Origin: a virus
Direction: 5' to 3' (one strand)
Virus record (IMG/VR): IMGVR_UViG_3300049595_004693
Location: 1-64,000 of that record
Length of the DNA: 64,000 bases
Shown here: positions 1-64,000 of the stretch, in pieces
Layout of the letters: each line of letters begins with the position of its first letter
Position numbering within the stretch: position 1 is the first letter of the stretch
Translations under genes and position numbers: made by a program
Notes under the pieces: generated by a model
Database searches by the model: none
Told to the model about the DNA's origin: nothing
What the model saw: the letters and a program-made list of their open reading frames with translations, nothing else

Positions 1-1347
1 TCTACTTTTAGTCAATTTCTATTTGATGGTACGGCAAAAATACTTTCTCCTGATTCTGCCGCAGTGCTTAATAACCAAATCTATGTTTGGACCAACCAAG
101 GTATTTCTCGTATTGGTGAGGCTGGAGTAGATACTGCTTCACGTGTTATCGAAAATACCATTAATGGAATTACTATTATTCCTGGCTACGAACAAAAATC
201 ATTTGGTGTGGCTTACGAACTAGATAGAGCCTATCTACTTTGGACTATTAGTAAATCGGCAGATACCACCGCCACACAATGTTATCGCTATAATTTTTTT
301 ACTAATACATGGACTAGATGGCCAATTGCTAAAAGTTCTGGTATAGTGACCGAATTTGATAATAAACTTTATGTTGGAGCCGGTGATACTAATAGAGTTG
401 AACAAGAGCGTAAATCGTTTAGTAGAACTGATTATTCTGATCGCTCCTATATTTTACAATTACCATTTAATTCTGTTTTAAATAACGTAATTTCTCTTCC
501 TACTATAGAAAATATTCAAGTACATGACGTTATTGCTCAAAAACAATATCTTACAATAGTAGAATTTAATCGTCTTCTTAAAACTATCGACTTAGACAGT
601 GCTATCGTAACGGCTTTAGATAATAATTATTTTTCAACGTTAGCCGCTTCTAGCGGTGTAGATATGGCGGCTGCTGTGCAGGCTGTAGCAGCAAAACTAG
701 ATGTTGATCTAGGAACGTCGTTTGCTTCTATACCTGCGATAATATCTATGGTAAATACTAATCCACTATCTCTTCAAGTAGGATATAATGCTTTAGTTAA
801 TGCAATGAATGCTTCCTTTGAACTTTCATTTGGAAACTATCCATTAGTAAATGATACTACTATGTATGAATCTTTAGTTCTTTCCGTAGATTCAAATCAA
901 CGTAAAGTTACAGTAGAATATAATACTCCATTTATTACCGGAGAATTAACATTATATAAGCATTATTCTGCAGAATTAGCTTGGGATCCTCATTATATGG
1001 GTGATCCATCGCAAGGTAAACATATTAGAGAAGCTAAACTTATTTTTGAAACTACTGCTTTTAGAGATGCTCGTGTAGCTTATGCCACCGATATACTTCC
1101 TTCATTTCAAGAAATAGAATTTATGGGTAGTGGTGGCGGTACTTTTGGAAATAGTGATTACGGAGATATCTATTTTGGAGGAGGTGGGTACTCTGCTCCA
1201 ATTAGAACCTACATACCACAACAAAAACAACGATGTCGTTTTATTCGTTGTAGATTTGGACACGATAACGCAAGAGAAAAATTTTCGCTATACGGAATGG
1301 TGCTAGTAGGAGAAAGTTTTGCTGTTCAAGATAGAGCGTATCGTTAA
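1..1347 (+). CDS. virion/tail protein, 5' end outside window
   Basis: The reading frame is open from base 1, so the gene starts left of the window; the first possible internal start is a GTG at 64. At least 448 residues are visible. The N-terminal half has repeats of the kind YVWTNQGISRIG and a segment ending NRVEQERKSF that resemble the beta-rich stabilisation/tail proteins of short-tailed phages. The C-terminal part is Gly-rich around residues 380-400. Its stop overlaps the next ATG (TAATG), so the two genes are translationally coupled. A virion role is inferred from context; the family was not verified. Confidence 0.7.
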   Translation, partial: STFSQFLFDGTAKILSPDSAAVLNNQIYVWTNQGISRIGEAGVDTASRVIENTINGITIIPGYEQKSFGVAYELDRAYLLWTISKSADTTATQCYRYNFFTNTWTRWPIAKSSGIVTEFDNKLYVGAGDTNRVEQERKSFSRTDYSDRSYILQLPFNSVLNNVISLPTIENIQVHDVIAQKQYLTIVEFNRLLKTIDLDSAIVTALDNNYFSTLAASSGVDMAAAVQAVAAKLDVDLGTSFASIPAIISMVNTNPLSLQVGYNALVNAMNASFELSFGNYPLVNDTTMYESLVLSVDSNQRKVTVEYNTPFITGELTLYKHYSAELAWDPHYMGDPSQGKHIREAKLIFETTAFRDARVAYATDILPSFQEIEFMGSGGGTFGNSDYGDIYFGGGGYSAPIRTYIPQQKQRCRFIRCRFGHDNAREKFSLYGMVLVGESFAVQDRAYR

Positions 1348-1760
1348 TGGCCAAGCTAAACAACCTAAAAAGATTGGTCAAAGAGGACTTTGCGCAGGAA
1401 GATCAAAACTTTGTGCAGAGATTCTCATCCCTATACAATCCTCTTTTAGATCAACTGCAAATTCTTCTGGATAAGAACGTCACCTTTGATAACTTAAATG
1501 AAGATAAAAAGATACTAACAGTAGTGGTTAACTCTCAAGGCGCGCCACTCAACACACAAGCATTCAGATCTACGCTTAAAAGTAAATGCATTGGAATTCA
1601 ATGTATTAGGGCAGTCAATCTTAATATTCTGACACAGTATGTTACCGGAACCCCTCATGTGTCCTTCTCGGAAAACCAAGGACTATTAACTATTCTTAAT
1701 ATTACCAATCTGTTACCTAACGTGCCGTACGAGCTAACGCTAATTTATAAAGGGAATTAA
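1347..1760 (+). CDS. hypothetical virion protein (137 aa)
   Basis: A small protein coupled by TAATG to the tail gene before it. It has an acidic helical N-terminus followed by a beta-rich C-terminal half. No family was recognised. Its TAA stop (1758-1760) is also the first three bases of a late-promoter decamer, so a transcription unit for the next gene appears to start exactly where this gene ends. A structural role is inferred only from position. Confidence 0.7.
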   Translation: MAKLNNLKRLVKEDFAQEDQNFVQRFSSLYNPLLDQLQILLDKNVTFDNLNEDKKILTVVVNSQGAPLNTQAFRSTLKSKCIGIQCIRAVNLNILTQYVTGTPHVSFSENQGLLTILNITNLLPNVPYELTLIYKGN

Positions 1761-1773
1761 CAAGTTATAATAG
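1758..1773 (+). promoter_or_regulatory. late promoter candidate TAACAAGTTA-N3-TAG
   Basis: Exact decamer TAACAAGTTA at 1758-1767, then TAA, then TAG. The ATG of the next gene is at 1777. One of eight exact copies on the + strand, all just upstream of + strand genes. This copy also contains TATAAT (1766-1771), so a sigma70 -10 reading is possible here, but the other copies do not preserve that hexamer and no -35 box is visible. Confidence 0.75.
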
Positions 1774-1776
1774 AGT

Positions 1777-3531
1777 ATGCTCCCTCAAAATCCGCAAGAT
1801 CCGAATAAACCGAATCAGCCTACTACCGGAGCACAGCAGCCTGCTCAGGCACCTGCAGCATCTTCTGGACGTTTTACAAATCTTCAAAAGTATATGAGGG
1901 CCAACGCCCCTGGCGAGTTGGCTGGAAAAGTGAGTGGACGGATTGAGCAGAGTGCTCAACAAGCGGGTCAAAAGATCAACGAAGCCGCGCAAGCGTTTCA
2001 ACAAGCTGCTCAACAAAATCGATTGGCTACGGGTCAAAATAAACAATTTGCCCAGCAGCAAATTCAACAAGCAGGACAAGGAGAAGTCTCAGAACAAGAT
2101 GCTCAGAAATTTCAGGGCATCGCTTCAGGAGGCTATCGTGGTCCTAGCGGTCTTCAGAATGCTCAAAGCCTTGCTGCGCGTGCTCAAAGTGCTGAGTCCC
2201 TTGGTAGGGCTACTGCTACGGAGGGTGGTCGCCAGGCGGTCCTCGGACAACTCTTCGGACGTTCCTCCTACGGAGCCGGACAACAAAAGCTAGACACTCT
2301 TCTTTTAGGTGCTGAGGGAGGTCTTCAGCAGTTACGTCAAGCACGTGCTAGAGCACAGGGTCTTTCTGATCGCGCGACGCAAGAAGCTCAGAAGGCTGAA
2401 CAGCTTGGACAAGCCTATCGCACTGAGGACGAGGGTTTCCGTCAAAAGGTGCAAGAGGATCTTACCGGATCCGCACGATCGTTAGATACTTCCGTCGCTG
2501 AACGAGTAAGAGCCTTGAATGAATCCGCTCCACAAGAGCTTGCTGCAGCTCAGGCAGAGCTTAAGGCGTTCCAAGAATCCGGCGCGCCTATTTCTCAAAA
2601 GACCGCAGACTTATTTGGTCTGTCAGAAGGGACTTCCACGTACGGAGCTGACCTGGCTGGTCTTGTTCGTCAAGGACAACAGGCCACTAAGACTACTGCG
2701 GCCACGGCGGAAGAGGCCCGCAGAGCGCAGGCTCTCGCCAAGCTTGGTGGAAATGTCGTAAATCTTCAGGATCTCAGCGGCACTTACGATCCCACTAAGG
2801 CGGCTTCATATAGAGCCATCGAAGCTGATACGGCTGGTCTTGATCCCTTACTGCAAGATGCACAGTCACAATATCAGCGCGATGCAGAAAAGCGTCGTAG
2901 CGAACTTTTAGGATGGACAGGCACATTCGGAGGTCATGTAGCTTTGCAGGCCGCCAAAGAGCAAAAGGCTAAGGATGCGCTCTTATCTAACTATAATGCA
3001 GCTATTGCCGAAGGCAAAACTCCAGAAGAAGCGGAAGCTATCGCTAATAAAAAATATTCTGAGAATATTTCAAATCTGGCGTGGATTGGTCAGAAACAAC
3101 TTCGAGACGAAACTATTACGGATCGTTCCGGAAGCGTAATTAATCCATTTGCGTATAATGAGCAGATGAATCAGTACGGCCTTTCCGGAGGACTCAACTA
3201 TGGTGGTTGGGAAGGGGAGTATGCTCAGGGAGCAATTCGCGGCATTCTGTCCAACCTTGCTCGTGGAGATGAAGACACGGTACTGGGAGCCGAGAATCTA
3301 GAAGATATATATGCTAGAGAATCTAGACCGAGAGAGTTAGAAAAGCAGTGGCGTGAATCTCAAGTCGGAAAGTCTCTAGCTGATCGAGAAGGCTTCTGGC
3401 AATTTGCCAATAAAAAAGCACAAGAACTTCAAAGCCGCAAACAGGCGGCCTACGATAAGTGGGACACTTCTCGTCAACGTAAAGTGACCATCGGTCCCGC
3501 AATTCAAAATATTATTTCCGGAGGACAGTAA
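1777..3531 (+). CDS. internal virion / DNA-ejection-type protein (584 aa)
   Basis: A long, soluble, mostly helical protein rich in Ala, Gln, Glu and Arg. A Pro/Gln-rich N-terminus (about residues 1-40) is followed by extended coiled-coil stretches. No enzymatic motif is visible. It opens a run of similar proteins (1777-8056), an arrangement typical of the ejection or internal-core proteins of short-tailed phages. A late-promoter decamer lies 19 bases upstream. Its stop overlaps the next ATG (TAATG). The role is inferred from composition and context. Confidence 0.75.
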   Translation: MLPQNPQDPNKPNQPTTGAQQPAQAPAASSGRFTNLQKYMRANAPGELAGKVSGRIEQSAQQAGQKINEAAQAFQQAAQQNRLATGQNKQFAQQQIQQAGQGEVSEQDAQKFQGIASGGYRGPSGLQNAQSLAARAQSAESLGRATATEGGRQAVLGQLFGRSSYGAGQQKLDTLLLGAEGGLQQLRQARARAQGLSDRATQEAQKAEQLGQAYRTEDEGFRQKVQEDLTGSARSLDTSVAERVRALNESAPQELAAAQAELKAFQESGAPISQKTADLFGLSEGTSTYGADLAGLVRQGQQATKTTAATAEEARRAQALAKLGGNVVNLQDLSGTYDPTKAASYRAIEADTAGLDPLLQDAQSQYQRDAEKRRSELLGWTGTFGGHVALQAAKEQKAKDALLSNYNAAIAEGKTPEEAEAIANKKYSENISNLAWIGQKQLRDETITDRSGSVINPFAYNEQMNQYGLSGGLNYGGWEGEYAQGAIRGILSNLARGDEDTVLGAENLEDIYARESRPRELEKQWRESQVGKSLADREGFWQFANKKAQELQSRKQAAYDKWDTSRQRKVTIGPAIQNIISGGQ

Positions 3532-4535
3532 TGGCTATTCCACTTTTAGGCGCCGCTCTACCAATCGTCGGTGATCTTCTCGGAGGACTATTTGGTTCTA
3601 GTAAAGAGAAAGAAGCGGCAAAGAAGCAGCAACAAGCGTTGCAACAAATTATGGGGCTTTCGGCTCCAGAGCTTCGCGATCTTCAGCTTGAAATGCAAGC
3701 GGAAGCTGGTAGACTTAGTCCTGAAGCCGAGAGCGTAGTTACTCTTGGACCATCTCGTATGGAGCAAGTGTCAGCCGATGCCGCTCTAAAAGCTCAACAA
3801 ATGAAAGCTCTCTCTTCTTTGTCGGAAATGGGCAAAGCTGGTATGACCGCTGAAGAACGAGGCGAACTCAACAAAATGCGCCTTATGGCGGCTCGTGATC
3901 AGAAGGCTCGCCAAGATGCTATTCTACAAAGCCGTCAAGCTCGCGGCATGGCGGGATCTGGGGACGAACTTGCAGCTCAACTTCTGGCCTCTCAAGCCGG
4001 TGCTGAGCTAGCATCGCAAGAAGGTGATCGCTTGGCTGCTCAGGCTCAAAATAGAGCGCTTCAAGCCATTGCTCAATCTGGCAGTCTTGCTGGATCTCTT
4101 CGTAGTCAGGATGTTGGTGAGCAATCTGATGTGGCAAGAGCGGCAGACGCCATTGCTCAATTTAATGCTGCTAATCAGCAATCTGTAGGTAGTCGAAATG
4201 TTGGTGCTAGAAACATAGCACAACAAGCTAACCTTCAGAATCTTCAGAATATCATGAATCAAAATGTTGCTGCTAGAAACAAACAGCAAGAGATTAATCG
4301 TATTGAATTAGCACAAAAAAGATTTGAAAATGAAAAAGAGCTTGCTGCCATGAAGGCCGCTGCGCTTGGCGGCGCCGCTGGACAAGATAAGGAAAGCGCA
4401 AAATCTACTCGTGAGTCTTGGTCTAGTATTGGTAAAGGTGTTGGTGGAGTTATTGGCGCTTTAAATTTAGGTGGAGGATCCTCTCCTATAGGTAGTGGTC
4501 GTGGTAAATCTGGATATGGGGGCTCATTAGCATAA
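3531..4535 (+). CDS. internal virion protein with hydrophobic N-terminus (334 aa)
   Basis: The N-terminus (MAIPLLGAALPIVGDLLGGL) is a hydrophobic Gly/Ala segment of the kind seen in podovirus ejection proteins. It is followed by about 250 residues of Gln/Ala-rich helix and a Gly/Ser-rich tail. There is no signal-peptidase site, so this segment probably inserts into a membrane during DNA delivery rather than directing export. Translationally coupled to the preceding gene by TAATG. Confidence 0.7.
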   Translation: MAIPLLGAALPIVGDLLGGLFGSSKEKEAAKKQQQALQQIMGLSAPELRDLQLEMQAEAGRLSPEAESVVTLGPSRMEQVSADAALKAQQMKALSSLSEMGKAGMTAEERGELNKMRLMAARDQKARQDAILQSRQARGMAGSGDELAAQLLASQAGAELASQEGDRLAAQAQNRALQAIAQSGSLAGSLRSQDVGEQSDVARAADAIAQFNAANQQSVGSRNVGARNIAQQANLQNLQNIMNQNVAARNKQQEINRIELAQKRFENEKELAAMKAAALGGAAGQDKESAKSTRESWSSIGKGVGGVIGALNLGGGSSPIGSGRGKSGYGGSLA

Positions 4536-4541
4536 TAACTT

Positions 4542-5945
4542 ATGGACAATCGCAGGCTAATCGGACTTTATCAGCAATTAATGAACTCTGAGGCATCGGC
4601 CTCTTCTCCTATTGAAGATGTGGACTATAACTCACTACCCTCAGAATCTCCTCAATCTACTATAGACGCTTCAGAGGACCCTAGCTTATTTTCTAAAATT
4701 TCTGCCGCTACAAAAAAACAACAAGAATTAGATAATATGAGGGCGCCAAATCAGCCTTCTATTACTCCTCGTATCAATGCCATTCCTCAGTCTTTGCCTC
4801 CTTTAGAACAAGAAATTGCTCCTCAAGACAAGCCACTATCCGCTCCGCTATTTCAAGCTACTTTAGATCCATATGGTGCTGAACTTAATGATGATGCTCT
4901 TAAACAGGCTTATGCTGATAAGCGTAGAGGCGATCAATACGCTGCTATGCTCAAAGCTGGCTCCTTGATTGGGTCAGGCATTTCTGGTGCCGTGTCTGGT
5001 GGCAAAGGACCCTCCTCTGACGTAGACACTTCAGCCATTGAAAAACTAGCTGCCAGTAAACTTGAAGAAATTCAAGGACGTAGAGTTGGTAAAAAAGATG
5101 AGATCAGTTTTGACAAAGCTCGTACTGAGCTTGGAGATACTAATGCTCTTTCTGATCCTAGTAGCAGCATTTCTAAGCTTACAGGAAAAATGTTAAAAAA
5201 CCTAGGTTTAAATATTCCAGAAGGAATAAGCGCAGCTCAACTTAAAGCTAGTGGCATTGATGTTGATCGCATGATGAATGCTAGGGAGATGGCGGAGCAG
5301 CGTAAAGAAGCTTCTAGGATATCAAGAGAAGAGCGTGCTCTTAGTCGCGAGGGACTGATACAACAAAGAAATATTCAAAACATTGAAAAACTTCAACAAA
5401 ACTATAATAAAGATAAAGTAGTTGCTACTGCCAACGAAGGTATCTCTGCAGCTAATATGGCGGAAAGTTTGTTAGATTCCGACACTCCAATTGCAGATGC
5501 AGCTATTAAGCGTCAACTAGCTAGATTGGCTGGTGAGGTTGGTGTAATGACCGATCAGGACGTAGCATCGTTCGGGGGATCTCAAGCCGTTAAGGATCGC
5601 CTGGCTCAGAGTGTAAAAACGATGTCTGATGGTAAGCTGACCAAAGCCAATAAAGAATTTATGCGACAAGTTATTTCTGTTATGCGTAAACGTAGAGAAG
5701 ATCAATTGAAAGATAGAGCTGAATTTTATTCAAAACAGGGATCTAAACGCTTAGGTATTTCACTAGAAGAGGCTATGGATAATATACTTCCAGGACACGA
5801 CACTATGATAGATAAGCAAAAACAAAGTCCGCCTAGTTCTTCTGGTATGGTTAAGGTTAAAGAAATAGCAACAGGAAAGACAGGAAGTATTCCTGCTGAT
5901 AAATTAGAAAAAGCTTTAAATTCTGGAAAATTTGAGCGGATTTAA
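4542..5945 (+). CDS. internal virion protein (467 aa)
   Basis: The N-terminal third is Pro/Ser-rich and probably disordered. A short Gly/Ala hydrophobic patch lies near residues 145-160 (SLIGSGISGAVSGG). The rest is charged helical sequence. No catalytic motif was recognised. It sits six bases after its neighbour in the ejection-protein block, so the same virion role is inferred. Confidence 0.65.
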   Translation: MDNRRLIGLYQQLMNSEASASSPIEDVDYNSLPSESPQSTIDASEDPSLFSKISAATKKQQELDNMRAPNQPSITPRINAIPQSLPPLEQEIAPQDKPLSAPLFQATLDPYGAELNDDALKQAYADKRRGDQYAAMLKAGSLIGSGISGAVSGGKGPSSDVDTSAIEKLAASKLEEIQGRRVGKKDEISFDKARTELGDTNALSDPSSSISKLTGKMLKNLGLNIPEGISAAQLKASGIDVDRMMNAREMAEQRKEASRISREERALSREGLIQQRNIQNIEKLQQNYNKDKVVATANEGISAANMAESLLDSDTPIADAAIKRQLARLAGEVGVMTDQDVASFGGSQAVKDRLAQSVKTMSDGKLTKANKEFMRQVISVMRKRREDQLKDRAEFYSKQGSKRLGISLEEAMDNILPGHDTMIDKQKQSPPSSSGMVKVKEIATGKTGSIPADKLEKALNSGKFERI

Positions 5946-5947
5946 TC

Positions 5948-8056
5948 ATGGTAGATGATAATTTTGGATTTACTCCTGACGAAGATTTAGGCTTTTTAGC
6001 TGATGAGCCAGAAAATCTTAATGTCGATAAATTAAAAGCAGGATTAGCTGGAGCAGCTCAAGGGGCTTCTCTAGGTTTTGTAGACGAGATGGCTGGCGGG
6101 CTTGGTGCCTTATCATATAAACTCGGCGAGCTACTTGGACCAAAGAAAATTGAAGCTACTGAATCGTTGGCTCAGCGTCGTCCAGAGGTCGCGCAAAGAT
6201 TGGAGCAAATCCAATCTAATGTTCCAACATTAGGTGAATCATACAGAGAAGCACGCGACGCTTCTAGAGGCGAGTTTGAAGCTCTTAGAGAAGCTAGTCC
6301 GGGCACGTTTATGCTTGGGGAGATTGCTGGCGGAGTTGCTAACCCTCTGTTGGCTGCGAAGGCGGGGAGCAAAGTCGGCAGCGAAGCTATTAAAACTCTC
6401 GCTAAGCAGGGCGCTAAATTAGGTGCTGTCGGAGCTTTAGGTGTTAGTGAATCCGACCTCACCAAAGGCGACATTACCGGAGCTGCAATGGATGTTGGCA
6501 CTGGAGCTGTTATCGGCTCAATTGCTGGCGGAACTGCTGGAGCACTCGGAGAAAAGCTCAAGCAATATAAAAAGTTTAGAGAATTTGCTAGATCATTTCA
6601 ATTAGGCAAAGAAGGTCAAGGGATTAGTTCCGATGCGGACCAAAGAATAATCTCCGGTCGTGTAGAGGAACAGGCTCAGAAACTGGCTGACTTTATCCAA
6701 GAGCAGATGGGAGCAGCCGGTAAGGCTAAAAAAGCTGCGCTTAAGGGAAAAACTGTAGATCTTACGGACGTTCTCCAGCAAGCTGATGAAAGTTTGGATG
6801 AACTGGGTAGATCTGTTGGAGCCACTGTAGATGAGCTTAAGCGTGCCCGAGAAATCATTCAGCAACAACTCTACTCTCAAGCACCTAAAAAGGTTAAAGA
6901 CAAGTTTCAAGAAATCGTAACTAAACGAATTACAGAAGATCCTGAAACTGGTGAGCTGGTAGGAAAAACTTCTCGCGTACTGAAGGGTAAGGGAGTCGAT
7001 GCTGAGGAACTCCCTGAACTTGTCCCTACTGACATGGATCCTAAGTCTGCTATCTTCCGTACCGGCGAAAAAAGTACCATCGAACAAACTACTCGTGCAG
7101 TAGATGATGAGATTCCAGGAATCCTTCGTGGCGCTGTTCCTGCTGAAGAGGCCGCGCAAGGTGTCCAGGGACTGCAGCGGGCTGCGTTTGGACGCAAGCT
7201 CGACGATCCCCGAGTTTCTCAAATTCTTAAAGGCGTAGCCGCCAAGGCATCCGACGTTGTCGAAGACCTGGCCCCAGAACAAATTGGACCCGCCAATAAA
7301 ATCATGACTGCGGGCTTCGATCTTTTAGAGCAGGTGGGCGAGCCCGAGCTTATTCGTAGTCTTGGAAAAAAACAAGCTTCTAAAGAAACTATTAATTTTG
7401 TAAGACAGCTTCAGGACACTCTAAGCCCTGAAGGTGGTCAACGCGCTCGCACAGTAATCGAACTTTTACAAAAGATGAATCCTGAGAAGGCTCAGAAGAT
7501 CTTCGGCGATCTTATGCGAGCCTCAGAAGATTTTGCTCTTACCAAGGCCGCGGGCTCAGGTGAGCAAATTTCTACCTTAGCGCAATTCACCGGATCTATT
7601 CGCGACTTGGCTCTTAAAGGAGCTAATTTAGCTGGACAAGCTTCTGGCGCTGTAGGTAGAGGGGCGGAACGTACAGGTGTGCCACAAGGTGCACAAGCCG
7701 CTAGATCCGTTATCGAATCTATCTCCCCTACTATCGCCAAGAACTTAGGCATCACTACGCGTGGTGCGGTGGGTCGTGCCCTAGTATCTTCTGTCCTAGG
7801 TAGCCGAGAAGATAATAAAGCGCAAGCAGAGTATCAAAAGCGTTTTGCTAGTCCCGCAACACCCGACGCTCTAAAAATGAGCAACTCTGATTTACAAGCT
7901 ATACAAGTCCGCGCATCTCAGATGGGTGACGAGAGCGCACAAAGATTTTCTCAAGAACTAGAGTCTGCCATGAATGCTCCAGCTTCTCTTCGCAGAAGCA
8001 AGCTTTTCATGATGTCACAAAACCCTCAATATAGAAAGTATTTTTCTGGTAAATAG
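5948..8056 (+). CDS. large internal virion protein (702 aa)
   Basis: The largest member of the left-hand block. Residues 30-60 contain a small-residue motif (LGFVDEMAGGLGAL) that recurs in big phage internal proteins. A second Gly/Ala-rich hydrophobic stretch (about 130-200) could be membrane-active; the remainder is helical and charged. Its start is 3 bases past the preceding stop, so it is in the same late operon. No peptidoglycan-hydrolase motif is visible, so no enzymatic function is claimed. Confidence 0.65.
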   Translation: MVDDNFGFTPDEDLGFLADEPENLNVDKLKAGLAGAAQGASLGFVDEMAGGLGALSYKLGELLGPKKIEATESLAQRRPEVAQRLEQIQSNVPTLGESYREARDASRGEFEALREASPGTFMLGEIAGGVANPLLAAKAGSKVGSEAIKTLAKQGAKLGAVGALGVSESDLTKGDITGAAMDVGTGAVIGSIAGGTAGALGEKLKQYKKFREFARSFQLGKEGQGISSDADQRIISGRVEEQAQKLADFIQEQMGAAGKAKKAALKGKTVDLTDVLQQADESLDELGRSVGATVDELKRAREIIQQQLYSQAPKKVKDKFQEIVTKRITEDPETGELVGKTSRVLKGKGVDAEELPELVPTDMDPKSAIFRTGEKSTIEQTTRAVDDEIPGILRGAVPAEEAAQGVQGLQRAAFGRKLDDPRVSQILKGVAAKASDVVEDLAPEQIGPANKIMTAGFDLLEQVGEPELIRSLGKKQASKETINFVRQLQDTLSPEGGQRARTVIELLQKMNPEKAQKIFGDLMRASEDFALTKAAGSGEQISTLAQFTGSIRDLALKGANLAGQASGAVGRGAERTGVPQGAQAARSVIESISPTIAKNLGITTRGAVGRALVSSVLGSREDNKAQAEYQKRFASPATPDALKMSNSDLQAIQVRASQMGDESAQRFSQELESAMNAPASLRRSKLFMMSQNPQYRKYFSGK

Positions 8057-8058
8057 CT

Positions 8059-8361
8059 ATGGCAGATGATACCAAGATAGCAGAAATGCACGAAGATATT
8101 AAGGAAATTAGAGGTGACGTTAAGGAGCTTATTGTGCGCCAAGCGGAGCACAACGTCATTTTAAAGCAGCACGAGCAGCGCTCCACTACTTTAGAAGCTC
8201 AAGTGTCTCTTAAAGAAAAAGAACTGTTCGAGCGGCTTAAGCCCATTGAGAAGCACGTCAACTTAGTTGACGCCACTTTTAAAATTTCGGGCATTTTATT
8301 TGGAGCAGCTAGCGGAGCTTATGTTATTCTTCAGATTCTTCGCTTTTTTTCTCTGCTCTAA
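8059..8361 (+). CDS. coiled-coil membrane-anchored protein, XhlA/holin-like
   Basis: About 75 residues of charged coiled coil precede one C-terminal transmembrane segment (ISGILFGAASGAYVILQIL). This layout resembles the XhlA family of haemolysin/holin-associated proteins. It is the last gene of the left late operon. Its last 38 bases overlap the 3' end of the convergent gene on the other strand. A lysis role is plausible but not shown. Confidence 0.65.
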   Translation: MADDTKIAEMHEDIKEIRGDVKELIVRQAEHNVILKQHEQRSTTLEAQVSLKEKELFERLKPIEKHVNLVDATFKISGILFGAASGAYVILQILRFFSLL

Positions 8362-8776
8362 AATCGATTAGCTCAATCATAGCATCTTCTATTTCGTCCT
8401 TAGTAGCCTCGAACTTTCTCCACTTAGCCGCTACTTCTTGGGACTCTAATTTCTTATCTCCAACTCGCTCCGTCTTAATCCCACCCAGGCTATAAATACA
8501 ACGATTACTAGCGTTGTTTTTATTATAGATTTCCCTTTTAGCTTTCTTTGTTTTGTTTAGTTTCTTGCCGCTATGGGCGAAGTCCGCAAGAACTTCTTCA
8601 CGAACAAAAGAGGTGAGCCATTCCTTTTCTTTATCAGAGAGCTTGGACACATAGTCCATGTCTAGCTTCCATTTACGAGAGCCTAGCTTACCAAGCCCCT
8701 CCGCTGCTAGGCTTTCTTTCTTTCTTGGAGAAGCCCCACCTTTGCCTTTTTTTTGGCGCTGTGCCTTCTTGGCCAT
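8324..8776 (-). CDS. hypothetical basic protein (150 aa)
   Basis: Lys-rich N-terminus, then a mixed charged domain. No family was recognised. It ends inside the convergent late gene (38 bp tail-to-tail overlap) and starts 89 bp inside the gene upstream of it. The ATG at 8776 has no clear Shine-Dalgarno, whereas the ATG at 8659 has GGAAG at a fair distance, so the protein may really begin at residue 40. It is the last gene of the early operon that starts near 13.4 kb. Confidence 0.6.
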   Translation of the reverse strand: MAKKAQRQKKGKGGASPRKKESLAAEGLGKLGSRKWKLDMDYVSKLSDKEKEWLTSFVREEVLADFAHSGKKLNKTKKAKREIYNKNNASNRCIYSLGGIKTERVGDKKLESQEVAAKWRKFEATKDEIEDAMIELIDFRAEKKSEESEE

Positions 8777-9215
8777 AATATATTGTGTTACCTTTAAGGT
8801 GTAGTGTTCCCTCGCTAAGTCCTTTTAGGAAGGGGTTAAGTTCTAGGTTATAGATATTCCTAGTTTTTTGCCCCAACGCTCTACTCATCAATTTATAGAA
8901 GGTGAGGTCGATCATGGGGTTAGGAGTCCATAGACAATACATCTCATACACTACTTGGCGATGTACTTTATGGTTGCCTGCCTTGATGTCGCTAACGAGC
9001 AAGAAGCGTTCAGCTTCATTAAGTCCAGTATACTGCGTTACGTCCGTCTTGTCAACTTTTTGTACAGCGTATTGTAAAAGAACTTCTTCGTCAAGCTCAA
9101 AAGCTTGTCGCTTGCTCTCTCTGGCTATCTCTTGCTCTTTCTGACGACAGTGAATACACTTAGGTGTGTCATGTAAGTGTTGTTTATTACAAGAGATACA
9201 AATGGGCCTCGACAT
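8688..9215 (-). CDS. zinc-ribbon protein (175 aa)
   Basis: The N-terminus carries two CxxC knuckles (ICISC and KCIHC), giving a four-cysteine zinc ribbon in the first 25 residues, followed by an uncharacterised helical domain and a basic tail. GTGAGG sits just before the ATG. The function is unknown; a small ribbon plus a basic tail suits a nucleic-acid or transcription-complex binder, but that is inference. Confidence 0.65.
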   Translation of the reverse strand: MSRPICISCNKQHLHDTPKCIHCRQKEQEIARESKRQAFELDEEVLLQYAVQKVDKTDVTQYTGLNEAERFLLVSDIKAGNHKVHRQVVYEMYCLWTPNPMIDLTFYKLMSRALGQKTRNIYNLELNPFLKGLSEGTLHLKGNTIYYGQEGTAPKKRQRWGFSKKERKPSSGGAW

Positions 9216-9219
9216 AACC

Positions 9220-9738
9220 TCACGAGTTTTTTTCTATATGTTCGGCTAGAGCTTTGAGTTGAGCCGGGGTAAATGTGCCATCCAGCACGACTTCCTTACA
9301 CCCCTTATTCCAACTAATATAATTCTTTGTAGAATATACTTCGGTGTCTGTCACAGATGCTCCGCCTAGAGTTTCGCTAAGCGTTAATGTTCGCACAGTG
9401 GCCTTCATGTTTTCTGGGAATGGTGCGCCGTGTATGAAATATTCTCCTACGCCAGTCCTAGTGTAGTCTTTTAGACTAGAGGACAGGTCGTACTCTAGTG
9501 CGGCTATCTGCTCATCGGTAATATCGAACTGTGTTGCCCATCCCCACTTAAGAACCTTACAAGGACGAATGCCGCGCATGCTTTCGTAGCTAACTGGCCA
9601 AATGTACTCATGAAGCCCATCAGACTCCTGTATAACATAGTGGTTTTGCTTTACCTTATAATTGCCTGTAAATTTCAGCCTATCTGTCATAGCCTCGCGA
9701 AAATACGCTAGTGACGGACACAGTACAAAATAGGTCAT
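9220..9738 (-). CDS. hypothetical protein (172 aa)
   Basis: No family was recognised. The ATG at 9738 was chosen because GGAG lies six bases upstream and because a longer frame (start 9777) would run deep into the small gene before it. Trp/Tyr-rich, mixed alpha/beta and soluble. It is in the early operon between a 59-residue gene and the zinc-ribbon gene. Confidence 0.6.
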   Translation of the reverse strand: MTYFVLCPSLAYFREAMTDRLKFTGNYKVKQNHYVIQESDGLHEYIWPVSYESMRGIRPCKVLKWGWATQFDITDEQIAALEYDLSSSLKDYTRTGVGEYFIHGAPFPENMKATVRTLTLSETLGGASVTDTEVYSTKNYISWNKGCKEVVLDGTFTPAQLKALAEHIEKNS

Positions 9739-9739
9739 A

Positions 9740-9919
9740 TCAGGCTCCGCTAAGAAGTCCAGTAAGAATCTTGTCAAACTTCTCAGGTCGGAGTTCTAAA
9801 AACTGTCTAGGAGTCATTCCGCCAAAGAACGGACTTTCCGTAGAAAACCACTTTTCAATCTTGTCATCTTCCCATTGAAGCTGACCTTTAATTTTAATCT
9901 TAGCGTATTCTTCTGTCAT
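9740..9919 (-). CDS. small hypothetical protein (59 aa)
   Basis: A short gene with an ATGA overlap to the gene before it. Residues 30-55 (FFGGMTPRQFLELRPEKFDK) loosely recall the C-terminal segment of Xre/MbcA-type antitoxins, in which a Gly-x-Thr-Pro turn precedes a helix. No partner toxin is adjacent, so this is only a resemblance. Confidence 0.6.
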   Translation of the reverse strand: MTEEYAKIKIKGQLQWEDDKIEKWFSTESPFFGGMTPRQFLELRPEKFDKILTGLLSGA

Positions 9920-10302
9920 TTAAGTGCTCTGTCCAGTCCAATAGCGATAGCGCCGGTTACGACAACTCCCGCTGTAAAATATAAAAACTTTTCCCAGTTG
10001 CTAGAGGTTACCGCAGCTTGAGTCTCCTTAGCGAGCTTGTCGTTCTGATCCCTAAGATTGGTGATGCGTTGCTCATATAAACCTTCGTTTTGTTTGTAGA
10101 TGTCTACGACCTTTACTTGACTCTCAAATAGAGCCTTGTAGGCGTCGCGCTCTTGGAGCCCTACTCGGGCCGCACGCTCTGAGTCATGGTCTAAAAGAAC
10201 TCCATCAAAGGGGGTGACATCTCCCTTCTTAAGAATTTTAGCATCAGCCATAGCGGCTGAGCTAAGCATTACTCCAGATAATACCAGGGATACCAACTTC
10301 AT
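9916..10302 (-). CDS. secreted coiled-coil protein with C-terminal TM, spanin-like
   Basis: It has a signal peptide (MKLVSLVLSGVMLSSAAMADA), a periplasmic coiled coil (about residues 45-100) and one C-terminal transmembrane segment (FLYFTAGVVVTGAIAIGL). Flanking genes encode another TM plus coiled-coil protein and a soluble coiled coil. Together they look like an envelope or lysis module of a phage of a diderm host. The order (signal first, anchor last) differs from a classic inner-membrane spanin, so the assignment is tentative. Confidence 0.65.
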   Translation of the reverse strand: MKLVSLVLSGVMLSSAAMADAKILKKGDVTPFDGVLLDHDSERAARVGLQERDAYKALFESQVKVVDIYKQNEGLYEQRITNLRDQNDKLAKETQAAVTSSNWEKFLYFTAGVVVTGAIAIGLDRALK

Positions 10303-10547
10303 TTTTTACCCTTCCAGAAATCCTCTGGGTTTTCATCTAGAGGTGACTGCAGGGAGCTGAGAATCTGTTTCTGCTTTTCTTCCTCAGCGCTCAGCACACC
10401 TTTATTGATTACTTGAGATTCTTTAATTTCAAGATCCTTTTCTTTAGCTTCTACGTTTTTTAGAAGTCCTTTTGCTCCGATGAACTTCCCGCCAAAGATA
10501 AGGGCCACAATTCCACCAAGCCCTAATAGGATAGTTTCGATACTCAT
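10299..10547 (-). CDS. small membrane protein, TM + coiled coil (82 aa)
   Basis: An N-terminal transmembrane helix (about residues 5-25, ILLGLGGIVALIFGG) is followed by a charged coiled coil. Four-base ATGA overlaps link it to both neighbours. The topology matches an i-spanin or holin-accessory protein; a role in the lysis/envelope module is inferred. Confidence 0.6.
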   Translation of the reverse strand: MSIETILLGLGGIVALIFGGKFIGAKGLLKNVEAKEKDLEIKESQVINKGVLSAEEEKQKQILSSLQSPLDENPEDFWKGKK

Positions 10548-10780
10548 TGTTCTAACACCTTAATAGCTTTTTTTATAATTGCGGATAACTTGTCATTTTC
10601 TGAATAGGCGTCGTCAAGTCTCTCTTCAAGGTGCTTGATCTCGTCGTTGAGGGAATTAATGTGGGCTCGTGCCTCCTCCAAGCTATCTTCCATTTTACGC
10701 ATCTCAACGTCCATTTTAATAAGCTCATTCTTTAATACGTCGGGGTCACTAGGATCTACAAACATATCATTCCACTCCAA
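10544..10780 (-). CDS. short coiled-coil protein (78 aa)
   Basis: Almost entirely a heptad-rich acidic coiled coil with no membrane segment. It overlaps both neighbours in the same operon. No family was recognised. It could oligomerise with the adjacent coiled-coil membrane proteins. Confidence 0.6.
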   Translation of the reverse strand: MEWNDMFVDPSDPDVLKNELIKMDVEMRKMEDSLEEARAHINSLNDEIKHLEERLDDAYSENDKLSAIIKKAIKVLEQ

Positions 10781-11471
10781 ATGCTGAAAAAATTCCCACT
10801 ACTGGACTAATAATACTCTTATCTGCGTACACCGCAGAATTCACTCCTACCAGTGCGCCAGAAGAGTCTGTCACAGGTCCGCCTGACATGCCAGGAAAAA
10901 GCTGCCCAGTTCCGATGACTTGAAATCCCCACGAAGCCAAAGGAACAAAGGTGACACAATTTTTAGTGCGTGCTCCCATCGGATATCCGCAAGCTTGATA
11001 CTCTTCTGGGTAAGCGACATTGCGAATAGCTAGTTGAGATTGCATTGTGTTTAGCTCTAACTTCTTATGCTTAATCCTAAATTTACGGAAATTAGAAAAG
11101 TCTCCATATATCAAAGCATAGTCTAAGCGATGAACTAGCCCTACCACTTTTACATCACCGTAGTGGGTACTCGTGATATCTGTAACGCTCATGCCCGACT
11201 CCAGGCCAAGTCCAGAGCCGTTTACAACACAGTGGGCCGCCGTTACAGCATAAGCAGCGTCTACCACTGCCGCGGTACACCTAAAGTCTCCTTTGTAGAG
11301 AAGCCTAATGGTAGGGTCATTAGTTTGCGTTTTAAATGCAGTAGCTCCTACTTTGGGCAATCCTCGCGTGATTACCTGAACATCCGGTGGATTTTTAAAG
11401 AGCAGCAAAGCTAATGTAGTAATTTGTACTGCAAGAGCCAATACTACTACAAACTTAAGTAGTCTTAGCAT
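10767..11471 (-). CDS. trypsin-like serine protease (S1 fold), membrane-anchored or secreted
   Basis: All three catalytic neighbourhoods are present: His in VTAAHC, Asp in RLDYALI, Ser in FPGMSGGPV. The N-terminus (about residues 5-27) is a signal anchor, so the enzyme should act outside the cytoplasm. At 234 aa it is a minimal S1 domain without PDZ. It overlaps its operon neighbours. It is the first of three extracytoplasmic-type serine proteases in this window; the substrate is unknown. Confidence 0.85.
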   Translation of the reverse strand: MLRLLKFVVVLALAVQITTLALLLFKNPPDVQVITRGLPKVGATAFKTQTNDPTIRLLYKGDFRCTAAVVDAAYAVTAAHCVVNGSGLGLESGMSVTDITSTHYGDVKVVGLVHRLDYALIYGDFSNFRKFRIKHKKLELNTMQSQLAIRNVAYPEEYQACGYPMGARTKNCVTFVPLASWGFQVIGTGQLFPGMSGGPVTDSSGALVGVNSAVYADKSIISPVVGIFSAFGVE

Positions 11472-11706
11472 TTGCGTCTTCGCCTGCGGAGGCCGTCTTG
11501 CCGCCGAAGCTCAAATTACGACGACCGTAATAGAGGGCTGCGCTTGACGCCAAAATTTCAAGGCTCATGCCGCCATTAGCTACCGCGGACGCGGCAACAA
11601 GAATGCTGAGCGTAAATGCCTGAACAAAAGCCAACACCATCATAGTGAAGGTCCACGAAGGCTCTTTAGTTTTCGGGTCAAGTAAAACGAGTTTAGAAAT
11701 GTCCAT
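11455..11706 (-). CDS. small two-TM membrane protein, holin-like (83 aa)
   Basis: Two hydrophobic helices (about residues 18-42 and 46-60) are followed by a polar, disordered tail. Size and topology fit a class II holin, and neighbours are spanin-like genes. Coupled on both sides (one-base overlap with the HNH gene, 17 bp with the protease gene). Confidence 0.55.
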   Translation of the reverse strand: MDISKLVLLDPKTKEPSWTFTMMVLAFVQAFTLSILVAASAVANGGMSLEILASSAALYYGRRNLSFGGKTASAGEDANAKTT

Positions 11707-12056
11707 TACTTTTTCCTTTTAATTAGTTTACTAGTTTTTTTCTTCTTTGTCAAGATGCGTTGATTACGCTCCTGTTCCGTCTTCTTAGCGTGATCTTTTT
11801 TACAAAGGATCTGGTAGCCTTCCACGGGACAAAACATACGAGTGATGTAATCATCCCATCCGGTAAATCCCTGAAGTTTTACGACAGGTACAATGTGATC
11901 TATCTGAACGTCTTTGCGGCCAAAGATATTCCCACAGTGAGCGCATTTATACTGATTACGATCTACACGAGCCCGCTTCAACGCCTCGTTTCTAGCGGGG
12001 TATCTATACGAGGCTTTTCTAAGCTGAGAAATCATCCATGATTTAAAATTAAACAT
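11706..12056 (-). CDS. HNH endonuclease (116 aa)
   Basis: A compact HNH domain: a CAHCG knuckle, the core IDHIVPV, and a distal CKKDHAKKT, with flanking basic helices. No DNA-binding NUMOD repeats are seen, so it is either a minimal homing nuclease or an HNH factor of the packaging/recombination type. It sits inside an early operon and does not obviously interrupt anything. Confidence 0.8.
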   Translation of the reverse strand: MFNFKSWMISQLRKASYRYPARNEALKRARVDRNQYKCAHCGNIFGRKDVQIDHIVPVVKLQGFTGWDDYITRMFCPVEGYQILCKKDHAKKTEQERNQRILTKKKKTSKLIKRKK

Positions 12057-12057
12057 A

Positions 12058-12348
12058 TTACTTTCGTATGGTTACTCTATGTCCACACTCGTTGCAGGTT
12101 TGAAGCTTTCTAGCTCCTAGATCTACTGTCTGAAGCTCCCCTTTGCTACAAGAAGGACAATTAGAGTTTTTAGAAGGAGGGGTATATTCTTCCTCGAACC
12201 CCGCCTCTTCAGCTATCTCTTCCAGGATGGGCAATCTGTCCTTGCCTTTGGCTAGCTTTCTTACGGCTTTCCTTAGGGCGCGATTTTCATTTTTAAGGCG
12301 TTTATTTTCCCTAATTAATTTAAGAGTGGGGTCGTTATCCTTCGCCAT
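12058..12348 (-). CDS. coiled coil + C-terminal zinc ribbon protein (96 aa)
   Basis: Residues 5-40 form a basic coiled coil. The C-terminal 35 residues hold CPSC and CNEC knuckles of a TFIIS-like zinc ribbon. Such small ribbon proteins are candidates for contacting RNA polymerase or nucleic acid. It overlaps the 3' end of the dUTPase gene. No family name is claimed. Confidence 0.6.
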   Translation of the reverse strand: MAKDNDPTLKLIRENKRLKNENRALRKAVRKLAKGKDRLPILEEIAEEAGFEEEYTPPSKNSNCPSCSKGELQTVDLGARKLQTCNECGHRVTIRK

Positions 12349-12784
12349 TAGCTACAGTTCCTCCGGTGGAGCCAAATCCTGATGCTTGTCTTGTAGAGAT
12401 TGAGACTTCCTTAACTTCCTCTATTTCCATTTTATAAACAGGAACTAATACCGCTTGGGCAATACGATCGCCTCTTTGAATCGTAACGGTGTTGGAGCCC
12501 ACATTGTCTAGAATTACTTTAACCTCTCCGCGATATCCACTATCCACCGTACCGGGAGAATTGGCAACTCTAATTTTAGTTTTAGCTGACATTCCTGATC
12601 TAGGTCGCACTTGTATCTCTGTGCCTTCCGGTATTTCAAATGAAAGACCTGTACCAACAAGAGCGGTTCGCCCAGGGTAGATAATTACTTCTTCTATGGA
12701 ATGAAGATCTACTCCACTATCTCCAGGATGCGCGTACTTTGGGATGATAGCTAACTCATTAAGTTTTTTTATTTTCACTTGCAT
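12335..12784 (-). CDS. dut: dUTP diphosphatase (trimeric dUTPase)
   Basis: Hydrolyses dUTP to dUMP, keeping uracil out of DNA and supplying dUMP for ThyX. All five dUTPase motifs are visible in order: DSGVDL, PRSGMSAK, GTVDSGYRG, RGDRIAQ, GFGSTGG. About 149 residues is normal length. The ATG at 12784 is preferred over an upstream TTG. It overlaps a predicted dNTP hydrolase, forming a nucleotide-sanitising pair. Confidence 0.95.
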   Translation of the reverse strand: MQVKIKKLNELAIIPKYAHPGDSGVDLHSIEEVIIYPGRTALVGTGLSFEIPEGTEIQVRPRSGMSAKTKIRVANSPGTVDSGYRGEVKVILDNVGSNTVTIQRGDRIAQAVLVPVYKMEIEEVKEVSISTRQASGFGSTGGTVANGEG

Positions 12785-13088
12785 TTTCAATATACCTTGT
12801 ATCTGTAAGTCTACCGTGTTTATTTAGATCAATCATAAACATTAGATTAGCGGCGGCGTGCGCCAGATGAGATAATCCTGACTCTTCGTCAACATCCTCT
12901 CCTGAATTGTACTTGTTTAGGTGGCGTAAGGTAGCTGAAATAAGTCGATGACTTTCAAATCCCCTTTTCCAATTCCATCTGCCATATTTTTTTGCTCCAA
13001 ACATAAGCACTTGTGAAAGCTCATTAAGAAATGCGGAAGATACGAGGTCAAGCTCTGGCTTACCGCCGTCGTGTTTTACACCGCTCAC
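12759..13088 (-). CDS. DUF5664-type dATP/dGTP diphosphohydrolase-like protein
   Basis: The sequence (KHDGGKPELDLV near the start, then FGAKKYGRWNW and a conserved His/Glu helix pair) matches the DUF5664 family annotated as dATP/dGTP diphosphohydrolase, of all-alpha MazG-like type. The GTG start overlaps the upstream stop (GTGA). Adjacent dUTPase supports a role in dNTP pool control. No PurZ or DatZ was seen, so there is no evidence for a 2-aminoadenine genome. Confidence 0.75.
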   Translation of the reverse strand: MSGVKHDGGKPELDLVSSAFLNELSQVLMFGAKKYGRWNWKRGFESHRLISATLRHLNKYNSGEDVDEESGLSHLAHAAANLMFMIDLNKHGRLTDTRYIENASENKKT

Positions 13089-13408
13089 AGTCGCGCTAGC
13101 TCCTTATATAGTTTTTTAGAGAGGGTCAAAATTTCTTCGCCTTTATGGCCGAATAGCTCAGCGAATATTTCTTCTGTTTGAAGTACTGATAAATTAGAGG
13201 AATCAATGTACTGATATGAGAAATAAGCGTGTACTAGCTCATGAACTACTACGTGCCTTGATAAGTCTTCGTCGTTAAATACTATTTTTTTGTCTTCGAT
13301 GATAGTGATGGCTTCGCAGTCGTCGCCGTGCATTCTCATGAATTTATCATGAGAAAAGAGGTATGCTTTCCAAGTATCCCCATAAACCTTAAAGGATATA
13401 GGCTTCAT
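13085..13408 (-). CDS. small zincin metallopeptidase-like protein (HExxH)
   Basis: Contains VVHELVHAYF, the HExxH zinc-binding motif, in a 107-residue protein of ImmA/SprT-like size. A Glu further on (EEIFAELFG) could supply the third ligand. It is the first gene after a near-perfect sigma70 promoter. There is no Shine-Dalgarno and the -10 box ends six bases before the ATG, so a leaderless message is predicted. The substrate is unknown. Confidence 0.7.
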   Translation of the reverse strand: MKPISFKVYGDTWKAYLFSHDKFMRMHGDDCEAITIIEDKKIVFNDEDLSRHVVVHELVHAYFSYQYIDSSNLSVLQTEEIFAELFGHKGEEILTLSKKLYKELARL

Positions 13409-13414
13409 TATTTT

Positions 13415-13443
13415 ATTATACCTCAGATTGAGACGTTTGTAAA
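13415..13443 (-). promoter_or_regulatory. sigma70-type promoter TTTACA-N17-TATAAT, leaderless geometry
   Basis: On the - strand, -35 TTTACA (13438-13443), 17-base spacer, -10 TATAAT (13415-13420), then six bases to the ATG at 13408. The expected start of transcription coincides with the A of the ATG. It drives the operon 13.4 to 8.3 kb. Confidence 0.85.
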
Positions 13444-14217
13444 CTAGGAACGCAGAGCTTTTTTCTTTTCGGGGGAGAGTATGTTGATTTTAGACGATAC
13501 CCATGCGCCACAAGAGGTACATTGAAATCTTTGAAACTTGCCTGTATTCGTGTAGTTATAACCACGTTTCTGAAGCTTGGCGCTTCCACAAGCGCACTTG
13601 TTGTTTAGGTCTTCGGAGTATACATTGAAGTTGATAGATTGTGTCCAGGGAGCTAGACAGTTATACAGCTCCTCGGTGGCTAGCACATCGTACATATTGT
13701 ACTTTTGCATTTCTTTCCAGGCAGACTTATTTCCAGAAAGGACTTGTTTCCACATTTCAAAGCCCGAGAACTTTTCGTGTTTAAGCTTTTTGTATTTCTT
13801 ATTAATTTTATCCGTCATGTACTCTAGTTTGTGGCTAGTGAATGCGGCTACTTTACGAGACATTCTAAGAGTGTCGGCTTGACGGAATGGGGAATAGGGC
13901 TTGATGCCGTGAATGATTAGTCGAGCATTAATTTTCTTTATGTCAAAAGAAGTTGAGTTTTGTCCAATTACTATGTCGGCGGAATCCAATAATTCCCATA
14001 ACTTAAGCAAGATCTCTTTGTCGTTACTAATGTCTTTAGTCTTACTTTGATCGGCATGCATCACCTTACTTTCGTGAGCCCACTTAGCGGCCCAAGAAAG
14101 AATAAACCAATCTTCTTTAATTTGACCAAGCCCTACATTTTGATCTATTAATCCCCAAGTGTATGAAACAAGTGGACTAGTCTCGATATCTAAAAAAAGT
14201 ATTTTGGGCGATTTCAC
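13444..14217 (-). CDS. DnaQ-like 3'-5' exonuclease with C-terminal zinc ribbon
   Basis: An RNase H-fold exonuclease. The Exo I motif is FLDIETSP, the Exo II region is IGQNSTSFD, and the third acidic motif is YDVLATEEL. The C-terminal 50 residues carry CACG and CTSCG knuckles of a zinc ribbon. At 257 aa it is a stand-alone nuclease, separate from the polymerase, which has its own exonuclease domain. The next gene upstream overlaps by ATGA. Confidence 0.8.
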   Translation of the reverse strand: MKSPKILFLDIETSPLVSYTWGLIDQNVGLGQIKEDWFILSWAAKWAHESKVMHADQSKTKDISNDKEILLKLWELLDSADIVIGQNSTSFDIKKINARLIIHGIKPYSPFRQADTLRMSRKVAAFTSHKLEYMTDKINKKYKKLKHEKFSGFEMWKQVLSGNKSAWKEMQKYNMYDVLATEELYNCLAPWTQSINFNVYSEDLNNKCACGSAKLQKRGYNYTNTGKFQRFQCTSCGAWVSSKINILSPEKKKALRS

Positions 14218-14438
14218 TTAACTCTCCCTTTATCCTTCAAAACCAGCTCGTAATGTTCTTGGTGCATTTTAATTACGTGGTTGCTCATTTCTAGATGGTT
14301 TAGGAGTTTACGAACTTCTTTGTATTTACGCCATTTGTACAAAATGGCCTCGACTTTTTTAAAGTCATCTTGGATCTCTGCTAGATCTTTTTTGAACACT
14401 TTGGCGAATTTGTATTCTTTAATATCAAAAAGCTTCAT
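14214..14438 (-). CDS. small helical protein (74 aa)
   Basis: Lys-rich, all-helical. ATGA-type overlaps link it to the FmdB-like gene before it and the exonuclease after it. No family was recognised. Confidence 0.6.
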   Translation of the reverse strand: MKLFDIKEYKFAKVFKKDLAEIQDDFKKVEAILYKWRKYKEVRKLLNHLEMSNHVIKMHQEHYELVLKDKGRVK

Positions 14439-14641
14439 GATGAGCCGTCAAATTTACGATGGCGTCCGCGAACAGGGGTGGATGCATTATTGTCTCCTTT
14501 GATCTCGTAGAGTCCAATAAATCCTGGGATTTTCTTTACATCCTCAGATCCACATTCCTTACAGATAGCAGACTCTTCTTTGTAAATGAAGGCTTCGAAG
14601 GTAGCGTTACATTGATTACAAATAAAATCAAAACACGGCAT
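14435..14641 (-). CDS. FmdB-like zinc ribbon protein (68 aa)
   Basis: The N-terminal pattern CFDFICNQC followed by ICKECGSED is the FmdB-type regulatory zinc ribbon (about 40 residues), with a basic tail. FmdB-like proteins are proposed transcription regulators; here the role is unknown. First gene after a sigma70 promoter, with no Shine-Dalgarno, so leaderless translation is predicted. Confidence 0.7.
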   Translation of the reverse strand: MPCFDFICNQCNATFEAFIYKEESAICKECGSEDVKKIPGFIGLYEIKGDNNASTPVRGRHRKFDGSS

Positions 14642-14647
14642 AACTAT

Positions 14648-14676
14648 ATATTAACCTGTTAAGTATAAATTGTCAA
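14648..14676 (-). promoter_or_regulatory. sigma70-type promoter TTGACA-N17-TAATAT, leaderless geometry
   Basis: -35 TTGACA (14671-14676), exact 17-base spacer, -10 TAATAT (14648-14653), six bases to the ATG at 14641. The -35 abuts the polymerase stop codon at 14677. Directly upstream of and overlapping the -10 is TAACAGGTTA on the - strand (14652-14661), one base different from the late decamer, so this promoter combines both signal types. Confidence 0.85.
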
Positions 14677-16911
14677 TTATTTGGCCTCAGCCCAATTATC
14701 CGCTATCAGCGGATCAGTGGACAAAGGCACCTCAATGAGAGTGGTATTCTCCATACAATACTTAATAATATCAGCGGCTTCTTGAGCCTGATCTTCTCGT
14801 ACAATGGTGGTTATTTCGTCGTGTACTTGAGCACAAATGTAACCGTCAATGCCTCGCTCTGTAAACGTGTCTGCGATGGCGATAGAAGCTCTATTGACGA
14901 TGTGAGCCGCCAGCGATTGAATAGGATGATTACATGCTAGATTTAAATTAGACTTAAATGCTCTACGAATGTCCATAAGTCCATTCTGTCTAGCGTATTT
15001 ATGATCTAGTATTTTATCTCCATATTTCTTATAGATCCCCATGCACGACTCTAGGTGTCTGACTCGGCCGAATCTAGATATCGCACGACCATACTTCTTA
15101 GCTTGCCAATGGCACTCACGAATATACTTCATAAGTCCCGGGTAGGCTGTGAAATACTTATCTAAAATGTCCTGAGCCTCTTCAGGGGAGATGTCTAGAA
15201 TCTGAGCAATGCGGAATGCTTCGGCTCCATACACCGCCGCAAGCGCCACTACTTTATAAACTTGTCTAAGCTCAGGCCGTTTGTTCTTTAAGTAATTAGG
15301 TGACTTCTTGTCAGCGGAAAACTCTTTTTCTAAGTTATTGGATCTAATAGCGATTGCAGAATATAAATCTTGTTTTTTCTTAAAGATGTCTTGAAGGTCG
15401 GCGTCTCCACAGGCTGAAGCGAATCCGCACGGTTCTAGCTGCGAATAGTCAGCATTTACAATTTTGTATCCTTTTGGGGCTACAAAGCCTCGTTTGATCT
15501 CGTTGGTATACTTTAAAACTAGAGGTGATAGGTTAGAATCCTCATCTTTGACTCGTGGTTGATTTTGAAGGTTTGGTCCTGTGCAGCTATATCTCCCAGA
15601 GGTGGTTCCGAATTGTAGCCAGCCTGGGTATAGTATGCCATCAACTTGTCGGCTCAAAATTCCATCAACATATGTGCTTAGTAGTTTGTTGAGCTTCTTG
15701 TAATCTATGATAGTGTCAGCAATTGGGTGTTGGCCCGACAGCTCCTCTAGAACGTCAGCCGACAGTTTGGGCTCACCTGTTTCGGTAAACTCCGTAGGTT
15801 TAACCCCAAGCTTGGTAAAGAATAAATAGCGTAGATGATTATTAGATCCTAGATTGAATACATATTTACTATTTGGATATTTCTTATCCCAAAGAACTCG
15901 TCGTGCTTTGTCTTCATACTCAAGCACTATGGGATCGTTGTGCATTTCTACCTTTGTCCACTCAAGCCATAAAGAAGCGCCATTTTCAATGGCCCACTTT
16001 TCAATCTTATTTTTGGACAAGCTTTCTGGCTCCTGGCCACACATGACTAGTGCCATAGCTTTAGGAAAGTTTCCTTTTTTCTTTGATGGAAATTCTTCTA
16101 AAAGTAAATTGTCTGTGTATTCTTTAACTAAAGGCATTATCTCTTGCTGAATGTTATCTTCTAGTTTTGCGATCTGAAATTCAATCTCCTGTTTGAGATT
16201 TGAGAAGTGGTCTACGTTGACAGGAAATCCTCGTTGCTTCATGGGAATGGTGACTTTACGATAAAGCTCCATTGTCTCTTGAAGGAATAACTCCCACATT
16301 CCCTCAGATTTAATCTTAGCTTCAAATTTATGCCACAGAATTAGAGACAAGCAGCAATCGTGTACACAATACTTTCCAAGCACTTCGGTATCGGCCTTAA
16401 ACATTTCAATAACGTCTTCTGTAACCTTACCTCCATTTTGTCGAATATTGGCATAAAGCTCCTGTTGAGCCGCATCAGAGCCTTCGCCTAAATATTTGAC
16501 AGCCACTTCTTTTAGTCCGTGTGGGCGCTCCTCATCGGAAAGTGCTTTAGCAAGAATACCGTCAGCCCATAAGTGTTTAGTGAGATCTGGAAATCCATTA
16601 TTAATAAATACGTTGATATCGTATGAGATATTCCAGCCAATCAACTGTCTGCCAGCGCAAAGCTTTTTAATAGCTTCCTTAAGCGCCTCTAGTTGCTGTT
16701 CGCTCCAAACAAGCGACCCATCCTTGCGACGAATTGGAATATAGAATCCCTCGTGCTCTTCTAGAGCAATTCCGATTCCATATAGTTTAGCCAACTTTTC
16801 GTTAGAGCTATCCGTTTCAGCATCAATACAAATTTCTTTCAATGGCTGCTCCTTGGCCCACGAAAGAAAATCAATAATTTTATCTCTAGAATCAATTATA
16901 AAATAATTCAA
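14677..16911 (-). CDS. DNA polymerase I-like, family A, with 3'-5' exonuclease
   Basis: The phage replicative polymerase. The N-terminal DEDD exonuclease has Exo I IDAETD, Exo II GWNISYDINVF and Exo III around YCVHDCC. The polymerase domain shows motif A NADYSQLEP, motif B RQVYKVVALAAVYG and motif C QVHDE. In motif A the usually invariant Arg (DYSQxExR) is Cys. There is no 5'-nuclease domain. The start is uncertain: a TTG at 16911 overlaps the upstream TGA (744 aa). The longer frame, from a TTG at 16974, overlaps the upstream gene by 67 bp without a ribosome site. Confidence 0.92.
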   Translation of the reverse strand: MNYFIIDSRDKIIDFLSWAKEQPLKEICIDAETDSSNEKLAKLYGIGIALEEHEGFYIPIRRKDGSLVWSEQQLEALKEAIKKLCAGRQLIGWNISYDINVFINNGFPDLTKHLWADGILAKALSDEERPHGLKEVAVKYLGEGSDAAQQELYANIRQNGGKVTEDVIEMFKADTEVLGKYCVHDCCLSLILWHKFEAKIKSEGMWELFLQETMELYRKVTIPMKQRGFPVNVDHFSNLKQEIEFQIAKLEDNIQQEIMPLVKEYTDNLLLEEFPSKKKGNFPKAMALVMCGQEPESLSKNKIEKWAIENGASLWLEWTKVEMHNDPIVLEYEDKARRVLWDKKYPNSKYVFNLGSNNHLRYLFFTKLGVKPTEFTETGEPKLSADVLEELSGQHPIADTIIDYKKLNKLLSTYVDGILSRQVDGILYPGWLQFGTTSGRYSCTGPNLQNQPRVKDEDSNLSPLVLKYTNEIKRGFVAPKGYKIVNADYSQLEPCGFASACGDADLQDIFKKKQDLYSAIAIRSNNLEKEFSADKKSPNYLKNKRPELRQVYKVVALAAVYGAEAFRIAQILDISPEEAQDILDKYFTAYPGLMKYIRECHWQAKKYGRAISRFGRVRHLESCMGIYKKYGDKILDHKYARQNGLMDIRRAFKSNLNLACNHPIQSLAAHIVNRASIAIADTFTERGIDGYICAQVHDEITTIVREDQAQEAADIIKYCMENTTLIEVPLSTDPLIADNWAEAK

Positions 16912-17261
16912 GGAGAATACCACGGAAAGCTCATTTGTTTTGCATCGAGCACTTCTTTTAGAGCATCGTCCCAAGATTTACCACAATCGATTAAATCTTG
17001 GATTTCTATGGCCTCCTCGAAATTAAAAGTAGGGTAGTTATTAGGAGATTTTGTCCAATAGTGAGTTTTAAAAAAAGTTAGTTTTATCCAACCATTATTA
17101 AGTAATCGTTTTTTTTGTTCATCTTCAGAAAGATGAGAAGAGCCGTCCTTGGCTTTCAGAGCATTAGCTACAATTTCTTCCTTGCAAGTACGACAATAGT
17201 GATATGAAAAGCTAGTAAATTGTTTGAGTTCTCCTAGCGTATGGCACTTAGGGCAGATCAT
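16908..17261 (-). CDS. zinc-ribbon protein (117 aa)
   Basis: MICPKCHTLG and YCRTCKEE provide a four-cysteine N-terminal ribbon; the remainder is an uncharacterised acidic/aromatic domain. Its last bases overlap the probable TTG start of the polymerase gene, so the two are likely coupled. The function is unknown. Confidence 0.6.
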   Translation of the reverse strand: MICPKCHTLGELKQFTSFSYHYCRTCKEEIVANALKAKDGSSHLSEDEQKKRLLNNGWIKLTFFKTHYWTKSPNNYPTFNFEEAIEIQDLIDCGKSWDDALKEVLDAKQMSFPWYSP

Positions 17262-17539
17262 CAGTTAAACTCCGAAGGATCGGGCGACTCCTCCGCGGTT
17301 AAGTCGATGGGAGATACAATGTCGCTATCTACGATCGTGACTATGTATTTTTTTGCAATAATGTTGGAAATATGTTCCGGGCTCTGGCCCAAATAAATAA
17401 ACTCATCGTCCTCTTCTAAAAGAATTCCTTCATAGACCATGCTGTGTTTAATCAAACCTTCTTGCGTAGGTATTTGATTAACGCCAGTGGTGAACACTGT
17501 TACATGAGATCCCGCAAGCGATTCTAAAATCTTAGACAT
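17261..17539 (-). CDS. hypothetical protein (92 aa)
   Basis: A beta-rich small protein (GSHVTVFTTG, then EGILLEEDDEFIYLG) that recalls an Sm-like or OB-like barrel, with a disordered acidic tail. One-base overlap with the following gene. The fold suggestion is weak. Confidence 0.55.
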   Translation of the reverse strand: MSKILESLAGSHVTVFTTGVNQIPTQEGLIKHSMVYEGILLEEDDEFIYLGQSPEHISNIIAKKYIVTIVDSDIVSPIDLTAEESPDPSEFN

Positions 17540-17540
17540 A

Positions 17541-17636
17541 TTAAAATACCGCCTTAGTGAATTCAGCGATTACCCATCCTAAGGAATACCCAATAAGTCC
17601 TAAAAGGATAAAAAAGCCCACTAGATGTCTATTCAT
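17541..17636 (-). CDS. tiny single-TM protein (31 aa)
   Basis: Starts at an ATG that overlaps the helicase stop (TAATG) and stops just before the next ATG. It consists of a short basic head, one transmembrane helix (LVGFFILLGLIGYSLGWVI) and a short polar tail. Too short for ordinary ORF calls but exactly tiled between two genes. Confidence 0.6.
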   Translation of the reverse strand: MNRHLVGFFILLGLIGYSLGWVIAEFTKAVF

Positions 17637-19552
17637 TACCACTCACCCTTCTTTTTAGTTTCCTCTTTAACTTGCCTAATCTGAGCTAACTCGGCCTCTC
17701 CTTCGTTGTCGATATCCCAAACTTGCCCCTTAAGTCCATCCCAATACATATCCACAGCGAAGAGAGGACCATTGCGATTTTTAAGTGCGTTGATACTCAA
17801 ATATCTATCTTGCTCTGGTTTCCTAGGATTGAATCCCGGTCTAGATAAGCTTAGCATAAGTGTGAGCGATTGCGCAATAGAACCTGAACCTTTAGCTGCT
17901 TGGTACGTAGTAGCTTCTTCCGCAGGGTTAGAATAAAGCTTAGAAGGTTGTAGCAACGTGACTACACACACTGACAAATCATTGGCAATCTGCCTAAGGC
18001 GTTGCGCCACTTGTGCCGAAGCTTGAGTGGGGTCGCTGGCTCCAGAAATAACAAGCTCGTTATAGTCAATGATAATGAGCTTGATTTTTTCGCCCGTCTT
18101 TTCTTGAGTGTCTACGATGGTTTGTTGAATATCGTCCGGAGTGATTCCAGACTTAAAGCAGAAGTTGACCTTCTCGTATTCCCTTCGAATAAGCTCATGG
18201 AACTGCTTTGATTTCACTGGATCATTTCGAAACACTTTGAAGATGTCTTCTTGAGGCAGTCCTGTGTGGCGCTGCAGCAAGCGAAGATAGATCATCGAAT
18301 GATACACGTCCAAAGAATAGAAGATGCTAGGAATGCCTTGCTTAGAGTTGTGGTTAAGAATCCCCAAGCTTACCGAGGTCTTACCGACACCTGGAGGAGC
18401 AAGAATACCGTTTGAAGTGCCCACCATGAATTTCACTCGCTCGTCTAGAGCAGCGATGCCTGAGGTGAGCGCATTCTTATCGTAATTCTGCGTGTAGTCT
18501 TGGAATAGAGAAAACACCTGATCAGTAGTAACCACCGAGTTGTTGGCTACTGCAGCGCACTTGTGTGGTCCTAGGGCGTCGCAGATTGATGTGAGCCACG
18601 GACTTTTGCCATCTTTGCAGCTATAAGTGCCGCCATTCCAGTTAGGGCTATATACCGCTTCGGCGGCTTTCCAGATGGACTCTTTAGGATACTCTTCTGC
18701 TCCTGTTCTATCAGTGGAAGCCTTCACTGCGGACTTAGCCATATAGTAGGCTGTAACTTGAGGATAGTTCAGTCCTCGTGCGGTAGCTAGAATTGCCATG
18801 ACGGCTTGGTTGCGAATACCATCATTGAAGTTGCCTGAGAGTAGCGAGTATTTACAATTTGACCAGCCTTTAGGAGCACGAGAAAAATCCATAGGATTAA
18901 GCTCAGCTACCTCATACTTTGGCTTTTCTACGGAGTTTACGGCCACGATACCAAGATCCACTTTTTGAAACTTAGGTACTTCTTCGTACGCTTCTTTACC
19001 AATAGCTGCAACTTCTTTAATAGCACTTACAGCCATGCCGCTAAGATCGATAAACTTTAGTGGGATTTTAAATGCCTTGGTCTCTGGATGACGAGTAAAA
19101 GGAACCCGAATAATTCTAGAGGGGTTGCCAATGACACGGTCATTGCTAACCAATCCTTCGGCTAGCTTTGACGTGGTGGCTCTAAATTGATCTACGGTGA
19201 TAAGCTTGTCTCCCGACAGAGCCACCGTAAATCCTTTCTTACCACTAAAATAAATTTGAATCGCTTCTTGAGAAATTCCCTTAGCGATAAGACGCTTAAC
19301 GAGTTCTACGGCGTCTTTTTTAGAAACTTCCAAATCTTTGGAGTCGAAGTCCCACACCAAGTTATTAGTAACGACTTGAGTGATGCCGGAGATAGTGCCT
19401 TTACGCTCAAACTCTTGCTTTTGATCTTCATTATAAAGATAGAGCGATCGGTAATAATCTACATCTTTTCTAATGTGATTATCTAGCTCATCTGTATATG
19501 GGATGAGCTTGCCCTTATCAGATAGTGTTTCACAGAGACGATAGTAAAGCAT
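17636..19552 (-). CDS. AEP-type primase fused to DnaB/RecA-fold helicase
   Basis: N-terminal archaeo-eukaryotic-type primase features: the acidic pair in VWDFDSKD (about residue 68), the YFSGKKGFTVALSG loop, and RIIRVPFTRHPETK. A central Cys-containing linker follows. The C-terminal helicase has Walker A APPGVGKTS (about residue 395) and Walker B KLIIIDYNE. At 638 aa it should make primers and unwind DNA at the fork, partnering the family A polymerase. The start ATG has AAGGA seven bases upstream. Confidence 0.88.
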   Translation of the reverse strand: MLYYRLCETLSDKGKLIPYTDELDNHIRKDVDYYRSLYLYNEDQKQEFERKGTISGITQVVTNNLVWDFDSKDLEVSKKDAVELVKRLIAKGISQEAIQIYFSGKKGFTVALSGDKLITVDQFRATTSKLAEGLVSNDRVIGNPSRIIRVPFTRHPETKAFKIPLKFIDLSGMAVSAIKEVAAIGKEAYEEVPKFQKVDLGIVAVNSVEKPKYEVAELNPMDFSRAPKGWSNCKYSLLSGNFNDGIRNQAVMAILATARGLNYPQVTAYYMAKSAVKASTDRTGAEEYPKESIWKAAEAVYSPNWNGGTYSCKDGKSPWLTSICDALGPHKCAAVANNSVVTTDQVFSLFQDYTQNYDKNALTSGIAALDERVKFMVGTSNGILAPPGVGKTSVSLGILNHNSKQGIPSIFYSLDVYHSMIYLRLLQRHTGLPQEDIFKVFRNDPVKSKQFHELIRREYEKVNFCFKSGITPDDIQQTIVDTQEKTGEKIKLIIIDYNELVISGASDPTQASAQVAQRLRQIANDLSVCVVTLLQPSKLYSNPAEEATTYQAAKGSGSIAQSLTLMLSLSRPGFNPRKPEQDRYLSINALKNRNGPLFAVDMYWDGLKGQVWDIDNEGEAELAQIRQVKEETKKKGEW

Positions 19553-19640
19553 GAGGTTCCTTTGGTTGAAATAGGAGCCTTCCGTGGCTCGTGATGTTGG
19601 ATGGCTGGAACAACAGCTTCATGCTGTGCTTTGGGGGAAA
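19553..19640 (-). promoter_or_regulatory. intergenic leader of the helicase-primase gene
   Basis: Ninety bases without a supported gene. On the - strand there are two short hairpins, ACAGC-ATGAA-GCTGT and GAGCC-ACGGAA-GGCTC, ahead of the AAGGA ribosome site. This could be an mRNA processing or attenuation site. No promoter box stands out. Confidence 0.3.
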
Positions 19641-19907
19641 CTATTTATTGTTTGGTGGAAGATAGAGTTCCTTAACCGTGTTGGCGTAAATAATCTTGAC
19701 GCGTCCAGCACCGTTAGAGATTTCAATCTTACCCTCGGATTCAAGCTCAGCAATCTGCTCTTCTGAGAGGCGAGCACGAGGATCAACTACCGTTAGCATG
19801 GTGCCTTTTTGCAAATCGCGAAGAACTTTGATATATGTGCCCTCTCCGCTCTTTTTTTTATTGACTACAGCAACCAAGGTCCAATATTTACCGTTATTGT
19901 TATCCAT
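19641..19907 (-). CDS. hypothetical protein (88 aa)
   Basis: A small alpha/beta protein lying between the recombination genes and the primase-helicase. No motif was recognised. One-base overlap with the upstream gene's stop. A DNA-metabolism role is inferred only from position. Confidence 0.6.
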   Translation of the reverse strand: MDNNNGKYWTLVAVVNKKKSGEGTYIKVLRDLQKGTMLTVVDPRARLSEEQIAELESEGKIEISNGAGRVKIIYANTVKELYLPPNNK

Positions 19908-20188
19908 TATTCTTTTTCTTTCTTTCTATTATGAGAGTAGCTCATCACTACCATCTTAGCATTATACAGGCTGGTCGTCAAGGTGAACAATTCAATTTCT
20001 TGGGGGGACGCGTGCTTTACTTCATCCTGCTCCAAAGGAAATAGGATAAGGTTTCGCAAAAGTCTCTCCATTTCACCCTTAGACATGGTGCGCAATTGGA
20101 ATGAGAACGCGGGCGCCTTCTCGCTGTAGAACTTAGCTTCCTGTTCTACAACGTCCTGAATTTCCTGATCTAATTCTTTAGAATCCAT
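19907..20188 (-). CDS. hypothetical helical protein (93 aa)
   Basis: The ATG at 20188, 11 bp inside the end of the ERF gene, is preferred over a start at 20266 that would lie far inside it. Acidic helical protein. No family was recognised; it is coupled to the recombination genes. Confidence 0.6.
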   Translation of the reverse strand: MDSKELDQEIQDVVEQEAKFYSEKAPAFSFQLRTMSKGEMERLLRNLILFPLEQDEVKHASPQEIELFTLTTSLYNAKMVVMSYSHNRKKEKE

Positions 20189-20828
20189 GATTGTCTCGTG
20201 CTGCTCCGTTGGTGCGGGGCTTAAAGCTAGAACGCTTAGTGGCTTCCGCGGTAGAGGCTGCCTCAACAGGAGCCGTAGTCTCTGCAGGCTTGGTTACCGG
20301 AAGCGGCGTGGTGGGAGCCGTGATGCTTGACTTGAGAGGGGCGGTAGTAGTTGGTTTTTCTGGTCCTGGCTTGGCTCGCGCTCCGATCTCGGGAGAATCC
20401 GAATCGGCTTCTGCCATATCTTCCGTAGGAATACTGAAGGTTTGAATGAGAGCATACTTAAGAGCTGCGGAAAGCGCTTTATTCGTAGCTTTGTCGCCGC
20501 TATCCAGTCCTTCCGCAGCAATAGGACCCACCGCCACACTTGATCCATCTTCTGCGTAGAAGGTATATTTTACTAGGATGTGAACATGTTTATCAATACC
20601 GTTCTTTCCGCTAGAGCGAACCACTTCCTGAAGGACATGCTCTTCCTTTACCACCTCCGGAGCCATGAACACACCGTGTTTGACGAGAGCGGGGTACAGC
20701 GCATTTACAAACTGATCAATGCCTCGAAATTTAAACCCTTGAGCTACGTTCTTTTGATCTTTTCCAACGGATTTAATCTCGCTCATCACCAAAGACATTT
20801 TTTTATAAATCAAACCTGTATTAGACAT
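20178..20828 (-). CDS. erf: ERF-family single-strand annealing protein
   Basis: Residues 1-145 match the ERF fold pattern: a Tyr-rich N-terminal helix, NVAQGFKFRGID, and the conserved DSGDKATNKALSAALKYAL with a following FSIPTED. The C-terminal 70 residues are Pro/Thr/Ala-rich and disordered, as usual for this family. It anneals complementary strands during recombination. A PD-(D/E)XK exonuclease gene lies upstream. A good AAGGAG ribosome site precedes the ATG. Confidence 0.9.
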   Translation of the reverse strand: MSNTGLIYKKMSLVMSEIKSVGKDQKNVAQGFKFRGIDQFVNALYPALVKHGVFMAPEVVKEEHVLQEVVRSSGKNGIDKHVHILVKYTFYAEDGSSVAVGPIAAEGLDSGDKATNKALSAALKYALIQTFSIPTEDMAEADSDSPEIGARAKPGPEKPTTTAPLKSSITAPTTPLPVTKPAETTAPVEAASTAEATKRSSFKPRTNGAARDNHGF

Positions 20829-20837
20829 CTATACTCC

Positions 20838-21074
20838 TTAAGGCGTATTGTTACGCAGCTCATAGCTACGCACATTATATTTAGAAATGGCGTGAGCTTT
20901 GGTTTCGCCACACGAGATCACACTAGTAATCTTAGCATAATTTTTATCAACATTAAAGTCAATTTCAACTACTTCCCACATTTTAGTTTCTTGGTTATAT
21001 CGTGTAGCCAGCGCCGTACCTTCGCTTTTAGGAGCAACGCTACTAATCTTTTCCCATCCAGTTTCCTTACTCAT
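20838..21074 (-). CDS. hypothetical protein (78 aa)
   Basis: A small beta-rich protein squeezed between the exonuclease and annealing-protein genes, overlapping the exonuclease end by 8 bp. No family was recognised. Probably an accessory of the recombination pair, by position only. Confidence 0.6.
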   Translation of the reverse strand: MSKETGWEKISSVAPKSEGTALATRYNQETKMWEVVEIDFNVDKNYAKITSVISCGETKAHAISKYNVRSYELRNNTP

Positions 21075-22149
21075 TCTGCTCTAATCCCTTCATACTTCCT
21101 TTGTGACATAGATTAATATACGGACAAATTAGATTGCCGTTTTTGCAGGCCGCCAAGTTCTTATAAAAAATTCCTAGCTTAATCATCTGGTTAATATCAA
21201 TGAAGTTATCTAAAATGAGGTTCTCTGATTCTGGAGTAACCTCATTAAGTACTGTTTGAATGTAGCATTCTGGATTTACTTTTACAATCCACTCACCGCC
21301 ACAACGCTTCCCTTCGATCTCATTGTCGCAGGTCTTAGCTCTAGATCCGGTGCCGTCATGACCACATTGAGAACATTTCTTATCTTTATTAAGTTTGATG
21401 TTCTTATTAAGAACGATGAAGCCGACGCCGGCAAGATTATACTTTTCTTTGAGAGTGTGATAATATAGCACTAGCTGCTGAGAGCGGGCTGCGGAATCTT
21501 CGTCGTACGCTCTAGCTGAGGTCTTATTGTCTAGTACGTAATTCTTGCCGTCTTTGTATGTAGCGACAAGATCCACGAATCCCGTAATCTTATCCCCTTC
21601 CTCGTTCTCTAGCGAAATCTCTTCCTGGATAGAAACTACTTCGATGATTTGTGGGAGCACTTTATCAAAATAGCTCTTAATCATCGCGTGACCCTTTCTA
21701 CGCATAGAAAGCCAGTTTAGATGATTATATTTAGCTTGGGTAGCTGGGACAATGTTATCCCATCCGATGCTAGCCTTAAGCTCCTGAATTTCTTTAATGA
21801 AGTCGTCAGGGGAGTTTTGGCAAATATATTTCGCGACTGTCTCTAAATCATCTTCGATGAGAAGGTTTGAATCAAAGTCGGAGGCGCCATATACTAACTT
21901 GGTGTTGTTTATAAGCTCCTCGTAGGAGTTACCTATGCGTCCGTTTTTCCATTTAGCGTCAAATATTTCAATGGCCTTATTGTAATTACGATCAATAAGA
22001 AGATTATTAAGGGCCTCGTCAATAGCGGAGCCAAAAGCAAGAGCGGAATGAAACACTGTTTCGCGAACGCGGTCGATATAGTGATATTTATATCTTTGAC
22101 CGCACTCGCTATAAAGTCTAAGTGAGCTGTGACTTAATTTAGTCGCCAC
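21067..22149 (-). CDS. PD-(D/E)XK exonuclease, RecB/Cas4-like
   Basis: The nuclease core is GFVDLVATY followed by YVLDNKTS (the D...DxK signature), then a Gln-Tyr helix (QQLVLYYHTL). Cysteines near the N-terminus (YSECGQRY) and at the C-terminus (ICPYINLC) could hold an iron-sulphur cluster as in Cas4/AddB. An extra four-cysteine insert (CSQCGHDG to KRCGG) looks like a zinc finger. The GTG at 22149 with upstream GAGG is preferred. With ERF it forms a two-component recombination pair. Confidence 0.88.
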   Translation of the reverse strand: MATKLSHSSLRLYSECGQRYKYHYIDRVRETVFHSALAFGSAIDEALNNLLIDRNYNKAIEIFDAKWKNGRIGNSYEELINNTKLVYGASDFDSNLLIEDDLETVAKYICQNSPDDFIKEIQELKASIGWDNIVPATQAKYNHLNWLSMRRKGHAMIKSYFDKVLPQIIEVVSIQEEISLENEEGDKITGFVDLVATYKDGKNYVLDNKTSARAYDEDSAARSQQLVLYYHTLKEKYNLAGVGFIVLNKNIKLNKDKKCSQCGHDGTGSRAKTCDNEIEGKRCGGEWIVKVNPECYIQTVLNEVTPESENLILDNFIDINQMIKLGIFYKNLAACKNGNLICPYINLCHKGSMKGLEQNE

Positions 22150-22330
22150 CTGTATAACCGCCCTCGTCAATCATTCGTTCAAACTCTTTAACAAGATCAT
22201 ACTCTACATCTTTAGATTTGTCAAATTTATGGTTGCAGTATTCGCAGACAGAAGCGGAGTCACTCTTCTGAATGACTCCGCAGTATGAACACCTTACTGT
22301 ACGATTGGAGTGTATGTCGCTAGATCGCAT
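22139..22330 (-). CDS. small zinc-ribbon protein (63 aa)
   Basis: Two CxxC pairs (RCSYCG and VCEYCN) form a complete ribbon; the C-terminus is acidic. Overlaps both the protease gene upstream and the exonuclease gene downstream. The function is unknown. Confidence 0.6.
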   Translation of the reverse strand: MRSSDIHSNRTVRCSYCGVIQKSDSASVCEYCNHKFDKSKDVEYDLVKEFERMIDEGGYTGGD

Positions 22331-23172
22331 ACATCTCGTACTTCCAAAGGCATACCAGAAGCCATTTTACAATTCTCAACGACTTCTCTAATCTTTCGAT
22401 TTTCTTCTAGAGCGCTGTAGTCAATAGTGTTGTTAGCCTCAGTGTAGAAAACTCCGCCTCGAGCTGAGTCTAAGAATCGGGAAACGGCTTCGTGCGGCAT
22501 AGCCCAAGCATATCCAAGTTCTCCTCTACCAGCAAATACTACGGCGGAAAGCTCATTTTTAGCATTGTATACTGCTGAGCCAGATGATCCTGGCATGATA
22601 GTGGCAGTCACTAGAATGGATTCATAGTTTTTAATAATCGGAATACCTCCAAGGAACAAACACAACATTCCATTAGAGTTCCAATCTTTAGTTTCACATT
22701 TACGAATACCTACCATGATAGGAATAATGCGTAATTCTGAGAAATGTCCTTCACTTACTACTGTTGGATATAAAGCAGGATGACCTACGATAGTGGCCTT
22801 AGAAAGATGCTTTGGTGCTGTGCTCGCTACCTCAGTGTTAATTTCTAAATTCTTATCGACTTGTACAAGACATAGATCATATTCTTCCGAGCTATAATAG
22901 CGTTTAATGGAAAAATCTCCGATATGCGTACTAGCAATCGCTGGACCAGTTTTAGCCAATTTACAAACGTGTGCGTTTGTTAAAATGGTGGATACTGACT
23001 CGGTAGATTCAAGAATAACTCCAGTACCTCCGCTACGCTTATTAGGCCTTGAAATTATTACAGAAGATTTACTAAGCTGTTCCGTAGTTGGAGCGGAAGT
23101 ATTTAACATCCACGTCAAAGCAACAATGCTCAACGCGGCCAAAAGAGTGGGCAATTTAAAAGAACGCTTCAT
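22294..23172 (-). CDS. trypsin-like serine protease (S1 fold), second copy
   Basis: The catalytic His is in TNAHVC, the Asp in YDLCLV, and the Ser in PGSSGSAVY. The N-terminal signal anchor (residues 8-24) predicts export. At 292 aa it has no PDZ domain. It differs strongly from the protease at 10767-11471, so it is not a recent duplicate. Four-base overlap with the subtilase gene upstream places two proteases in one operon. Confidence 0.85.
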   Translation of the reverse strand: MKRSFKLPTLLAALSIVALTWMLNTSAPTTEQLSKSSVIISRPNKRSGGTGVILESTESVSTILTNAHVCKLAKTGPAIASTHIGDFSIKRYYSSEEYDLCLVQVDKNLEINTEVASTAPKHLSKATIVGHPALYPTVVSEGHFSELRIIPIMVGIRKCETKDWNSNGMLCLFLGGIPIIKNYESILVTATIMPGSSGSAVYNAKNELSAVVFAGRGELGYAWAMPHEAVSRFLDSARGGVFYTEANNTIDYSALEENRKIREVVENCKMASGMPLEVRDVCDLATYTPIVQ

Positions 23173-23861
23173 TTAGTGCTCCTATCAATGTCTTGTCTGA
23201 CGGTTTTTCCGGTAAAGATGGCGGTAGAAAAGCTAGTGCCGGACACTCGCTCATCTCCTACGGAAACGTCTACGCCTAATTCATAATGTTTAACTACGGA
23301 ACCATAATTAGAAGAGTCAGATCTATTTCCTCTAGCGTCAATAGATCCTATAACATAGATTCTTTTGTCGTACATAGCAGGATAGTATTTTGGTTCGATA
23401 AGCCAGGACAACTCTATTCCCTCATTACCAGCCGCTACAAATATCTTGGTGCCTTTATTCAAATGCGCTTTGACTAGTACCTCTTCGTAGTTGGTTCTAT
23501 AGGTGCCTGAAGAGCTGTAGTTAATATATTTAACATTCTGATTAAGAAGATAGGAAAGAGCTTTTTCTGAAGCTTCAACATTTTCTTTGCCAGTCTGTCT
23601 ATCGTCAAAATATTTAACAATAAGTAAGCACCATTTATTTTTATCAATAGAAGCTAGCTGTTCGCTAATCAAATATGCTATCGGCGTTCCATGTTTAGAA
23701 CGATCTTCTAACTTGCGGTCTTTAGTAAAGCTGCGATGTCCTGTGGGGCACAAGTTTAACGCCGGCTTATTTGTATGCTCAGTAAGTCCAGTATCCACAA
23801 TGGCTATTTTTAGCGGCTCAGCCAATACTAAAGAAAATGATAATAGCCAATATAACATCAT
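23169..23861 (-). CDS. subtilisin-like serine protease (S8)
   Basis: Asp in IAIVDTGLTE, His in SKHGTPIA, Ser in SGTSFSTA: a complete subtilase triad in about 230 residues with no obvious propeptide. A signal peptide (LYWLLSFSLVLA) predicts secretion. The ATG at 23861 or 23858 is likely; a TTG at 23870 is less so. It is the first gene after a strong sigma70 promoter with a leader of only about five bases. Confidence 0.88.
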   Translation of the reverse strand: MMLYWLLSFSLVLAEPLKIAIVDTGLTEHTNKPALNLCPTGHRSFTKDRKLEDRSKHGTPIAYLISEQLASIDKNKWCLLIVKYFDDRQTGKENVEASEKALSYLLNQNVKYINYSSSGTYRTNYEEVLVKAHLNKGTKIFVAAGNEGIELSWLIEPKYYPAMYDKRIYVIGSIDARGNRSDSSNYGSVVKHYELGVDVSVGDERVSGTSFSTAIFTGKTVRQDIDRSTK

Positions 23862-23872
23862 ATCTATCAAAT

Positions 23873-23901
23873 AGTATACTATAGTATTATAGCGCTGTCA
23901 A
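23873..23901 (-). promoter_or_regulatory. sigma70-type promoter TTGACA-N17-TATACT
   Basis: Consensus -35 (23896-23901), 17-base spacer, -10 TATACT (23873-23878) on the - strand, in the 32 bp between the reductase stop and the subtilase. The -10 ends 11 bases before the ATG at 23861, giving a leader of about five bases. It drives the protease, recombination and replication operon down to about 14.7 kb. Confidence 0.87.
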
Positions 23902-23902
23902 A

Positions 23903-25771
23903 CTAAATTTCGCATACTCCAGAAACACAAGCTAAATTTTGAGCACCTTCTGTTTGATCTTCTAGCTCATATACTGAAAGCTTTGAGTATTCAATCTCTG
24001 GAAATTTCTTAGACAATTCGGCATATTGCTTGGCAGTAATCTCTTCATATGGAGCTAATTTATAGATGCCTCCGTCGTAAGGGAGAAAGGAAACTCCGTT
24101 GATATATTCCCAGTTAGTATATACCCAATTACCTACTTCAAACCATTCATCATCTTTGACATAGATAGTTGCTGATGCACTATGCTCACACCAGTTGTTT
24201 TGAATTTTTTTATAATGTTCAAGCTGTTTGATAGCCGACATGTCTTTACGAGTAATGCATCCTTCTGGAGCCTTTACAGGAAACTCAACAACCCAAGTAG
24301 TCGCCGTATCCTCCGATTGACCTACTTCTGGTTTCATGGGCGCACCCTGATCTTTTAGAAGTTTACATAACGGGTCGGTGCTAGAAATACGATAACGACG
24401 AATATAGTATTCAGAATATCTAGTATGAAGTCCGCTAGCCGAGTCTACGACCTGCGATACGGTGCCGCTCGGCTTAGTGCAGGTGATCGCGGCCGGCATG
24501 TTGATGCCTAGCTTTTCAGAAGCGTGTTTAGCCACCTTGATAGCTTTCTTTTTCATGGCTCTTAGAGTTTCGGGGGTTAGGATGTCTGGATTATCCATTT
24601 GACCCGTGAGACTCACTCCAAGAAGTCGCTCCTCTTCTGAATTGCTCTTCCAAGAATCTCTAAGGTACGGATGATAAGTGAAAGTCGATTGAATGGCTCC
24701 AAGCCAGGTTGCTGTTTCAACTTTATCGAGTAGCGTGTCTAAATCATCCTCAGCTCGTACCACAACCTCCGAAAGGTTGCAGAATTCATTATTGCGAAGT
24801 AAAATTTCCGAGCAAGGATTTGTTCCTCTGATTAGCTCCGCTTTTCTCCTAGTCGGCGCTTTGTTCCTAGCGCCTTCTAGGTTAAAGATGCCTCGCTCAC
24901 CGCTGCCGCTAGAAGCAAGAGCGGACCACTCCCTAAGAAATTCTACGGCGCTTGGCTTTTTGTAGTATATAGCGCTATTGTTGGCCATGTATCTGTGAGC
25001 TGGAAATGGCGGCATTTTGGCTAGCCGCATAGCCTCATCATCTAAGTCTGACAGGGAAATTTGTGATGATCGACGCACTCCTCCGACTACCACAATTTCA
25101 GCGATTTTATTACAGATATCATGTACTTCTAAAGTAGTTAGTTTTCTACCCTGAGCTTTATCAAATACTTCTTTAATAAACTTATGAAGTCCCATCAGAG
25201 GCTCAGGGCCAGAGGAGCGCCCTCCCATAGTCTTGAGCCTAGCGCCTTTGGGACGCAGAAGGGAATAGTCAAAGTCGAGATTTTTGCCGTCATAGAGAGC
25301 GACTAAAAGCGCCTTTACACTATCAGCCCAACCCTTTCGATCATCCGTTATTACCATCGTGCCGTTACTTTCTGGCTTAGCAATAGCGACGGACGGTAGT
25401 TTATCTACAGACTCTTTTGTAACAGAAAATCCGAACCCTGTACCGCACATCAAAATGTATAAACATTCTGAAAACGCGTCAATAGAGTCCATCTCAGCAA
25501 ATGAGCAGTTGAAGATGGTGGTGTTGTCCGCTTCCGCTGCGGGTCCGGCTGCCCACATTGCTCGCATAGAAGGCATAACATCGAAGTTAAGAATATAGTT
25601 GCGAGCCTTTTTAATCACTTTAGAAGGCAACTTACCTTCTGTATGCTTTTCGATAAACGCTATATAGCGCTCTACAGTTTCGGGCCACGTTTCTCGCCGA
25701 CCAAGCTCGTCAACCCAGCGACTATAAGTACGAGTGTACACGAATTCCGCTGCGCGATTTTTAAAATACAT
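23903..25771 (-). CDS. nrdJ: adenosylcobalamin-dependent (class II) ribonucleotide reductase
   Basis: Makes deoxyribonucleotides using B12. Visible landmarks: the N-terminal active-site Cys region IFNCSFAEM, the Gly-rich CGTGFGFSV, the radical-site loop GTNPCSEILL with FCNLSEVV, CTKPSGTVSQ, and the C-terminal redox pair LACVSGVCEI. At 622 aa it resembles the compact monomeric class. No thioredoxin or glutaredoxin gene lies next to it, so reduction probably uses host proteins. AGAGG precedes the ATG. Confidence 0.92.
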   Translation of the reverse strand: MYFKNRAAEFVYTRTYSRWVDELGRRETWPETVERYIAFIEKHTEGKLPSKVIKKARNYILNFDVMPSMRAMWAAGPAAEADNTTIFNCSFAEMDSIDAFSECLYILMCGTGFGFSVTKESVDKLPSVAIAKPESNGTMVITDDRKGWADSVKALLVALYDGKNLDFDYSLLRPKGARLKTMGGRSSGPEPLMGLHKFIKEVFDKAQGRKLTTLEVHDICNKIAEIVVVGGVRRSSQISLSDLDDEAMRLAKMPPFPAHRYMANNSAIYYKKPSAVEFLREWSALASSGSGERGIFNLEGARNKAPTRRKAELIRGTNPCSEILLRNNEFCNLSEVVVRAEDDLDTLLDKVETATWLGAIQSTFTYHPYLRDSWKSNSEEERLLGVSLTGQMDNPDILTPETLRAMKKKAIKVAKHASEKLGINMPAAITCTKPSGTVSQVVDSASGLHTRYSEYYIRRYRISSTDPLCKLLKDQGAPMKPEVGQSEDTATTWVVEFPVKAPEGCITRKDMSAIKQLEHYKKIQNNWCEHSASATIYVKDDEWFEVGNWVYTNWEYINGVSFLPYDGGIYKLAPYEEITAKQYAELSKKFPEIEYSKLSVYELEDQTEGAQNLACVSGVCEI

Positions 25772-25789
25772 GCTGTTTCCTCTCAGGAG

Positions 25790-26197
25790 TTATTTATATT
25801 TTTTAGTTAGTTTGCTTAATTCTTTAAAAAATTTATCTATGAATTTAGGATCGTCTAATCGTTTATCTCCAGCAGAAATATTAGTCAGACGCATAATCAT
25901 TATTTTTTTTGATTTTTTATCAATTTCTTTTTGAGTAGTCTTTATTTTATTAGTGCTGATTTTTTTAGGCATCATTACAAATTCGCTACCATCGAAAAAC
26001 AACGCATATTTAGACTTTAACTGGTTAAAAATAAACCCAGGAAAAATATCTAAATATTTAAAAAAATCACTTATGATATCGTCTTCAATATAAGAGAGAC
26101 TAATTGGCCAATAATTACGCTGACTAAAATGAGTGTCGTCTAACTCTTTAGTTTTAGTCTTAATTAGTTTAGTTAAAATTTTATCGTAGTGCTTCAT
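25790..26197 (-). CDS. hypothetical basic protein (135 aa)
   Basis: Lys-rich alpha/beta protein without a recognised motif. It is the first gene after a consensus promoter, with the ATG exactly six bases after the -10 box and no Shine-Dalgarno, so a leaderless message is predicted. The reductase follows 18 bases downstream with its own ribosome site. Confidence 0.65.
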   Translation of the reverse strand: MKHYDKILTKLIKTKTKELDDTHFSQRNYWPISLSYIEDDIISDFFKYLDIFPGFIFNQLKSKYALFFDGSEFVMMPKKISTNKIKTTQKEIDKKSKKIMIMRLTNISAGDKRLDDPKFIDKFFKELSKLTKKYK

Positions 26198-26203
26198 TAG
26201 AAT

Positions 26204-26232
26204 AGTATATAAGAGAATAGATTATATGTCAA
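26204..26232 (-). promoter_or_regulatory. sigma70-type promoter TTGACA-N17-TATACT, leaderless geometry
   Basis: -35 TTGACA (26227-26232), 17-base spacer, -10 TATACT (26204-26209), six bases, ATG at 26197. The -35 lies one base from the stop of the upstream gene. It drives the small basic protein and the ribonucleotide reductase. Confidence 0.88.
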
Positions 26233-26233
26233 A

Positions 26234-26446
26234 CTACTCCTCATATAGATTAGTGACATCCAGCCATTGAGACATATCCTTAGGCTTGTCATAAGCCGCG
26301 GATCCAACTACAAATGTTTTACCTAGCGTAGGATGTCCTTCTAGACGATATATAGGAATGAGCCCAACGCACGAATCAGTGACATATAGACATTTAAAAT
26401 CTACGTCTAAGCAGCTAGTGTGTCGGTAGATATGATTAGGTTCCAT
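26234..26446 (-). CDS. hypothetical protein (70 aa)
   Basis: A small beta-rich, Cys- and Tyr-containing protein. The ATG at 26446 overlaps an upstream TAA (TAATG). No family was recognised. It resembles the modification-tag-like tiny phage proteins only in size. Confidence 0.6.
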   Translation of the reverse strand: MEPNHIYRHTSCLDVDFKCLYVTDSCVGLIPIYRLEGHPTLGKTFVVGSAAYDKPKDMSQWLDVTNLYEE

Positions 26447-26517
26447 TACTTCCAAATCTCATCAAGCTCATTAAAAAGCTCAGTAACACCTCGGTCCTGC
26501 ATGTTCTCTAATTCCAA
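26446..26517 (-). CDS. tiny ORF or C-terminal gene remnant (23 aa)
   Basis: The frame runs from just after the TGA at 26581 to a TAA overlapping the next ATG. A TTG at 26517 has GGAGG seven bases upstream and would give a 23-residue acidic helical peptide ending DEIWK. Upstream in the same frame, protein-like sequence without a start continues to 26580. A second frame reads AELKARKCSHGDYR before a stop. The region may be a decayed gene. Confidence 0.35.
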   Translation of the reverse strand: MELENMQDRGVTELFNELDEIWK

Positions 26518-26580
26518 ACGCACATCCTCCGGCCAATTAGGTGAGCATCCTGTAGTCGCCGTGGCTGCATTTCCTGGCCT

Positions 26581-26829
26581 TCAGTTCCGCAATGGTCGCT
26601 GTCTTAAATTTAAAGAAACAGATGCTTTAGTTTTTATAGAGGAGTTGTTCGATTTTTTTATTTTTTCTAATACTACTCTCGCTAAATTAACATCTCCAGC
26701 TAATGTAACTAAACAGGTTTCTATAGTTTGAGAATTCCAATATTTTTCACCAATAGCTGCATTTTCTTCATAAAATGCAATACTTTCTAAAGCATCTTTC
26801 ATAATTTTAAACTGTTCACTTTTTGTCAT
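26581..26829 (-). CDS. hypothetical protein (82 aa)
   Basis: Helical protein, with a Leu-rich segment LVTLAGDVNLARVVLEKI. The last 20 residues are basic and less protein-like. The same frame continues open past the TGA for 44 codons, so the gene may originally have been longer. No family was recognised. Confidence 0.55.
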   Translation of the reverse strand: MTKSEQFKIMKDALESIAFYEENAAIGEKYWNSQTIETCLVTLAGDVNLARVVLEKIKKSNNSSIKTKASVSLNLRQRPLRN

Positions 26830-26851
26830 ATTTATTTATAATTTAAGTTGT

Positions 26852-27388
26852 TTAGGGAAGTTTCCAAATCACATTATTATGTTTAATTTCATCTTTACTC
26901 AAAGATTTTGCGCAAATACCGGGATCTTTAAATAAAATTCTATATTGTGGATATATTAGTAGTTCTCCGCTTGTTGCTTCAATAACATGCATCATTTTCC
27001 AATGCTCGGGGTCTCTGCTTAGATCATTATTACCAACATAATCAATGGAAAATCTATAATAACCATTTATTATTCTATCTTTTGTGGTTTTTACTGTGCA
27101 TGGCATATATCTCAGCAAATCAATAGTAATTATATCTATTTCATTACTTATATTGTCCCACATTACAGATTCAGATAAGCTAATTTTGGGAGCTTCTGAA
27201 CTAAAACAGATAGCATGAGGAGGTAATCCAGTATAAAAAACTCCATTTTCAAGTAATACTTGAAATTGTATAGTTTGATTAGAAAGTGCTCTTACCGAAG
27301 CTAATCTTCCTTCTATAAATTTAAATTTATTGTTATAAATAAATTCTTCTCTTAAAAATATTGTAAGAGGAGGAGTGTTTTTATTCAA
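26852..27388 (-). CDS. hypothetical protein (178 aa)
   Basis: Probably starts at a TTG (27388) with AAGGA nine bases upstream; there is no good ATG near. Beta-rich, with repeated Ile/Phe strands. No motif was recognised. It stands alone between AT-rich spacers, low in G+C. Confidence 0.6.
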   Translation of the reverse strand: MNKNTPPLTIFLREEFIYNNKFKFIEGRLASVRALSNQTIQFQVLLENGVFYTGLPPHAICFSSEAPKISLSESVMWDNISNEIDIITIDLLRYMPCTVKTTKDRIINGYYRFSIDYVGNNDLSRDPEHWKMMHVIEATSGELLIYPQYRILFKDPGICAKSLSKDEIKHNNVIWKLP

Positions 27389-27478
27389 ATTTTATTTTCC
27401 TTAACCAATATTATTTTAATTTATTATTTGATCTTATCCTTAATTCTACTAGTCATTTATGTTACTCGTCGCGCTTTA
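27389..27478. other. AT-rich spacer
   Basis: About 90 bases with no supported gene. It holds the AAGGA ribosome site of the gene to the left and only weak -10-like sequences on the - strand. Confidence 0.4.
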
Positions 27479-27539
27479 TCGTGAGGGCCGGGATTCTTTC
27501 CGGCAGCCTAGGCCCGTCATGTGCTCACGCCGCCTCACG
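27479..27539. ncRNA. GC-rich structured RNA candidate
   Basis: A 61-base island, much richer in G+C than its surroundings. The outer arms CGTGAGG (27479-27485) and CCTCACG (27533-27539) pair perfectly over seven bases. Next to the outer stem a 5-bp hairpin GCCGG/CCGGC encloses eight bases. On the - strand this looks tRNA-like (7-bp acceptor, T-arm-like hairpin). It is too short and lacks a T-loop consensus and a clear anticodon arm. Strand and function are undetermined. Confidence 0.35.
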
Positions 27540-27544
27540 AAACT

Positions 27545-27751
27545 TTATTCTTTCAGCTCTTTTACGTCAAACCATTTACTATGTTTCAGTGCATCTTCTA
27601 AATGTATATCAAAAGGCCAATGCCGTAAACACGCATATGCTCTACGTCGAATATTTTTAGGCACCTTAGGTGTTTTCTTTGGATCTAAAAGATCTAGCAA
27701 AAACTGCTTTCCATACTGGAGCGCTCGCGTACGCTCGTCAGGCAAGGTCAT
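27545..27751 (-). CDS. BPSL0761-like small protein (68 aa)
   Basis: The opening MTLPDERTRALQYGKQFLLD and the later VPKNIRRRAYACLRHWP match the pattern of the BPSL0761 family, small proteins of unknown function common on phages and mobile elements. It overlaps the upstream 40-residue gene by ATGA. Confidence 0.7.
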   Translation of the reverse strand: MTLPDERTRALQYGKQFLLDLLDPKKTPKVPKNIRRRAYACLRHWPFDIHLEDALKHSKWFDVKELKE

Positions 27752-27870
27752 TTAGCCTCCCAGCAAAGCACCATCTGGCCTTCAATATATTCAAACCAAC
27801 ACACATGTTTATCAGACATGTACAGCAACATGCTGTGTGTAGACTCTTCTGGTGGAAAGCGATTAATCAT
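27748..27870 (-). CDS. small hypothetical protein (40 aa)
   Basis: ATG at 27870 with GAGG ten bases upstream; the TGA overlaps the ATG of the BPSL0761-like gene. Aromatic and Met-rich, with no transmembrane segment. The tight coupling supports translation. Confidence 0.55.
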   Translation of the reverse strand: MINRFPPEESTHSMLLYMSDKHVCWFEYIEGQMVLCWEAK

Positions 27871-27952
27871 AAATTTGGGGCCTCGTTGTGGGTGTAGGTG
27901 AGGCTAAACCTACAGTCAATCCGTTATAAATCGGCAACCCTAACTTAATTAT

Positions 27953-27981
27953 ATTAAATCACACTACTAACTAGAAGTCAA
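27953..27981 (-). promoter_or_regulatory. probable sigma70-type promoter TTGACT-N17-TTTAAT
   Basis: -35 TTGACT (27976-27981) overlaps the end of the neighbouring gene; the spacer is 17 bases and the -10 is TTTAAT (27953-27958), on the - strand. A leader of about 75 bases precedes the 40-residue gene. Weaker than the other early promoters. Confidence 0.5.
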
Positions 27982-28444
27982 CTCCTAAAAGCACCGATCC
28001 TGTTTTATTAGTCTGCACTTGAGCGCCGATGGACAGAGTGTCATTAAGCATTCTTTGGTATTGGGCTCCTCCCACCACTCCGGTATCAGACTCCACTTCA
28101 ACAGTGCTTCCTGCCTGTGTAGTAGTTAGTCCTCCTTGATTACCGTGTCCTCCGAGTAACGACACGCGATTTTTCTTACTTGTGGAGCAACTGAGCGTTT
28201 TAGAACGCTCTGTTTTAGTTACTACAAACTGCTGTTTCCTTGGCACCACTTTAAACTTCTCGGCTGGTACCGCAGACTCCACTCCATCGGCTCTGCGAAC
28301 AATAATAACCGCTCCTTTAAGGTGACTAGGAACATCCGTACTAATCACTTTCGTTTCTGTCAAAACCTCCTCACTAACCTTTTCAACACAGTCAGAAGCT
28401 AAAGAAGAAACACTAAACAACATGCTAAAAATAATATATTTCAT
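27971..28444 (-). CDS. secreted protein, possible outer-membrane component (157 aa)
   Basis: Signal peptide (IIFSMLFSVSSLA) followed by a mature domain with two cysteines and a Gly-rich, strand-alternating C-terminus ending in Phe (GSVLLGVDF), as in small outer-membrane proteins. It directly follows the collagen-like lipoprotein gene in the same operon, suggesting a paired envelope role. No family was recognised. AAGGA precedes the ATG. Confidence 0.6.
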   Translation of the reverse strand: MKYIIFSMLFSVSSLASDCVEKVSEEVLTETKVISTDVPSHLKGAVIIVRRADGVESAVPAEKFKVVPRKQQFVVTKTERSKTLSCSTSKKNRVSLLGGHGNQGGLTTTQAGSTVEVESDTGVVGGAQYQRMLNDTLSIGAQVQTNKTGSVLLGVDF

Positions 28445-28452
28445 ATATTTCC

Positions 28453-29334
28453 TTAGTTATTGAGGGCTTGGCCGGTGGTTGCTGAAGGGGTGGATGATAC
28501 ATCAAGGTTAGCACTTACTGTGACACGACACTGCGCTCCATTGCGATCGGTGGTGACATAGCTACCTGGAGCGAGTAGTGTGAGCCGATCAAGGTGCGGG
28601 CCACCGTCATATAGTGCCAAAATTTTGCCGTCCGTAAGTCGTAGAAAAATTTCATCATTTGCAAACTCTTGTCCACAAGGATAAATATATCCTTTAATAC
28701 CAATTGCATTAGCTAGTGCGTTTTGTCCTGGTTCGCCCTGCGGTCCTTGCGGACCCGTCGGGCCTACCGCACCGTCTTCGCCGTCATAGATCATTTGGCT
28801 AGTGCTTCCGCAAGTAATACGAGCACCTCCAGAGGCATTAGCGATGCTGCAGCTAGTACCATTTTGGCCATTTACTCCATTATAAACATAAGCTACAGAA
28901 TTGCCGCAAGTAATGCGAGCGCCGTTCGACAATTGCTTTACTTTACAATCCTCACCGTCTTCACCGTCATGGATGAATACAGGGAATTGATTTGGGCAGG
29001 CCAGATACACTCCAGAAAAGAAAAGTGAACGATAGGCTTGGCAACTTGCTCCTGCCGGTCCTGTTTGTCCTACAGGCCCTTGAATGCCCTGTGCTCCTTG
29101 TGGGCCTTGAACACCCTGCGGTCCCTGGGCACCGTTTAGAACAACGGAAGATGATCCATCGGTACACGAGATTCGCGCGCCCACCACAGCAAAACTTTCT
29201 TCATCGAGTTCTGCGGAAACCGAGCAGCTTGTGCCGTCTTTTCCTGGCTCCCCTTTAAAAATTTGAACCACTTCTCGGGCAGGAGAACAACTAATAAAAA
29301 CCAAAGAACAAAACAGTAAAATCCAGTTACGCAT
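28453..29334 (-). CDS. collagen-like repeat lipoprotein (293 aa)
   Basis: A lipoprotein signal (FCSLVFISC) places it on the envelope. Two collagen-type Gly-X-Y runs are present (about residues 68-95 and 190-205). Around them is a repeated module of about 30 residues containing DGxxC, then GARITC, then a YxNG or YDG turn, seen three times. Cysteine pairs within each module could form disulphides. AAAGGAG precedes the ATG. A surface role, such as altering the infected cell surface, is inferred. Confidence 0.75.
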   Translation of the reverse strand: MRNWILLFCSLVFISCSPAREVVQIFKGEPGKDGTSCSVSAELDEESFAVVGARISCTDGSSSVVLNGAQGPQGVQGPQGAQGIQGPVGQTGPAGASCQAYRSLFFSGVYLACPNQFPVFIHDGEDGEDCKVKQLSNGARITCGNSVAYVYNGVNGQNGTSCSIANASGGARITCGSTSQMIYDGEDGAVGPTGPQGPQGEPGQNALANAIGIKGYIYPCGQEFANDEIFLRLTDGKILALYDGGPHLDRLTLLAPGSYVTTDRNGAQCRVTVSANLDVSSTPSATTGQALNN

Positions 29335-29344
29335 TAATACTCCT

Positions 29345-29668
29345 TTAGTTAAGGTAGGCCCTAACAGAATATCCTAATTTTTCTAAAACGTCAACCTCAA
29401 TTTCACTCTCTTCTATGGAAAATCCACCCAGATGCATCAATATATCGCGCATTACATTTAAAGCATACACTAAGCGAACGCTTTGCGCCTTCTCATAGGA
29501 CAGCCTATCCCGCATCACTCCAATCTGTAAAGCGTCATACCTTCTGAGTCCTTCGGAGAGGTAAAAGCTAACCCGTTCTTTATTCTCAATTAAAAATAAA
29601 AGCACGTCGTCAGTACGTTGTACGTTTGGGTCAATAGACATCATTTGAATCATTTGTGCTTTTTTCAT
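29345..29668 (-). CDS. hypothetical helical protein (107 aa)
   Basis: All-helical, acidic C-terminus. ATGA-type overlap with the gene upstream. No family was recognised. Confidence 0.6.
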   Translation of the reverse strand: MKKAQMIQMMSIDPNVQRTDDVLLFLIENKERVSFYLSEGLRRYDALQIGVMRDRLSYEKAQSVRLVYALNVMRDILMHLGGFSIEESEIEVDVLEKLGYSVRAYLN

Positions 29669-29955
29669 TCTAGTTCCACTTCTTCTAGCAGCTCCATATG
29701 CTCTAGATTGATGGAAGTAATCCGGTGAATTGGCACCAACTCAGCGGTGTCCACCTCAATAAAATTACGGCTCGACATAAGAATTTTTTTAATGCATTCC
29801 GAGCTGTGTTTTACGCGCAGAGTAGACATTAAAAAATAATATTCCCCTTTAACAGTTAGTTTACGGGCTCCTCCTTGATATTCAATAGTGGCAATAGATA
29901 CTCCTAAATTAACCATCTTGGTTTTTTTAGGTTTCTTTTTAAACCACCCCATCAT
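29665..29955 (-). CDS. hypothetical protein (96 aa)
   Basis: A Lys-rich N-terminus (FKKKPKKTK) followed by a beta-strand-rich domain. Coupled by four-base overlaps on both sides. No motif was recognised. Confidence 0.6.
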   Translation of the reverse strand: MMGWFKKKPKKTKMVNLGVSIATIEYQGGARKLTVKGEYYFLMSTLRVKHSSECIKKILMSSRNFIEVDTAELVPIHRITSINLEHMELLEEVELE

Positions 29956-30170
29956 ATTGCGCCGCTCCCGTCCGGCTTATTAAAATATTCTAACTCGCTG
30001 ATACGCCAATCATCGAAGCGTTTGATTTGCTCGGCTAGTTCTTTTTGCTTATTCATATTGATAATTTCAAGAGCGAGTTCTCCCGAATTAGAATGCACTT
30101 TGTGGGCAAACACGAAGGCCCACTGTCCCATGCTCATACCATCCCACAATGCGCGACTAGGATACAGCAT
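29952..30170 (-). CDS. hypothetical protein (72 aa)
   Basis: A small soluble protein without a recognised motif. Its stop overlaps the next ATG, and it begins immediately after the preceding gene's stop, in a run of small early genes. Confidence 0.6.
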   Translation of the reverse strand: MLYPSRALWDGMSMGQWAFVFAHKVHSNSGELALEIINMNKQKELAEQIKRFDDWRISELEYFNKPDGSGAI

Positions 30171-30446
30171 TTAATCTTCCCTTTCTGTGCGAACATAATT
30201 AGCTGTCGGTGCTTTAAGTAGCTCAGAGGCTTCGAAGATGCGTTCCTTACTTACGGGCAGCTCCGTAGTTTCGTCCACTAACATCTTGGGGTTGCCCGTG
30301 TGAGGATCATTGCGCCAATAGCCAATGAAAGTGGCAAGTCCATCCTTACCGGGACCAAATAAGTTTTTTACGCCGTATTGTTTACCTTTAACTAACTCCA
30401 TTCGTCGTAGCTTCCTTTTTCTGTTCATTTCTCTGAGTGAATTCAT
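30171..30446 (-). CDS. hypothetical basic protein (91 aa)
   Basis: Basic N-terminus (MNRKRKLRRM), then a beta-rich region. The ATG overlaps an upstream TAA (TAATG). That TAA ends a frame with no start of its own, which is evidence for the frameshifted gene upstream. Confidence 0.6.
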   Translation of the reverse strand: MNSLREMNRKRKLRRMELVKGKQYGVKNLFGPGKDGLATFIGYWRNDPHTGNPKMLVDETTELPVSKERIFEASELLKAPTANYVRTERED

Positions 30447-30687
30447 TATTCTAAAGCCTCTCTCACCATATCAAACAATTTATCTGTTAGCGATTGAAAT
30501 TGTGAGTCATTTAAAAGCCTACGATTATTATGCAAGGCCTCCAACAATTCGCGATATTTTTACGCAATAAAAATCGAGCTTGGGACTCTGCGTCGGCATG
30601 ATCGCTTGCCACGACTTCAGTACCCAAAGTCAACATAGGGTCTTTTTGATTTCTAAATACCACCCTGTACTTTTTAGTAAATTTCAT
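30446..30687 (-). pseudogene. small gene with apparent -1 frameshift
   Basis: From the ATG at 30687 a 58-residue frame ends at 30511. A second frame, entered by slipping back one base at the A5 run (T5 at 30557-30561 on the + strand), continues as coherent helical protein (KYRELLEALHNNRRLL) to a TAA that overlaps the next ATG. The second frame has no good start codon. Either the gene is broken, or translation shifts frame, or the run was mis-sequenced. The joined product would be about 80 residues. Confidence 0.5.
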
Positions 30688-31087
30688 TTTGTTTTCCTAC
30701 CGTCCCTTTTATTTTTTCAATAGAAAACCTAGAACGCACCTTTAAATAATAGTCATCTTTGTGTGGTTCCTTTACCTTAGAGCCTCCCGTTCTCCCTCGG
30801 TTATAGCACACAAGCCAAGTGTAATTTTCTTTATGCTGACACACCTCTCGGTATTTTACAAGCAATTTGATACCTTCGGGAATATTTACTGAAATATTTT
30901 TTAGTGCCTTGGGATCTCCCGAATAATTAACCGGCATAACCTGAAGCACTCCCACCGCACCCTTATTAGATACCGCGTGGGGATCGTATCGGCTCTCTAT
31001 TGCCGCCACTGCGCGGACTAGTGCCGGATCTATTCCGGTTAGTCTTGCATGGTATTCTATTAAGGCGTTAATAATAAATTCCATCAT
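30674..31087 (-). CDS. lytic transglycosylase-type endolysin (SLT fold)
   Basis: Goose-lysozyme/SLT motifs: catalytic Glu in VAAIESRYDPHAVS, then NKGAVGVLQVMP, then a distal YNRG. It cleaves the peptidoglycan glycan strand. At 137 aa with no signal peptide or SAR anchor it should need a holin for access. It sits in the early block rather than the late one. The ATG overlaps the upstream stop. Confidence 0.85.
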   Translation of the reverse strand: MMEFIINALIEYHARLTGIDPALVRAVAAIESRYDPHAVSNKGAVGVLQVMPVNYSGDPKALKNISVNIPEGIKLLVKYREVCQHKENYTWLVCYNRGRTGGSKVKEPHKDDYYLKVRSRFSIEKIKGTVGKQNEIY

Positions 31088-31404
31088 TCACACCTAAGCC
31101 AGCTATGATGCACTATTGACACAATGTTAGCTTCTAACCCCGGTTCTTGCTCCTCTGTTAGCTCGTTGCACTTATGACAATGCCACCATCGGTCCTGAGG
31201 CAACGGTTTAGAGCACGCTCTACACTTGCGCTCCCTGCGTTGATAAAGAGGCTTAGAATAAAGCCTAACACACTCGGGGCACGTGTCCCCGTTCTCCCAA
31301 ACATCACCATTAACGTCAAGCGTTTTTTTTGCCTTTGTGCTTTGATTTGAAACGCCTTTTTTGCGACACACTTGGCAATTAAGCAATACCGTTTTGACTC
31401 GCAT
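31084..31404 (-). CDS. multi-cysteine zinc-finger protein (106 aa)
   Basis: Three CxxC knuckles (CQVC, CPEC, CRAC) and a CHKC suggest two zinc ribbons. The ATG at 31404 was chosen because AAGGAG lies seven bases upstream. Probably a nucleic-acid binder, by fold only. Confidence 0.6.
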   Translation of the reverse strand: MRVKTVLLNCQVCRKKGVSNQSTKAKKTLDVNGDVWENGDTCPECVRLYSKPLYQRRERKCRACSKPLPQDRWWHCHKCNELTEEQEPGLEANIVSIVHHSWLRCE

Positions 31405-31612
31405 GACTAAACTCCTTCCGGTAAATCTCTGAAGCGCCGACGAAAGGCTCTCCATGGTAGGGTCGCCAAAATCCGGCCACGTTAATATAAAATTCCACTA
31501 TCTCGCACCTTCCATCGGCCACTAGACCACGGGCTCGAAACTTAGCTTGAAACAATAGATTGAATTCCCTAATGCGCTCCTCGTAATGTTTTGGCTCTAT
31601 TAGTCGGATCAT
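31379..31612 (-). CDS. hypothetical protein (77 aa)
   Basis: A compact alpha/beta protein rich in Arg and Phe. Its 3' end overlaps the next gene by 26 bp and its start overlaps the upstream stop (ATGA). No family was recognised. Confidence 0.55.
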   Translation of the reverse strand: MIRLIEPKHYEERIREFNLLFQAKFRARGLVADGRCEIVEFYINVAGFWRPYHGEPFVGASEIYRKEFSHASQNGIA

Positions 31613-31914
31613 TTTAATCCTTTCAAAATTAAGCAGTCAATCGCCCGGATAACATTTTGCTTTGGTGTCTTAGGATCATATCCCATTTTTTGAATGGAAG
31701 CAAGGCTAGCCTCCTCAATTTCTGAGATACTTGCGCCTAAGTTAGCGGTAAACTGTACGCGAAACTCAAATAGCTCTCTATACCTATAATCCCCCATTTC
31801 TCGCACTCCAAGCCATCCTAACGCGCTCTTTTTGCGTCCACTCTGGTAGTCCTCAACGGTCCATCGTGTCTCGGGGATACTTTCGAAGTAGCGTCGTGTC
31901 TCAAGTAGTGTCAT
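31609..31914 (-). CDS. hypothetical protein (101 aa)
   Basis: Arg/Glu-rich helical protein in the run of small coupled early genes. No motif was recognised. Confidence 0.6.
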   Translation of the reverse strand: MTLLETRRYFESIPETRWTVEDYQSGRKKSALGWLGVREMGDYRYRELFEFRVQFTANLGASISEIEEASLASIQKMGYDPKTPKQNVIRAIDCLILKGLK

Positions 31915-31915
31915 T

Positions 31916-32116
31916 TTAAATCGCTCCCTTTTCTAATGCTCGTTTGATTTTCTCTTGATATTCCGTCATGCGAGACAATTGCTCCGCATCAAGCCGGTGA
32001 CCATGCTGCACTAGTCGCAACAATTCTTTAAAATATTTCCCATTGTGGGCATCAAACACCGCACTAGCCTTACCTATTAGATCAATCAATACCTGCGCAT
32101 GATCTTGTATTTTCAT
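31916..32116 (-). CDS. hypothetical helical protein (66 aa)
   Basis: All-helical, with a GAGAGG ribosome site that lies inside the end of the 19-codon membrane peptide gene upstream. No family was recognised. Confidence 0.6.
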   Translation of the reverse strand: MKIQDHAQVLIDLIGKASAVFDAHNGKYFKELLRLVQHGHRLDAEQLSRMTEYQEKIKRALEKGAI

Positions 32117-32125
32117 ATTCGCCTC

Positions 32126-32185
32126 TCAGTCAAACATTAAATCGTATGTTACAGCGACCACAATAAACAATACTAACAATATCAT
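32126..32185 (-). CDS. tiny membrane peptide (19 aa)
   Basis: The ATG overlaps the stop of the amidotransferase gene (TAATG). The product is almost entirely one hydrophobic helix (ILLVLFIVVAVTYDLM). It ends where the next gene's ribosome site begins, so it exactly fills the gap. It could be a coupling device or a membrane micropeptide. Confidence 0.45.
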   Translation of the reverse strand: MILLVLFIVVAVTYDLMFD

Positions 32186-33066
32186 TATTTTTTACCGTAT
32201 TGTGCCAACATATAGTCAGAATAACCCTCATTAGACTCATAGGAATAGCGGTCATAATCGTCCATCACGTCACGACTGCCAAAGGCACGCGCGGCCAATG
32301 AATCAAGGCTAGTGGTCGCGGTTAAGACTAAAGGTTTAATTTCTTGCTGATACACAATGTCATTACCTTCGAATACCGCGTGTGTGTTATCAAGGATTAG
32401 CTCCGGGTGCTCGACTTTCCACTTCATGTCCTTGGCTACGCGCTCGATGATATCGGTAGTGGTTGCAATAACATATGACCTAATAGTGCGGCACCACGCG
32501 ATATAAAGCGACGCGCGACTATCTCGAATAACGTGCGTCGTGCCTCTCTTGTCTTGAATGATCATCGCATAATAGCCTGTAACATTTTCCTCAATAGCTT
32601 CCATCCCCCCCTTTTCCCAGTACCTAAGAAGAATTTCTGTATCGCAAGTCGTGGTTAGCTTGGACTTTACTTCGTTAGTAAAGTCTTGCACGACTCCGTT
32701 ATGAATTAGCGAAACTTTGTTATTCATGAAGGGGTGGGTGTTCTCGATGGTGACATTATTAGTGCTAAGTCTCCCATGCGCCATGAATGATTTATTGCCT
32801 TTTTGCTTCACCTCTCCGAAGCAATTTCGAGTCTTCTCAATGATTGGTAGCTTGTCGGTGCGCGTATCTTGATTTGTGAATTGCAGAGGTTTCCAGTTGA
32901 AAGGCTTAGTGGTACGCTCACCGCTTATGGTGCCGTCCGATCCTAGAACGGAATAACCAAAACCATCCTTATCACTCAAGGCGCAAACTGCGTCGCGCAC
33001 GCTATTGATAAACTTAGAGTTAACATTCAAATTGCTAGCATCAGTCACCGCGAAAATCTTGCACAT
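32185..33066 (-). CDS. class II glutamine amidotransferase (Ntn hydrolase)
   Basis: Cys2 directly after Met1 is the catalytic nucleophile. Supporting motifs are AHGRLSTN, the oxyanion pair in IHNGVV, and CDTEILLRYW. It releases ammonia from glutamine and normally feeds a partner synthetase; here the upstream gene in the same operon is an amidoligase. At 293 aa it is a bare amidotransferase domain. AGGAG precedes the ATG. Confidence 0.85.
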   Translation of the reverse strand: MCKIFAVTDASNLNVNSKFINSVRDAVCALSDKDGFGYSVLGSDGTISGERTTKPFNWKPLQFTNQDTRTDKLPIIEKTRNCFGEVKQKGNKSFMAHGRLSTNNVTIENTHPFMNNKVSLIHNGVVQDFTNEVKSKLTTTCDTEILLRYWEKGGMEAIEENVTGYYAMIIQDKRGTTHVIRDSRASLYIAWCRTIRSYVIATTTDIIERVAKDMKWKVEHPELILDNTHAVFEGNDIVYQQEIKPLVLTATTSLDSLAARAFGSRDVMDDYDRYSYESNEGYSDYMLAQYGKK

Positions 33067-33093
33067 AATAAACTCCTGTTATTGTTATGATTA

Positions 33094-34242
33094 TTAAAAA
33101 GGCATTCCATCGCTACCCGTAGCGTCATATCCGGGCAATGGTCCTCCGTTAATGACCGCGCTAACGCTACCCTGAAGGCTAGGCGACACAATGACTTGCA
33201 TCGGTAGCGTCTGCGTGCTCTCCTCATTGTCGTCTAACACTTGATCAACTTCGGAGGACACCTCGGGGGAGAATTTCGCGACACGTTCGCGGATATATCC
33301 CCTCAAAGTCTCCGATGCGCCGACAAGATGCGCCACAACTTCCATGCTATCAACGCTAGACTTAATAGCCTTGCATTGCATAATGCCCTGAAGCAATTCA
33401 ATCCAAGATGCGATTTTAGACGCATCTGTGCTCCCACTATGGCCGCGAATCTCAAGCGTGCCGTACTTGGAAAGGCTATGCATATTCACAAACGCGTAAC
33501 GCGATCCCCCGCGCCTAGCGTTAATAGTAGTGGCGCAAAATCGGTTATCCCGGCGAGACTTAGGCAACATGCGCTTAAGAGCCGGGACACAATGAGCGAC
33601 ACGGTTAGCCTTGAGAGTCACCATGCGGCTAGACTCCGTGCGCATGTCAAAATGCACATGGAGCCCACAAGTACGGTTAACCCAACACCCTAGCTTATTC
33701 AATTCTGCGCAAACTTTAAATAGCGGCGACATGTCCGACTTTTTAAAGCTAACGCAGATCTCTTTACCATGTGACTCAGTGCCACACTCACACCGACCGT
33801 CATTGTCTTCTGTTTCTTCCATGCTACACGAGGAGTCATGGGGATTGAGTGATCCGTCATTTTTAATGGTGACAAATTTACTTAATCCTAAACCCCTGAT
33901 ATTTTTGGCAAACGCATTTTCCCTAGCCTGAGAAGTGAAAAAACACTCGATTTCTACACTAATCCACTCTCCCTCAAACCCCTCGGGATTTTTGGAGCTA
34001 TAAACTACGCGAGATAGCTCTACGATTTGAGAAACGGACCATTGCCCCTCATTACCATATTGATCAAGCCTATCGGCCAACATGTCGACACCTGCGCTGC
34101 GTAAATGCTTGCGATATGTCTGCAATGAACGCTTTATAACGTCCTTAAGTTCATCGGGCAATTCCCCCTTGTAGTTATCAATCAAAAACTTATAGGCGGG
34201 ATTGAGGTTGGCGATAAAAGCGGCTTTACGAGAATTTGACAT
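33094..34242 (-). CDS. amidoligase-family enzyme (COOH-NH2 ligase, PF12224-like)
   Basis: Catalytic-fold motifs of the glutamine-synthetase-like amidoligases: ISVEIE, NDGSL, CGLHVHFD and YGTLEIRGHSG. Family members form amide or peptide bonds using ATP. The N-terminal 120 residues are an extra helical region, and a Cys cluster (CSMEE to RCECG) sits between motifs. The ATG at 34242 follows GGGAGG and comes right after the upstream stop. Pairing with a class II amidotransferase suggests a peptide or protein amidation step. The substrate is unknown. Confidence 0.82.
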   Translation of the reverse strand: MSNSRKAAFIANLNPAYKFLIDNYKGELPDELKDVIKRSLQTYRKHLRSAGVDMLADRLDQYGNEGQWSVSQIVELSRVVYSSKNPEGFEGEWISVEIECFFTSQARENAFAKNIRGLGLSKFVTIKNDGSLNPHDSSCSMEETEDNDGRCECGTESHGKEICVSFKKSDMSPLFKVCAELNKLGCWVNRTCGLHVHFDMRTESSRMVTLKANRVAHCVPALKRMLPKSRRDNRFCATTINARRGGSRYAFVNMHSLSKYGTLEIRGHSGSTDASKIASWIELLQGIMQCKAIKSSVDSMEVVAHLVGASETLRGYIRERVAKFSPEVSSEVDQVLDDNEESTQTLPMQVIVSPSLQGSVSAVINGGPLPGYDATGSDGMPF

Positions 34243-34243
34243 A

Positions 34244-34432
34244 TTAGCAAGCCTCCCATGTTTCAACGGTATTAAATTCATCCACCAAAGTCAAGGCATA
34301 TTCCAAACTCTCAATGCCTTGAATGCTCCAAAGGATTTTGTCGCGATAGGACGCCCTAGAATTGATTTTCTCAAATTGGCTAGGGGATACGACGGCACAC
34401 TCACCTGTTATCAATTTAAAGACAATATACAT
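34244..34432 (-). CDS. hypothetical protein (62 aa)
   Basis: A small alpha/beta protein with AAAGGA eight bases before its ATG and its stop just before the amidoligase start. Possibly part of the amidoligase operon and, in principle, a candidate acceptor for modification, which is speculation. Confidence 0.6.
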   Translation of the reverse strand: MYIVFKLITGECAVVSPSQFEKINSRASYRDKILWSIQGIESLEYALTLVDEFNTVETWEAC

Positions 34433-34477
34433 TTTAAATATCCTTTCATTTCAATAGGTTAATTTTTAGAATTTTGA

Positions 34478-34915
34478 CTAAGTGATCACACAGCACTCCT
34501 TAAAACCCCAAACTGTAAAGCCATAGCGATGAATTTGAATAAAAGCGGGTTTATAGGTCACCGACCCGCCATTGAATGAACCAGGTTTACCGGCGGCATC
34601 TTGGAAGTACTTGTCGCAGTCTCTAAAAGCCTTTAGAGCATCTTCCTGGCATTTATAGGCGTCGTTAGGCATGTAATAAGATCCTCCCACTAGGCTAGTA
34701 AACTTTTCAGGGTTACCAAAGCCCAACACCTTGCGTGGTGCATCATAATCAGAGGCATCATCGGAGACGGACACGATGACCACGCTTCCGTTGTCCGCAG
34801 TGTACCACAAGAGACTAGGAAGCAATGCGGCTAGTGGTCGATACTTCTCACCGCTTAGAGATAATTCGGAAAGGCTTTTAATGGACTCAATGACTGACTT
34901 GACTTGATTATTCAT
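34478..34915 (-). CDS. hypothetical protein (145 aa)
   Basis: The ATG at 34915 is chosen over one at 34948. Beta-rich with a Cys-containing C-terminus; no motif was recognised. First gene of the amidotransferase/amidoligase cluster. TATAAT sits one base before the ATG with TTGGCC 17 bases further up, but that spacing would start transcription inside the gene, so the promoter is unclear. Confidence 0.6.
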   Translation of the reverse strand: MNNQVKSVIESIKSLSELSLSGEKYRPLAALLPSLLWYTADNGSVVIVSVSDDASDYDAPRKVLGFGNPEKFTSLVGGSYYMPNDAYKCQEDALKAFRDCDKYFQDAAGKPGSFNGGSVTYKPAFIQIHRYGFTVWGFKECCVIT

Positions 34916-34988
34916 GATTATAAGGTGTTGCATCGAGCGGGCCAACACAAAACCTTAATGATATCGCGGAATGCTGAGACGGAATGCT

Positions 34989-35027
34989 GTAAAACTTTCA
35001 GGCAGAGTCTAAGCCTTAGACACCTAG
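34989..35027. repeat. diverged repeat, copy 1
   Basis: The 39 bases here and 36071-36111 share most positions, including AACTTT, AGGCAG and CTTA cores at matching spacing. The two copies bracket the AT-rich region and lie upstream of two - strand genes. Copy 1 contains the stem GTCTAA-gcc-TTAGAC. Confidence 0.5.
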
Positions 35028-35028
35028 T

Positions 35029-35248
35029 CCCTATATATATATATATATATAAGAATATAATTATAATACATATATTAAGTATTATTAAATAGAATATAAT
35101 ACATATTAAGTATAATATAATAAGTATTAAGTAGATATTAATAGTATATAGTAACTATTATTAGTATATAGTTAACTTAACTAATATAAAGTAACTACTA
35201 GTATATAGTAGCTACTAAGATATATTAAGTATTTATATATAATATGAA
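35029..35248. other. AT-rich non-coding region, candidate replication origin
   Basis: About 220 bases that are almost all A/T. It starts with an alternating TA run (35032-35051), followed by several copies of ATTAAGTAT-like and AGTATATAGTA-like words. No ORF is supported. Such DNA melts easily. With the iterated 17-bp elements about 1 kb away and duplicated flanking blocks, it is the best origin candidate in the window. This is inference. Confidence 0.45.
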
Positions 35249-35270
35249 TCACTTAATAAAAATTAAGTGA
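35249..35270. repeat. perfect inverted repeat, 9-bp arms
   Basis: TCACTTAAT, four A bases, ATTAAGTGA. At the edge of the AT-rich region; it may be a protein-binding dyad or a second terminator for - strand transcription. Confidence 0.5.
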
Positions 35271-35271
35271 A

Positions 35272-35324
35272 CTTAGAGAGAGGCTCTAAGAGGATATAAA
35301 ACACTTGAGCGAAAGCGCAAGTGT
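35272..35324 (-). terminator. tandem hairpins, likely terminator of the gene at 35382
   Basis: Read on the - strand, the first hairpin has 7-bp arms ACACTTG/CAAGTGT (35301-35324) with an inner GC pair and is followed by TTTTAT, a rho-independent pattern. A second hairpin, CTTAGAG/CTCTAAG (35272-35290), follows. They lie about 60 bases after the stop of the gene ending at 35382. Confidence 0.55.
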
Positions 35325-35381
35325 GTGAAAGGACAGGGGAATGAGAGATGAGAAAAGATGGAGGTACTAGCTCTGCAATTT

Positions 35382-35747
35382 CTATGCCAAGTCCCAATAT
35401 TCCTCACCCAATAAATAACTCGACTTGGTAGGATACTCGGTAACACTCAATGTCCCCAACACTTCGGAGTCACCATTGAGATAAAACCTAGTAACCTTAT
35501 GATTTTCAATATAAATTAAACTTGACAACATAGCTTTCTTAGCAATATCAAGTACTTGATTCTCTTGATAAGAGTCAACACAAATAACTAGAATAACACA
35601 TTGACCATTCTGTGTCAAGTATTGCAAAGGTATATTGCAATCTTTAAGCCAATTATAGGCCCATTGAGTAGCCTCTAAGTTAGTAGAACTAGAACGCTCT
35701 GAACGATTAAGATTTAAAATATATCCTTTATGCTCTAATGCAATCAT
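35382..35747 (-). CDS. hypothetical protein (121 aa)
   Basis: The ATG at 35747 has AAAGG seven bases upstream and is preferred; a TTG at 35771 overlapping the previous TGA is possible. Alpha/beta, aromatic-rich, with no motif recognised. It and the 50-residue gene before it form an isolated - strand pair in the regulatory region. Confidence 0.6.
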   Translation of the reverse strand: MIALEHKGYILNLNRSERSSSTNLEATQWAYNWLKDCNIPLQYLTQNGQCVILVICVDSYQENQVLDIAKKAMLSSLIYIENHKVTRFYLNGDSEVLGTLSVTEYPTKSSYLLGEEYWDLA

Positions 35748-35767
35748 ATCATAGCCTTTCGTATAAG

Positions 35768-35920
35768 TCAAGCAGCTATAGACTCATTGTCGACCATGTT
35801 GGCCAACTTGTCAATCTCTAAAGCTAGCAGATTAGCTATCACATAATCGGTAGGACAAGCCTCAAGAGAGTCTCTTAGGGCTTTGATACTTCTGATTAGT
35901 TCTAATACTTCAGGTGTCAT
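35768..35920 (-). CDS. small helical protein (50 aa)
   Basis: ATG at 35920, stop overlapping the possible TTG of the next gene. A leucine-rich acidic helix. The spacer upstream holds a dyad (35935-35949). Too short to assign; the coding look of the sequence and the coupled position support it. Confidence 0.55.
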   Translation of the reverse strand: MTPEVLELIRSIKALRDSLEACPTDYVIANLLALEIDKLANMVDNESIAA

Positions 35921-35934
35921 ACAATTACCACGAT

Positions 35935-35949
35935 ATATCCTTAGGATAT
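35935..35949. promoter_or_regulatory. operator-like dyad ATATCC-N3-GGATAT
   Basis: Perfect 6-bp inverted arms with a three-base centre, 15 bases before the ATG of the 50-residue gene. A TTGACT lies further upstream on the - strand at a plausible -35 distance. Confidence 0.35.
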
Positions 35950-36012
35950 CAGGGAATGATATTGAGTCAAGGTTATTTTGTGGACTCTGATAACTCTCAT
36001 GCTATAGGGTAT

Positions 36013-36300
36013 TGCATAGGCAATGCCAGAAATAAACTAATGATAATGCTATGTGTCAATGGAGATTAGTGTAGAACTTTTAGGCAGTGTATAGTTCTTA
36101 TGCACTCATAGTTTTTATGCAAGGACTATACCACAATAGCTTGGCATATATCTTGCAATAAAACATTTTGATTGGCAAGGGAATTGCTATAGCAAGAATC
36201 GTGCCAGATTAGAGCTGGCATAGAGCTTGCAGGGGGAATGCTGTGTGCAAGTATAGTGCCAGGCATGGGGATTGCAGGGGGGGTGCAAGAAGTGTGCCAG
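36013..36300. repeat. iterated 17-bp element TGCAAG-N5-TGCCAG, eight copies
   Basis: Copies at 36013-36029 (+), 36141-36157 (-), 36172-36188 (-, degenerate), 36191-36207 (+), 36215-36231 (-), 36246-36262 (+), 36260-36276 (-, two mismatches) and 36284-36300 (+). Each is two direct half-sites TGCmAG set 11 bp apart, one helical turn. The spacing is constant in all copies while the N5 varies, so protein contact at two faces is likely. Not a CRISPR: units are too short and irregularly spaced. Candidates are origin iterons or a regulator-binding array. Confidence 0.7.
36071..36111. repeat. diverged repeat, copy 2
   Basis: Partner of 34989-35027. It lies within the iteron region and before the + strand HNH gene. 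Confidence 0.5.
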
Positions 36301-36389
36301 GGGGGGGGTAGGGTACTTTTTACGGGGATTAAATATCGATAGTGATATCCAACAGATAAGTCATTTTTCTCACAAATTACCGTGTTACC

Positions 36390-36405
36390 TAACAAGTTAG
36401 TGTAT
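36390..36405 (+). promoter_or_regulatory. late promoter candidate ahead of HNH gene
   Basis: Exact TAACAAGTTA (36390-36399), then GTG and TAT. The first ATG (36404) begins at position 15 of the motif, the same geometry as at 63345-63361. A transcript starting at position 15 would be leaderless. Confidence 0.65.
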
Positions 36406-37318
36406 GGCAACATGGATGAAAAAAGAATGTTCTAAGTGTAAGAAATCACTAAGCTATGGCATAGTGAACACCTACTCTAACAGCTCAGTATACGCTATTA
36501 ATAAGCAGCTAAAGCCCTGGAACGGCTCTATATGCCCTCGATGCAATAGAGAAAAGAAAATAGCCGAGAAGAAGCTCGTAGTACTTGAGAACATAAAATG
36601 CCACACCTGTCAATCAGAATTTACCCCTCGCAATCGTCAGGCAAAGTATTGCTCTTCTAGATGTAGAGTGGTCATGACTATGCGGCGTAAAATAAAGCCG
36701 ACTAAGCCAAAAAACGACTGTGTAGTGTGCCTAACACCCAACTCGGCCACGAGATTATATTGCGGCAGCCAGTGTCAGTCAAAAGCTGCATACCTTAGAA
36801 ACAAGGTAGAACGAGTTTGTATCGAGTGTGGCAACTCTCCCGCTAAAAGCAAATACTGCTCCGCTACGTGTAGGTCAAAAGCTAACAGACGGCCCGCGAA
36901 ACCCAGATCGCATAAAGTAAAAAAATGTGTTACCTGCGGGTCGGAGTTCCGCCCTCGCGGAAAGCAGTTATATTGCGATAATCCCTGTCGCCGACCAAAA
37001 CCATCTATAAATCGAGAGAGTCTTAGAAAGTATAAAAAAATAGCTAGGAAGAAAAGAAAGCTGTGGGAACGTAGGGCATGTCCTCGTTGGGTTAAAGGAA
37101 GCGATTTATTAAAAATAGAGGCTTCTAAGCCTGGGCCAGAATATCATCTAGACCACATCATCCCACTAAAGCACCCTTTGGTGTGTGGACTTCACGTACC
37201 CGAAAATCTCCAATGGCTCAAAAAAGAAGAGAATGAGTTTAAGAACAATAAGTGGGACGGCACAGAGACTAACGAAAGTTGGAAGGTGGAGTTTGAGAAG
37301 TCCCGTTCTAAGTCGTAG
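36404..37318 (+). CDS. HNH homing-type endonuclease with multiple zinc knuckles
   Basis: The N-terminal 200 residues hold about five Cys4 knuckles (CSKCKK...CPRC, CHTC...CSSRC, CVVC...CGSQC, CIEC...CSATC, CVTC...CDNPC), probably DNA-binding. The C-terminal HNH core is LDHIIPLKHPLVCGLHVPEN, followed by NLQWL and ENEFKNNKW. The start is 36404 or the in-frame ATG at 36416. It is the only + strand gene in the 8-50 kb early region and brings its own late-type promoter, as expected for a free-standing mobile endonuclease. Confidence 0.85.
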   Translation: MATWMKKECSKCKKSLSYGIVNTYSNSSVYAINKQLKPWNGSICPRCNREKKIAEKKLVVLENIKCHTCQSEFTPRNRQAKYCSSRCRVVMTMRRKIKPTKPKNDCVVCLTPNSATRLYCGSQCQSKAAYLRNKVERVCIECGNSPAKSKYCSATCRSKANRRPAKPRSHKVKKCVTCGSEFRPRGKQLYCDNPCRRPKPSINRESLRKYKKIARKKRKLWERRACPRWVKGSDLLKIEASKPGPEYHLDHIIPLKHPLVCGLHVPENLQWLKKEENEFKNNKWDGTETNESWKVEFEKSRSKS

Positions 37319-37344
37319 TCAAATATTCACTCAACTAACTCAGT

Positions 37345-37638
37345 TTACAAATCCACCACAGCGGCCTTGTAGCTCACAAACTCATATGCGGCCACACCCT
37401 GTTCATTAACACCTCTGAGCCGATACTCCACTTGTTTTATGAAGTCCATACTAGGGATTCTATCTGAGCCTACGACGAGCCTAGGCACTATGGGCGCCAG
37501 TATAGGCACAACTAGCGTAGGCCCGCTGAAGTCCTGCACGTAGATAATATGCTTAATGCTCGCCACTTCGCCATCTTCGGTGTAATGTACGGGAGGGCCG
37601 AATAGTATTTTCGTGCTACGTCCACCTCTCATAAGCAT
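37345..37638 (-). CDS. hypothetical protein (97 aa)
   Basis: Overlaps the end of the nucleotidyltransferase gene by 23 bp; it may start at 37638 or at the ATG six bases later. Beta-rich with proline-containing turns. No family was recognised. Confidence 0.55.
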   Translation of the reverse strand: MLMRGGRSTKILFGPPVHYTEDGEVASIKHIIYVQDFSGPTLVVPILAPIVPRLVVGSDRIPSMDFIKQVEYRLRGVNEQGVAAYEFVSYKAAVVDL

Positions 37639-38608
37639 CTAAAATAATCTCATCAGCCAGCTCAAGGTCTGGCTTCTCCGGTAAGGAGCTTCTCTGTTGA
37701 GCAGACACAACGTCGACCAACCCCTGCTCAATTACCTCGGCCACTTGCTCATAAGGAAGCTGTCCCGTTTTAATCTTCGTAAGAAGCTCCCTGTCAGGAC
37801 GAGGGAATGTAATATGCCCCGTACGCAGAAGCTCAACAGCCTGAGAATTTACGCGTACAGCGTGGGATAGAGCCTTCCAATCCACGCCTCCAGCAAGATG
37901 AGCCTTCTGAGCCCGCTTGCCATATTCGTTTAGCATCTTATTGGTAATCTCTAAAGCATACTTCACCTTGGCGTGAAACGGAATTTTGCGCCCGTTTATG
38001 TGAAGATGAGGGGCGTCAGTAGCGCCTTTAGGTCCACGACACATAATGATCTCAATAAGGGGTGTTTTTTCTAATGAGATGAGATCGGATGATTCCCTAA
38101 TCAGCCCATTAAGCCACGCCACATTCTGCTCTAACGTGGTGTCTAAATCTAGAGTTTCGAGAAGCTCCGCCGTACGCTTTAAAGCGTCCATTCTGGAACC
38201 TTTAATCCCGTATTTGGCGGCTTGCTGCCTAGCATACCCCATAAAGGCCGAGACGTTTTTAGAAATAAGGCGGTGCCTATTGTAGTATATCTCGTGCATT
38301 ACCTCAAAGCTCTTGCCCGCGTCTAGTGTTGTTTGTCGATATCCAAATAGTACATCTAACGCCACAGTTTGACCTTGCGTCAGAAGCTCTAAATAACGCG
38401 CTAGGCTAAAATACTCTTGGTCTACATCTTCCGCTGTGTTCCTTTCCGCGTGCTCTTTTGAGCGGGAAATAGAAATGGTTGGTCGCGAGCGACCTAAGAA
38501 TAGCTCTTTTTTAGATGGGATATATACTCCCTTATAATCTTTGTCAGACTCCGGAGTATTGGTGCCATATAAGTGGCTCCCAAAGAGCATTTTAAAACAC
38601 AGATTCAT
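37616..38608 (-). CDS. predicted nucleotidyltransferase (pol-beta superfamily)
   Basis: The N-terminal signature LFGSHLYGTNTPESDKDYKG is the GS(x)yGt-SDxD core of stand-alone nucleotidyltransferases of the COG3541/RlaP-like type. The remaining helical 230 residues are typical of that group. The reaction would transfer a nucleotide to an unknown acceptor, possibly RNA or protein. The ATG overlaps the upstream stop (ATGA). Confidence 0.78.
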   Translation of the reverse strand: MNLCFKMLFGSHLYGTNTPESDKDYKGVYIPSKKELFLGRSRPTISISRSKEHAERNTAEDVDQEYFSLARYLELLTQGQTVALDVLFGYRQTTLDAGKSFEVMHEIYYNRHRLISKNVSAFMGYARQQAAKYGIKGSRMDALKRTAELLETLDLDTTLEQNVAWLNGLIRESSDLISLEKTPLIEIIMCRGPKGATDAPHLHINGRKIPFHAKVKYALEITNKMLNEYGKRAQKAHLAGGVDWKALSHAVRVNSQAVELLRTGHITFPRPDRELLTKIKTGQLPYEQVAEVIEQGLVDVVSAQQRSSLPEKPDLELADEIILDAYERWT

Positions 38609-38820
38609 TCAAACCCTACGTAGTCTAGGAAAGCTTGATAACCTTTGGTAGAGTCGCAATTTGAATATTCCGCCAAGTCGGCCTCAAATAAAAGCTCAGG
38701 AGTAAACACACTAGGCGCCAGCTTATTTAGCTTTTTAAAGAGGCTACTAACGCAGGCAGGGCACCCGCTGTCCGCAGTAGCACATATTCTGGCGATATTT
38801 AAAGCTTGCTCTCTAGTCAT
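38605..38820 (-). CDS. hypothetical protein (71 aa)
   Basis: A helical, Cys-containing small protein (ATADSGCPACVSSL). Coupled on both sides by four-base overlaps. No family was recognised. Confidence 0.6.
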   Translation of the reverse strand: MTREQALNIARICATADSGCPACVSSLFKKLNKLAPSVFTPELLFEADLAEYSNCDSTKGYQAFLDYVGFE

Positions 38821-38981
38821 TTATCCCCCACAGGAATTTCAATAGTGAACAATAAAACGAATGGAGATATCACCGCGAGCGCCGCTATACAAATAGCAAC
38901 TGCTAAAAGACCTGCGGGCGCTATCAGCATGAGCCCAATGCGCTCAGGCCATTTTAACTTTCTAGTTTTTCTTAATTTCAT
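38817..38981 (-). CDS. small membrane protein (54 aa)
   Basis: A basic N-terminus (KLRKTRKLKW) is followed by one long or two short hydrophobic helices (LMLIAPAGLLAVAICIAALA, then VISPFVLLF). The start lies 20 bp inside the phosphoesterase gene end; the stop overlaps the next ATG (ATGA). Fills the gap between called genes. Confidence 0.6.
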   Translation of the reverse strand: MKLRKTRKLKWPERIGLMLIAPAGLLAVAICIAALAVISPFVLLFTIEIPVGDK

Positions 38982-39582
38982 TTAACACTTCCTCTAAGCT
39001 AGCTGGACGCATATACCAAGTGGCGCCTGGCGCGTCAACGCCTACGTTTAACATTAGTGTACCATTAGATGTTCGCTTTGTCAACCAGCGCTCATGAACG
39101 TGCCCGCAGAGGAGCGTCAGCCCTTCATCTTTGGGGCGATGCTTGAGGTAGCGAATTGTTGTCGGCTGATCCTGATAAGTGTCTTCTACATCTTCGTAAG
39201 GGAAATGGCACAAGGCGAAGCGCTCATCTTCTAGAACAAGCTCTAGTTGCGTTTGTACAGAAGCCCACCCTAAGTCGAGATACTTCTGAACCCAGGTATG
39301 ATACTTCTCGGGAGTTTTGCCCTTATTGGAGGAATGAGGCTTATCATGATTTCCTAGGATAAGATGCTTAGTGCCGTTGAGTCTATGTAGCACGGCCTCC
39401 ACCTCACGTTCATGGAAACTAAAGTCTCCTAAATGATACACTAGATCCGTAGGACCCACCTGAGCGTTCCAGCTATTGATGAGTACCTCGCGCATCTCTT
39501 CTACGTTCCGAAAGGGTCTATTGCAGTACTTAATTATATTCGCATGCCCGTAGTGAGTGTCGCTAGTAAAGAATACGCTCAT
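38962..39582 (-). CDS. calcineurin-like metallophosphoesterase
   Basis: The complete metal-binding series is present: SDTHYGH, GDFSF, LGNHD, then CHFPY and GHVHE. At 206 aa it is a minimal single-domain enzyme that could be a phosphodiesterase or phosphatase on nucleotides or RNA ends. An N-terminal relic of another such gene lies about 300 bases upstream. Confidence 0.85.
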   Translation of the reverse strand: MSVFFTSDTHYGHANIIKYCNRPFRNVEEMREVLINSWNAQVGPTDLVYHLGDFSFHEREVEAVLHRLNGTKHLILGNHDKPHSSNKGKTPEKYHTWVQKYLDLGWASVQTQLELVLEDERFALCHFPYEDVEDTYQDQPTTIRYLKHRPKDEGLTLLCGHVHERWLTKRTSNGTLMLNVGVDAPGATWYMRPASLEEVLNEIKKN

Positions 39583-39875
39583 ACATTTTTTAATGCCATA
39601 TTTATAGCAGCTAACCGCTGCTTAAGCTCCGCATTTTCTTTTTCTAGCTTCTCGATATACTCTTTGTCTTTGAGTACGAGTTGAACATTCCGACTTATTT
39701 CCACCCTATTAACCTCAGGATTGAACCCCAGTCTAAGTTCAGATGTATGCACCTCGATAAGATTTCTAGATATAAAGTCATTAAGCTGACCTAATATCGC
39801 CATTTCGGTTTGTCGAGCTGTTTCTTCAGCAACCTTACTTGCCAATAGATCTATCGCAGTTGTATTGTAAATCAT
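39579..39875 (-). CDS. hypothetical coiled-coil protein (98 aa)
   Basis: An alpha/beta N-terminal part followed by a C-terminal coiled coil (EKLEKENAELKQRLAAI). Coupled by ATGA to the phosphoesterase downstream and to the relic upstream. Confidence 0.6.
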   Translation of the reverse strand: MIYNTTAIDLLASKVAEETARQTEMAILGQLNDFISRNLIEVHTSELRLGFNPEVNRVEISRNVQLVLKDKEYIEKLEKENAELKQRLAAINMALKNV

Positions 39876-39986
39876 AAATAAACCACCTTAAAAGCATTCA
39901 CCGCTTGATATATTTTGTCCATCATGGCTGCATTAACTAAAATACTATCGCCCATGCGTGTCAGAAACCACCACGAGTTTTTTCAT
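39872..39986 (-). pseudogene. metallophosphoesterase relic, frameshifted and truncated
   Basis: The ATG at 39986 (overlapping the previous TGA) encodes a clear phosphoesterase N-terminus, KKLVVVSDTHG, then hits a stop after 13 codons. Removing one G of the GGG at about 39951-39953 restores GDSILVNAAMMDKIYQAV and an open frame to a TGA overlapping the next ATG. Everything after about residue 37 (GD, GNHD, GHxH motifs) is missing. So the gene has both a frameshift and a large deletion. Confidence 0.6.
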
Positions 39987-40486
39987 GACCACCACGACCC
40001 AGAATATTTTGTCACCATCGTGTCTGCTAGCCGCCTATCTCGCTGCCGTAGTAGATCAGTACGTTTGGTCATTAGCATTATTTCTTTGTGGTGCTGTGTT
40101 TCTAGCTCTACGCTTTTTACCCAAACACCATCTTTAAGATATTCCCAAGACATTACAAAAAATCCGTCAGAGTTTTCTTTAAGTATCTGTCTATAGTTTA
40201 CATTAAAAACAAATTTTTTGTGATCTTCCAACAGATCATCATAAAAGAAATCTGTCGTAATGCGCTCTAGAAGCTTAATTAAAATGCGTAGTGACTGTAG
40301 TTGGCGCTTTTCATATTGCACAAACTTAGAGTCTTTATGTAATTGCTTGTAGAGCCTTTTATATTTGTATAGGAGAATATTATCTACAAAGGCGTAATCC
40401 CAATCCCTATCTTTCCAGATGACGGGAGCCCACTCGATTACGCGCAGAATATTTTGAAAAAAGCTCCTAAGACTTCGCACGCTCAT
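39983..40486 (-). CDS. hypothetical protein (167 aa)
   Basis: Helical and basic at the start, Trp/Tyr-rich. ATG at 40486 (or GTG at 40480, which has GAGG six bases upstream). Overlaps the pyrophosphatase end. No family was recognised. Confidence 0.6.
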   Translation of the reverse strand: MSVRSLRSFFQNILRVIEWAPVIWKDRDWDYAFVDNILLYKYKRLYKQLHKDSKFVQYEKRQLQSLRILIKLLERITTDFFYDDLLEDHKKFVFNVNYRQILKENSDGFFVMSWEYLKDGVWVKSVELETQHHKEIMLMTKRTDLLRQRDRRLADTMVTKYSGSWWS

Positions 40487-40949
40487 CCTCAAGCATCTTT
40501 ATAAAGTTCTCCGTAGACTTTTTAAAAGCTCGCTCAATATCCTTCTTGCTTCGACTTACGCCCAATACCTCAAACCCTTTTTTATATCGCCCAAGGTATA
40601 GAATAATATCTGGCAATAGAGAATGTTCTATCCAGCTACGCACATTCTCCACATCAACTGTCTCGTTAGGTACAACATAAGCTACTAGCTTATCATCCCG
40701 CACCCCGTTATCCATACCTCTAATTAAGGCGACCGCCTGAGCGATCACTCTAGTTTTGGGAGGTATAGACTCACGACTATAAATAAATACGTCTAGAGCG
40801 TCCCCGTCCTCTTCTAGTGTTCCCGGAATATATCCATAATTTGAAGGGGTGCCTACGGGCAATACTCGGTCCAAAAAAAGTTCGCCTGATCTGATCTCAT
40901 ATTTATGAGCAGTGCCGTACGGCATTTCAACTATTGCGGTAAGGAGCAT
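40467..40949 (-). CDS. ppa: inorganic pyrophosphatase (family I)
   Basis: Hydrolyses PPi released by DNA synthesis, pulling polymerisation forward. Family landmarks: EMPYGTAHKYEI, the YGYIPGTL loop and the metal-binding EDGDALDVFI (Ala where Pro is usual), with a later Asp pair in GVRDDKLVAY. About 160 residues is normal. Uncommon in phages but complete here. Confidence 0.9.
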   Translation of the reverse strand: MLLTAIVEMPYGTAHKYEIRSGELFLDRVLPVGTPSNYGYIPGTLEEDGDALDVFIYSRESIPPKTRVIAQAVALIRGMDNGVRDDKLVAYVVPNETVDVENVRSWIEHSLLPDIILYLGRYKKGFEVLGVSRSKKDIERAFKKSTENFIKMLEDERAKS

Positions 40950-41232
40950 ATTTTTTCTTTAGCCTCGAGAGTTTTTTGTTCATGCTGAGCATAAGCACCA
41001 CTGTGAAGCTTCGCTCTTTTTCTCTACTAGAAATAATTTTACGAATACGAGAGAATCTGTGGAATTTAATCAGGCGGGACAACAGTGGAAACTTGCTAAG
41101 TCTCTTCTTACCACTTTCGATGCGATACTGAAGTCGAAAGCTTCGAGCCAAAAGCTTTTCTACAAATTCCTGAAGCTTGTCGATGCCGTCTAGCGTATCG
41201 ATTACGTCTTGATAACTCACACATCTTCCCAA
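40927..41232 (-). CDS. hypothetical basic helical protein (101 aa)
   Basis: Arg/Lys-rich helices. Overlaps the pyrophosphatase start by 23 bp and the previous gene by 16 bp. No family was recognised. Confidence 0.55.
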   Translation of the reverse strand: MGRCVSYQDVIDTLDGIDKLQEFVEKLLARSFRLQYRIESGKKRLSKFPLLSRLIKFHRFSRIRKIISSREKERSFTVVLMLSMNKKLSRLKKKYAPYRNS

Positions 41233-41459
41233 TAAATAGTTAAATAATCATCAAATGCACTTCCAACAATAGTATATCCTAAATTAGCTAAACTAATTCT
41301 AACATTTGGCGTAGCTACATTTCTGGATATTTGAAGGTCCGTCGCTGCTCTAAGTCTAGCTGCATTTTCAATTTCATTAAGAATACTATATAAAAATTCT
41401 TTATCACGAAGTGGTTGTGATTCTTTAGCAATCCTTAAAGCTTCTTTAGCACTTAGCAC
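41217..41459 (-). CDS. hypothetical protein (80 aa)
   Basis: A helical N-terminus, then a small beta domain. Overlaps neighbours on both sides. Local A+T content is higher than in the adjoining gene. No motif was recognised. Confidence 0.6.
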   Translation of the reverse strand: MLSAKEALRIAKESQPLRDKEFLYSILNEIENAARLRAATDLQISRNVATPNVRISLANLGYTIVGSAFDDYLTIYWEDV

Positions 41460-41664
41460 GATTAATCCTCCTGCTTACGCGAGCTATTTTGTTACGCACA
41501 TTACGTTTTGCCTTATCCACACACTTTTGTTTAGGCGCTCGGCGCATTAAAGCCCTTAGACGACGAAACTCCTTACGATTGAGTTTTGGGGCCTTAAGCT
41601 GAGGCGTGCTCGCGTTCGCTTCGGCTGTAGAAAGCTCTCCAAGTTCGGTGATATCAGTGCTCAT
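41446..41664 (-). CDS. small basic protein (72 aa)
   Basis: The C-terminal half is very rich in Arg/Lys (RKEFRRLRALMRRAPKQK), so it is a likely nucleic-acid-binding protein; the N-terminus is acidic. ATGA overlap with the gene upstream. Confidence 0.55.
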   Translation of the reverse strand: MSTDITELGELSTAEANASTPQLKAPKLNRKEFRRLRALMRRAPKQKCVDKAKRNVRNKIARVSRRINRAKC

Positions 41665-41882
41665 TCAATAGCTTCTTTCTTTTTTGTTGATTTAAATGGT
41701 TCAGGAGCCTGAATCCACTCAGGCACCATTTCTAATTTTACAACGCCACATTTCTTAGCGCAAGTAGAATATTTTAAAAGCTGAGCTACAGAGGAATATG
41801 CCTCAACATAGTGTTTATCTACACCCTCCGATAGAGTGGTGCCACAAACATACCACACTTGTTTTTTTTCTTTATTTTTCAA
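41661..41882 (-). CDS. hypothetical protein (73 aa)
   Basis: TTG start with GGGAG upstream, overlapping the previous stop. Contains a CAKKCGVV segment; no complete metal site. Function unknown. Confidence 0.55.
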   Translation of the reverse strand: MKNKEKKQVWYVCGTTLSEGVDKHYVEAYSSVAQLLKYSTCAKKCGVVKLEMVPEWIQAPEPFKSTKKKEAIE

Positions 41883-42154
41883 AATGGCTCCCTTTCGATG
41901 GCTTGTTGTAATTTCACCTCAAGAAGTTTTAGCAAATTCAAAATATCGGTGGTAATATCGCCATTAAGCATATCATCCATTTCTACTTCTCCATGTACCG
42001 ACAAAAGTACCTGACCGTGGGCAGGGACGCCCACCACCGCAAACATGGTAATGATAAAAATGTCGCGGTCTTCCTCTTCACGAACGACAACTTGATAGCG
42101 TGAGTTGTAGTTTTTGATAGTGTTTTCGAGAGCTTGTTGAAGAGCTTCTACCAT
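41879..42154 (-). CDS. hypothetical protein (91 aa)
   Basis: An alpha-beta-alpha small protein and the first gene of the 42.2 to 37.3 kb operon. ATG seven bases after an extended -10 promoter and no Shine-Dalgarno at normal distance, so the message is nearly leaderless. Confidence 0.6.
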   Translation of the reverse strand: MVEALQQALENTIKNYNSRYQVVVREEEDRDIFIITMFAVVGVPAHGQVLLSVHGEVEMDDMLNGDITTDILNLLKLLEVKLQQAIEREPF

Positions 42155-42161
42155 ATCCTAT

Positions 42162-42170
42162 AGTATATCA
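42162..42170 (-). promoter_or_regulatory. extended -10 promoter TGA-TATACT
   Basis: TATACT (42162-42167) preceded by TGn gives an extended -10. The -35 position reads TGGCGA, weak. Seven bases separate the -10 from the ATG at 42154. Confidence 0.6.
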
Positions 42171-42303
42171 GTAAATTTTGCGTTTCGCCAGTTAAAAATC
42201 AAAAAGTTTACGCTCAAGCCACGGTCCCCCGCAGACAATTCTTAAAAATCGCAAATAAGGAAAAATGAAAATAGCAAGTGCTTGTAATATTAAGTAATTA
42301 TTT
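42171..42303. other. intergenic spacer after thyX
   Basis: About 130 bases between the thyX stop and the extended -10 promoter. No gene and no clear hairpin terminator were seen on either strand. Confidence 0.4.
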
Positions 42304-42981
42304 TTAGGAATTTTGCCACATCGCAGAGCCTAGCTCAGGATATTGCTCAGATACGACAGATTTGATGGCAAGTGCGATATCTCTATGCTCTTTTTGTGTG
42401 GTAGGATCAGTGCGTACCTCGATATAGTGCAACCAGCTTCTAACGGATCCGGTCATAAATAAGGTGGTTTCTGTGGAAAGAGGAAGCACCATGCGAGCCT
42501 GTTCCTTTGCCACTCCCTTCTGAAGGGCCGTATTGTAAATTTCCATAGATTTTTCAGCTAGTTGCTTCTGAGCCTCTGCAAACCACATCTGGTCTTCGTC
42601 ACTCATGTCGTCGATGCTATTTTGGCGGTTCTTAGAGTCCTGCCTTCTAGCCTTATACGCGATAGTATTAGTAGCTACTTGGTATCTTTGAGAAAATTCT
42701 TGAAAAACAAACGATCGGTGGCGCAAAATCTGAGCGGCTATTGCGCGGCTTGTAGTTATCTTGAAGGTAAGGTAGGCGTGCTCAAACGGACTCCAGTGCT
42801 TGTGCTTAATTAGATATCTAAGTAGCTTGGGCGCCGTCTCGTGGTTCATTTGATTAGTGGGATTACTCACCCGCGCCACATAAGCTATGAACTCATTAGG
42901 GCTCATCCCGTCATGAGCACCCGGCTGTGGGACGGCGGAGGTCTGGGCTACGAGCTGTACGCTAAAAGACGTGTCTTTCAT
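42304..42981 (-). CDS. thyX: flavin-dependent thymidylate synthase
   Basis: Converts dUMP to dTMP using FAD and NADPH. The ThyX signature is intact as RHRSFVFQEFSQRY (RHRx7S class), and R(x)NQMN and STETTLFMTGSVR flank it. At 225 aa it is normal length. It completes a pathway with dUTPase and the class II reductase in this genome. GAGG precedes the ATG. Confidence 0.95.
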   Translation of the reverse strand: MKDTSFSVQLVAQTSAVPQPGAHDGMSPNEFIAYVARVSNPTNQMNHETAPKLLRYLIKHKHWSPFEHAYLTFKITTSRAIAAQILRHRSFVFQEFSQRYQVATNTIAYKARRQDSKNRQNSIDDMSDEDQMWFAEAQKQLAEKSMEIYNTALQKGVAKEQARMVLPLSTETTLFMTGSVRSWLHYIEVRTDPTTQKEHRDIALAIKSVVSEQYPELGSAMWQNS

Positions 42982-43261
42982 GGGCGATCCTCAGTTGCAT
43001 TGATGTCCACTTCAAAGGTTGGATTGCCGGGAGCAGTTTTAGGGCGGCCGACTCGTCGAGCACCACCTGACACTCTTCACCTCTTGCGATGTCCTTACCA
43101 AATTGCTTAGCCGCACTTTGATTATACACTATGAATAGATAAAATCCTGGAGAGTATACAGACACCTCTCCACGTCTACCAACAAGCACAGCCTCTTTAG
43201 TTTTTTTGTGCTCTACACAGGAATAGCCTAGAATTTTTTTAGAACATTCCTTCCAGTTCAT
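42962..43261 (-). CDS. hypothetical protein (99 aa)
   Basis: Alpha/beta small protein, overlapping thyX by 20 bp. No family was recognised. Confidence 0.55.
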   Translation of the reverse strand: MNWKECSKKILGYSCVEHKKTKEAVLVGRRGEVSVYSPGFYLFIVYNQSAAKQFGKDIARGEECQVVLDESAALKLLPAIQPLKWTSMQLRIAHERHVF

Positions 43262-43479
43262 GCATCCTCATAATAACGAATCGTATACCATCCTTGAGTG
43301 GTGCGAACAGAGAGTGTTCCTTGCGTATAATCGGTAGCCTCTACTAATCCTAACTGCATTTCTCCAGAGTTGGCCATAAATCTAAAAGATTGCCCTAGAA
43401 TTGGCAAAGATCGTAATGTGCCGAAATCCAAATAGTAATACTGATCGTTTTCGTATTTATAAATATACCCATCAATCAT
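43258..43479 (-). CDS. hypothetical beta-rich protein (73 aa)
   Basis: Mostly strands and Tyr-rich, SH3-like in look only. ATGA overlap with its downstream neighbour. Function unknown. Confidence 0.55.
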   Translation of the reverse strand: MIDGYIYKYENDQYYYLDFGTLRSLPILGQSFRFMANSGEMQLGLVEATDYTQGTLSVRTTQGWYTIRYYEDA

Positions 43480-43732
43480 CCGTAACCTCGTCGTATTTGT
43501 AAAAAGCGATCACGCTGTCTGCAATCTTCTTAGCTTCTTCTTTTCCAGTCATCTCATAAATATACAATGCTGCAGCAGCTACCGGAATGCCTGTCATAAT
43601 ACTGGCATTATTTATAGCGTCCATGATTGGAATAGTGTTGCCTCTATGTTCCATATAAGATTTGATAACTGGAAAAGCTACTCGATAGAGTTTTAAGCTA
43701 AGCCTCACTACAAGCCACCATGTCTCGCGCAA
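43472..43732 (-). CDS. hypothetical protein (86 aa)
   Basis: A helical protein with a short hydrophobic segment (ASIMTGIPVAAAALYIY). Overlaps both neighbours. No family was recognised. Confidence 0.55.
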   Translation of the reverse strand: MRETWWLVVRLSLKLYRVAFPVIKSYMEHRGNTIPIMDAINNASIMTGIPVAAAALYIYEMTGKEEAKKIADSVIAFYKYDEVTDD

Positions 43733-43868
43733 TTTTATCTAATAGCTCAGAAAAATGCTCATCTTTTTCTTTAGTAAGTGGTCCAAACGACACTTCTTCC
43801 TCAATAGCACGCAGCGCTTCTGTAAAAGTCATTTTTTCTAAAGCATAATCAACACAGATTCTACACAT
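43698..43868 (-). CDS. hypothetical protein (56 aa)
   Basis: The ATG at 43868 (opening MCRICVDYAL) is preferred over a frame starting at 43970, because the upstream bases encode two other coupled small genes. Cys pair near the N-terminus, acidic helices after. Confidence 0.55.
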   Translation of the reverse strand: MCRICVDYALEKMTFTEALRAIEEEVSFGPLTKEKDEHFSELLDKIARDMVACSEA

Positions 43869-43948
43869 TATGAAGTTACCGCTAAAAATAAAAGAATTAA
43901 ACCTACCGCCACTAGTCCCCAAAGTGCTTTTATTTCTTCTTTGTTCAT
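43868..43948 (-). CDS. tiny single-TM protein (26 aa)
   Basis: A short charged head, then one helix (LWGLVAVGLILLFLAV). Stop and next start overlap as TAATG; its own ATG overlaps the lipoprotein stop (ATGA). The double coupling argues that it is translated. Confidence 0.55.
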   Translation of the reverse strand: MNKEEIKALWGLVAVGLILLFLAVTS

Positions 43949-44103
43949 TGACGAGTCCCCAAACCATCACAACCAGCTATATCAGGATTTTTTTTACAAC
44001 GAGTAGTCACTTCATCTGTGATATCTTTGCCGTTATGATAATATCTTACAGAAACACAACTACTCGTAAATATCGCCATTAGCATCAATAGCATCATCTT
44101 CAT
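43945..44103 (-). CDS. small lipoprotein (52 aa)
   Basis: A signal with lipobox (LMAIFTSSC) and a short mature part with two more cysteines. Size and lipidation resemble an outer-membrane spanin (Rz1-like), but no inner-membrane partner is adjacent apart from the tiny TM peptide. The start lies 44 bp inside the upstream gene. Confidence 0.6.
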   Translation of the reverse strand: MKMMLLMLMAIFTSSCVSVRYYHNGKDITDEVTTRCKKNPDIAGCDGLGTRQ

Positions 44104-44326
44104 ATTCCGAAACCTGCCTACGATAAAATTCTAATTTAGCTGACTCAAGTACGCCAATGATTTCATTGAGCGCCGTATAATTAACCTTTCCAACAGTATT
44201 CAGCCTAGCCAAACACAATTGAGAAATAAGGTAATTAAGTTCTCCGGGAGATTCAATCGGACCGTCAAAAAATCCAGCCACCAACGGTTCTAATTCCTGG
44301 CGCAGCTCTTGTTTAATATACGGCAT
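44060..44326 (-). CDS. hypothetical acidic protein (88 aa)
   Basis: All-helical, acidic. Overlaps the lipoprotein start and the gene before it. No family was recognised. Confidence 0.55.
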   Translation of the reverse strand: MPYIKQELRQELEPLVAGFFDGPIESPGELNYLISQLCLARLNTVGKVNYTALNEIIGVLESAKLEFYRRQVSEYEDDAIDANGDIYE

Positions 44327-44546
44327 CCTCTAACTCCTTCATAAACTTAGTCATCTTTTTGGTGCATGTGGACCAATCTTTGGTTTGCTCTACACATCCT
44401 AGTCTATACGATTCTGCAGCACTTGTCAAGTGGGCTCTTTTAAGATTCTCTGGATCGTATATGATCGAGTGGGCGTATAAATCTAGCAACACCCCCACAC
44501 TAAATGCCGCGGTCAATCTTACGGATGTCGGAATCGACCATTTCAT
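44313..44546 (-). CDS. small protein with N-terminal TM (77 aa)
   Basis: Residues 8-28 ([20 protein letters not shown]) form a signal anchor; the rest is soluble with two cysteines. Starts 47 bp inside the gmd gene end. Confidence 0.55.
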
Positions 44547-45483
44547 GTATCATCTCCTCAAATGAAATCAAAGGCTCCCAACCCAACACATTGAGAGCTT
44601 TTGAGGCGTCCCCTAAAAGAACATCTACCTCAGATGGACGCTTTAGCGTTTCGTCAACAACTACGTAATCTCTCCAATTAAGGTCAACTGAGGAAAATGC
44701 TACGTCTAGCAAATACTCTACGGAGTAGGTACACCCGGTGGCTAAAACATAATCATCCGGCCGTTCGTGTTGTAGCATTTTCCACATTCCCGATACATAA
44801 TCTACAGCATGTCCCCAGTCTCTATGGGCGGAAAGATTTCCTAAGTGCAGCTTATCTCTGCGCTTTCTTAAAATCTCCGCCACCGCCTTGGTCACTTTGC
44901 GAGTTACAAACTCTTCACCCCTTCGCGGCGACTCGTGATTAAAAAGGATCCCACTACAAGCAAATAATCCGTAGGACTCTCTATAGTTCTTAGTGATCCA
45001 GTGTGAAAATAACTTAGCACATCCGTATGGAGATCTAGGATAGAACGGCGTGGTCTCATTCTGAGCAGGTTCCTGTACTTTTCCATACATCTCTGAAGAA
45101 GATGCCTGGTAAAATTTAATGTCGGCATTCTTTAGGTCGGTGCCATGAACCGTGCGAATAGCTTCAAGTATACGTAGTGTTCCTACTCCAGTAATGTCTG
45201 CAGTAAGTACCGGGGTATTAAAGGAGGTGCCCACGTGACTTTGCGCGGCCAAGTTGTACACCTCTTGAGCACCTGAAACCTCTAGAGCGTTGGTAAGCGA
45301 GCCGCTGTCAGTGAGGTCGGCTGAAATAAATTTAATATCTTTCTCAATATGTGCAATATTATCTAGATTGGGCCGGGACGCGCGTCGCACAGTACCAAAA
45401 ACTTCATAATTTTTTTGCAAGAGAAGTTCAGCCAGATATGACCCATCCTGACCTGTAATTCCAGTAATCAATGCTTTTTTCAT
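44500..45483 (-). CDS. gmd: GDP-mannose 4,6-dehydratase
   Basis: Makes GDP-4-keto-6-deoxymannose from GDP-mannose. The extended SDR fold is clear: [16 protein letters not shown](P) motif, NLAAQSHV, catalytic SSSEMYG with YGCAK, and the GMD-specific [16 protein letters not shown]. At 327 aa it is normal length. ATGA-coupled to a ColD-like gene that could use its product. Confidence 0.95.
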
Positions 45484-46676
45484 TCTGTATATCCTAATAG
45501 TACATCAACATATTCATGAATTGCGTAAGCCGGTAGTTTGTGAGGAGGAAGCCCTATATATAATCCAGCGCTATGCACTCTTTCCGCCCCAGGAAGCGTA
45601 TCCGCTGGAGGGAATACAAAAGTGGTTTCTTGAAGCATGGGCTGTCGTAAGAAGTTGCCGCTCACGATAGGGCGATTATCCATGCCATTCTTAAGAAGAT
45701 AGTCAGAATATTTCTTTCTATCATAATCTGTCATGAAAGGAAATCCAAACCAGGCGGCCGTGACACCGCGAGAAGCCAGAGGAAAGGTGAGCTGTCCCTT
45801 GAATCGGTTGTCGGAAGTGAGAGCTTCGATCAGCGCTTCGCGATTATACACCCTGGCTGCATTCATTTCTTCAATCTTCTTAAGCTGCACCACCCCAATC
45901 GCAGCGTTGATGTCGGTTGGTCGCAAATTAAATCCAGCTTCTAAAAACAAGAATCTAGGGTCTACGTCCGGAGCATATCGTGTATACATTTCTTTTAGAT
46001 CTTGGCGAAGATCACGCACCCACCCGTGACTCCTAAGCATTAAAAGCAACGAATAGATTTGATGGTGATTAGTAACGACGTATCCGCCCTCACCCGTTGT
46101 GATATGGTGAGAAAAGTAAGAGCTAAACGTACCCATAGCCCCAAACGTGCCTAGCTTTTTGTTATTAAACGAAGAGCCCATACTTTCGCAGGTGTCTTCA
46201 ATTAGCAGCAGTTTATTATCACTTACAAATTCCATAACGGAATCCATGCTAGCGCTGTTGCCTAAAATATGTACCGCTAAAAGAGCTTTAGTTTTATCTG
46301 TGAGTTTTGAACGAGCGGAGGCTAAGTCGATGTTTAAAGTTCTATGATCAACGTCTACGAATACAGGTTTAAGACCTAGTTGAATAATAGGAGCGACCGA
46401 GGTGGCCCAAGCGACGGCTGGCACAAGTACCTCGTCTCCGTTTTCTAGCCTACGCTCTTTAGGAAAATAGGAGCTTTTGGTGGCGGCCAAAGCCAGTAAG
46501 TTAGCGGAGGATCCGCTGTTTACCATGATGCAATACTTAGCTCCTACGTATTTCGCAAACGCTTCTTCCATCTCTTTGGTTTTAGGTCCCATAGTAAGCA
46601 TCCCGCTTTTGATGACAGAAATAGCGGCTTCTTTTTCGGCTGCAGTAATCGTATCGAACGCCATTGGGAATTTCAT
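45480..46676 (-). CDS. DegT/ColD-like PLP enzyme with His at the lysine position
   Basis: A sugar aminotransferase-fold protein (398 aa) with [22 protein letters not shown] and the loop [13 protein letters not shown]. In aminotransferases the loop has Lys before NITTGEGG; here it is His. His at this place is the hallmark of the 3-dehydratases ColD and E1. Next to gmd, the predicted reaction is removal of the C3 hydroxyl from GDP-4-keto-6-deoxymannose, the route to GDP-colitose. No ColC-like gene was seen. Confidence 0.85.
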
Positions 46677-47758
46677 TTTAGCAGAATCTCCAGAGATTTG
46701 CCATAAGCTAATCCATTTAGCGGATTAAACCCGACAACATTACCTTCATAACGATTAGAAGGAAAATCATCGAATAAAAACTCATCGCGCATAACCACAC
46801 TCCAATCAATCTTACTAGAGGCAGGGGAAGCGGATTCTGTGATGAGAGAGGCTGAATGCAAATCTGCATGAGCACTAGTATGCAGTACATAATTAAAGAA
46901 CTTTTGATTAACTACTCCGGATTCTTTCATAAGAGCTGCAAACATTGGATTTGCTGAGGAGTAACTCTGTGCAGCTACAAATCGCATACCAAGTTTTGCA
47001 AGTTTACTTTGAAAAGCTTTGATTATGAGTTGATAACCAACCATACAAGTGTATTCAATAAAATAAAGTCGACGATTTTTAGCGTGATATGTAATAGGTG
47101 CTATAAAAAGCAAAAACCAACCTTCTAAAAACAGTTTTTTAGTAAAGATCTTTTTAAAGATTTTGCGGTTGGTAACTAAATAGGCGGCTGCCAACACTCC
47201 GCTAAAAAATACAGCATCCACTCCAGTAGAAATAACTCTTTGTTTACCGTAAGGAGTATTATTATATACAGTATAATTATTACGAATAAGCTTAATTACG
47301 GCTCTAATAAAATGACGTTTTACCTTACGCGATATTGGACCTTGAGTGATACCTAGACATACTCCAAGCACAGCTTCAATTGGAGTAGTAACATCTCCAC
47401 CTCCACTATCGTTGCGTGTAAATACGCCATATTTATCAATAAAATTAGAAGAACCGCTAATAAGTGCTGGAGCAGGGTTGGCCCAAACCATAGCGCCGTG
47501 TCGAATAGCTTGATGGTCTCCTACCCCATGAATATTAGAAAAAGTTCTACGGGTTATATAGGAAGCTCCTATAGTTTTGCCCGGACGAACATAATCAGTA
47601 GCCATAGATCGCAGTTTTAAAATATCTTTATAAATAACAGAAAGATCAGGACGAGCTGTATAGTTGCCAAAAGGAATACGAGCTTGATATATGCGATAAA
47701 AGCCAACTAATGGAATTAAAATAGCCTTGAGTGGTAAAGTTAAATAAAACCAAAACAT
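46673..47758 (-). CDS. uncharacterised protein (361 aa)
   Basis: Hydrophobic N-terminus (FYLTLPLKAILIPLVGFY) and a second hydrophobic region near residues 220-235, so probably membrane-associated. Contains SNIHGVGDHQ and ARNDSGGGD-like polar loops but no known catalytic motif. Overlaps the ColD-like gene by four bases and a secreted protein gene by one base. A role in sugar transfer or surface change is inferred from its operon. Confidence 0.6.
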   Translation of the reverse strand: MFWFYLTLPLKAILIPLVGFYRIYQARIPFGNYTARPDLSVIYKDILKLRSMATDYVRPGKTIGASYITRRTFSNIHGVGDHQAIRHGAMVWANPAPALISGSSNFIDKYGVFTRNDSGGGDVTTPIEAVLGVCLGITQGPISRKVKRHFIRAVIKLIRNNYTVYNNTPYGKQRVISTGVDAVFFSGVLAAAYLVTNRKIFKKIFTKKLFLEGWFLLFIAPITYHAKNRRLYFIEYTCMVGYQLIIKAFQSKLAKLGMRFVAAQSYSSANPMFAALMKESGVVNQKFFNYVLHTSAHADLHSASLITESASPASSKIDWSVVMRDEFLFDDFPSNRYEGNVVGFNPLNGLAYGKSLEILLK

Positions 47759-48189
47759 TAGAAAAAAGTTCCTCTTTTGGAGTCTGAAATAATTTTAATA
47801 CGTAAATTAATACTATTTTGCAAAGGCGCGTTAGGAAATTCTTTGTCTAATACGTGCGATGAAGTATGCGCATAATATACATCAAACTCTTTGAATAAAC
47901 GAATACCTAATTTATAGTTATATTCTACAGTTTGATGACTTCCTTTAGCCATTAGTGTGGTAACGTTATTTTCATATAATAAATATGTGTTAATAGAAAT
48001 GTCTAAATTTAGATCCAGTCTAGATTCTGGTGCAACAGGAGACCACGGATGTCGAGTAACCCCATAGTACCAAAAATGTTCTAAATTAAGATTATCCACT
48101 TTAAAAAGTGGGTCGGCGTTGGCTGGCAGCGACGGTAATAAGATTAAGATAAGAAGAAACAAATTTTTGATACGATCTTTCAGTTTCAT
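47758..48189 (-). CDS. secreted protein, possible small beta barrel (143 aa)
   Basis: The ATG at 48189 gives a clear signal peptide (LFLLILILLPSLPANA). The mature part alternates hydrophobic and polar residues with aromatic girdles (LDLNLDISINTYLLY), as in outer-membrane barrels. The start lies 89 bp inside the glycosyltransferase gene. Probably works with the 361-residue protein that follows. Confidence 0.6.
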   Translation of the reverse strand: MKLKDRIKNLFLLILILLPSLPANADPLFKVDNLNLEHFWYYGVTRHPWSPVAPESRLDLNLDISINTYLLYENNVTTLMAKGSHQTVEYNYKLGIRLFKEFDVYYAHTSSHVLDKEFPNAPLQNSINLRIKIISDSKRGTFF

Positions 48190-49174
48190 ATAGCCGCTTA
48201 GCCTCTTTCCCAAACGATTCTCGTTTGTCTTTATCAGTATACAACAAATCTAGCTTTTTGGCAAGCTCTTTGTAGTTTTCATTAGGAAATATATACCCAG
48301 TCTTTCCGTCAAGCACCGCCTCATCAAGCGCCCCCACATCAGAGCTAATTACCGGCTTACCTAGAGCCTGCGCCTCAATGACTACAGTAGCAATAAGCTC
48401 GTCTCTAGAAGGCATAATCAGCGCGTCGCAGTGCTGCAGTACGGCGGCTTTGGAAGACTCGTTGAGCACGCCAGTAAATTTTACAGACTTAATACCTCTA
48501 GTGTTAAGAGTTTCATTAAGTTTATTAAAGTAATTTTGATCTAGAGTTCTGCCAGAGATAATAACCTTGACATTAGTTCGCACCTCTTCCATAGCTCGTA
48601 TGAGAACATCCTGCCCCTTACGAGGCTCGATGCTTCCTAGCTGCAAAACGTAGAGCGCTTCGGGGTCTTTCTCAAAAGGAACAACGTAGTTGTCGCTAGG
48701 TTTTATTGTAGTACCTGTATAAATTACATTAGCCTTATCTAAATCTATAAATCTTGCGTAGTTTTTTACGGACCATTTAGAAGGAAATATCGTGAACGTG
48801 GCCATCCTAAGAGCGTTTCTAATAATTGGATTGTTGGTTGTCATCTGAACGCCAAACTCAGGCTCGTGTATTCCCCAAAGTACGGGTGTCCTAGCTGCGT
48901 TAACGCCATAAATACAGTTATACCCAATAAGTGTGTTCACTAATGCAACATCAACTTGTTGGGCTAGGGCGTAGCTGGCCGAAGGGTCGGTGAGAATGCT
49001 TGGAATTACTCTAACCACTACTCCCATCTTTTCGTATAGTTCTTTTTGTGGTCCGTCTGACGCAGACACCACAAATACTTTATAACCTAGCCGGACTAGC
49101 TCAGAGCTTAAATTAAAGCATGCAGCAGGGACGCCACTGAAGGCAAGCTCATTTACGATCATTAAGATTTTCAC
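48101..49174 (-). CDS. GT4-type glycosyltransferase
   Basis: GT-B fold. The N-terminal domain begins MKILMIVNELAFSG; the C-terminal domain has QLGSIEPRKGQDVLI, then PSRDELIATVVIEAQALGKPV, the Glu-x7-Glu-type donor site. The donor is likely a nucleotide sugar; the adjacent gmd/ColD-like genes suggest a deoxy sugar. The acceptor is unknown. Confidence 0.87.
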   Translation of the reverse strand: MKILMIVNELAFSGVPAACFNLSSELVRLGYKVFVVSASDGPQKELYEKMGVVVRVIPSILTDPSASYALAQQVDVALVNTLIGYNCIYGVNAARTPVLWGIHEPEFGVQMTTNNPIIRNALRMATFTIFPSKWSVKNYARFIDLDKANVIYTGTTIKPSDNYVVPFEKDPEALYVLQLGSIEPRKGQDVLIRAMEEVRTNVKVIISGRTLDQNYFNKLNETLNTRGIKSVKFTGVLNESSKAAVLQHCDALIMPSRDELIATVVIEAQALGKPVISSDVGALDEAVLDGKTGYIFPNENYKELAKKLDLLYTDKDKRESFGKEAKRLYETERSYQKFVSSYLNLITVAASQRRPTF

Positions 49175-50157
49175 TTAATTAAGCTCCTAAAGATTTCTTC
49201 TCGTTGTTTATTAACGATAGTTAAATTAAGATTTGTCTTAATATATTCTAAGCTCTCATTTCTAAGTTTTAGTAGTTGCTTAGGAGAAGTGAGCAACATA
49301 TCAAGCTTTTCTTGAAAGTCGTCCACATCTTTATATCTAGTAGCGCCAGGTACGCTCCACGCTTCCCAGTCAGGGACTAGCGCCGCCGCTCCTGCCATAG
49401 TCCCTTCTAACCAGGCAATGTTTGATTTAGATTTATTAAATTTATTATCCTTGAGCGGTACAAAAATTAGATCTGGTCGAAGCAGTCCCAAGTTTTTATG
49501 ATAGCTGTACCAAGAACGACCTCCGTGAAATGTGGCCGCGGGGAGAGCTTCTTGTAAGAACCACGGTCTATCACCATAAATATGCCAACGCCAATCATCA
49601 TGCTGTGCGGCATTTTCTTTAATAGGGGCCAAATGGCTCATCAAATCAGCTACGTGGCTGGTAGATCCGCGCCACAGCACGTTCTTGTATATTTTATTTT
49701 TTTCGTAAATAGGGATAAATCTCTCGTCCCATGCGTTAGGAACAACCGAAATGTTTTTTGAAAATGGCCGGAGCTGCTCCGCAAGATGGTTGGTGGTCAC
49801 CATCGTGTGATCGGCGAGTTGCAGGCATTTACGATATGATTCTTGAATAGCTGGTTGATTATATGTGCCAGCTACGGGGTTGTCTGGCGTAACGCAGGAA
49901 AGATCGTCATCTAGATCTAACACGATGGGCTTATTCATCTCCTTTACCAAAATCATCGTCTCTAGGTGCTTTGGTGTAAACGGTCGATGCATAAAAATAA
50001 GATCGTGTAAAGAAATATCTACCCAATTGGGTGTAACGCCCTCCGGAATATAGACAATCTCAAATTTATCCTTAAGCGCCGTCAGCGGTCCCAATGCTCG
50101 CCAAGAAGAAACTGGGTCGTGAGGAATAGGTGATATTACTAAAATTTTGGCCAGCAT
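49171..50157 (-). CDS. GT-B glycosyltransferase
   Basis: A Rossmann-type N-terminus (ILVISPIPHDPVSSWR), an acidic DLDDDL loop and a C-terminal donor half with PDLIFVPLKDN and NIAWLEGTMAGAAALVP. At 328 aa it is complete. First gene of the sugar operon, behind a leaderless-type promoter. ATGA-coupled to the GT4 gene. Confidence 0.82.
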   Translation of the reverse strand: MLAKILVISPIPHDPVSSWRALGPLTALKDKFEIVYIPEGVTPNWVDISLHDLIFMHRPFTPKHLETMILVKEMNKPIVLDLDDDLSCVTPDNPVAGTYNQPAIQESYRKCLQLADHTMVTTNHLAEQLRPFSKNISVVPNAWDERFIPIYEKNKIYKNVLWRGSTSHVADLMSHLAPIKENAAQHDDWRWHIYGDRPWFLQEALPAATFHGGRSWYSYHKNLGLLRPDLIFVPLKDNKFNKSKSNIAWLEGTMAGAAALVPDWEAWSVPGATRYKDVDDFQEKLDMLLTSPKQLLKLRNESLEYIKTNLNLTIVNKQREEIFRSLIK

Positions 50158-50163
50158 ATTAAT

Positions 50164-50192
50164 AGGTTATCATAAAATACAACAACAGTCAA
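50164..50192 (-). promoter_or_regulatory. sigma70-type promoter TTGACT-N17-TAACCT, leaderless geometry
   Basis: -35 (50187-50192), 17-base spacer, -10 (50164-50169), six bases, ATG at 50157. The weaker -10 is offset by exact spacing. It faces away from a late promoter 13 bases to the right. Confidence 0.75.
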
Positions 50193-50204
50193 TATTTAAT
50201 TAGC

Positions 50205-50220
50205 TAACAAGTTAGAATAG
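50205..50220 (+). promoter_or_regulatory. late promoter candidate of the right arm
   Basis: Exact TAACAAGTTA (50205-50214), GAA, TAG. A leader of about 97 bases follows to the ATG at 50316. It forms a divergent pair with the - strand promoter at 50164-50192. Confidence 0.75.
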
Positions 50221-50315
50221 GAGAGTTTAGGCAATACGAACTCCGGCTAGTGCTGGTCAGCTCATAGAGCAATTAATGTCGTTTACGCCAAAGATTCTTT
50301 TACCAAGGAGCGGTT

Positions 50316-50570
50316 ATGAAGATTAATTTAATTAGTATTGCTTTTATAGCGTTTGGCGTAAAACTGATGTTTTCGCCCGGAACTAGTGAAAGCGTGGCTT
50401 TTGTGTCCGTAGCCGCTCTGCTGGGACTGCAAGAGCTTTACATTCAGCGTCTATTTTCTAAAAAACAAACTCAACAGCTTGAAGAAATGCAGAAGTCGGT
50501 GGATCAGCTAAAAACCGAAATGTCCGCTATTAAAATTAGCCAAAGCTGGAAAAATTTAAAGAATGGATGA
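50316..50570 (+). CDS. small membrane protein, two TM + coiled coil (84 aa)
   Basis: Two N-terminal hydrophobic helices (about residues 4-20 and 27-40) and a C-terminal coiled coil. AAGGAG lies upstream. First gene of the terminase operon; holin-like topology, but function is not established. Confidence 0.65.
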   Translation: MKINLISIAFIAFGVKLMFSPGTSESVAFVSVAALLGLQELYIQRLFSKKQTQQLEEMQKSVDQLKTEMSAIKISQSWKNLKNG

Positions 50571-50925
50571 CGTAAAGTCCATATCAAAAAAATTTAATAA
50601 GTCTATGGAGATTGTGGAGCTTCGCGCTCAGTTAGCGGAAGCGCACGCCATTATTACCGAATTGCGCAACAAGCTTGCGCTACGACCCGCCGTAGAGGAA
50701 TCTCTAAAGACTCCCGAAGAAGTTCTATGTCAGGTAGAGATTGAAAAGCTCAGGCAGTTAGCTGAGCATCGCCCTCTCTCTCCTCCAGAAACTAAGCAAC
50801 TTGAAGTGTACATCAAGATGCTTTATTTAATCCGCTCTAGCGCTCCTAAAACATTTGACGGCTCTGTAAAAGATCTAGCTTCCATAGAAGAGGCTGAGCT
50901 GCTTAACTTGGCCAAGTTGGACTAG
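50563..50925 (+). CDS. probable terminase small subunit (120 aa)
   Basis: A helical protein with an N-terminal coiled coil (VELRAQLAEAHAIITELRNK), directly before and one base overlapping the large terminase gene. Position and size fit a small subunit that recognises packaging DNA. No helix-turn-helix could be confirmed by eye. Confidence 0.6.
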   Translation: MDDVKSISKKFNKSMEIVELRAQLAEAHAIITELRNKLALRPAVEESLKTPEEVLCQVEIEKLRQLAEHRPLSPPETKQLEVYIKMLYLIRSSAPKTFDGSVKDLASIEEAELLNLAKLD

Positions 50926-52367
50926 TGGAACACCCTACGCAAGGACCTAAAGTTTCTCAAAAAGTGGCTAGAGACATTCTCTGGTCTAAGGGAAACATCG
51001 CGTGGAAGCTCGACCCTCTTCAACAAGAAATCCGCCAAGCGTATTATAAATCCTCTAATAAAATTAACGTATGGTTGATGTCGCGCCGCCTAGGGAAATC
51101 ACACCTACTCTGCGCGCTGGCCATTGAGCAATGCATAAAGAAGCCTGGCAGCATTGTAAAGTATCTTGCTCCCGAAGGTAAGCAAGTTAAGACTATTATT
51201 AAGCCCATTATCAGCGACCTGACCTCGGACTGCCCTAACGATATTAGACCTCAATTTAAAACTCAGGAAATGCTCTATCGCTTTCCTAATGGAAGCGAAA
51301 TTCACTTAGCAGGATCCGATGGGGGAGGAGCCGAGAAGCTTCGAGGTACTAAATCAGATCTATGCATTGTTGACGAAGCCGGTTTCTGTAATGAGCTTAA
51401 GTATGCCGTAAGAACCATTTTACTCCCGACCATGCTCACTACTGGAGGGAAGATGATTCTGTCTTCAACTCCCCCTTCCGAGCCTGCTCACGAATTCTTG
51501 GACTTCATTGAAGAGGCTGATGCTAAAGGTACCTTAATTAAAAAAACAGTGGATGAGTGCCCAAGATACACACGGAATTTTATTGAGGCGGAAATCGTGT
51601 CTCAGTATCCTTCTGGTAGACAGGACCCTGAGTTTCGACGAGAATACTTAGTTGAAATTTTAAAGGACGAAAATCTTTCAGTTATCCCAGAATTCACAGA
51701 AGAATTAGAAAAAAAGATCGTTATTGACGCACCGCTACCACCTTATTATGACGCCTATGTGGCAGCTGACTGGGGAGTATCCGATCTTACAGTGGTATTA
51801 TTCGCCTATTTTGACTTTAGAAATTCTAGGGTAGTGATTTTAGATGAACTAATTATGAATGGCGCTAAAATGAACACCTCGGTGTTGGCGGCAGGCATCA
51901 AGGCAAAGGAGGCGGCTCTTTGGCATGATCAATACACCAAAGAACCGAAACCTATATATATGCGCGTTGCAGATAATAATATGCTGCTTATTCAGGATAT
52001 GCAAGCTCTACACAATCTAAATTTTCTAGCTACTGAAAAGACGGATAAGCATGGCGCCCTTAATAATTTAAGAATTTTGCTACAGGGAGAGAGAGTCCAC
52101 ATTCACCCTCGCTGCACCACTCTAAGAACACACCTTAAGTACGCCACTTGGGATAAGAATCGACGCACTTACAAACGTAGTGGACAACACGGTCACTACG
52201 ACGCTATTGACGCACTAAGCTATCTTATTAGAAACATCGTCTGGTCGCATAACCCCTATCCTAAAGAAAGCTTTGGGGAGAACGTCTTTATAAATGAGTC
52301 GAAAAAACCAGAGGTTACGGCTGCAGTGACTCAGATTAAGAACATATTCCGCGTGCGCAGAGGTTAA
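50925..52367 (+). CDS. terminase large subunit
   Basis: DNA-packaging motor and nuclease. GTG start overlapping the previous stop. ATPase: Walker A-like SRRLGKSH, Walker B LCIVDEAG, coupling region MILSSTPP. RNase H-like nuclease: Asp in AADWGVSD, a second acidic site in RVADNN, and a third in HYDAIDAL. 480 aa is typical. Its TAA stop is part of the next late promoter. Confidence 0.93.
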   Translation: MEHPTQGPKVSQKVARDILWSKGNIAWKLDPLQQEIRQAYYKSSNKINVWLMSRRLGKSHLLCALAIEQCIKKPGSIVKYLAPEGKQVKTIIKPIISDLTSDCPNDIRPQFKTQEMLYRFPNGSEIHLAGSDGGGAEKLRGTKSDLCIVDEAGFCNELKYAVRTILLPTMLTTGGKMILSSTPPSEPAHEFLDFIEEADAKGTLIKKTVDECPRYTRNFIEAEIVSQYPSGRQDPEFRREYLVEILKDENLSVIPEFTEELEKKIVIDAPLPPYYDAYVAADWGVSDLTVVLFAYFDFRNSRVVILDELIMNGAKMNTSVLAAGIKAKEAALWHDQYTKEPKPIYMRVADNNMLLIQDMQALHNLNFLATEKTDKHGALNNLRILLQGERVHIHPRCTTLRTHLKYATWDKNRRTYKRSGQHGHYDAIDALSYLIRNIVWSHNPYPKESFGENVFINESKKPEVTAAVTQIKNIFRVRRG

Positions 52368-52380
52368 CAAGTTAACTTAG
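52365..52380 (+). promoter_or_regulatory. late promoter candidate ahead of portal
   Basis: Exact TAACAAGTTA (52365-52374), ACT, TAG; the first three bases are the terminase stop codon. ATG of the portal at 52390. Confidence 0.75.
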
Positions 52381-52389
52381 GAGATTGTA

Positions 52390-54399
52390 ATGGCCAAAGA
52401 CCAATATTTTGCAGCCAAGCCTGCTAAAGAGTGCGTTGCTGTTCTTGAAAGCAAAGCTTCTACCCATTACACTATTGTAAACACCTCAAACTATCTTAAC
52501 AAAGTTCGACGTAGTTGGCGATATTATCACGGTGCTTTTAATAGCGACGTAGGTGAGGGGCATCAGATCTCCTTTTCTGGAGAACAAGGCGAAATTGCTC
52601 AACTTTCCATCAATCACTACCGCAATATTGCACAACACATTCTTCAGATGATTACGGCCTCGCGTCCCTCATTAGAGGCGCGCGCAGTCAATACAGACTA
52701 CAAGTCCCTCGTTCAAGCTACTCTTGCAAACGGACTTCTTGATTACTACATGCGAGAAAAAAAGCTAGAGATGTATCTTAAGAGCGCCGTCGAGTACGCG
52801 GTGGTTCTAGGCGCAGGGTACATCAAGATGGAGTGGAACGCTACGGGCGGAGAGGCATTTGAATTCAACGAAGAAACCAATACTCCTATTTACGAAGGGG
52901 ACGTTGAGTTTTCTAATTTAAGTCCCTTTGACGTTTACTACGACGTTAATAAAAATAACGCCAATTTTGATTGGATTATTGTACGCTCGTTTAAGAACAA
53001 GTACGACCTAATGGCTAAGTACCCCGAAATGGCTGACGACATTTCAGCCGTAGGGTCAAATCAAGAATTCTTTAAGTTTAATATTCTTCCTGGTTATGAC
53101 GACACTGACGACGTGCCAGTATATGAGTTTTTCCACAAGCGTACTGAGGCCATGCCGGAAGGTCGTTATGTGTTGTATCTCAGCTCAAACGTGATCCTGG
53201 CTGACGCCCCGATGCCTTATCGAAGACTGCCGGTGTTTATGATCGCTCCCAGCACTATTCTGGGCACCCCGCTCGGCTACACCCCAATGTTTGACCTTCT
53301 CCCTATTCAGGAATCGGTCAATTCGCTATACACCACCATCTTGACTAACCAAAATGCGTTTGGTGTGCAAAACGTGCTCCTTCCTCGTGGATCCGACATC
53401 GTAGTGCAAAATCTTCAAGGTGGCCTAAACGTCATTGAGTATAACTCGCAAGCAGGTCGCCCAGAGCCGCTTAACCTCACAAATACTCCGCAAGAGGTGT
53501 TTGCTTTCTTAGCCACCCTGGAAAAGCAAATGGAAACCGTATCGGGGGTGTCTTCTGTTACTCGCGGAAACCCAGAGTCCTCTTTGAAGTCAGGTAACGC
53601 TCTAGCGCTCGTTCAAAGCATGAGCTTGCAGTTTATGTCCGGACTTCAGCAATCATACGTAATGATGATTGAGAGTGTGGGTACAGCGTTGATTGAGATG
53701 CTTAAGGACTTTGCTGCGGCTCCTCGTGTGGCGGCTATTGTAGGTAAGTCCAATCGTACCGAGCTTCGTCAATTTAAAGGTGACGATCTTTCTCAGATTT
53801 CTCGCGTTGTCGTAGATTTAGGCAATCCTCTGGCTCGCACGACAGCCGGTCGGGTAGAAATGGCGCAACAGCTTCTTCAAATGCAAGCCGTAACTACCCC
53901 TCAACAATATCTCCAAATCCTAAACACAGGCAAGCTAGAAGTTATGACCGAAGACACTACTTCTCAGCTTATGAACATGCGTTCAGAGAATGAGCGGCTT
54001 ACTGAGGGGCTTACTGTTGCGGCCATTGTTACAGACAATCATTCGCTGCACGTAAAAGAGCATTCCGTAATTTTGAATGATCCTATTCTTAGAGAAGACC
54101 CCGAGCTTGTTGCCCGCGTATTAGGACACATTCAAGAACACATTGATCTGCTTAAAAATGCAGATCCTGACGTACTTACTATGACTGGTCAACAACCTCT
54201 TGCTCCACCTTCTGCACCACCAGCACCCAACGCACAGCCTGGTCCTGGCCCCGGAGGTCCGATTGATACGCCTACGGAAATTTTAAACAATCCAGATCTT
54301 GCGGCACCAGAAATGGCGCAGGATGTGCAAGTGCCGGCTCCAGCAACTCCTCCTGGAGAATTTGAAAACCTGCCCACTAACCCAGCAGAGATGATCTAA
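52390..54399 (+). CDS. portal protein
   Basis: 669 residues, P22-type size, right after the large terminase. Typical features: an N-terminal helical region with SWRYYHGAF, a mid-protein PFDVYYDVN strand pair, the GYTPMFDLLPIQESVN clip/stem segment, an SVTRGNPESSLKSGNAL loop, and a long C-terminal barrel-like helix followed by a Pro-rich tail. Forms the dodecameric DNA channel. GGAG precedes the ATG. Confidence 0.9.
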   Translation: MAKDQYFAAKPAKECVAVLESKASTHYTIVNTSNYLNKVRRSWRYYHGAFNSDVGEGHQISFSGEQGEIAQLSINHYRNIAQHILQMITASRPSLEARAVNTDYKSLVQATLANGLLDYYMREKKLEMYLKSAVEYAVVLGAGYIKMEWNATGGEAFEFNEETNTPIYEGDVEFSNLSPFDVYYDVNKNNANFDWIIVRSFKNKYDLMAKYPEMADDISAVGSNQEFFKFNILPGYDDTDDVPVYEFFHKRTEAMPEGRYVLYLSSNVILADAPMPYRRLPVFMIAPSTILGTPLGYTPMFDLLPIQESVNSLYTTILTNQNAFGVQNVLLPRGSDIVVQNLQGGLNVIEYNSQAGRPEPLNLTNTPQEVFAFLATLEKQMETVSGVSSVTRGNPESSLKSGNALALVQSMSLQFMSGLQQSYVMMIESVGTALIEMLKDFAAAPRVAAIVGKSNRTELRQFKGDDLSQISRVVVDLGNPLARTTAGRVEMAQQLLQMQAVTTPQQYLQILNTGKLEVMTEDTTSQLMNMRSENERLTEGLTVAAIVTDNHSLHVKEHSVILNDPILREDPELVARVLGHIQEHIDLLKNADPDVLTMTGQQPLAPPSAPPAPNAQPGPGPGGPIDTPTEILNNPDLAAPEMAQDVQVPAPATPPGEFENLPTNPAEMI

Positions 54400-54656
54400 T
54401 GGCTTATGATAAGTTAAAGAAAAAGTTTAACTTAAAGGCCGAGCATAAAAGTGATGCGGGCGGCCTCACCGAAAAAGGACGTAAGGCTTATAATCGAGCC
54501 ACTGGATCTAACTTAAAAGCTCCTCAACCTGAGGGCGGCGCCAGAAGAAACTCTTTTTGTGCTAGAATGGGCGGAGCTAAAAAAGATCACGAGATCGACT
54601 GCAGGAAAGATCCTGAAAAGCGTATATGTAAGGCGCTAAGGCGTTGGAACTGCTAA
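54399..54656 (+). CDS. DUF6321-like small basic protein (85 aa)
   Basis: The pattern GGLTEKGRKAYNRATGSNLK then NSFCARMGG matches the DUF6321 proteins that often follow phage portals. Basic with several cysteines. ATG overlaps the portal TAA (TAATG). The function is unknown in the family. Confidence 0.75.
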   Translation: MAYDKLKKKFNLKAEHKSDAGGLTEKGRKAYNRATGSNLKAPQPEGGARRNSFCARMGGAKKDHEIDCRKDPEKRICKALRRWNC

Positions 54657-54657
54657 T

Positions 54658-54673
54658 TAACAAGTTAAACTAG
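54658..54673 (+). promoter_or_regulatory. late promoter candidate
   Basis: Exact TAACAAGTTA (54658-54667), AAC, TAG; GAGG follows, then the ATG at 54681. Confidence 0.75.
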
Positions 54674-54680
54674 AGGTTAA

Positions 54681-55448
54681 ATGCCGGGCCCTAATGCACC
54701 ATATACAGAATTGGATTCTAATCAAGTCATAAAACAAGTTTATGACGAGGCTGGCGACCGTTTACGAGTTGATGCAGTTGTTTCAGCCACCATTGGCGAC
54801 GTGATCATTGACGCCGAAGAGTCCGATATTGCTATTAAAGATAGAGTTACAGATAACCTTCTTAAGATTAACAATGATGGTTCTATTGATGCCAATGTAG
54901 TTGTTTCTGCTTCTGGAGGCGATAATATCGCTATCTCGGATGGCACGGACACCCTTGAAATTAATTCTGATGGCTCAATAAACGTAAAAATTAGTGATGT
55001 ATTAGCTGTATCTGGCAACGTGTCAGCGGATATTGAAGTATCGGCTTCTGATGGAGATAATATTGCTATCTCCGATGGAATTAATACTCTTCAAATTAAT
55101 TCAGACGGTTCTATTAATGTTCAAATTCCAAATACTGTAGCAGTTTCTGGTAATTTATCTGTAAGTGCTGTATTATCAAATGAACCTATTAAAGCTAGTG
55201 GAACAATTGATGGATCAGTTACGGGGCAGGAATTTGGTTTAGTATATAACTTAAGACAACAAGTACTTGCCTCACATGATAGAATTGATACATACACATA
55301 CGCTGACTTTGGCACCAAAAATCAAAGAATTACAAGAGTTGACTACACTAGTGCTACTTTTTCGAGCATTACTGTAAGAAGAGAGTTTAATTACGTTTTA
55401 GACGGTAATAGATATAGGAGAACAACCAGTCCTTGGACTGTTGTGTAA
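54681..55448 (+). CDS. virion protein with beta repeats (255 aa)
   Basis: The N-terminal 160 residues are repeats of about 45 residues, each with an ISDGxxTLxINSDGSINV core and a VSASxGDN turn. Three units are visible, one degenerate. The C-terminal 70 residues are a different domain. Such repeats suit a fibrous or decoration protein. Confidence 0.65.
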   Translation: MPGPNAPYTELDSNQVIKQVYDEAGDRLRVDAVVSATIGDVIIDAEESDIAIKDRVTDNLLKINNDGSIDANVVVSASGGDNIAISDGTDTLEINSDGSINVKISDVLAVSGNVSADIEVSASDGDNIAISDGINTLQINSDGSINVQIPNTVAVSGNLSVSAVLSNEPIKASGTIDGSVTGQEFGLVYNLRQQVLASHDRIDTYTYADFGTKNQRITRVDYTSATFSSITVRREFNYVLDGNRYRRTTSPWTVV

Positions 55449-55458
55449 GGAGTAGAAA

Positions 55459-57801
55459 ATGAAACTTTTAGATGCACAGTTATTAGCAAACACAGGAACA
55501 TCCTACGACCAAACTCGCACGACTCTTGCGGGCCGCGTAACTCAGCGCACAATTGATTCAAAGCCTGTTCTTGGGCCAAGTCCCACGCGCTTCCTTGACG
55601 TGTTCTCGGATACTGCGGGCGCTTTCACTCCGATCACGACGATGTTCGCAACCGATAACGGACGACTGTTTATGATCGGTGCGATTGCGGGTGGTGCGCT
55701 TCCTGTCGTGCTTTATGAAATCAATCAATCGACTGGTGTTCACACTTACGTTGGCCGTATCAATATTTCGATTCCATCCTCTCCGGCAATCGTACACACG
55801 ATCCGCTCGATCAAGGCGATTGATACTGGAACAACCGGGTGGAAAATTTATGTAATTGCGACTGGTACCGTTCTATTTGGTGGATCTGGCGTGTTGCTTG
55901 CGAATAACATTGCAAAGGCTGACTTCTCGCAAGTTTCTCCACCATTAATTCCTTTCGCTACAGGAAACAACCAGAAAGCAGTGTACCAATTGGGGCGACT
56001 TGCCTCACTCACTTCTCGTTCGTTTACGATCACGCTCGGAACTCCTGTAAAGTTCAATTTCACCTCTCATGGTTTTAGCAACAACGACCAGGTTTATTTC
56101 ACTTCTCAAGTAGGCTCGGCGTGGACTGCCTCGACATTTGCCGTCAACACGAAATACTTCGTGCGTAACGCATCGGCGAACGATTTTGAATTGTCGGCAA
56201 CTTATAACGGCGCATCGATTGGTGCTGCCGCTGGACCGACTTCTGTGGTGCTTCAGCCACTCAATCAAGAAATCGACGCATTCGGCGCAATTATCGACAC
56301 GGCGGCGAACAGACTATATACGCATGTCGGTACTGCTGCGAACCCACAATACTTTGTCCGTGATACAAGCGTAAGCCCAACTTACTCGACGTTAACGGTC
56401 GATGTAACCTCAGGAACTCCCGCAAAGATTGGCTTGGTTGGTCATGGACTGACTGAAAACGAGCCTGTTCAATTCTTGGCTGGATCTCTCCCCGCCGCGT
56501 TTGCGCTCAACACAACGTATTTCGTTCGTAACCCTTCCGCAAACGACTTTGAACTATCGGCAACCGCTGGCGGTGCTTCGATTAACGCAGTTACGACTTC
56601 TCTCGCTGTAACGCTTGGAAAAGCATTCGGATACACAAATAGTCAATGGCTACATAAGACGCAAATCCTTCCAGCTATTGCTGGTACTTTGCTTTCATCA
56701 ACGGACGTAGATGCAATTGCTACACCGACGAATGCGCCACTAAACGGCGGAGTGCTTAACGGACAGAAGTGCGCTTTCTTTGCGACCTCTACCAACCTTT
56801 ACTTGGGCCGATTAGATGAACTGACCTCTGAAACCACAACCTGGCCAAGCCTTACGACCTCAAATATGTTAGGGCTTCCCTCGCAAATTGTTGCGCCAGT
56901 TGTAGTCACCGCATCTTGGTCTGACGCTCTTGATTCTGCAATCGTTCTTATTGGTTCTGCATCAACAAACGCTTTCAGGTTCATGCTTAAGAAAGTTGAA
57001 AATAACAAATTGACCGCGTTGTTCGGTGATTATTGCATGGAGTTTTACGAGACAACCACAAGAGAAGCGTATGAGTTGCGGCCATCAGCGCCTTACCTTA
57101 ACTTCACCAACAATTCTGGTTGGATTTTTGCTCTAGGTTCGGCAATCGGGCAGAGAGGCGTTTTTGCAACTGACGTAAGATCAGATTCTTTATTTGATCA
57201 TAGCTACGTTATTTCCAAAGTTTTAACGCTGCCACAAAATTCTGTCATCAAGTCAGTTCACATTGAAAAGGAACTTGTTAGAACGGGTGGAGAGATCAAA
57301 GTGGAGTATCGGTTGAGCGGATTTGGCTCCATCTCTGGCGGATGGATTGAACTTGATGCAGACCAAGAGCTTACCATCGTAGCTGGAACGCAGGTGCAAT
57401 TTAAACTAAGTTTTAAAACGCACACGTTCGACAGAACGAGTCACGCTCAAGTGGCAGATGTCCTAATAGGATATGAAGCTGGCGAAGAGTTGTCTGACAA
57501 TTGGGAATACAGCTACGATGATTCGTCTAGCGGTTCTCCTACTCGCTCCGCTTTCCGCTTGAAGCAGGCTTATGCGACTAGCGTGCCATTGACCCTAGCA
57601 TTCCGCGCATACGACTTGAGCGGTGTGCTTCTCGTGGATCACGACATTACGAATGAAGCCGCAAACTTCCAGTATTCGACCGATGGCGGAACAACCTGGC
57701 TCGCGCTCGGTACGATTCCAAATACGGTAGGAACTTTGATTCGATACACGTTCCTAAGCCCTCCTGGAGTGGATATCCGCCCAAGCCTAAAGGATAGCTA
57801 A
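55459..57801 (+). CDS. large tail/fibre-type virion protein (780 aa)
   Basis: Two copies of a module of about 65 residues (GTPxKxxxxxHGxxxxxxVxF, later KYFVRNxSANDFELSAT) at about residues 192-260 and 312-375. This resembles the FCCH-like beta modules common in phage structural proteins. The rest is beta-rich. Codon choice (TCG, GCG, ACG) is visibly different from the AT-rich genes on either side, suggesting separate ancestry or selection for high expression. Confidence 0.65.
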   Translation: MKLLDAQLLANTGTSYDQTRTTLAGRVTQRTIDSKPVLGPSPTRFLDVFSDTAGAFTPITTMFATDNGRLFMIGAIAGGALPVVLYEINQSTGVHTYVGRINISIPSSPAIVHTIRSIKAIDTGTTGWKIYVIATGTVLFGGSGVLLANNIAKADFSQVSPPLIPFATGNNQKAVYQLGRLASLTSRSFTITLGTPVKFNFTSHGFSNNDQVYFTSQVGSAWTASTFAVNTKYFVRNASANDFELSATYNGASIGAAAGPTSVVLQPLNQEIDAFGAIIDTAANRLYTHVGTAANPQYFVRDTSVSPTYSTLTVDVTSGTPAKIGLVGHGLTENEPVQFLAGSLPAAFALNTTYFVRNPSANDFELSATAGGASINAVTTSLAVTLGKAFGYTNSQWLHKTQILPAIAGTLLSSTDVDAIATPTNAPLNGGVLNGQKCAFFATSTNLYLGRLDELTSETTTWPSLTTSNMLGLPSQIVAPVVVTASWSDALDSAIVLIGSASTNAFRFMLKKVENNKLTALFGDYCMEFYETTTREAYELRPSAPYLNFTNNSGWIFALGSAIGQRGVFATDVRSDSLFDHSYVISKVLTLPQNSVIKSVHIEKELVRTGGEIKVEYRLSGFGSISGGWIELDADQELTIVAGTQVQFKLSFKTHTFDRTSHAQVADVLIGYEAGEELSDNWEYSYDDSSSGSPTRSAFRLKQAYATSVPLTLAFRAYDLSGVLLVDHDITNEAANFQYSTDGGTTWLALGTIPNTVGTLIRYTFLSPPGVDIRPSLKDS

Positions 57802-58886
57802 TGAGCAATCAACTAACGATTGGTCCTATAATTCAAGGAACCAGCCTGTATGGACCAATCCTCAATCAGCTTGTGACAGGAGGTAGCTTTCAATCAAGCT
57901 CGCAAGCATGTATTGTTGATCTTATACCGCCTACATTTGCTGGAATTAATTTTATTGGTAGAGGAGCGTTGGGACAATTACGAGCATCTTGGTTAGCGGC
58001 TACAGATACAACCGCTCCAATATCTTATGAAGTATATGTAGAAGCTGAGCCAGCAGCTAGTCTGTTTAATACAGCAAATATAGCCTTGGTTACAAAAAGT
58101 TTACAAACAGATATTTTTGTTCTATCTAATGGAACTTTGCTACAATCTGGAGTTAAATACTATGTTGGCGTTAGGGCAGTGGACGGTGTAGGTAATCGAG
58201 ATAGTAATACTATTTCTCAGTTTCAAACTAGCCCTGGAATTACTGGCGCAACAAATGCAAGAATTGATGGCGTTTTTGCGGTAAACACAAACAATCAACT
58301 TATCGCTAGTTTTTGGGTTAATGATAATGATGGCACTATTAGTAATCCCTCTCGTCTTGGTTTAGCTAGCTATGTAATTTATGATCAAAACGGAAATCTT
58401 ATACCAAGCATGAGCGAAAATAATATCGCGTCTGATAGCGAAGGATTTTTTGAAATTACTCCTGTAAATTCAGTGCTTGATTTAGATAATACATATTATA
58501 CTGTTAAGGTTACAATTCTTGTTGATTCTATACCTATAGTATATAATTTACCAATTACGTATCCAGAGTCAGGTCCTCACTATGAACCACGAGCTATTTT
58601 TTCTATTAATGCGGCAAACCAGCTTCAAGCTACTATTTGGTGTGTAAAAGATGGAGAATTAATTACTAATTCTTTAGGCACAGCTAGTTTTACAATCTAT
58701 GATAAAGAAGGAAATAGTATAGGAATTGCTCAATCGGGTCTTACTCCAGATTTAAATGGATATTATGAAATTTCTCCGGTTAGTGCAGTGCCTATTACCG
58801 ATTTAACCCATTATATTGTTAAGATCACGATAAACGCTTCTGGACAAAATAGAGTTGGAACGGTTGGCATCACTTTAGGTGAATAA
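57801..58886 (+). CDS. virion protein with Fn3-like and repeated beta domains (361 aa)
   Basis: Residues 45-145 look like a fibronectin-type III domain (ASWLAATDTTAPISYEVYV, YYVGVRAVDGVGN). Two homologous domains of about 90 residues follow, each with FxVNxxNQL, SYVIYD or SFTIYDKEG, and a GYYEISPV type strand. Likely a tail fibre or decoration protein. One-base overlap with neighbours. Confidence 0.65.
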   Translation: MSNQLTIGPIIQGTSLYGPILNQLVTGGSFQSSSQACIVDLIPPTFAGINFIGRGALGQLRASWLAATDTTAPISYEVYVEAEPAASLFNTANIALVTKSLQTDIFVLSNGTLLQSGVKYYVGVRAVDGVGNRDSNTISQFQTSPGITGATNARIDGVFAVNTNNQLIASFWVNDNDGTISNPSRLGLASYVIYDQNGNLIPSMSENNIASDSEGFFEITPVNSVLDLDNTYYTVKVTILVDSIPIVYNLPITYPESGPHYEPRAIFSINAANQLQATIWCVKDGELITNSLGTASFTIYDKEGNSIGIAQSGLTPDLNGYYEISPVSAVPITDLTHYIVKITINASGQNRVGTVGITLGE

Positions 58887-59434
58887 TGGCAACAAGACGG
58901 ACTCGCCTTACAATAAATAATGAGTACGTGCAACCGCTTAAGCTGGGAATGGGAAGAAAGCTTGTTTTAACTCCTTCCGCAAGTTATAACTCAATTCTTT
59001 TTACACAAGAACATAGAGGACATAGTCCTACTTTAAATAATATTAAAGTTTGGGCAAAATTTAATACAAGCACATTTGATGGAATTCAAATGATCGCTTG
59101 GCTAGAAGATAAAGATAAAGAGATAATCACGACAGCTTCTTGTGAATTTAAAGTATATTATATAGATACTACGAATAATTGGGACGAAACTCTTATTTTT
59201 ATAGGATCAGGAACAGCTTCAGGATTACGTTGGATTTCTTCTCCTAGTCAATCTGATCTAGGTTCGAGCAACGAGTTAGATGGAGAACGCACTATTATGA
59301 TACAGGCCACCATGTTAAGGTGGGGACGTACATATAAAAATAAAATTTATATTAACCATCTGGGTGTGTACGACAGTATTGTTCGGCTTAAAAATGATAT
59401 AGAGTTTTTAGACATAAGCAAACAAGATATTTAA
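58886..59434 (+). CDS. virion protein (182 aa)
   Basis: Beta-rich protein with no recognised family. It is coupled by TAATG to the previous fibre-type gene, so it is probably part of the same structure. Confidence 0.6.
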   Translation: MATRRTRLTINNEYVQPLKLGMGRKLVLTPSASYNSILFTQEHRGHSPTLNNIKVWAKFNTSTFDGIQMIAWLEDKDKEIITTASCEFKVYYIDTTNNWDETLIFIGSGTASGLRWISSPSQSDLGSSNELDGERTIMIQATMLRWGRTYKNKIYINHLGVYDSIVRLKNDIEFLDISKQDI

Positions 59435-59463
59435 ATTATATTTTTTTAAAAAAGGAAATGCTA

Positions 59464-59592
59464 GTGGCTAAACACGAGGGACATAGTAGATTAATATCTA
59501 AGCCTAGACTAACCAAAGATAATAAACTTGGTATTATTTCCGTATTTTTGCACATTGTCACTATAGGTTTACTAATATATAACTTATTGTAG
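59464..59592 (+). CDS. small single-TM protein (42 aa)
   Basis: GTG at 59464 with AAGGA seven bases upstream (an in-frame ATG lies two codons earlier but is too close to the ribosome site). Basic N-terminus, then one C-terminal helix (GIISVFLHIVTIGLLIYNLL). Tail-anchored topology. It fills the gap between two virion genes. Confidence 0.6.
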   Translation: MAKHEGHSRLISKPRLTKDNKLGIISVFLHIVTIGLLIYNLL

Positions 59593-59604
59593 TTTTTGAA
59601 CAAT

Positions 59605-59620
59605 TAACAAGTTATAGCAG
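59605..59620 (+). promoter_or_regulatory. late promoter candidate
   Basis: Exact TAACAAGTTA (59605-59614), TAG, CAG (a TAG variant), then AGG and the ATG at 59629. Confidence 0.7.
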
Positions 59621-59628
59621 AGGATAGT

Positions 59629-59985
59629 ATGGATCAAGTAAAAAAACGAACACTTCAACAAGTACTTAATCAACAAAAAAATATTGAAAACTACATTCAA
59701 GGAAAAGATGTAGCTCTTTCAAAACTATCTGAAGCGGAACGAACGAACCCTTTAATTTATAAAGGGGTTACAGAGATGGATCCAGAAATAACTCGCAAAA
59801 CTCAACTAAACGAAAACAATATTAATAGACTTAATATTTTAGCAGATATGGACAGATCTTCGGCATCTCTAGAGGAATTACAAGCCCGAGCCGCTGCTAA
59901 AGCTGAAGCTGAACGTTATCCCGAGCTTCGCAAACGCCTTCGACATCGCGTAGAATCTTTTCCTGCTATCGTAAACGACGAGTAA
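59629..59985 (+). CDS. hypothetical virion-operon protein (118 aa)
   Basis: An all-helical charged protein directly before the scaffold gene and directly after a late promoter. Could assist capsid assembly. No family was recognised. Confidence 0.6.
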   Translation: MDQVKKRTLQQVLNQQKNIENYIQGKDVALSKLSEAERTNPLIYKGVTEMDPEITRKTQLNENNINRLNILADMDRSSASLEELQARAAAKAEAERYPELRKRLRHRVESFPAIVNDE

Positions 59986-60057
59986 AGTTTTGCCTTAAGA
60001 TGAGGCAGAAGCGGCATCCAATAACGGACCCGCAATCCACTATATCCTATAGGACTA

Positions 60058-61011
60058 TTGGAGTATAACATGAGTGAAATCCTTCCCACCTCGGCTCCCG
60101 CCGAGACTGCGTCCGAATCCGCTAACGAACAAGTAGAACAACAAGAACAAGAATTAGGTCAAGAGACCGCGGCTCCCGCCGCGTCCACAGAGCCCACCAA
60201 AGAAGAAATCAAGGAGCTTAAAAAGCGCCTTAAGATTAAGGTGGACGGCGAAGAGTTTGAAGAAGAAATCGACCTCGCTGACGAAGAAGGGCTCAAGCGC
60301 CACCTTCAGATGTCTAAAGTAGCTCAGAAGCGCATGCAGGAGTTTAGCTCCCTTCGTAAAGAAGTAGAAGATTTCGTGGGTGCCATGAAAGACCCGAAAC
60401 AGGCACGCGCCATTATGCGCGAACTGGGCCTCAATGAGCGAGAACTTGCCGAGTTGATTATCAATGATGCTATTGAGGAGTCGAAGAAGACACCTGAACA
60501 GCTTGCTATGGAGAAGATTGAGCAAGAAAAAGAAAAGCTTCGTAAGGAGCTTGATGCCATTAAGAAAGAAAAAGAAGAGAGTGAACTTCGCGCTAAGCAG
60601 GAGCGTTTCGAGAAGGAACTCGAAAACGAAATGATTACGGCGATTGACAAAGCAGGAGTACCTGTGTCTCCTTACATGATTAAGCGTACGGCAGACTTTA
60701 TGTCTCTAGCTTTGGAAAATAATATCAAGTTGAGCCCAGCAGAGATTCTTCCTTTAGTAATCTCCGAAGTTAAGGGTGATATTAAAAAGCTCGTTGCCGA
60801 CATGCCTGACGAAGTTCTTGAGGAATACCTCACAAAAGATCGCCTTTCTAACTATCGTAAGAAGGCTATCGCTAAGGCTAAGGAAGTGGCACAGGCGGTG
60901 GGTCAATCTCAAGTCAAGGCCACGGGTCAGTCTGAGCTTAAGACCAAAGAAGAAAAAGCTGCGAAAGATGAGCCGAAGAAAATGTCAGTCCGTGACTGGT
61001 TAAAAAGCTAA
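60058..61011 (+). CDS. capsid scaffolding protein
   Basis: Extremely Glu/Lys/Gln-rich, with a disordered N-terminus, long coiled coils (about residues 45-200) and a basic C-terminal helix. Placement directly before the major capsid gene and composition are those of phage scaffolds. TTGGAG precedes the ATG. A strong terminator follows at once. Confidence 0.82.
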   Translation: MEYNMSEILPTSAPAETASESANEQVEQQEQELGQETAAPAASTEPTKEEIKELKKRLKIKVDGEEFEEEIDLADEEGLKRHLQMSKVAQKRMQEFSSLRKEVEDFVGAMKDPKQARAIMRELGLNERELAELIINDAIEESKKTPEQLAMEKIEQEKEKLRKELDAIKKEKEESELRAKQERFEKELENEMITAIDKAGVPVSPYMIKRTADFMSLALENNIKLSPAEILPLVISEVKGDIKKLVADMPDEVLEEYLTKDRLSNYRKKAIAKAKEVAQAVGQSQVKATGQSELKTKEEKAAKDEPKKMSVRDWLKS

Positions 61012-61035
61012 ATAATTACAAATAGTTATATACTA

Positions 61036-61072
61036 GGGATTACTGTATTTTTGCAGTAATCCCTTTTATTTT
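61036..61072 (+). terminator. rho-independent terminator after scaffold gene
   Basis: Perfect 10-bp stem GGGATTACTG/CAGTAATCCC with an eight-base loop, then TTTTATTTT. It ends on the first base of the next late promoter. Confidence 0.92.
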
Positions 61073-61087
61073 AACAAGTTAGATTAG
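61072..61087 (+). promoter_or_regulatory. late promoter candidate for the major capsid gene
   Basis: Exact TAACAAGTTA (61072-61081), GAT, TAG, abutting the terminator. The 125-base leader that follows starts with a hairpin. Confidence 0.78.
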
Positions 61088-61106
61088 ATAAAGACTTCTG
61101 CTTTAT
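61088..61106 (+). other. hairpin at the 5' end of the capsid mRNA
   Basis: ATAAAG, seven-base loop, CTTTAT, beginning one or two bases after the predicted transcription start. Such 5' stem-loops stabilise mRNAs in other systems. Confidence 0.5.
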
Positions 61107-61211
61107 TTCCGGGGGACGCGAGAGCTATCCGCTGAGCTTATAAAGGGAATATCTAGTAATCAAATAATCGTATCAATAGAATAATTTCATTTTTACTTTA
61201 AGGAGTAAACA

Positions 61212-63244
61212 ATGGCTACTGCAAATACTATGGATACCCTTAACGGCCTGTTTAAGGAAGTCTACGCTGACAAAGTTGAGCGTTTGATTCCTGAAGGTCT
61301 TAAGCTGTATTCTGCTGTTCCCTTCGTCGGCAAAGAAAAAATGCCAGGAAACAACTACCATTAATGTTGGTGGTAGGTGGGTGAAAATCCCAAAACCAAC
61401 TGGTTTATAAATCTTCTCTAATTGACTTGAAACTCCTGAAAACAGGAAAACAAGGCGGAAGACGAAAGTCACCGTGAGAGACTAAACGAGAAGACGCCGA
61501 AAGGCGATGCGATAGTCCGAACTACTGAAATAAAATAGACGAATCCTCTAGAGGAATAAGTCGTGAAAAATTACAAAGTGTACCTAATACGGGAAAAAGA
61601 ATCCTGCGATATTAAATACGTAGGCTTGACTAGCCAATCTTTATATAAAAGATTTAGTCAGCATAAGTTAAAACGTCGCATAACCGATCAAAAGTATCAA
61701 ATAGAGTTGGTTGCTGAAGAGCTGTCATTAGAAGAGGCTGTTCAGCTAGAAAAGTTGTTGATAAAGCAATATGATCTTTTGATTAAAGGTTGGAACGTCT
61801 CTCCCGGATCAGTCAACGGATACTCTAATCTACACTCGGACCAACTTAAAGAAAAATGGTCTAGAGAAAGAAGAGGGGTTCCTGTGTCCGAGGAGCACGC
61901 CGAAAAAAATAGGCTCGCTCGATTAGGTAGAAAAAACTCGCCCGAGCATAATAAAGCTATTAGCGAAAAAACAGCTAAAGCGGTGATATGTTTGGAAACC
62001 GGAAAAGTATACCCATCAGCCAGAGCGGCTGCTAAAGAGTTGGGAGTATCTTATTGCAAGATAAGCTTGTGCTGCACCGGCAAAAGAAAAACTACGAGGG
62101 GATTACACTTTAAATTTGTGGAAACAGTAGAGACTAGCAGAAATGACTAGTCCCATCTAACGATGAGTAACACATGCAACCAGTCGTGCTCGCAAGCGAA
62201 CACGGCTTCTCTCATGGCGGTCAAGACGACGGCGCGTTCACTCTGAACAACGCTGTTGCTGGTCAAGTCAAAGACGCAACGGTTAAGGGCTATCAAATCG
62301 TCCTCCGCACCGTTATGTCTTACTCTGTCCTCTCTCGCGCATCGTCTGCTGGCGCACGCGCTTTCGAAACTGCTACGAAGCATATTCTCGCGAATATGAT
62401 TCGTTCGTTCGGACGCCGCGCTGAAATTCAGTGCATGTATGGACAAGTTGGTTTGGGCGTTATCGCGTCTACTTCGTCCCCTGCTATCGTTATCAGCACT
62501 GCTGAATGGGCTGCTGGTATCTGGTCGGGAATGAAGAATCTTCCAATCGAAATTCGTAGTTCTGCTGGCGTACTTCGCGGAACTGCTGTGGTTTCTTCGA
62601 TTGATCTCGATACTCGCACAATCACTCTTGATGCTCTTCCTGGCGGTACTGTTGCCACCGACGTTGTACATTACCTAGGTGCATACAACAACGAAATGGC
62701 CGGCCTCCACAAGATCATCTCAAACTCCGGATCGCTCTTCGGCATCGACGCAGCTCAGTACGAACTGTGGAAGGGTAACACCTATTCCGCAGGTTCGGCA
62801 GCTCTTTCGTTTGCTAAGATTCAATCGGCAGTCGCTAAGGCTGTTGAGAAGGGTCTTGATAGTGACGTTAAGGTACTCGTCAACGTGAAAACGTGGGCAA
62901 ACCTCCTCAACGAACAAGCAGCTCTCCGCATGTACGATCAATCGTATAAGCTTGCTGAAGCTGAAAACGGAGCACAAAGCATCAAGTTCCACGGTCAAAA
63001 TGGTATCGTGGAAATCGTTCCTTCGATTTACGTCAAGGAAGGGTATGCTTACCTTGCTCCGTTCGAAGATCTTCTCAAAGTCGGTTCGACGGACATGACC
63101 TTCAAGCTCCCTGGCTCTGAAGATCAGTTCTTCCGCCAACTCGAAAACAGCGCTGGCGTAGAACTTAGATGTTATTCCGATATGAGTTTGTTCTCTTGCG
63201 CCCCCGGCAAGATGACGCTCATTAGTAATATAGTAAATAGCTAG
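61212..63244 (+). CDS. major capsid protein, split by a group I intron (join 61212..61361, 62177..63244)
   Basis: Exon 1 encodes 50 residues ending MPGNNYH and would stop at once at TAA in the intron. Exon 2 continues QPVVLASEHGFSHGG. The joined product is 405 aa, with the HQPV junction common in HK97-fold podovirus capsids. The exons use frequent C-ending codons (CTC, ATC, TCG), unlike the intron ORF, as expected of a highly expressed gene. AAGGAG precedes the ATG. Without splicing no capsid protein would be made. Confidence 0.93.
61362..62176 (+). other. group I self-splicing intron, 815 bases
   Basis: Exon 1 ends in U and the intron ends in G, as required. P1 is visible: exon CUACCAU pairs with the internal guide GUGGUAG (61370-61376) over seven bases with the obligatory U-G pair at the splice site. 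Downstream core elements include GAGACTAAACG and GATAGTCC, the usual P7 strands, near 61480-61520. A GIY-YIG endonuclease gene lies in the 3' half. Confidence 0.93.
61563..62150 (+). CDS. intron-encoded GIY-YIG homing endonuclease
   Basis: 195 aa with a GTG start and GAGG eight bases upstream. The GIY-YIG core appears as KVYLIREKES...IKYVGLTSQSLYKRFSQH. The C-terminal half has NUMOD-type DNA-binding segments (SEEHAEKNRLARLGRKNSPE and ICLETGKVYPSARAAAKELG). It would cut intronless capsid genes to spread the intron. Lies wholly inside the intron. Confidence 0.92.
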   Translation: MKNYKVYLIREKESCDIKYVGLTSQSLYKRFSQHKLKRRITDQKYQIELVAEELSLEEAVQLEKLLIKQYDLLIKGWNVSPGSVNGYSNLHSDQLKEKWSRERRGVPVSEEHAEKNRLARLGRKNSPEHNKAISEKTAKAVICLETGKVYPSARAAAKELGVSYCKISLCCTGKRKTTRGLHFKFVETVETSRND

Positions 63245-63277
63245 TTATTTCAATAACTTAGCTTATTTATCCCCCCT

Positions 63278-63311
63278 GAGCCCCCGGATTTAATTATTTG
63301 GGGGCTCTTTT
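63278..63311 (+). terminator. rho-independent terminator after the capsid gene
   Basis: Stem GAGCCCCC/GGGGGCTC (8 bp), 14-base loop, then TTTT. A late promoter follows 34 bases later. Confidence 0.9.
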
Positions 63312-63344
63312 GTATCATCTTAACCCTGATTTGCGGTATTGTTC

Positions 63345-63360
63345 TAACAAGTTAATATAT
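63345..63360 (+). promoter_or_regulatory. late promoter candidate ahead of free-standing GIY-YIG gene
   Basis: Exact TAACAAGTTA (63345-63354), ATA, TAT; the ATG (63359) begins at motif position 15, exactly as for the HNH gene at 36404. No Shine-Dalgarno is possible between motif and ATG. Confidence 0.7.
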
Positions 63361-64000
63361 GAACATAATCTACAAAATCACTAATAAAATAAACGGCAAG
63401 TTATATATCGGATCTACCACAATGTCATTAGAACGTAGGTGGATGATGCATATTAAGTATGGTAAAAACATCCTAAGCAGAGCTATTAAAAAATATGGTG
63501 AGCATAACTTTCTAGTAGAAGAATTATGCTGTGTTTTAGATATTAATGAACTTTATGTTGTTGAGGGTTATTTTATTAATTTGCATAATGCTTTAGTCCC
63601 CTCTGGATATAATATATTAAGCCCCTCAAAAAATGAGGTCCCCTCGTCTCCCAGTTACAGAAAAGAGTGTGCTGCCCGAACAAAAAACAGGCACGCGAAT
63701 TCAGAGCAGCATAAAAAAATGATGAGCGGAATTAGTATTTACGTAGAGAATAAAAAACGAAAGGTTCTGGCTGTAGACATTAGAGATGGTAAAACAATTA
63801 CTAAATTTGACACTGTCCACGCGGCGGAACAAGTGGATCCTTCTCTGCATCCCTGTCTTAAAGGTGATACCACCTATTCTCTTAACTACTGCTGGTTCTA
63901 CGACACCGGCGAATCAGACGAGCACTATATCCAAAAAGCTTTAGAAAGAGTTCGCTTTTGGAGAAAGTACGAAGTGTCTCCGTTCTACGGTATTCATAAA
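63359..64000 (+). CDS. free-standing GIY-YIG homing endonuclease, 3' end outside window
   Basis: At least 214 residues, still open at the window end. The N-terminus IIYKITNKINGKLYIGSTT is a canonical GIY-YIG opening, followed by a conserved Arg (SLERRWMMH) and a basic NUMOD-like region (VLAVDIRDGKTITKFDTVHA). The start at 63359 is required by the motif. It lies just downstream of the intron-bearing capsid gene, a usual site for such elements. Confidence 0.87.
   Translation, partial: MNIIYKITNKINGKLYIGSTTMSLERRWMMHIKYGKNILSRAIKKYGEHNFLVEELCCVLDINELYVVEGYFINLHNALVPSGYNILSPSKNEVPSSPSYRKECAARTKNRHANSEQHKKMMSGISIYVENKKRKVLAVDIRDGKTITKFDTVHAAEQVDPSLHPCLKGDTTYSLNYCWFYDTGESDEHYIQKALERVRFWRKYEVSPFYGIHK

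Follow-up and report, generated by a model that had tools for sequence, protein, structure and literature searches.

The 64,000-nucleotide stretch of viral DNA analysed here (the window) belongs to an IMG/VR record that is 78,803 bases long and contains an intergenic array of elements that have the motif of sigma-54 (RpoN) −24/−12 promoter elements. The elements are clustered non-randomly and helically phased, and arrays of the same kind are spread across many phage lineages, where they recur at a characteristic genomic position. The array is probably a docking array for the sigma-54 of the host, an alternative sigma factor that is widespread. From the sequence patterns described below we infer that host sigma-54 would bind the elements, that the bound complexes would be silent and that titration of the factor could result. 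The most likely ranking of uses places a sponge for sigma-54 or its holoenzyme first, a suggestion that we make tentatively, followed by a local role at divergent sigma-70 promoters, with activated promoters and other uses making up the remainder. More tentatively still, sigma-54 element sponges in many unrelated phages may switch off stress or defence responses of the host, with no phage protein being needed.

Sigma-54-type elements in the window

The window phage is a tailed phage with a family-A DNA polymerase, a DnaB-type helicase, a ribonucleotide reductase, a P22/SU10-like portal and a T4-type terminase. Its nearest cultured relative by terminase is a Silvanigrella phage (31%), which has a single sigma-54-like site; the terminase match gives a weak hint that the host may belong to the Bdellovibrionota.

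An earlier note on this DNA had described eight 17-bp elements, TGCAAG-N5-TGCCAG, in both orientations. Such elements do lie at that place and in both orientations; their length is exact and their half-sites recur at 11 bp. The reverse complement of the motif is CTGGCA-N5-CTTGCA, the −24/−12 element of sigma-54 (YTGGCACG-N4-TTGCW), an identity that was missed because the motif had been read on the wrong strand. As quoted in PMC2725144, the sigma-54 consensus derived from 186 promoters is mrNrYTGGCACG-N4-TTGCWNNw. The GG and GC dinucleotides of the array elements are exactly ten bases apart, and the consensus also extends beyond the core (Y in front of TGG, G or another purine after TGGCAC, and W after TTGC): at the positions left free by the search, 447 sites from non-redundant clusters in viral contigs have Y before TGG in 79%, a purine after TGGCAY in 95% (G in 68%) and W after TTGCW in 83%.

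Between 35374 and 36300 there are 11 elements with at most one mismatch to TGGCAYN5TTGCW, seven on the minus and four on the plus strand (Table 1). The eight copies reported earlier are real, but eight is too few, and two of the elements lie beyond the range then given. Across the whole window the same search yields 16 matches, compared with a mean of 4.0 and a largest value of 11 in shuffles. The pattern TGG[CT]A[ACT]N5TTGC[AT] has eight matches in the 64-kb window, all eight inside 35300–36400, a region for which 2000 dinucleotide shuffles gave a mean of 0.011 matches and never more than one; with N3, N4, N6 or N7 as the spacing, the region contains none. In the symmetric form proposed in the earlier note (TGCMAG-N5-TGCMAG, with three mismatches) the motif is not enriched over the window, with 108 matches versus 133 expected, although the local cluster is real. 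The signal consists of this local cluster and of the asymmetric pair TGGCA...TTGCA.

Table 1. Elements of the array and neighbouring features in the window
Feature	Sequence	Position	Strand	Remarks
Array proper		36013–36300		9 elements, 5 exact; order − − + + − + − + −
Sigma-54-type element	TGGCACACTTCTTGCA	36284–36299	−	Exact
Sigma-54-type element	AGGCATGGGGATTGCA	36261–36276	+	1 mismatch; faces 36284
Sigma-54-type element	TGGCACTATACTTGCA	36246–36261	−	Exact; faces 36216
Sigma-54-type element	TGGCATAGAGCTTGCA	36216–36231	+	Exact
Sigma-54-type element	TGGCACGATTCTTGCT	36191–36206	−	Exact, full YTGGCACG-N4-TTGCW; faces 36173
Sigma-54-type element	TGGCAAGGGAATTGCT	36173–36188	+	1 mismatch
Sigma-54-type element	TGGCATATATCTTGCA	36142–36157	+	Exact; back to back with 36118
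Sigma-54-type element	TGGTATAGTCCTTGCA	36118–36133	−	1 mismatch
Sigma-54-type element	TGGCATTGCCTATGCA	36013–36028	−	1 mismatch
Weaker sigma-54-type element	TGGCTTAAAGATTGCA	35636–35651	−	Within ORF 35382–35771; beyond the range of the earlier note
Sigma-54-type element	TGGCATAGAAATTGCA	35374–35389	−	Exact; overlaps 3′ end of ORF 35382–35771; beyond the range of the earlier note
Predicted sigma-70-type promoter		35943–35970	−	TTGACT-16-TATCCT, extended TG; between array and first gene of leftward arm; consensus match only
Small ORF		35768–35920	−	First gene left of array, opens long leftward block; no Pfam match
129-aa ORF, function unassigned		35382–35771	−	ORF call
304-aa ORF right of array		36404–37318	+	Zinc-ribbon-like repeats, C-terminal HNH-like stretch; no Pfam match
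Extreme A+T-rich intergenic tract		~35020–35260		~900 bp from array

The stretch from 35921 to 36403 holds no convincing gene, as had been supposed, and a minus-strand ORF that spans the array (36126–36413) is unsupported. The A+T-rich tract that had been placed beside the array exists, but at a distance, beyond two small genes. It comprises 240 bp of extreme A+T content, in which TATATA runs occur together with short TACTATATACTA-like units that are repeated. The protein encoded to the right of the array has repeated CxxC zinc-ribbon-like motifs, and its gene, the lone rightward gene amid leftward blocks, is perhaps that of a mobile endonuclease. Genes for an amidoligase and a class-II glutamine amidotransferase lie close to where the leftward arm starts (32185–34281). 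Two phages without the array have a similar cassette: Alcaligenes phage QDWS535, close to the head of its leftward arm, and Sinorhizobium phage phiM6, within its leftward block. A phage-encoded collagen-like lipoprotein (28453–29334; Pfam Collagen) has relatives in four other array-bearing loci.

Recurrence in relatives, other viruses and bacterial genomes

The earlier note had proposed conservation in relatives as a check, and arrays do recur among the relatives of the window phage. Some ten of 27 records with a portal 51–60% identical to that of the window phage, gathered irrespective of arrays, contain clusters of at least two sites within 300 bp, while an N6 control gave scattered matches only. 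Wherever the region is readable in these relatives, the array occupies an intergenic control region that is situated a few kilobases ahead of the terminase genes and, in most cases, flanked by divergent blocks. A marine podovirus clade was likewise sampled irrespective of arrays, and at least two sites are found upstream of the portal in 18 of its 35 contigs. The sites of this clade total 116 with N5, one with N6 and none with N4, and nearly all of them lie some 2.3–2.9 kb ahead of the portal gene, at the divergent junction where the replication arm meets the structural arm. The number, order and spacing of the elements differ between relatives, and it appears that the presence of an array matters more than its exact layout. 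An array is missing from roughly half of the podovirus clade and from several records related to the window phage (for example the 84-kb record G005), and is therefore dispensable. The neighbouring amidoligase gene led to distant relatives that also have none.

The same arrays are widespread in other viruses. Among 2.9 million IMG/VR viral contigs, face-to-face pairs (gap 0–30) occur in at least 120 stretches, compared with a single stretch when N6 replaces N5; back-to-back pairs occur in at least 119 and tandem pairs in at least 120 stretches. In 257 Gb of bacterial genomes, face-to-face pairs with gaps of 1–6 were found in only 14 stretches, of which at least two are on viral-looking contigs (L142 and L151). 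Each of 40 records that bear arrays contains 2–16 copies of the exact element and none of the reversed-pattern control; the sites are gathered in one region in many of these records, jumbo genomes among them, and in jumbo phages several arrays are distributed over 4–20 kb. The smallest carriers are contigs of a few kilobases and the largest are records of 480 kb. Removal of related copies reduced 335 clusters to 148, and 94 of these non-redundant clusters have mixed orientation. As for cultured phages, a blastn search with one array as the query gave chance matches only, and those examined (Silvanigrella, Alcaligenes, HMO-2011 and phiM6) have no array.

Two further kinds of occurrence were observed. 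Tandem same-strand sigma-54 pairs, their −24 boxes 26–28 bp apart, likewise occur widely among viral contigs (L017–L484) and might include true phage promoters. In the Deltaproteobacteria metagenome-assembled genome Cd354_bin82, face-to-face pairs (gap 6–7) are present on at least four chromosomal-looking contigs (L139, L141, L143 and L149), perhaps as a dispersed repeat family.

Inverted elements yield short inverted repeats, and an origin by chance, by tandem-repeat expansion or as hairpin elements (terminators or single-strand promoters) was considered. The N5 spacers vary among copies and are mostly non-complementary; no stable stem with complementary arms was found for a hairpin promoter or terminator, the fold of the array DNA is not significant (z = −1.45), and no Rfam match indicates an RNA element. 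These readings are refuted by the local shuffles, by the N6 control in IMG/VR and by the N5:N6:N4 ratio in the podovirus clade, and we assign them a negligible probability. A packaging site (pac or cosB) was also rejected: although the arrays of the marine clade are beside terS, that of the window, at 36 kb, is 14 kb away from the terminase genes (50.9–52.4 kb), and a jumbo genome has several arrays.

Phasing, promoter context and possible roles

The helical phasing of paired half-sites, already proposed in the earlier note, is borne out by the distances between neighbours of opposite orientation, whose −24 to −24 spacings are multiples of about 10.5 bp (10.5–10.6), with Rayleigh p values of about 1e-15 for face-to-face and 2e-8 for back-to-back pairs. 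Beyond the first cluster the phasing is weaker, still present (p = 0.03 and 0.001). Neighbours most often have their −24 boxes 30–31 bp apart when face to face, 10–14 bp apart when back to back and 26–28 bp apart when in tandem, distances close to the length of the sigma-54 footprint.

Phasing at 10.5 bp is no known property of sigma-54 sites; it counts against docking and hints at cooperative binding by something. It would suit a phage-encoded or other protein, whose sites (initiator iterons or a cooperative operator) merely resemble the specificity of sigma-54. Each element is indeed a direct repeat of TKGCA with an 11-bp period, the A+T-rich tract is within 1 kb and the genes diverge at the site, but the order of the half-sites is kept, every free position follows the sigma-54 consensus, no family is widely shared beyond terminase and portal, and jumbo genomes have several arrays each, so that we regard such a protein as improbable. 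Iterons at an origin, which require one orientation, were rejected in view of the strand distribution in the window and the mostly mixed clusters of other phages; no candidate for a cognate initiator gene emerges from the 82 non-redundant loci, among which only terminase and portal families are widely shared. The regulator idea of the earlier note stands, through the phasing and the conservation in relatives, whereas its iteron or initiator reading is unsupported, given the mixed orientations, the multiple jumbo arrays, the lack of a shared initiator family and the match to the consensus of a known host factor.

The motif is constant across unrelated phages and the surrounding genes are not; the factor that reads it is therefore best explained as a conserved host factor. 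To our knowledge, sigma-54 is the only conserved host factor with such specificity. In 30 array-phage records no clear or above-threshold sigma-54 DNA-binding domain (PF04552) was found, and the sigma-54 activator domain (PF00158) gave one match over the cut-off (G030, with neighbours) and two weak ones; the window phage has no PF00158 gene. An RpoN-box-like motif is absent from the six frames of all loci. Beyond the terminase and portal families no gene is widely shared among the array phages, other families being present in at most five of the 82 non-redundant loci; many of the carriers are fragments, which limits these surveys of shared genes and domains.

The elements were initially expected to be outward-pointing promoters of both arms. 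This expectation failed, as there is no outward polarity: the outermost pair points inward in 38, outward in 23 and along the same strand in 28 cases. In a broader form, host enhancer-binding proteins would activate the holoenzyme on the elements, and blocks of phage genes would be expressed under a particular host state such as membrane stress or nitrogen limitation. By sequence the elements are full sigma-54 promoters, and the arrays favour divergent junctions (28 of 49 arrays versus 43 of 209 other intergenic gaps). Of 37 one-strand clusters, 24 have their downstream gene on the strand of the sites (24:13), and in the window seven of the 11 elements are directed into the leftward gene block. 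Face-to-face pairs, however, would fire at each other, in co-directional contexts the sites run with the genes in 17 and against them in 25 cases, the arms already own sigma-70-like promoters, and neither the unpolarized outermost sites nor the missing activator gene of the window phage accords with activated transcription. The same is true of the 141-kb jumbo-phage contig L103, in which three intergenic regions each contain two or three same-strand sigma-54 elements, approximately 50–60 bp apart and directed against, i.e. away from, the flanking genes. Working promoters are thus an unlikely general role, if a little less so than sites for another protein.

Sigma-70-like promoters flank the arrays with a marked outward bias, 48 pointing outward and eight inward, where random placement gives about 20 and 15; in one locus (L031) a TTGACA-type promoter is recognizable by eye on each flank. 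This arrangement favours a local role, in which silent holoenzymes would form a block between divergent sigma-70 promoters and insulate or tune the two arms through roadblock, looping or occlusion, and not through titration. Such a role is also consistent with a position that is conserved both among the window phage's relatives and within the marine podovirus clade, and the sigma-54 holoenzyme is able to repress sigma-70 promoters by competition (PMC4551910). Simple occlusion is unlikely, as sigma-70-like promoters overlap elements no more than by chance (four versus five), and the free variation in number, order and spacing between relatives does not favour a local block. We consider this role rather unlikely overall, yet ahead of working promoters.

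Among the possible uses, the one that we tentatively prefer is a sponge. The near-consensus −24/−12 elements would be bound by host sigma-54, either on its own or within the E-sigma-54 holoenzyme. Core is not required for sigma-54 to bind promoters, and the stable closed complexes formed by its holoenzyme need an AAA+ activator (PMC2725144); such closed complexes can repress (PMC4551910). Because they cannot open DNA without the activator, complexes bound to the array would stay silent unless one were supplied. With elements packed closely in both orientations and −24 boxes aligned along one face of the helix, the phage DNA could capture many sigma-54 molecules, more of them as the phage replicates, and would withdraw sigma-54 or its holoenzyme from the host regulon (phage-shock, RNA-repair, flagellar and nitrogen genes). 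The elements lack outward polarity, show no excess overlap with sigma-70-like promoters, are densely packed and are rare in bacterial genomes; a sponge would fit this rarity and packing as well as the near-consensus sequence and the mixed orientation. The control by sigma-54 of phage-shock, RNA-repair and possibly cas genes may be the reason for a sponge: in Salmonella, Psp, RtcBA and possibly cas genes are sigma-54-dependent (PMC3844500). Salmonella rpoN mutants resist two lytic phages via glutamine shortage and RpoS (PMC8744999), and loss of sigma-54 is therefore not always good for a phage.

Besides the phasing, the dispensability of the array and its absence from the cultured phages examined, further points bear against docking or a pure sponge. 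Face-to-face elements, with −12 boxes 1–5 bp apart, could hardly hold two full holoenzymes together. A position between divergent sigma-70 promoters is not needed by a pure sponge, and a local regulatory role would also be compatible with it. If the sponge is real, a sigma factor would be titrated by phage DNA alone, with no phage protein. Phase-locked arrays in many uncultured phages would imply that sigma-54 is a common contact point between phage and host; the array could then serve in metagenomes as a marker of host physiology, since a carrier phage probably infects an rpoN-positive host, and in the laboratory as a ready-made sigma-54 decoy.

Comparison with known systems

The earlier statement that no phage element of such sequence had been described holds in the open literature that was searched. 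Phage sigma-54 sites or decoys and phase-locked arrays were likewise not found in the searched open-access literature, subscription papers and preprints apart; the single element is textbook, and it is the phage-borne phase-locked array for which the searched literature offers no counterpart.

The silent or repressive sigma-54 sites of Escherichia coli (PMC4551910) resemble the array in their −12/−24 motifs with an intact C at −12; sigma-54 RNA polymerase sits on them and can repress without an activator. They differ in being chromosomal and in that several of them overlap sigma-70 promoters, whereas the phage arrays flank such promoters and overlap them no more than by chance. With sigma-54 promoters at large the array elements share TGGCAC/T with GG ten bases from GC, a Y before, a purine after and W after TTGC. 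Known sigma-54 promoters are mostly single and aimed at a gene; the phage arrays comprise 2–11 elements placed head to head, back to back or in tandem, helix-phased and without polarity towards the arms.

The iterons of plasmid and phage origins are also repeated, helically phased sites, and they lie near A+T-rich DNA; the A+T-rich tract of the window is about 900 bp from its array. The arrays differ from them in their mixed orientation, their sigma-54 consensus, the occurrence of several arrays per genome and the lack of a shared initiator gene. A functional parallel to the proposed sponge is provided by datA (for DnaA) and the incA iterons of P1, in which clustered high-affinity sites soak up a DNA-binding protein. 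These clusters titrate replication initiators and reside on chromosomes and plasmids; the presumed ligand of the array is a host sigma factor, and its carrier is a phage.
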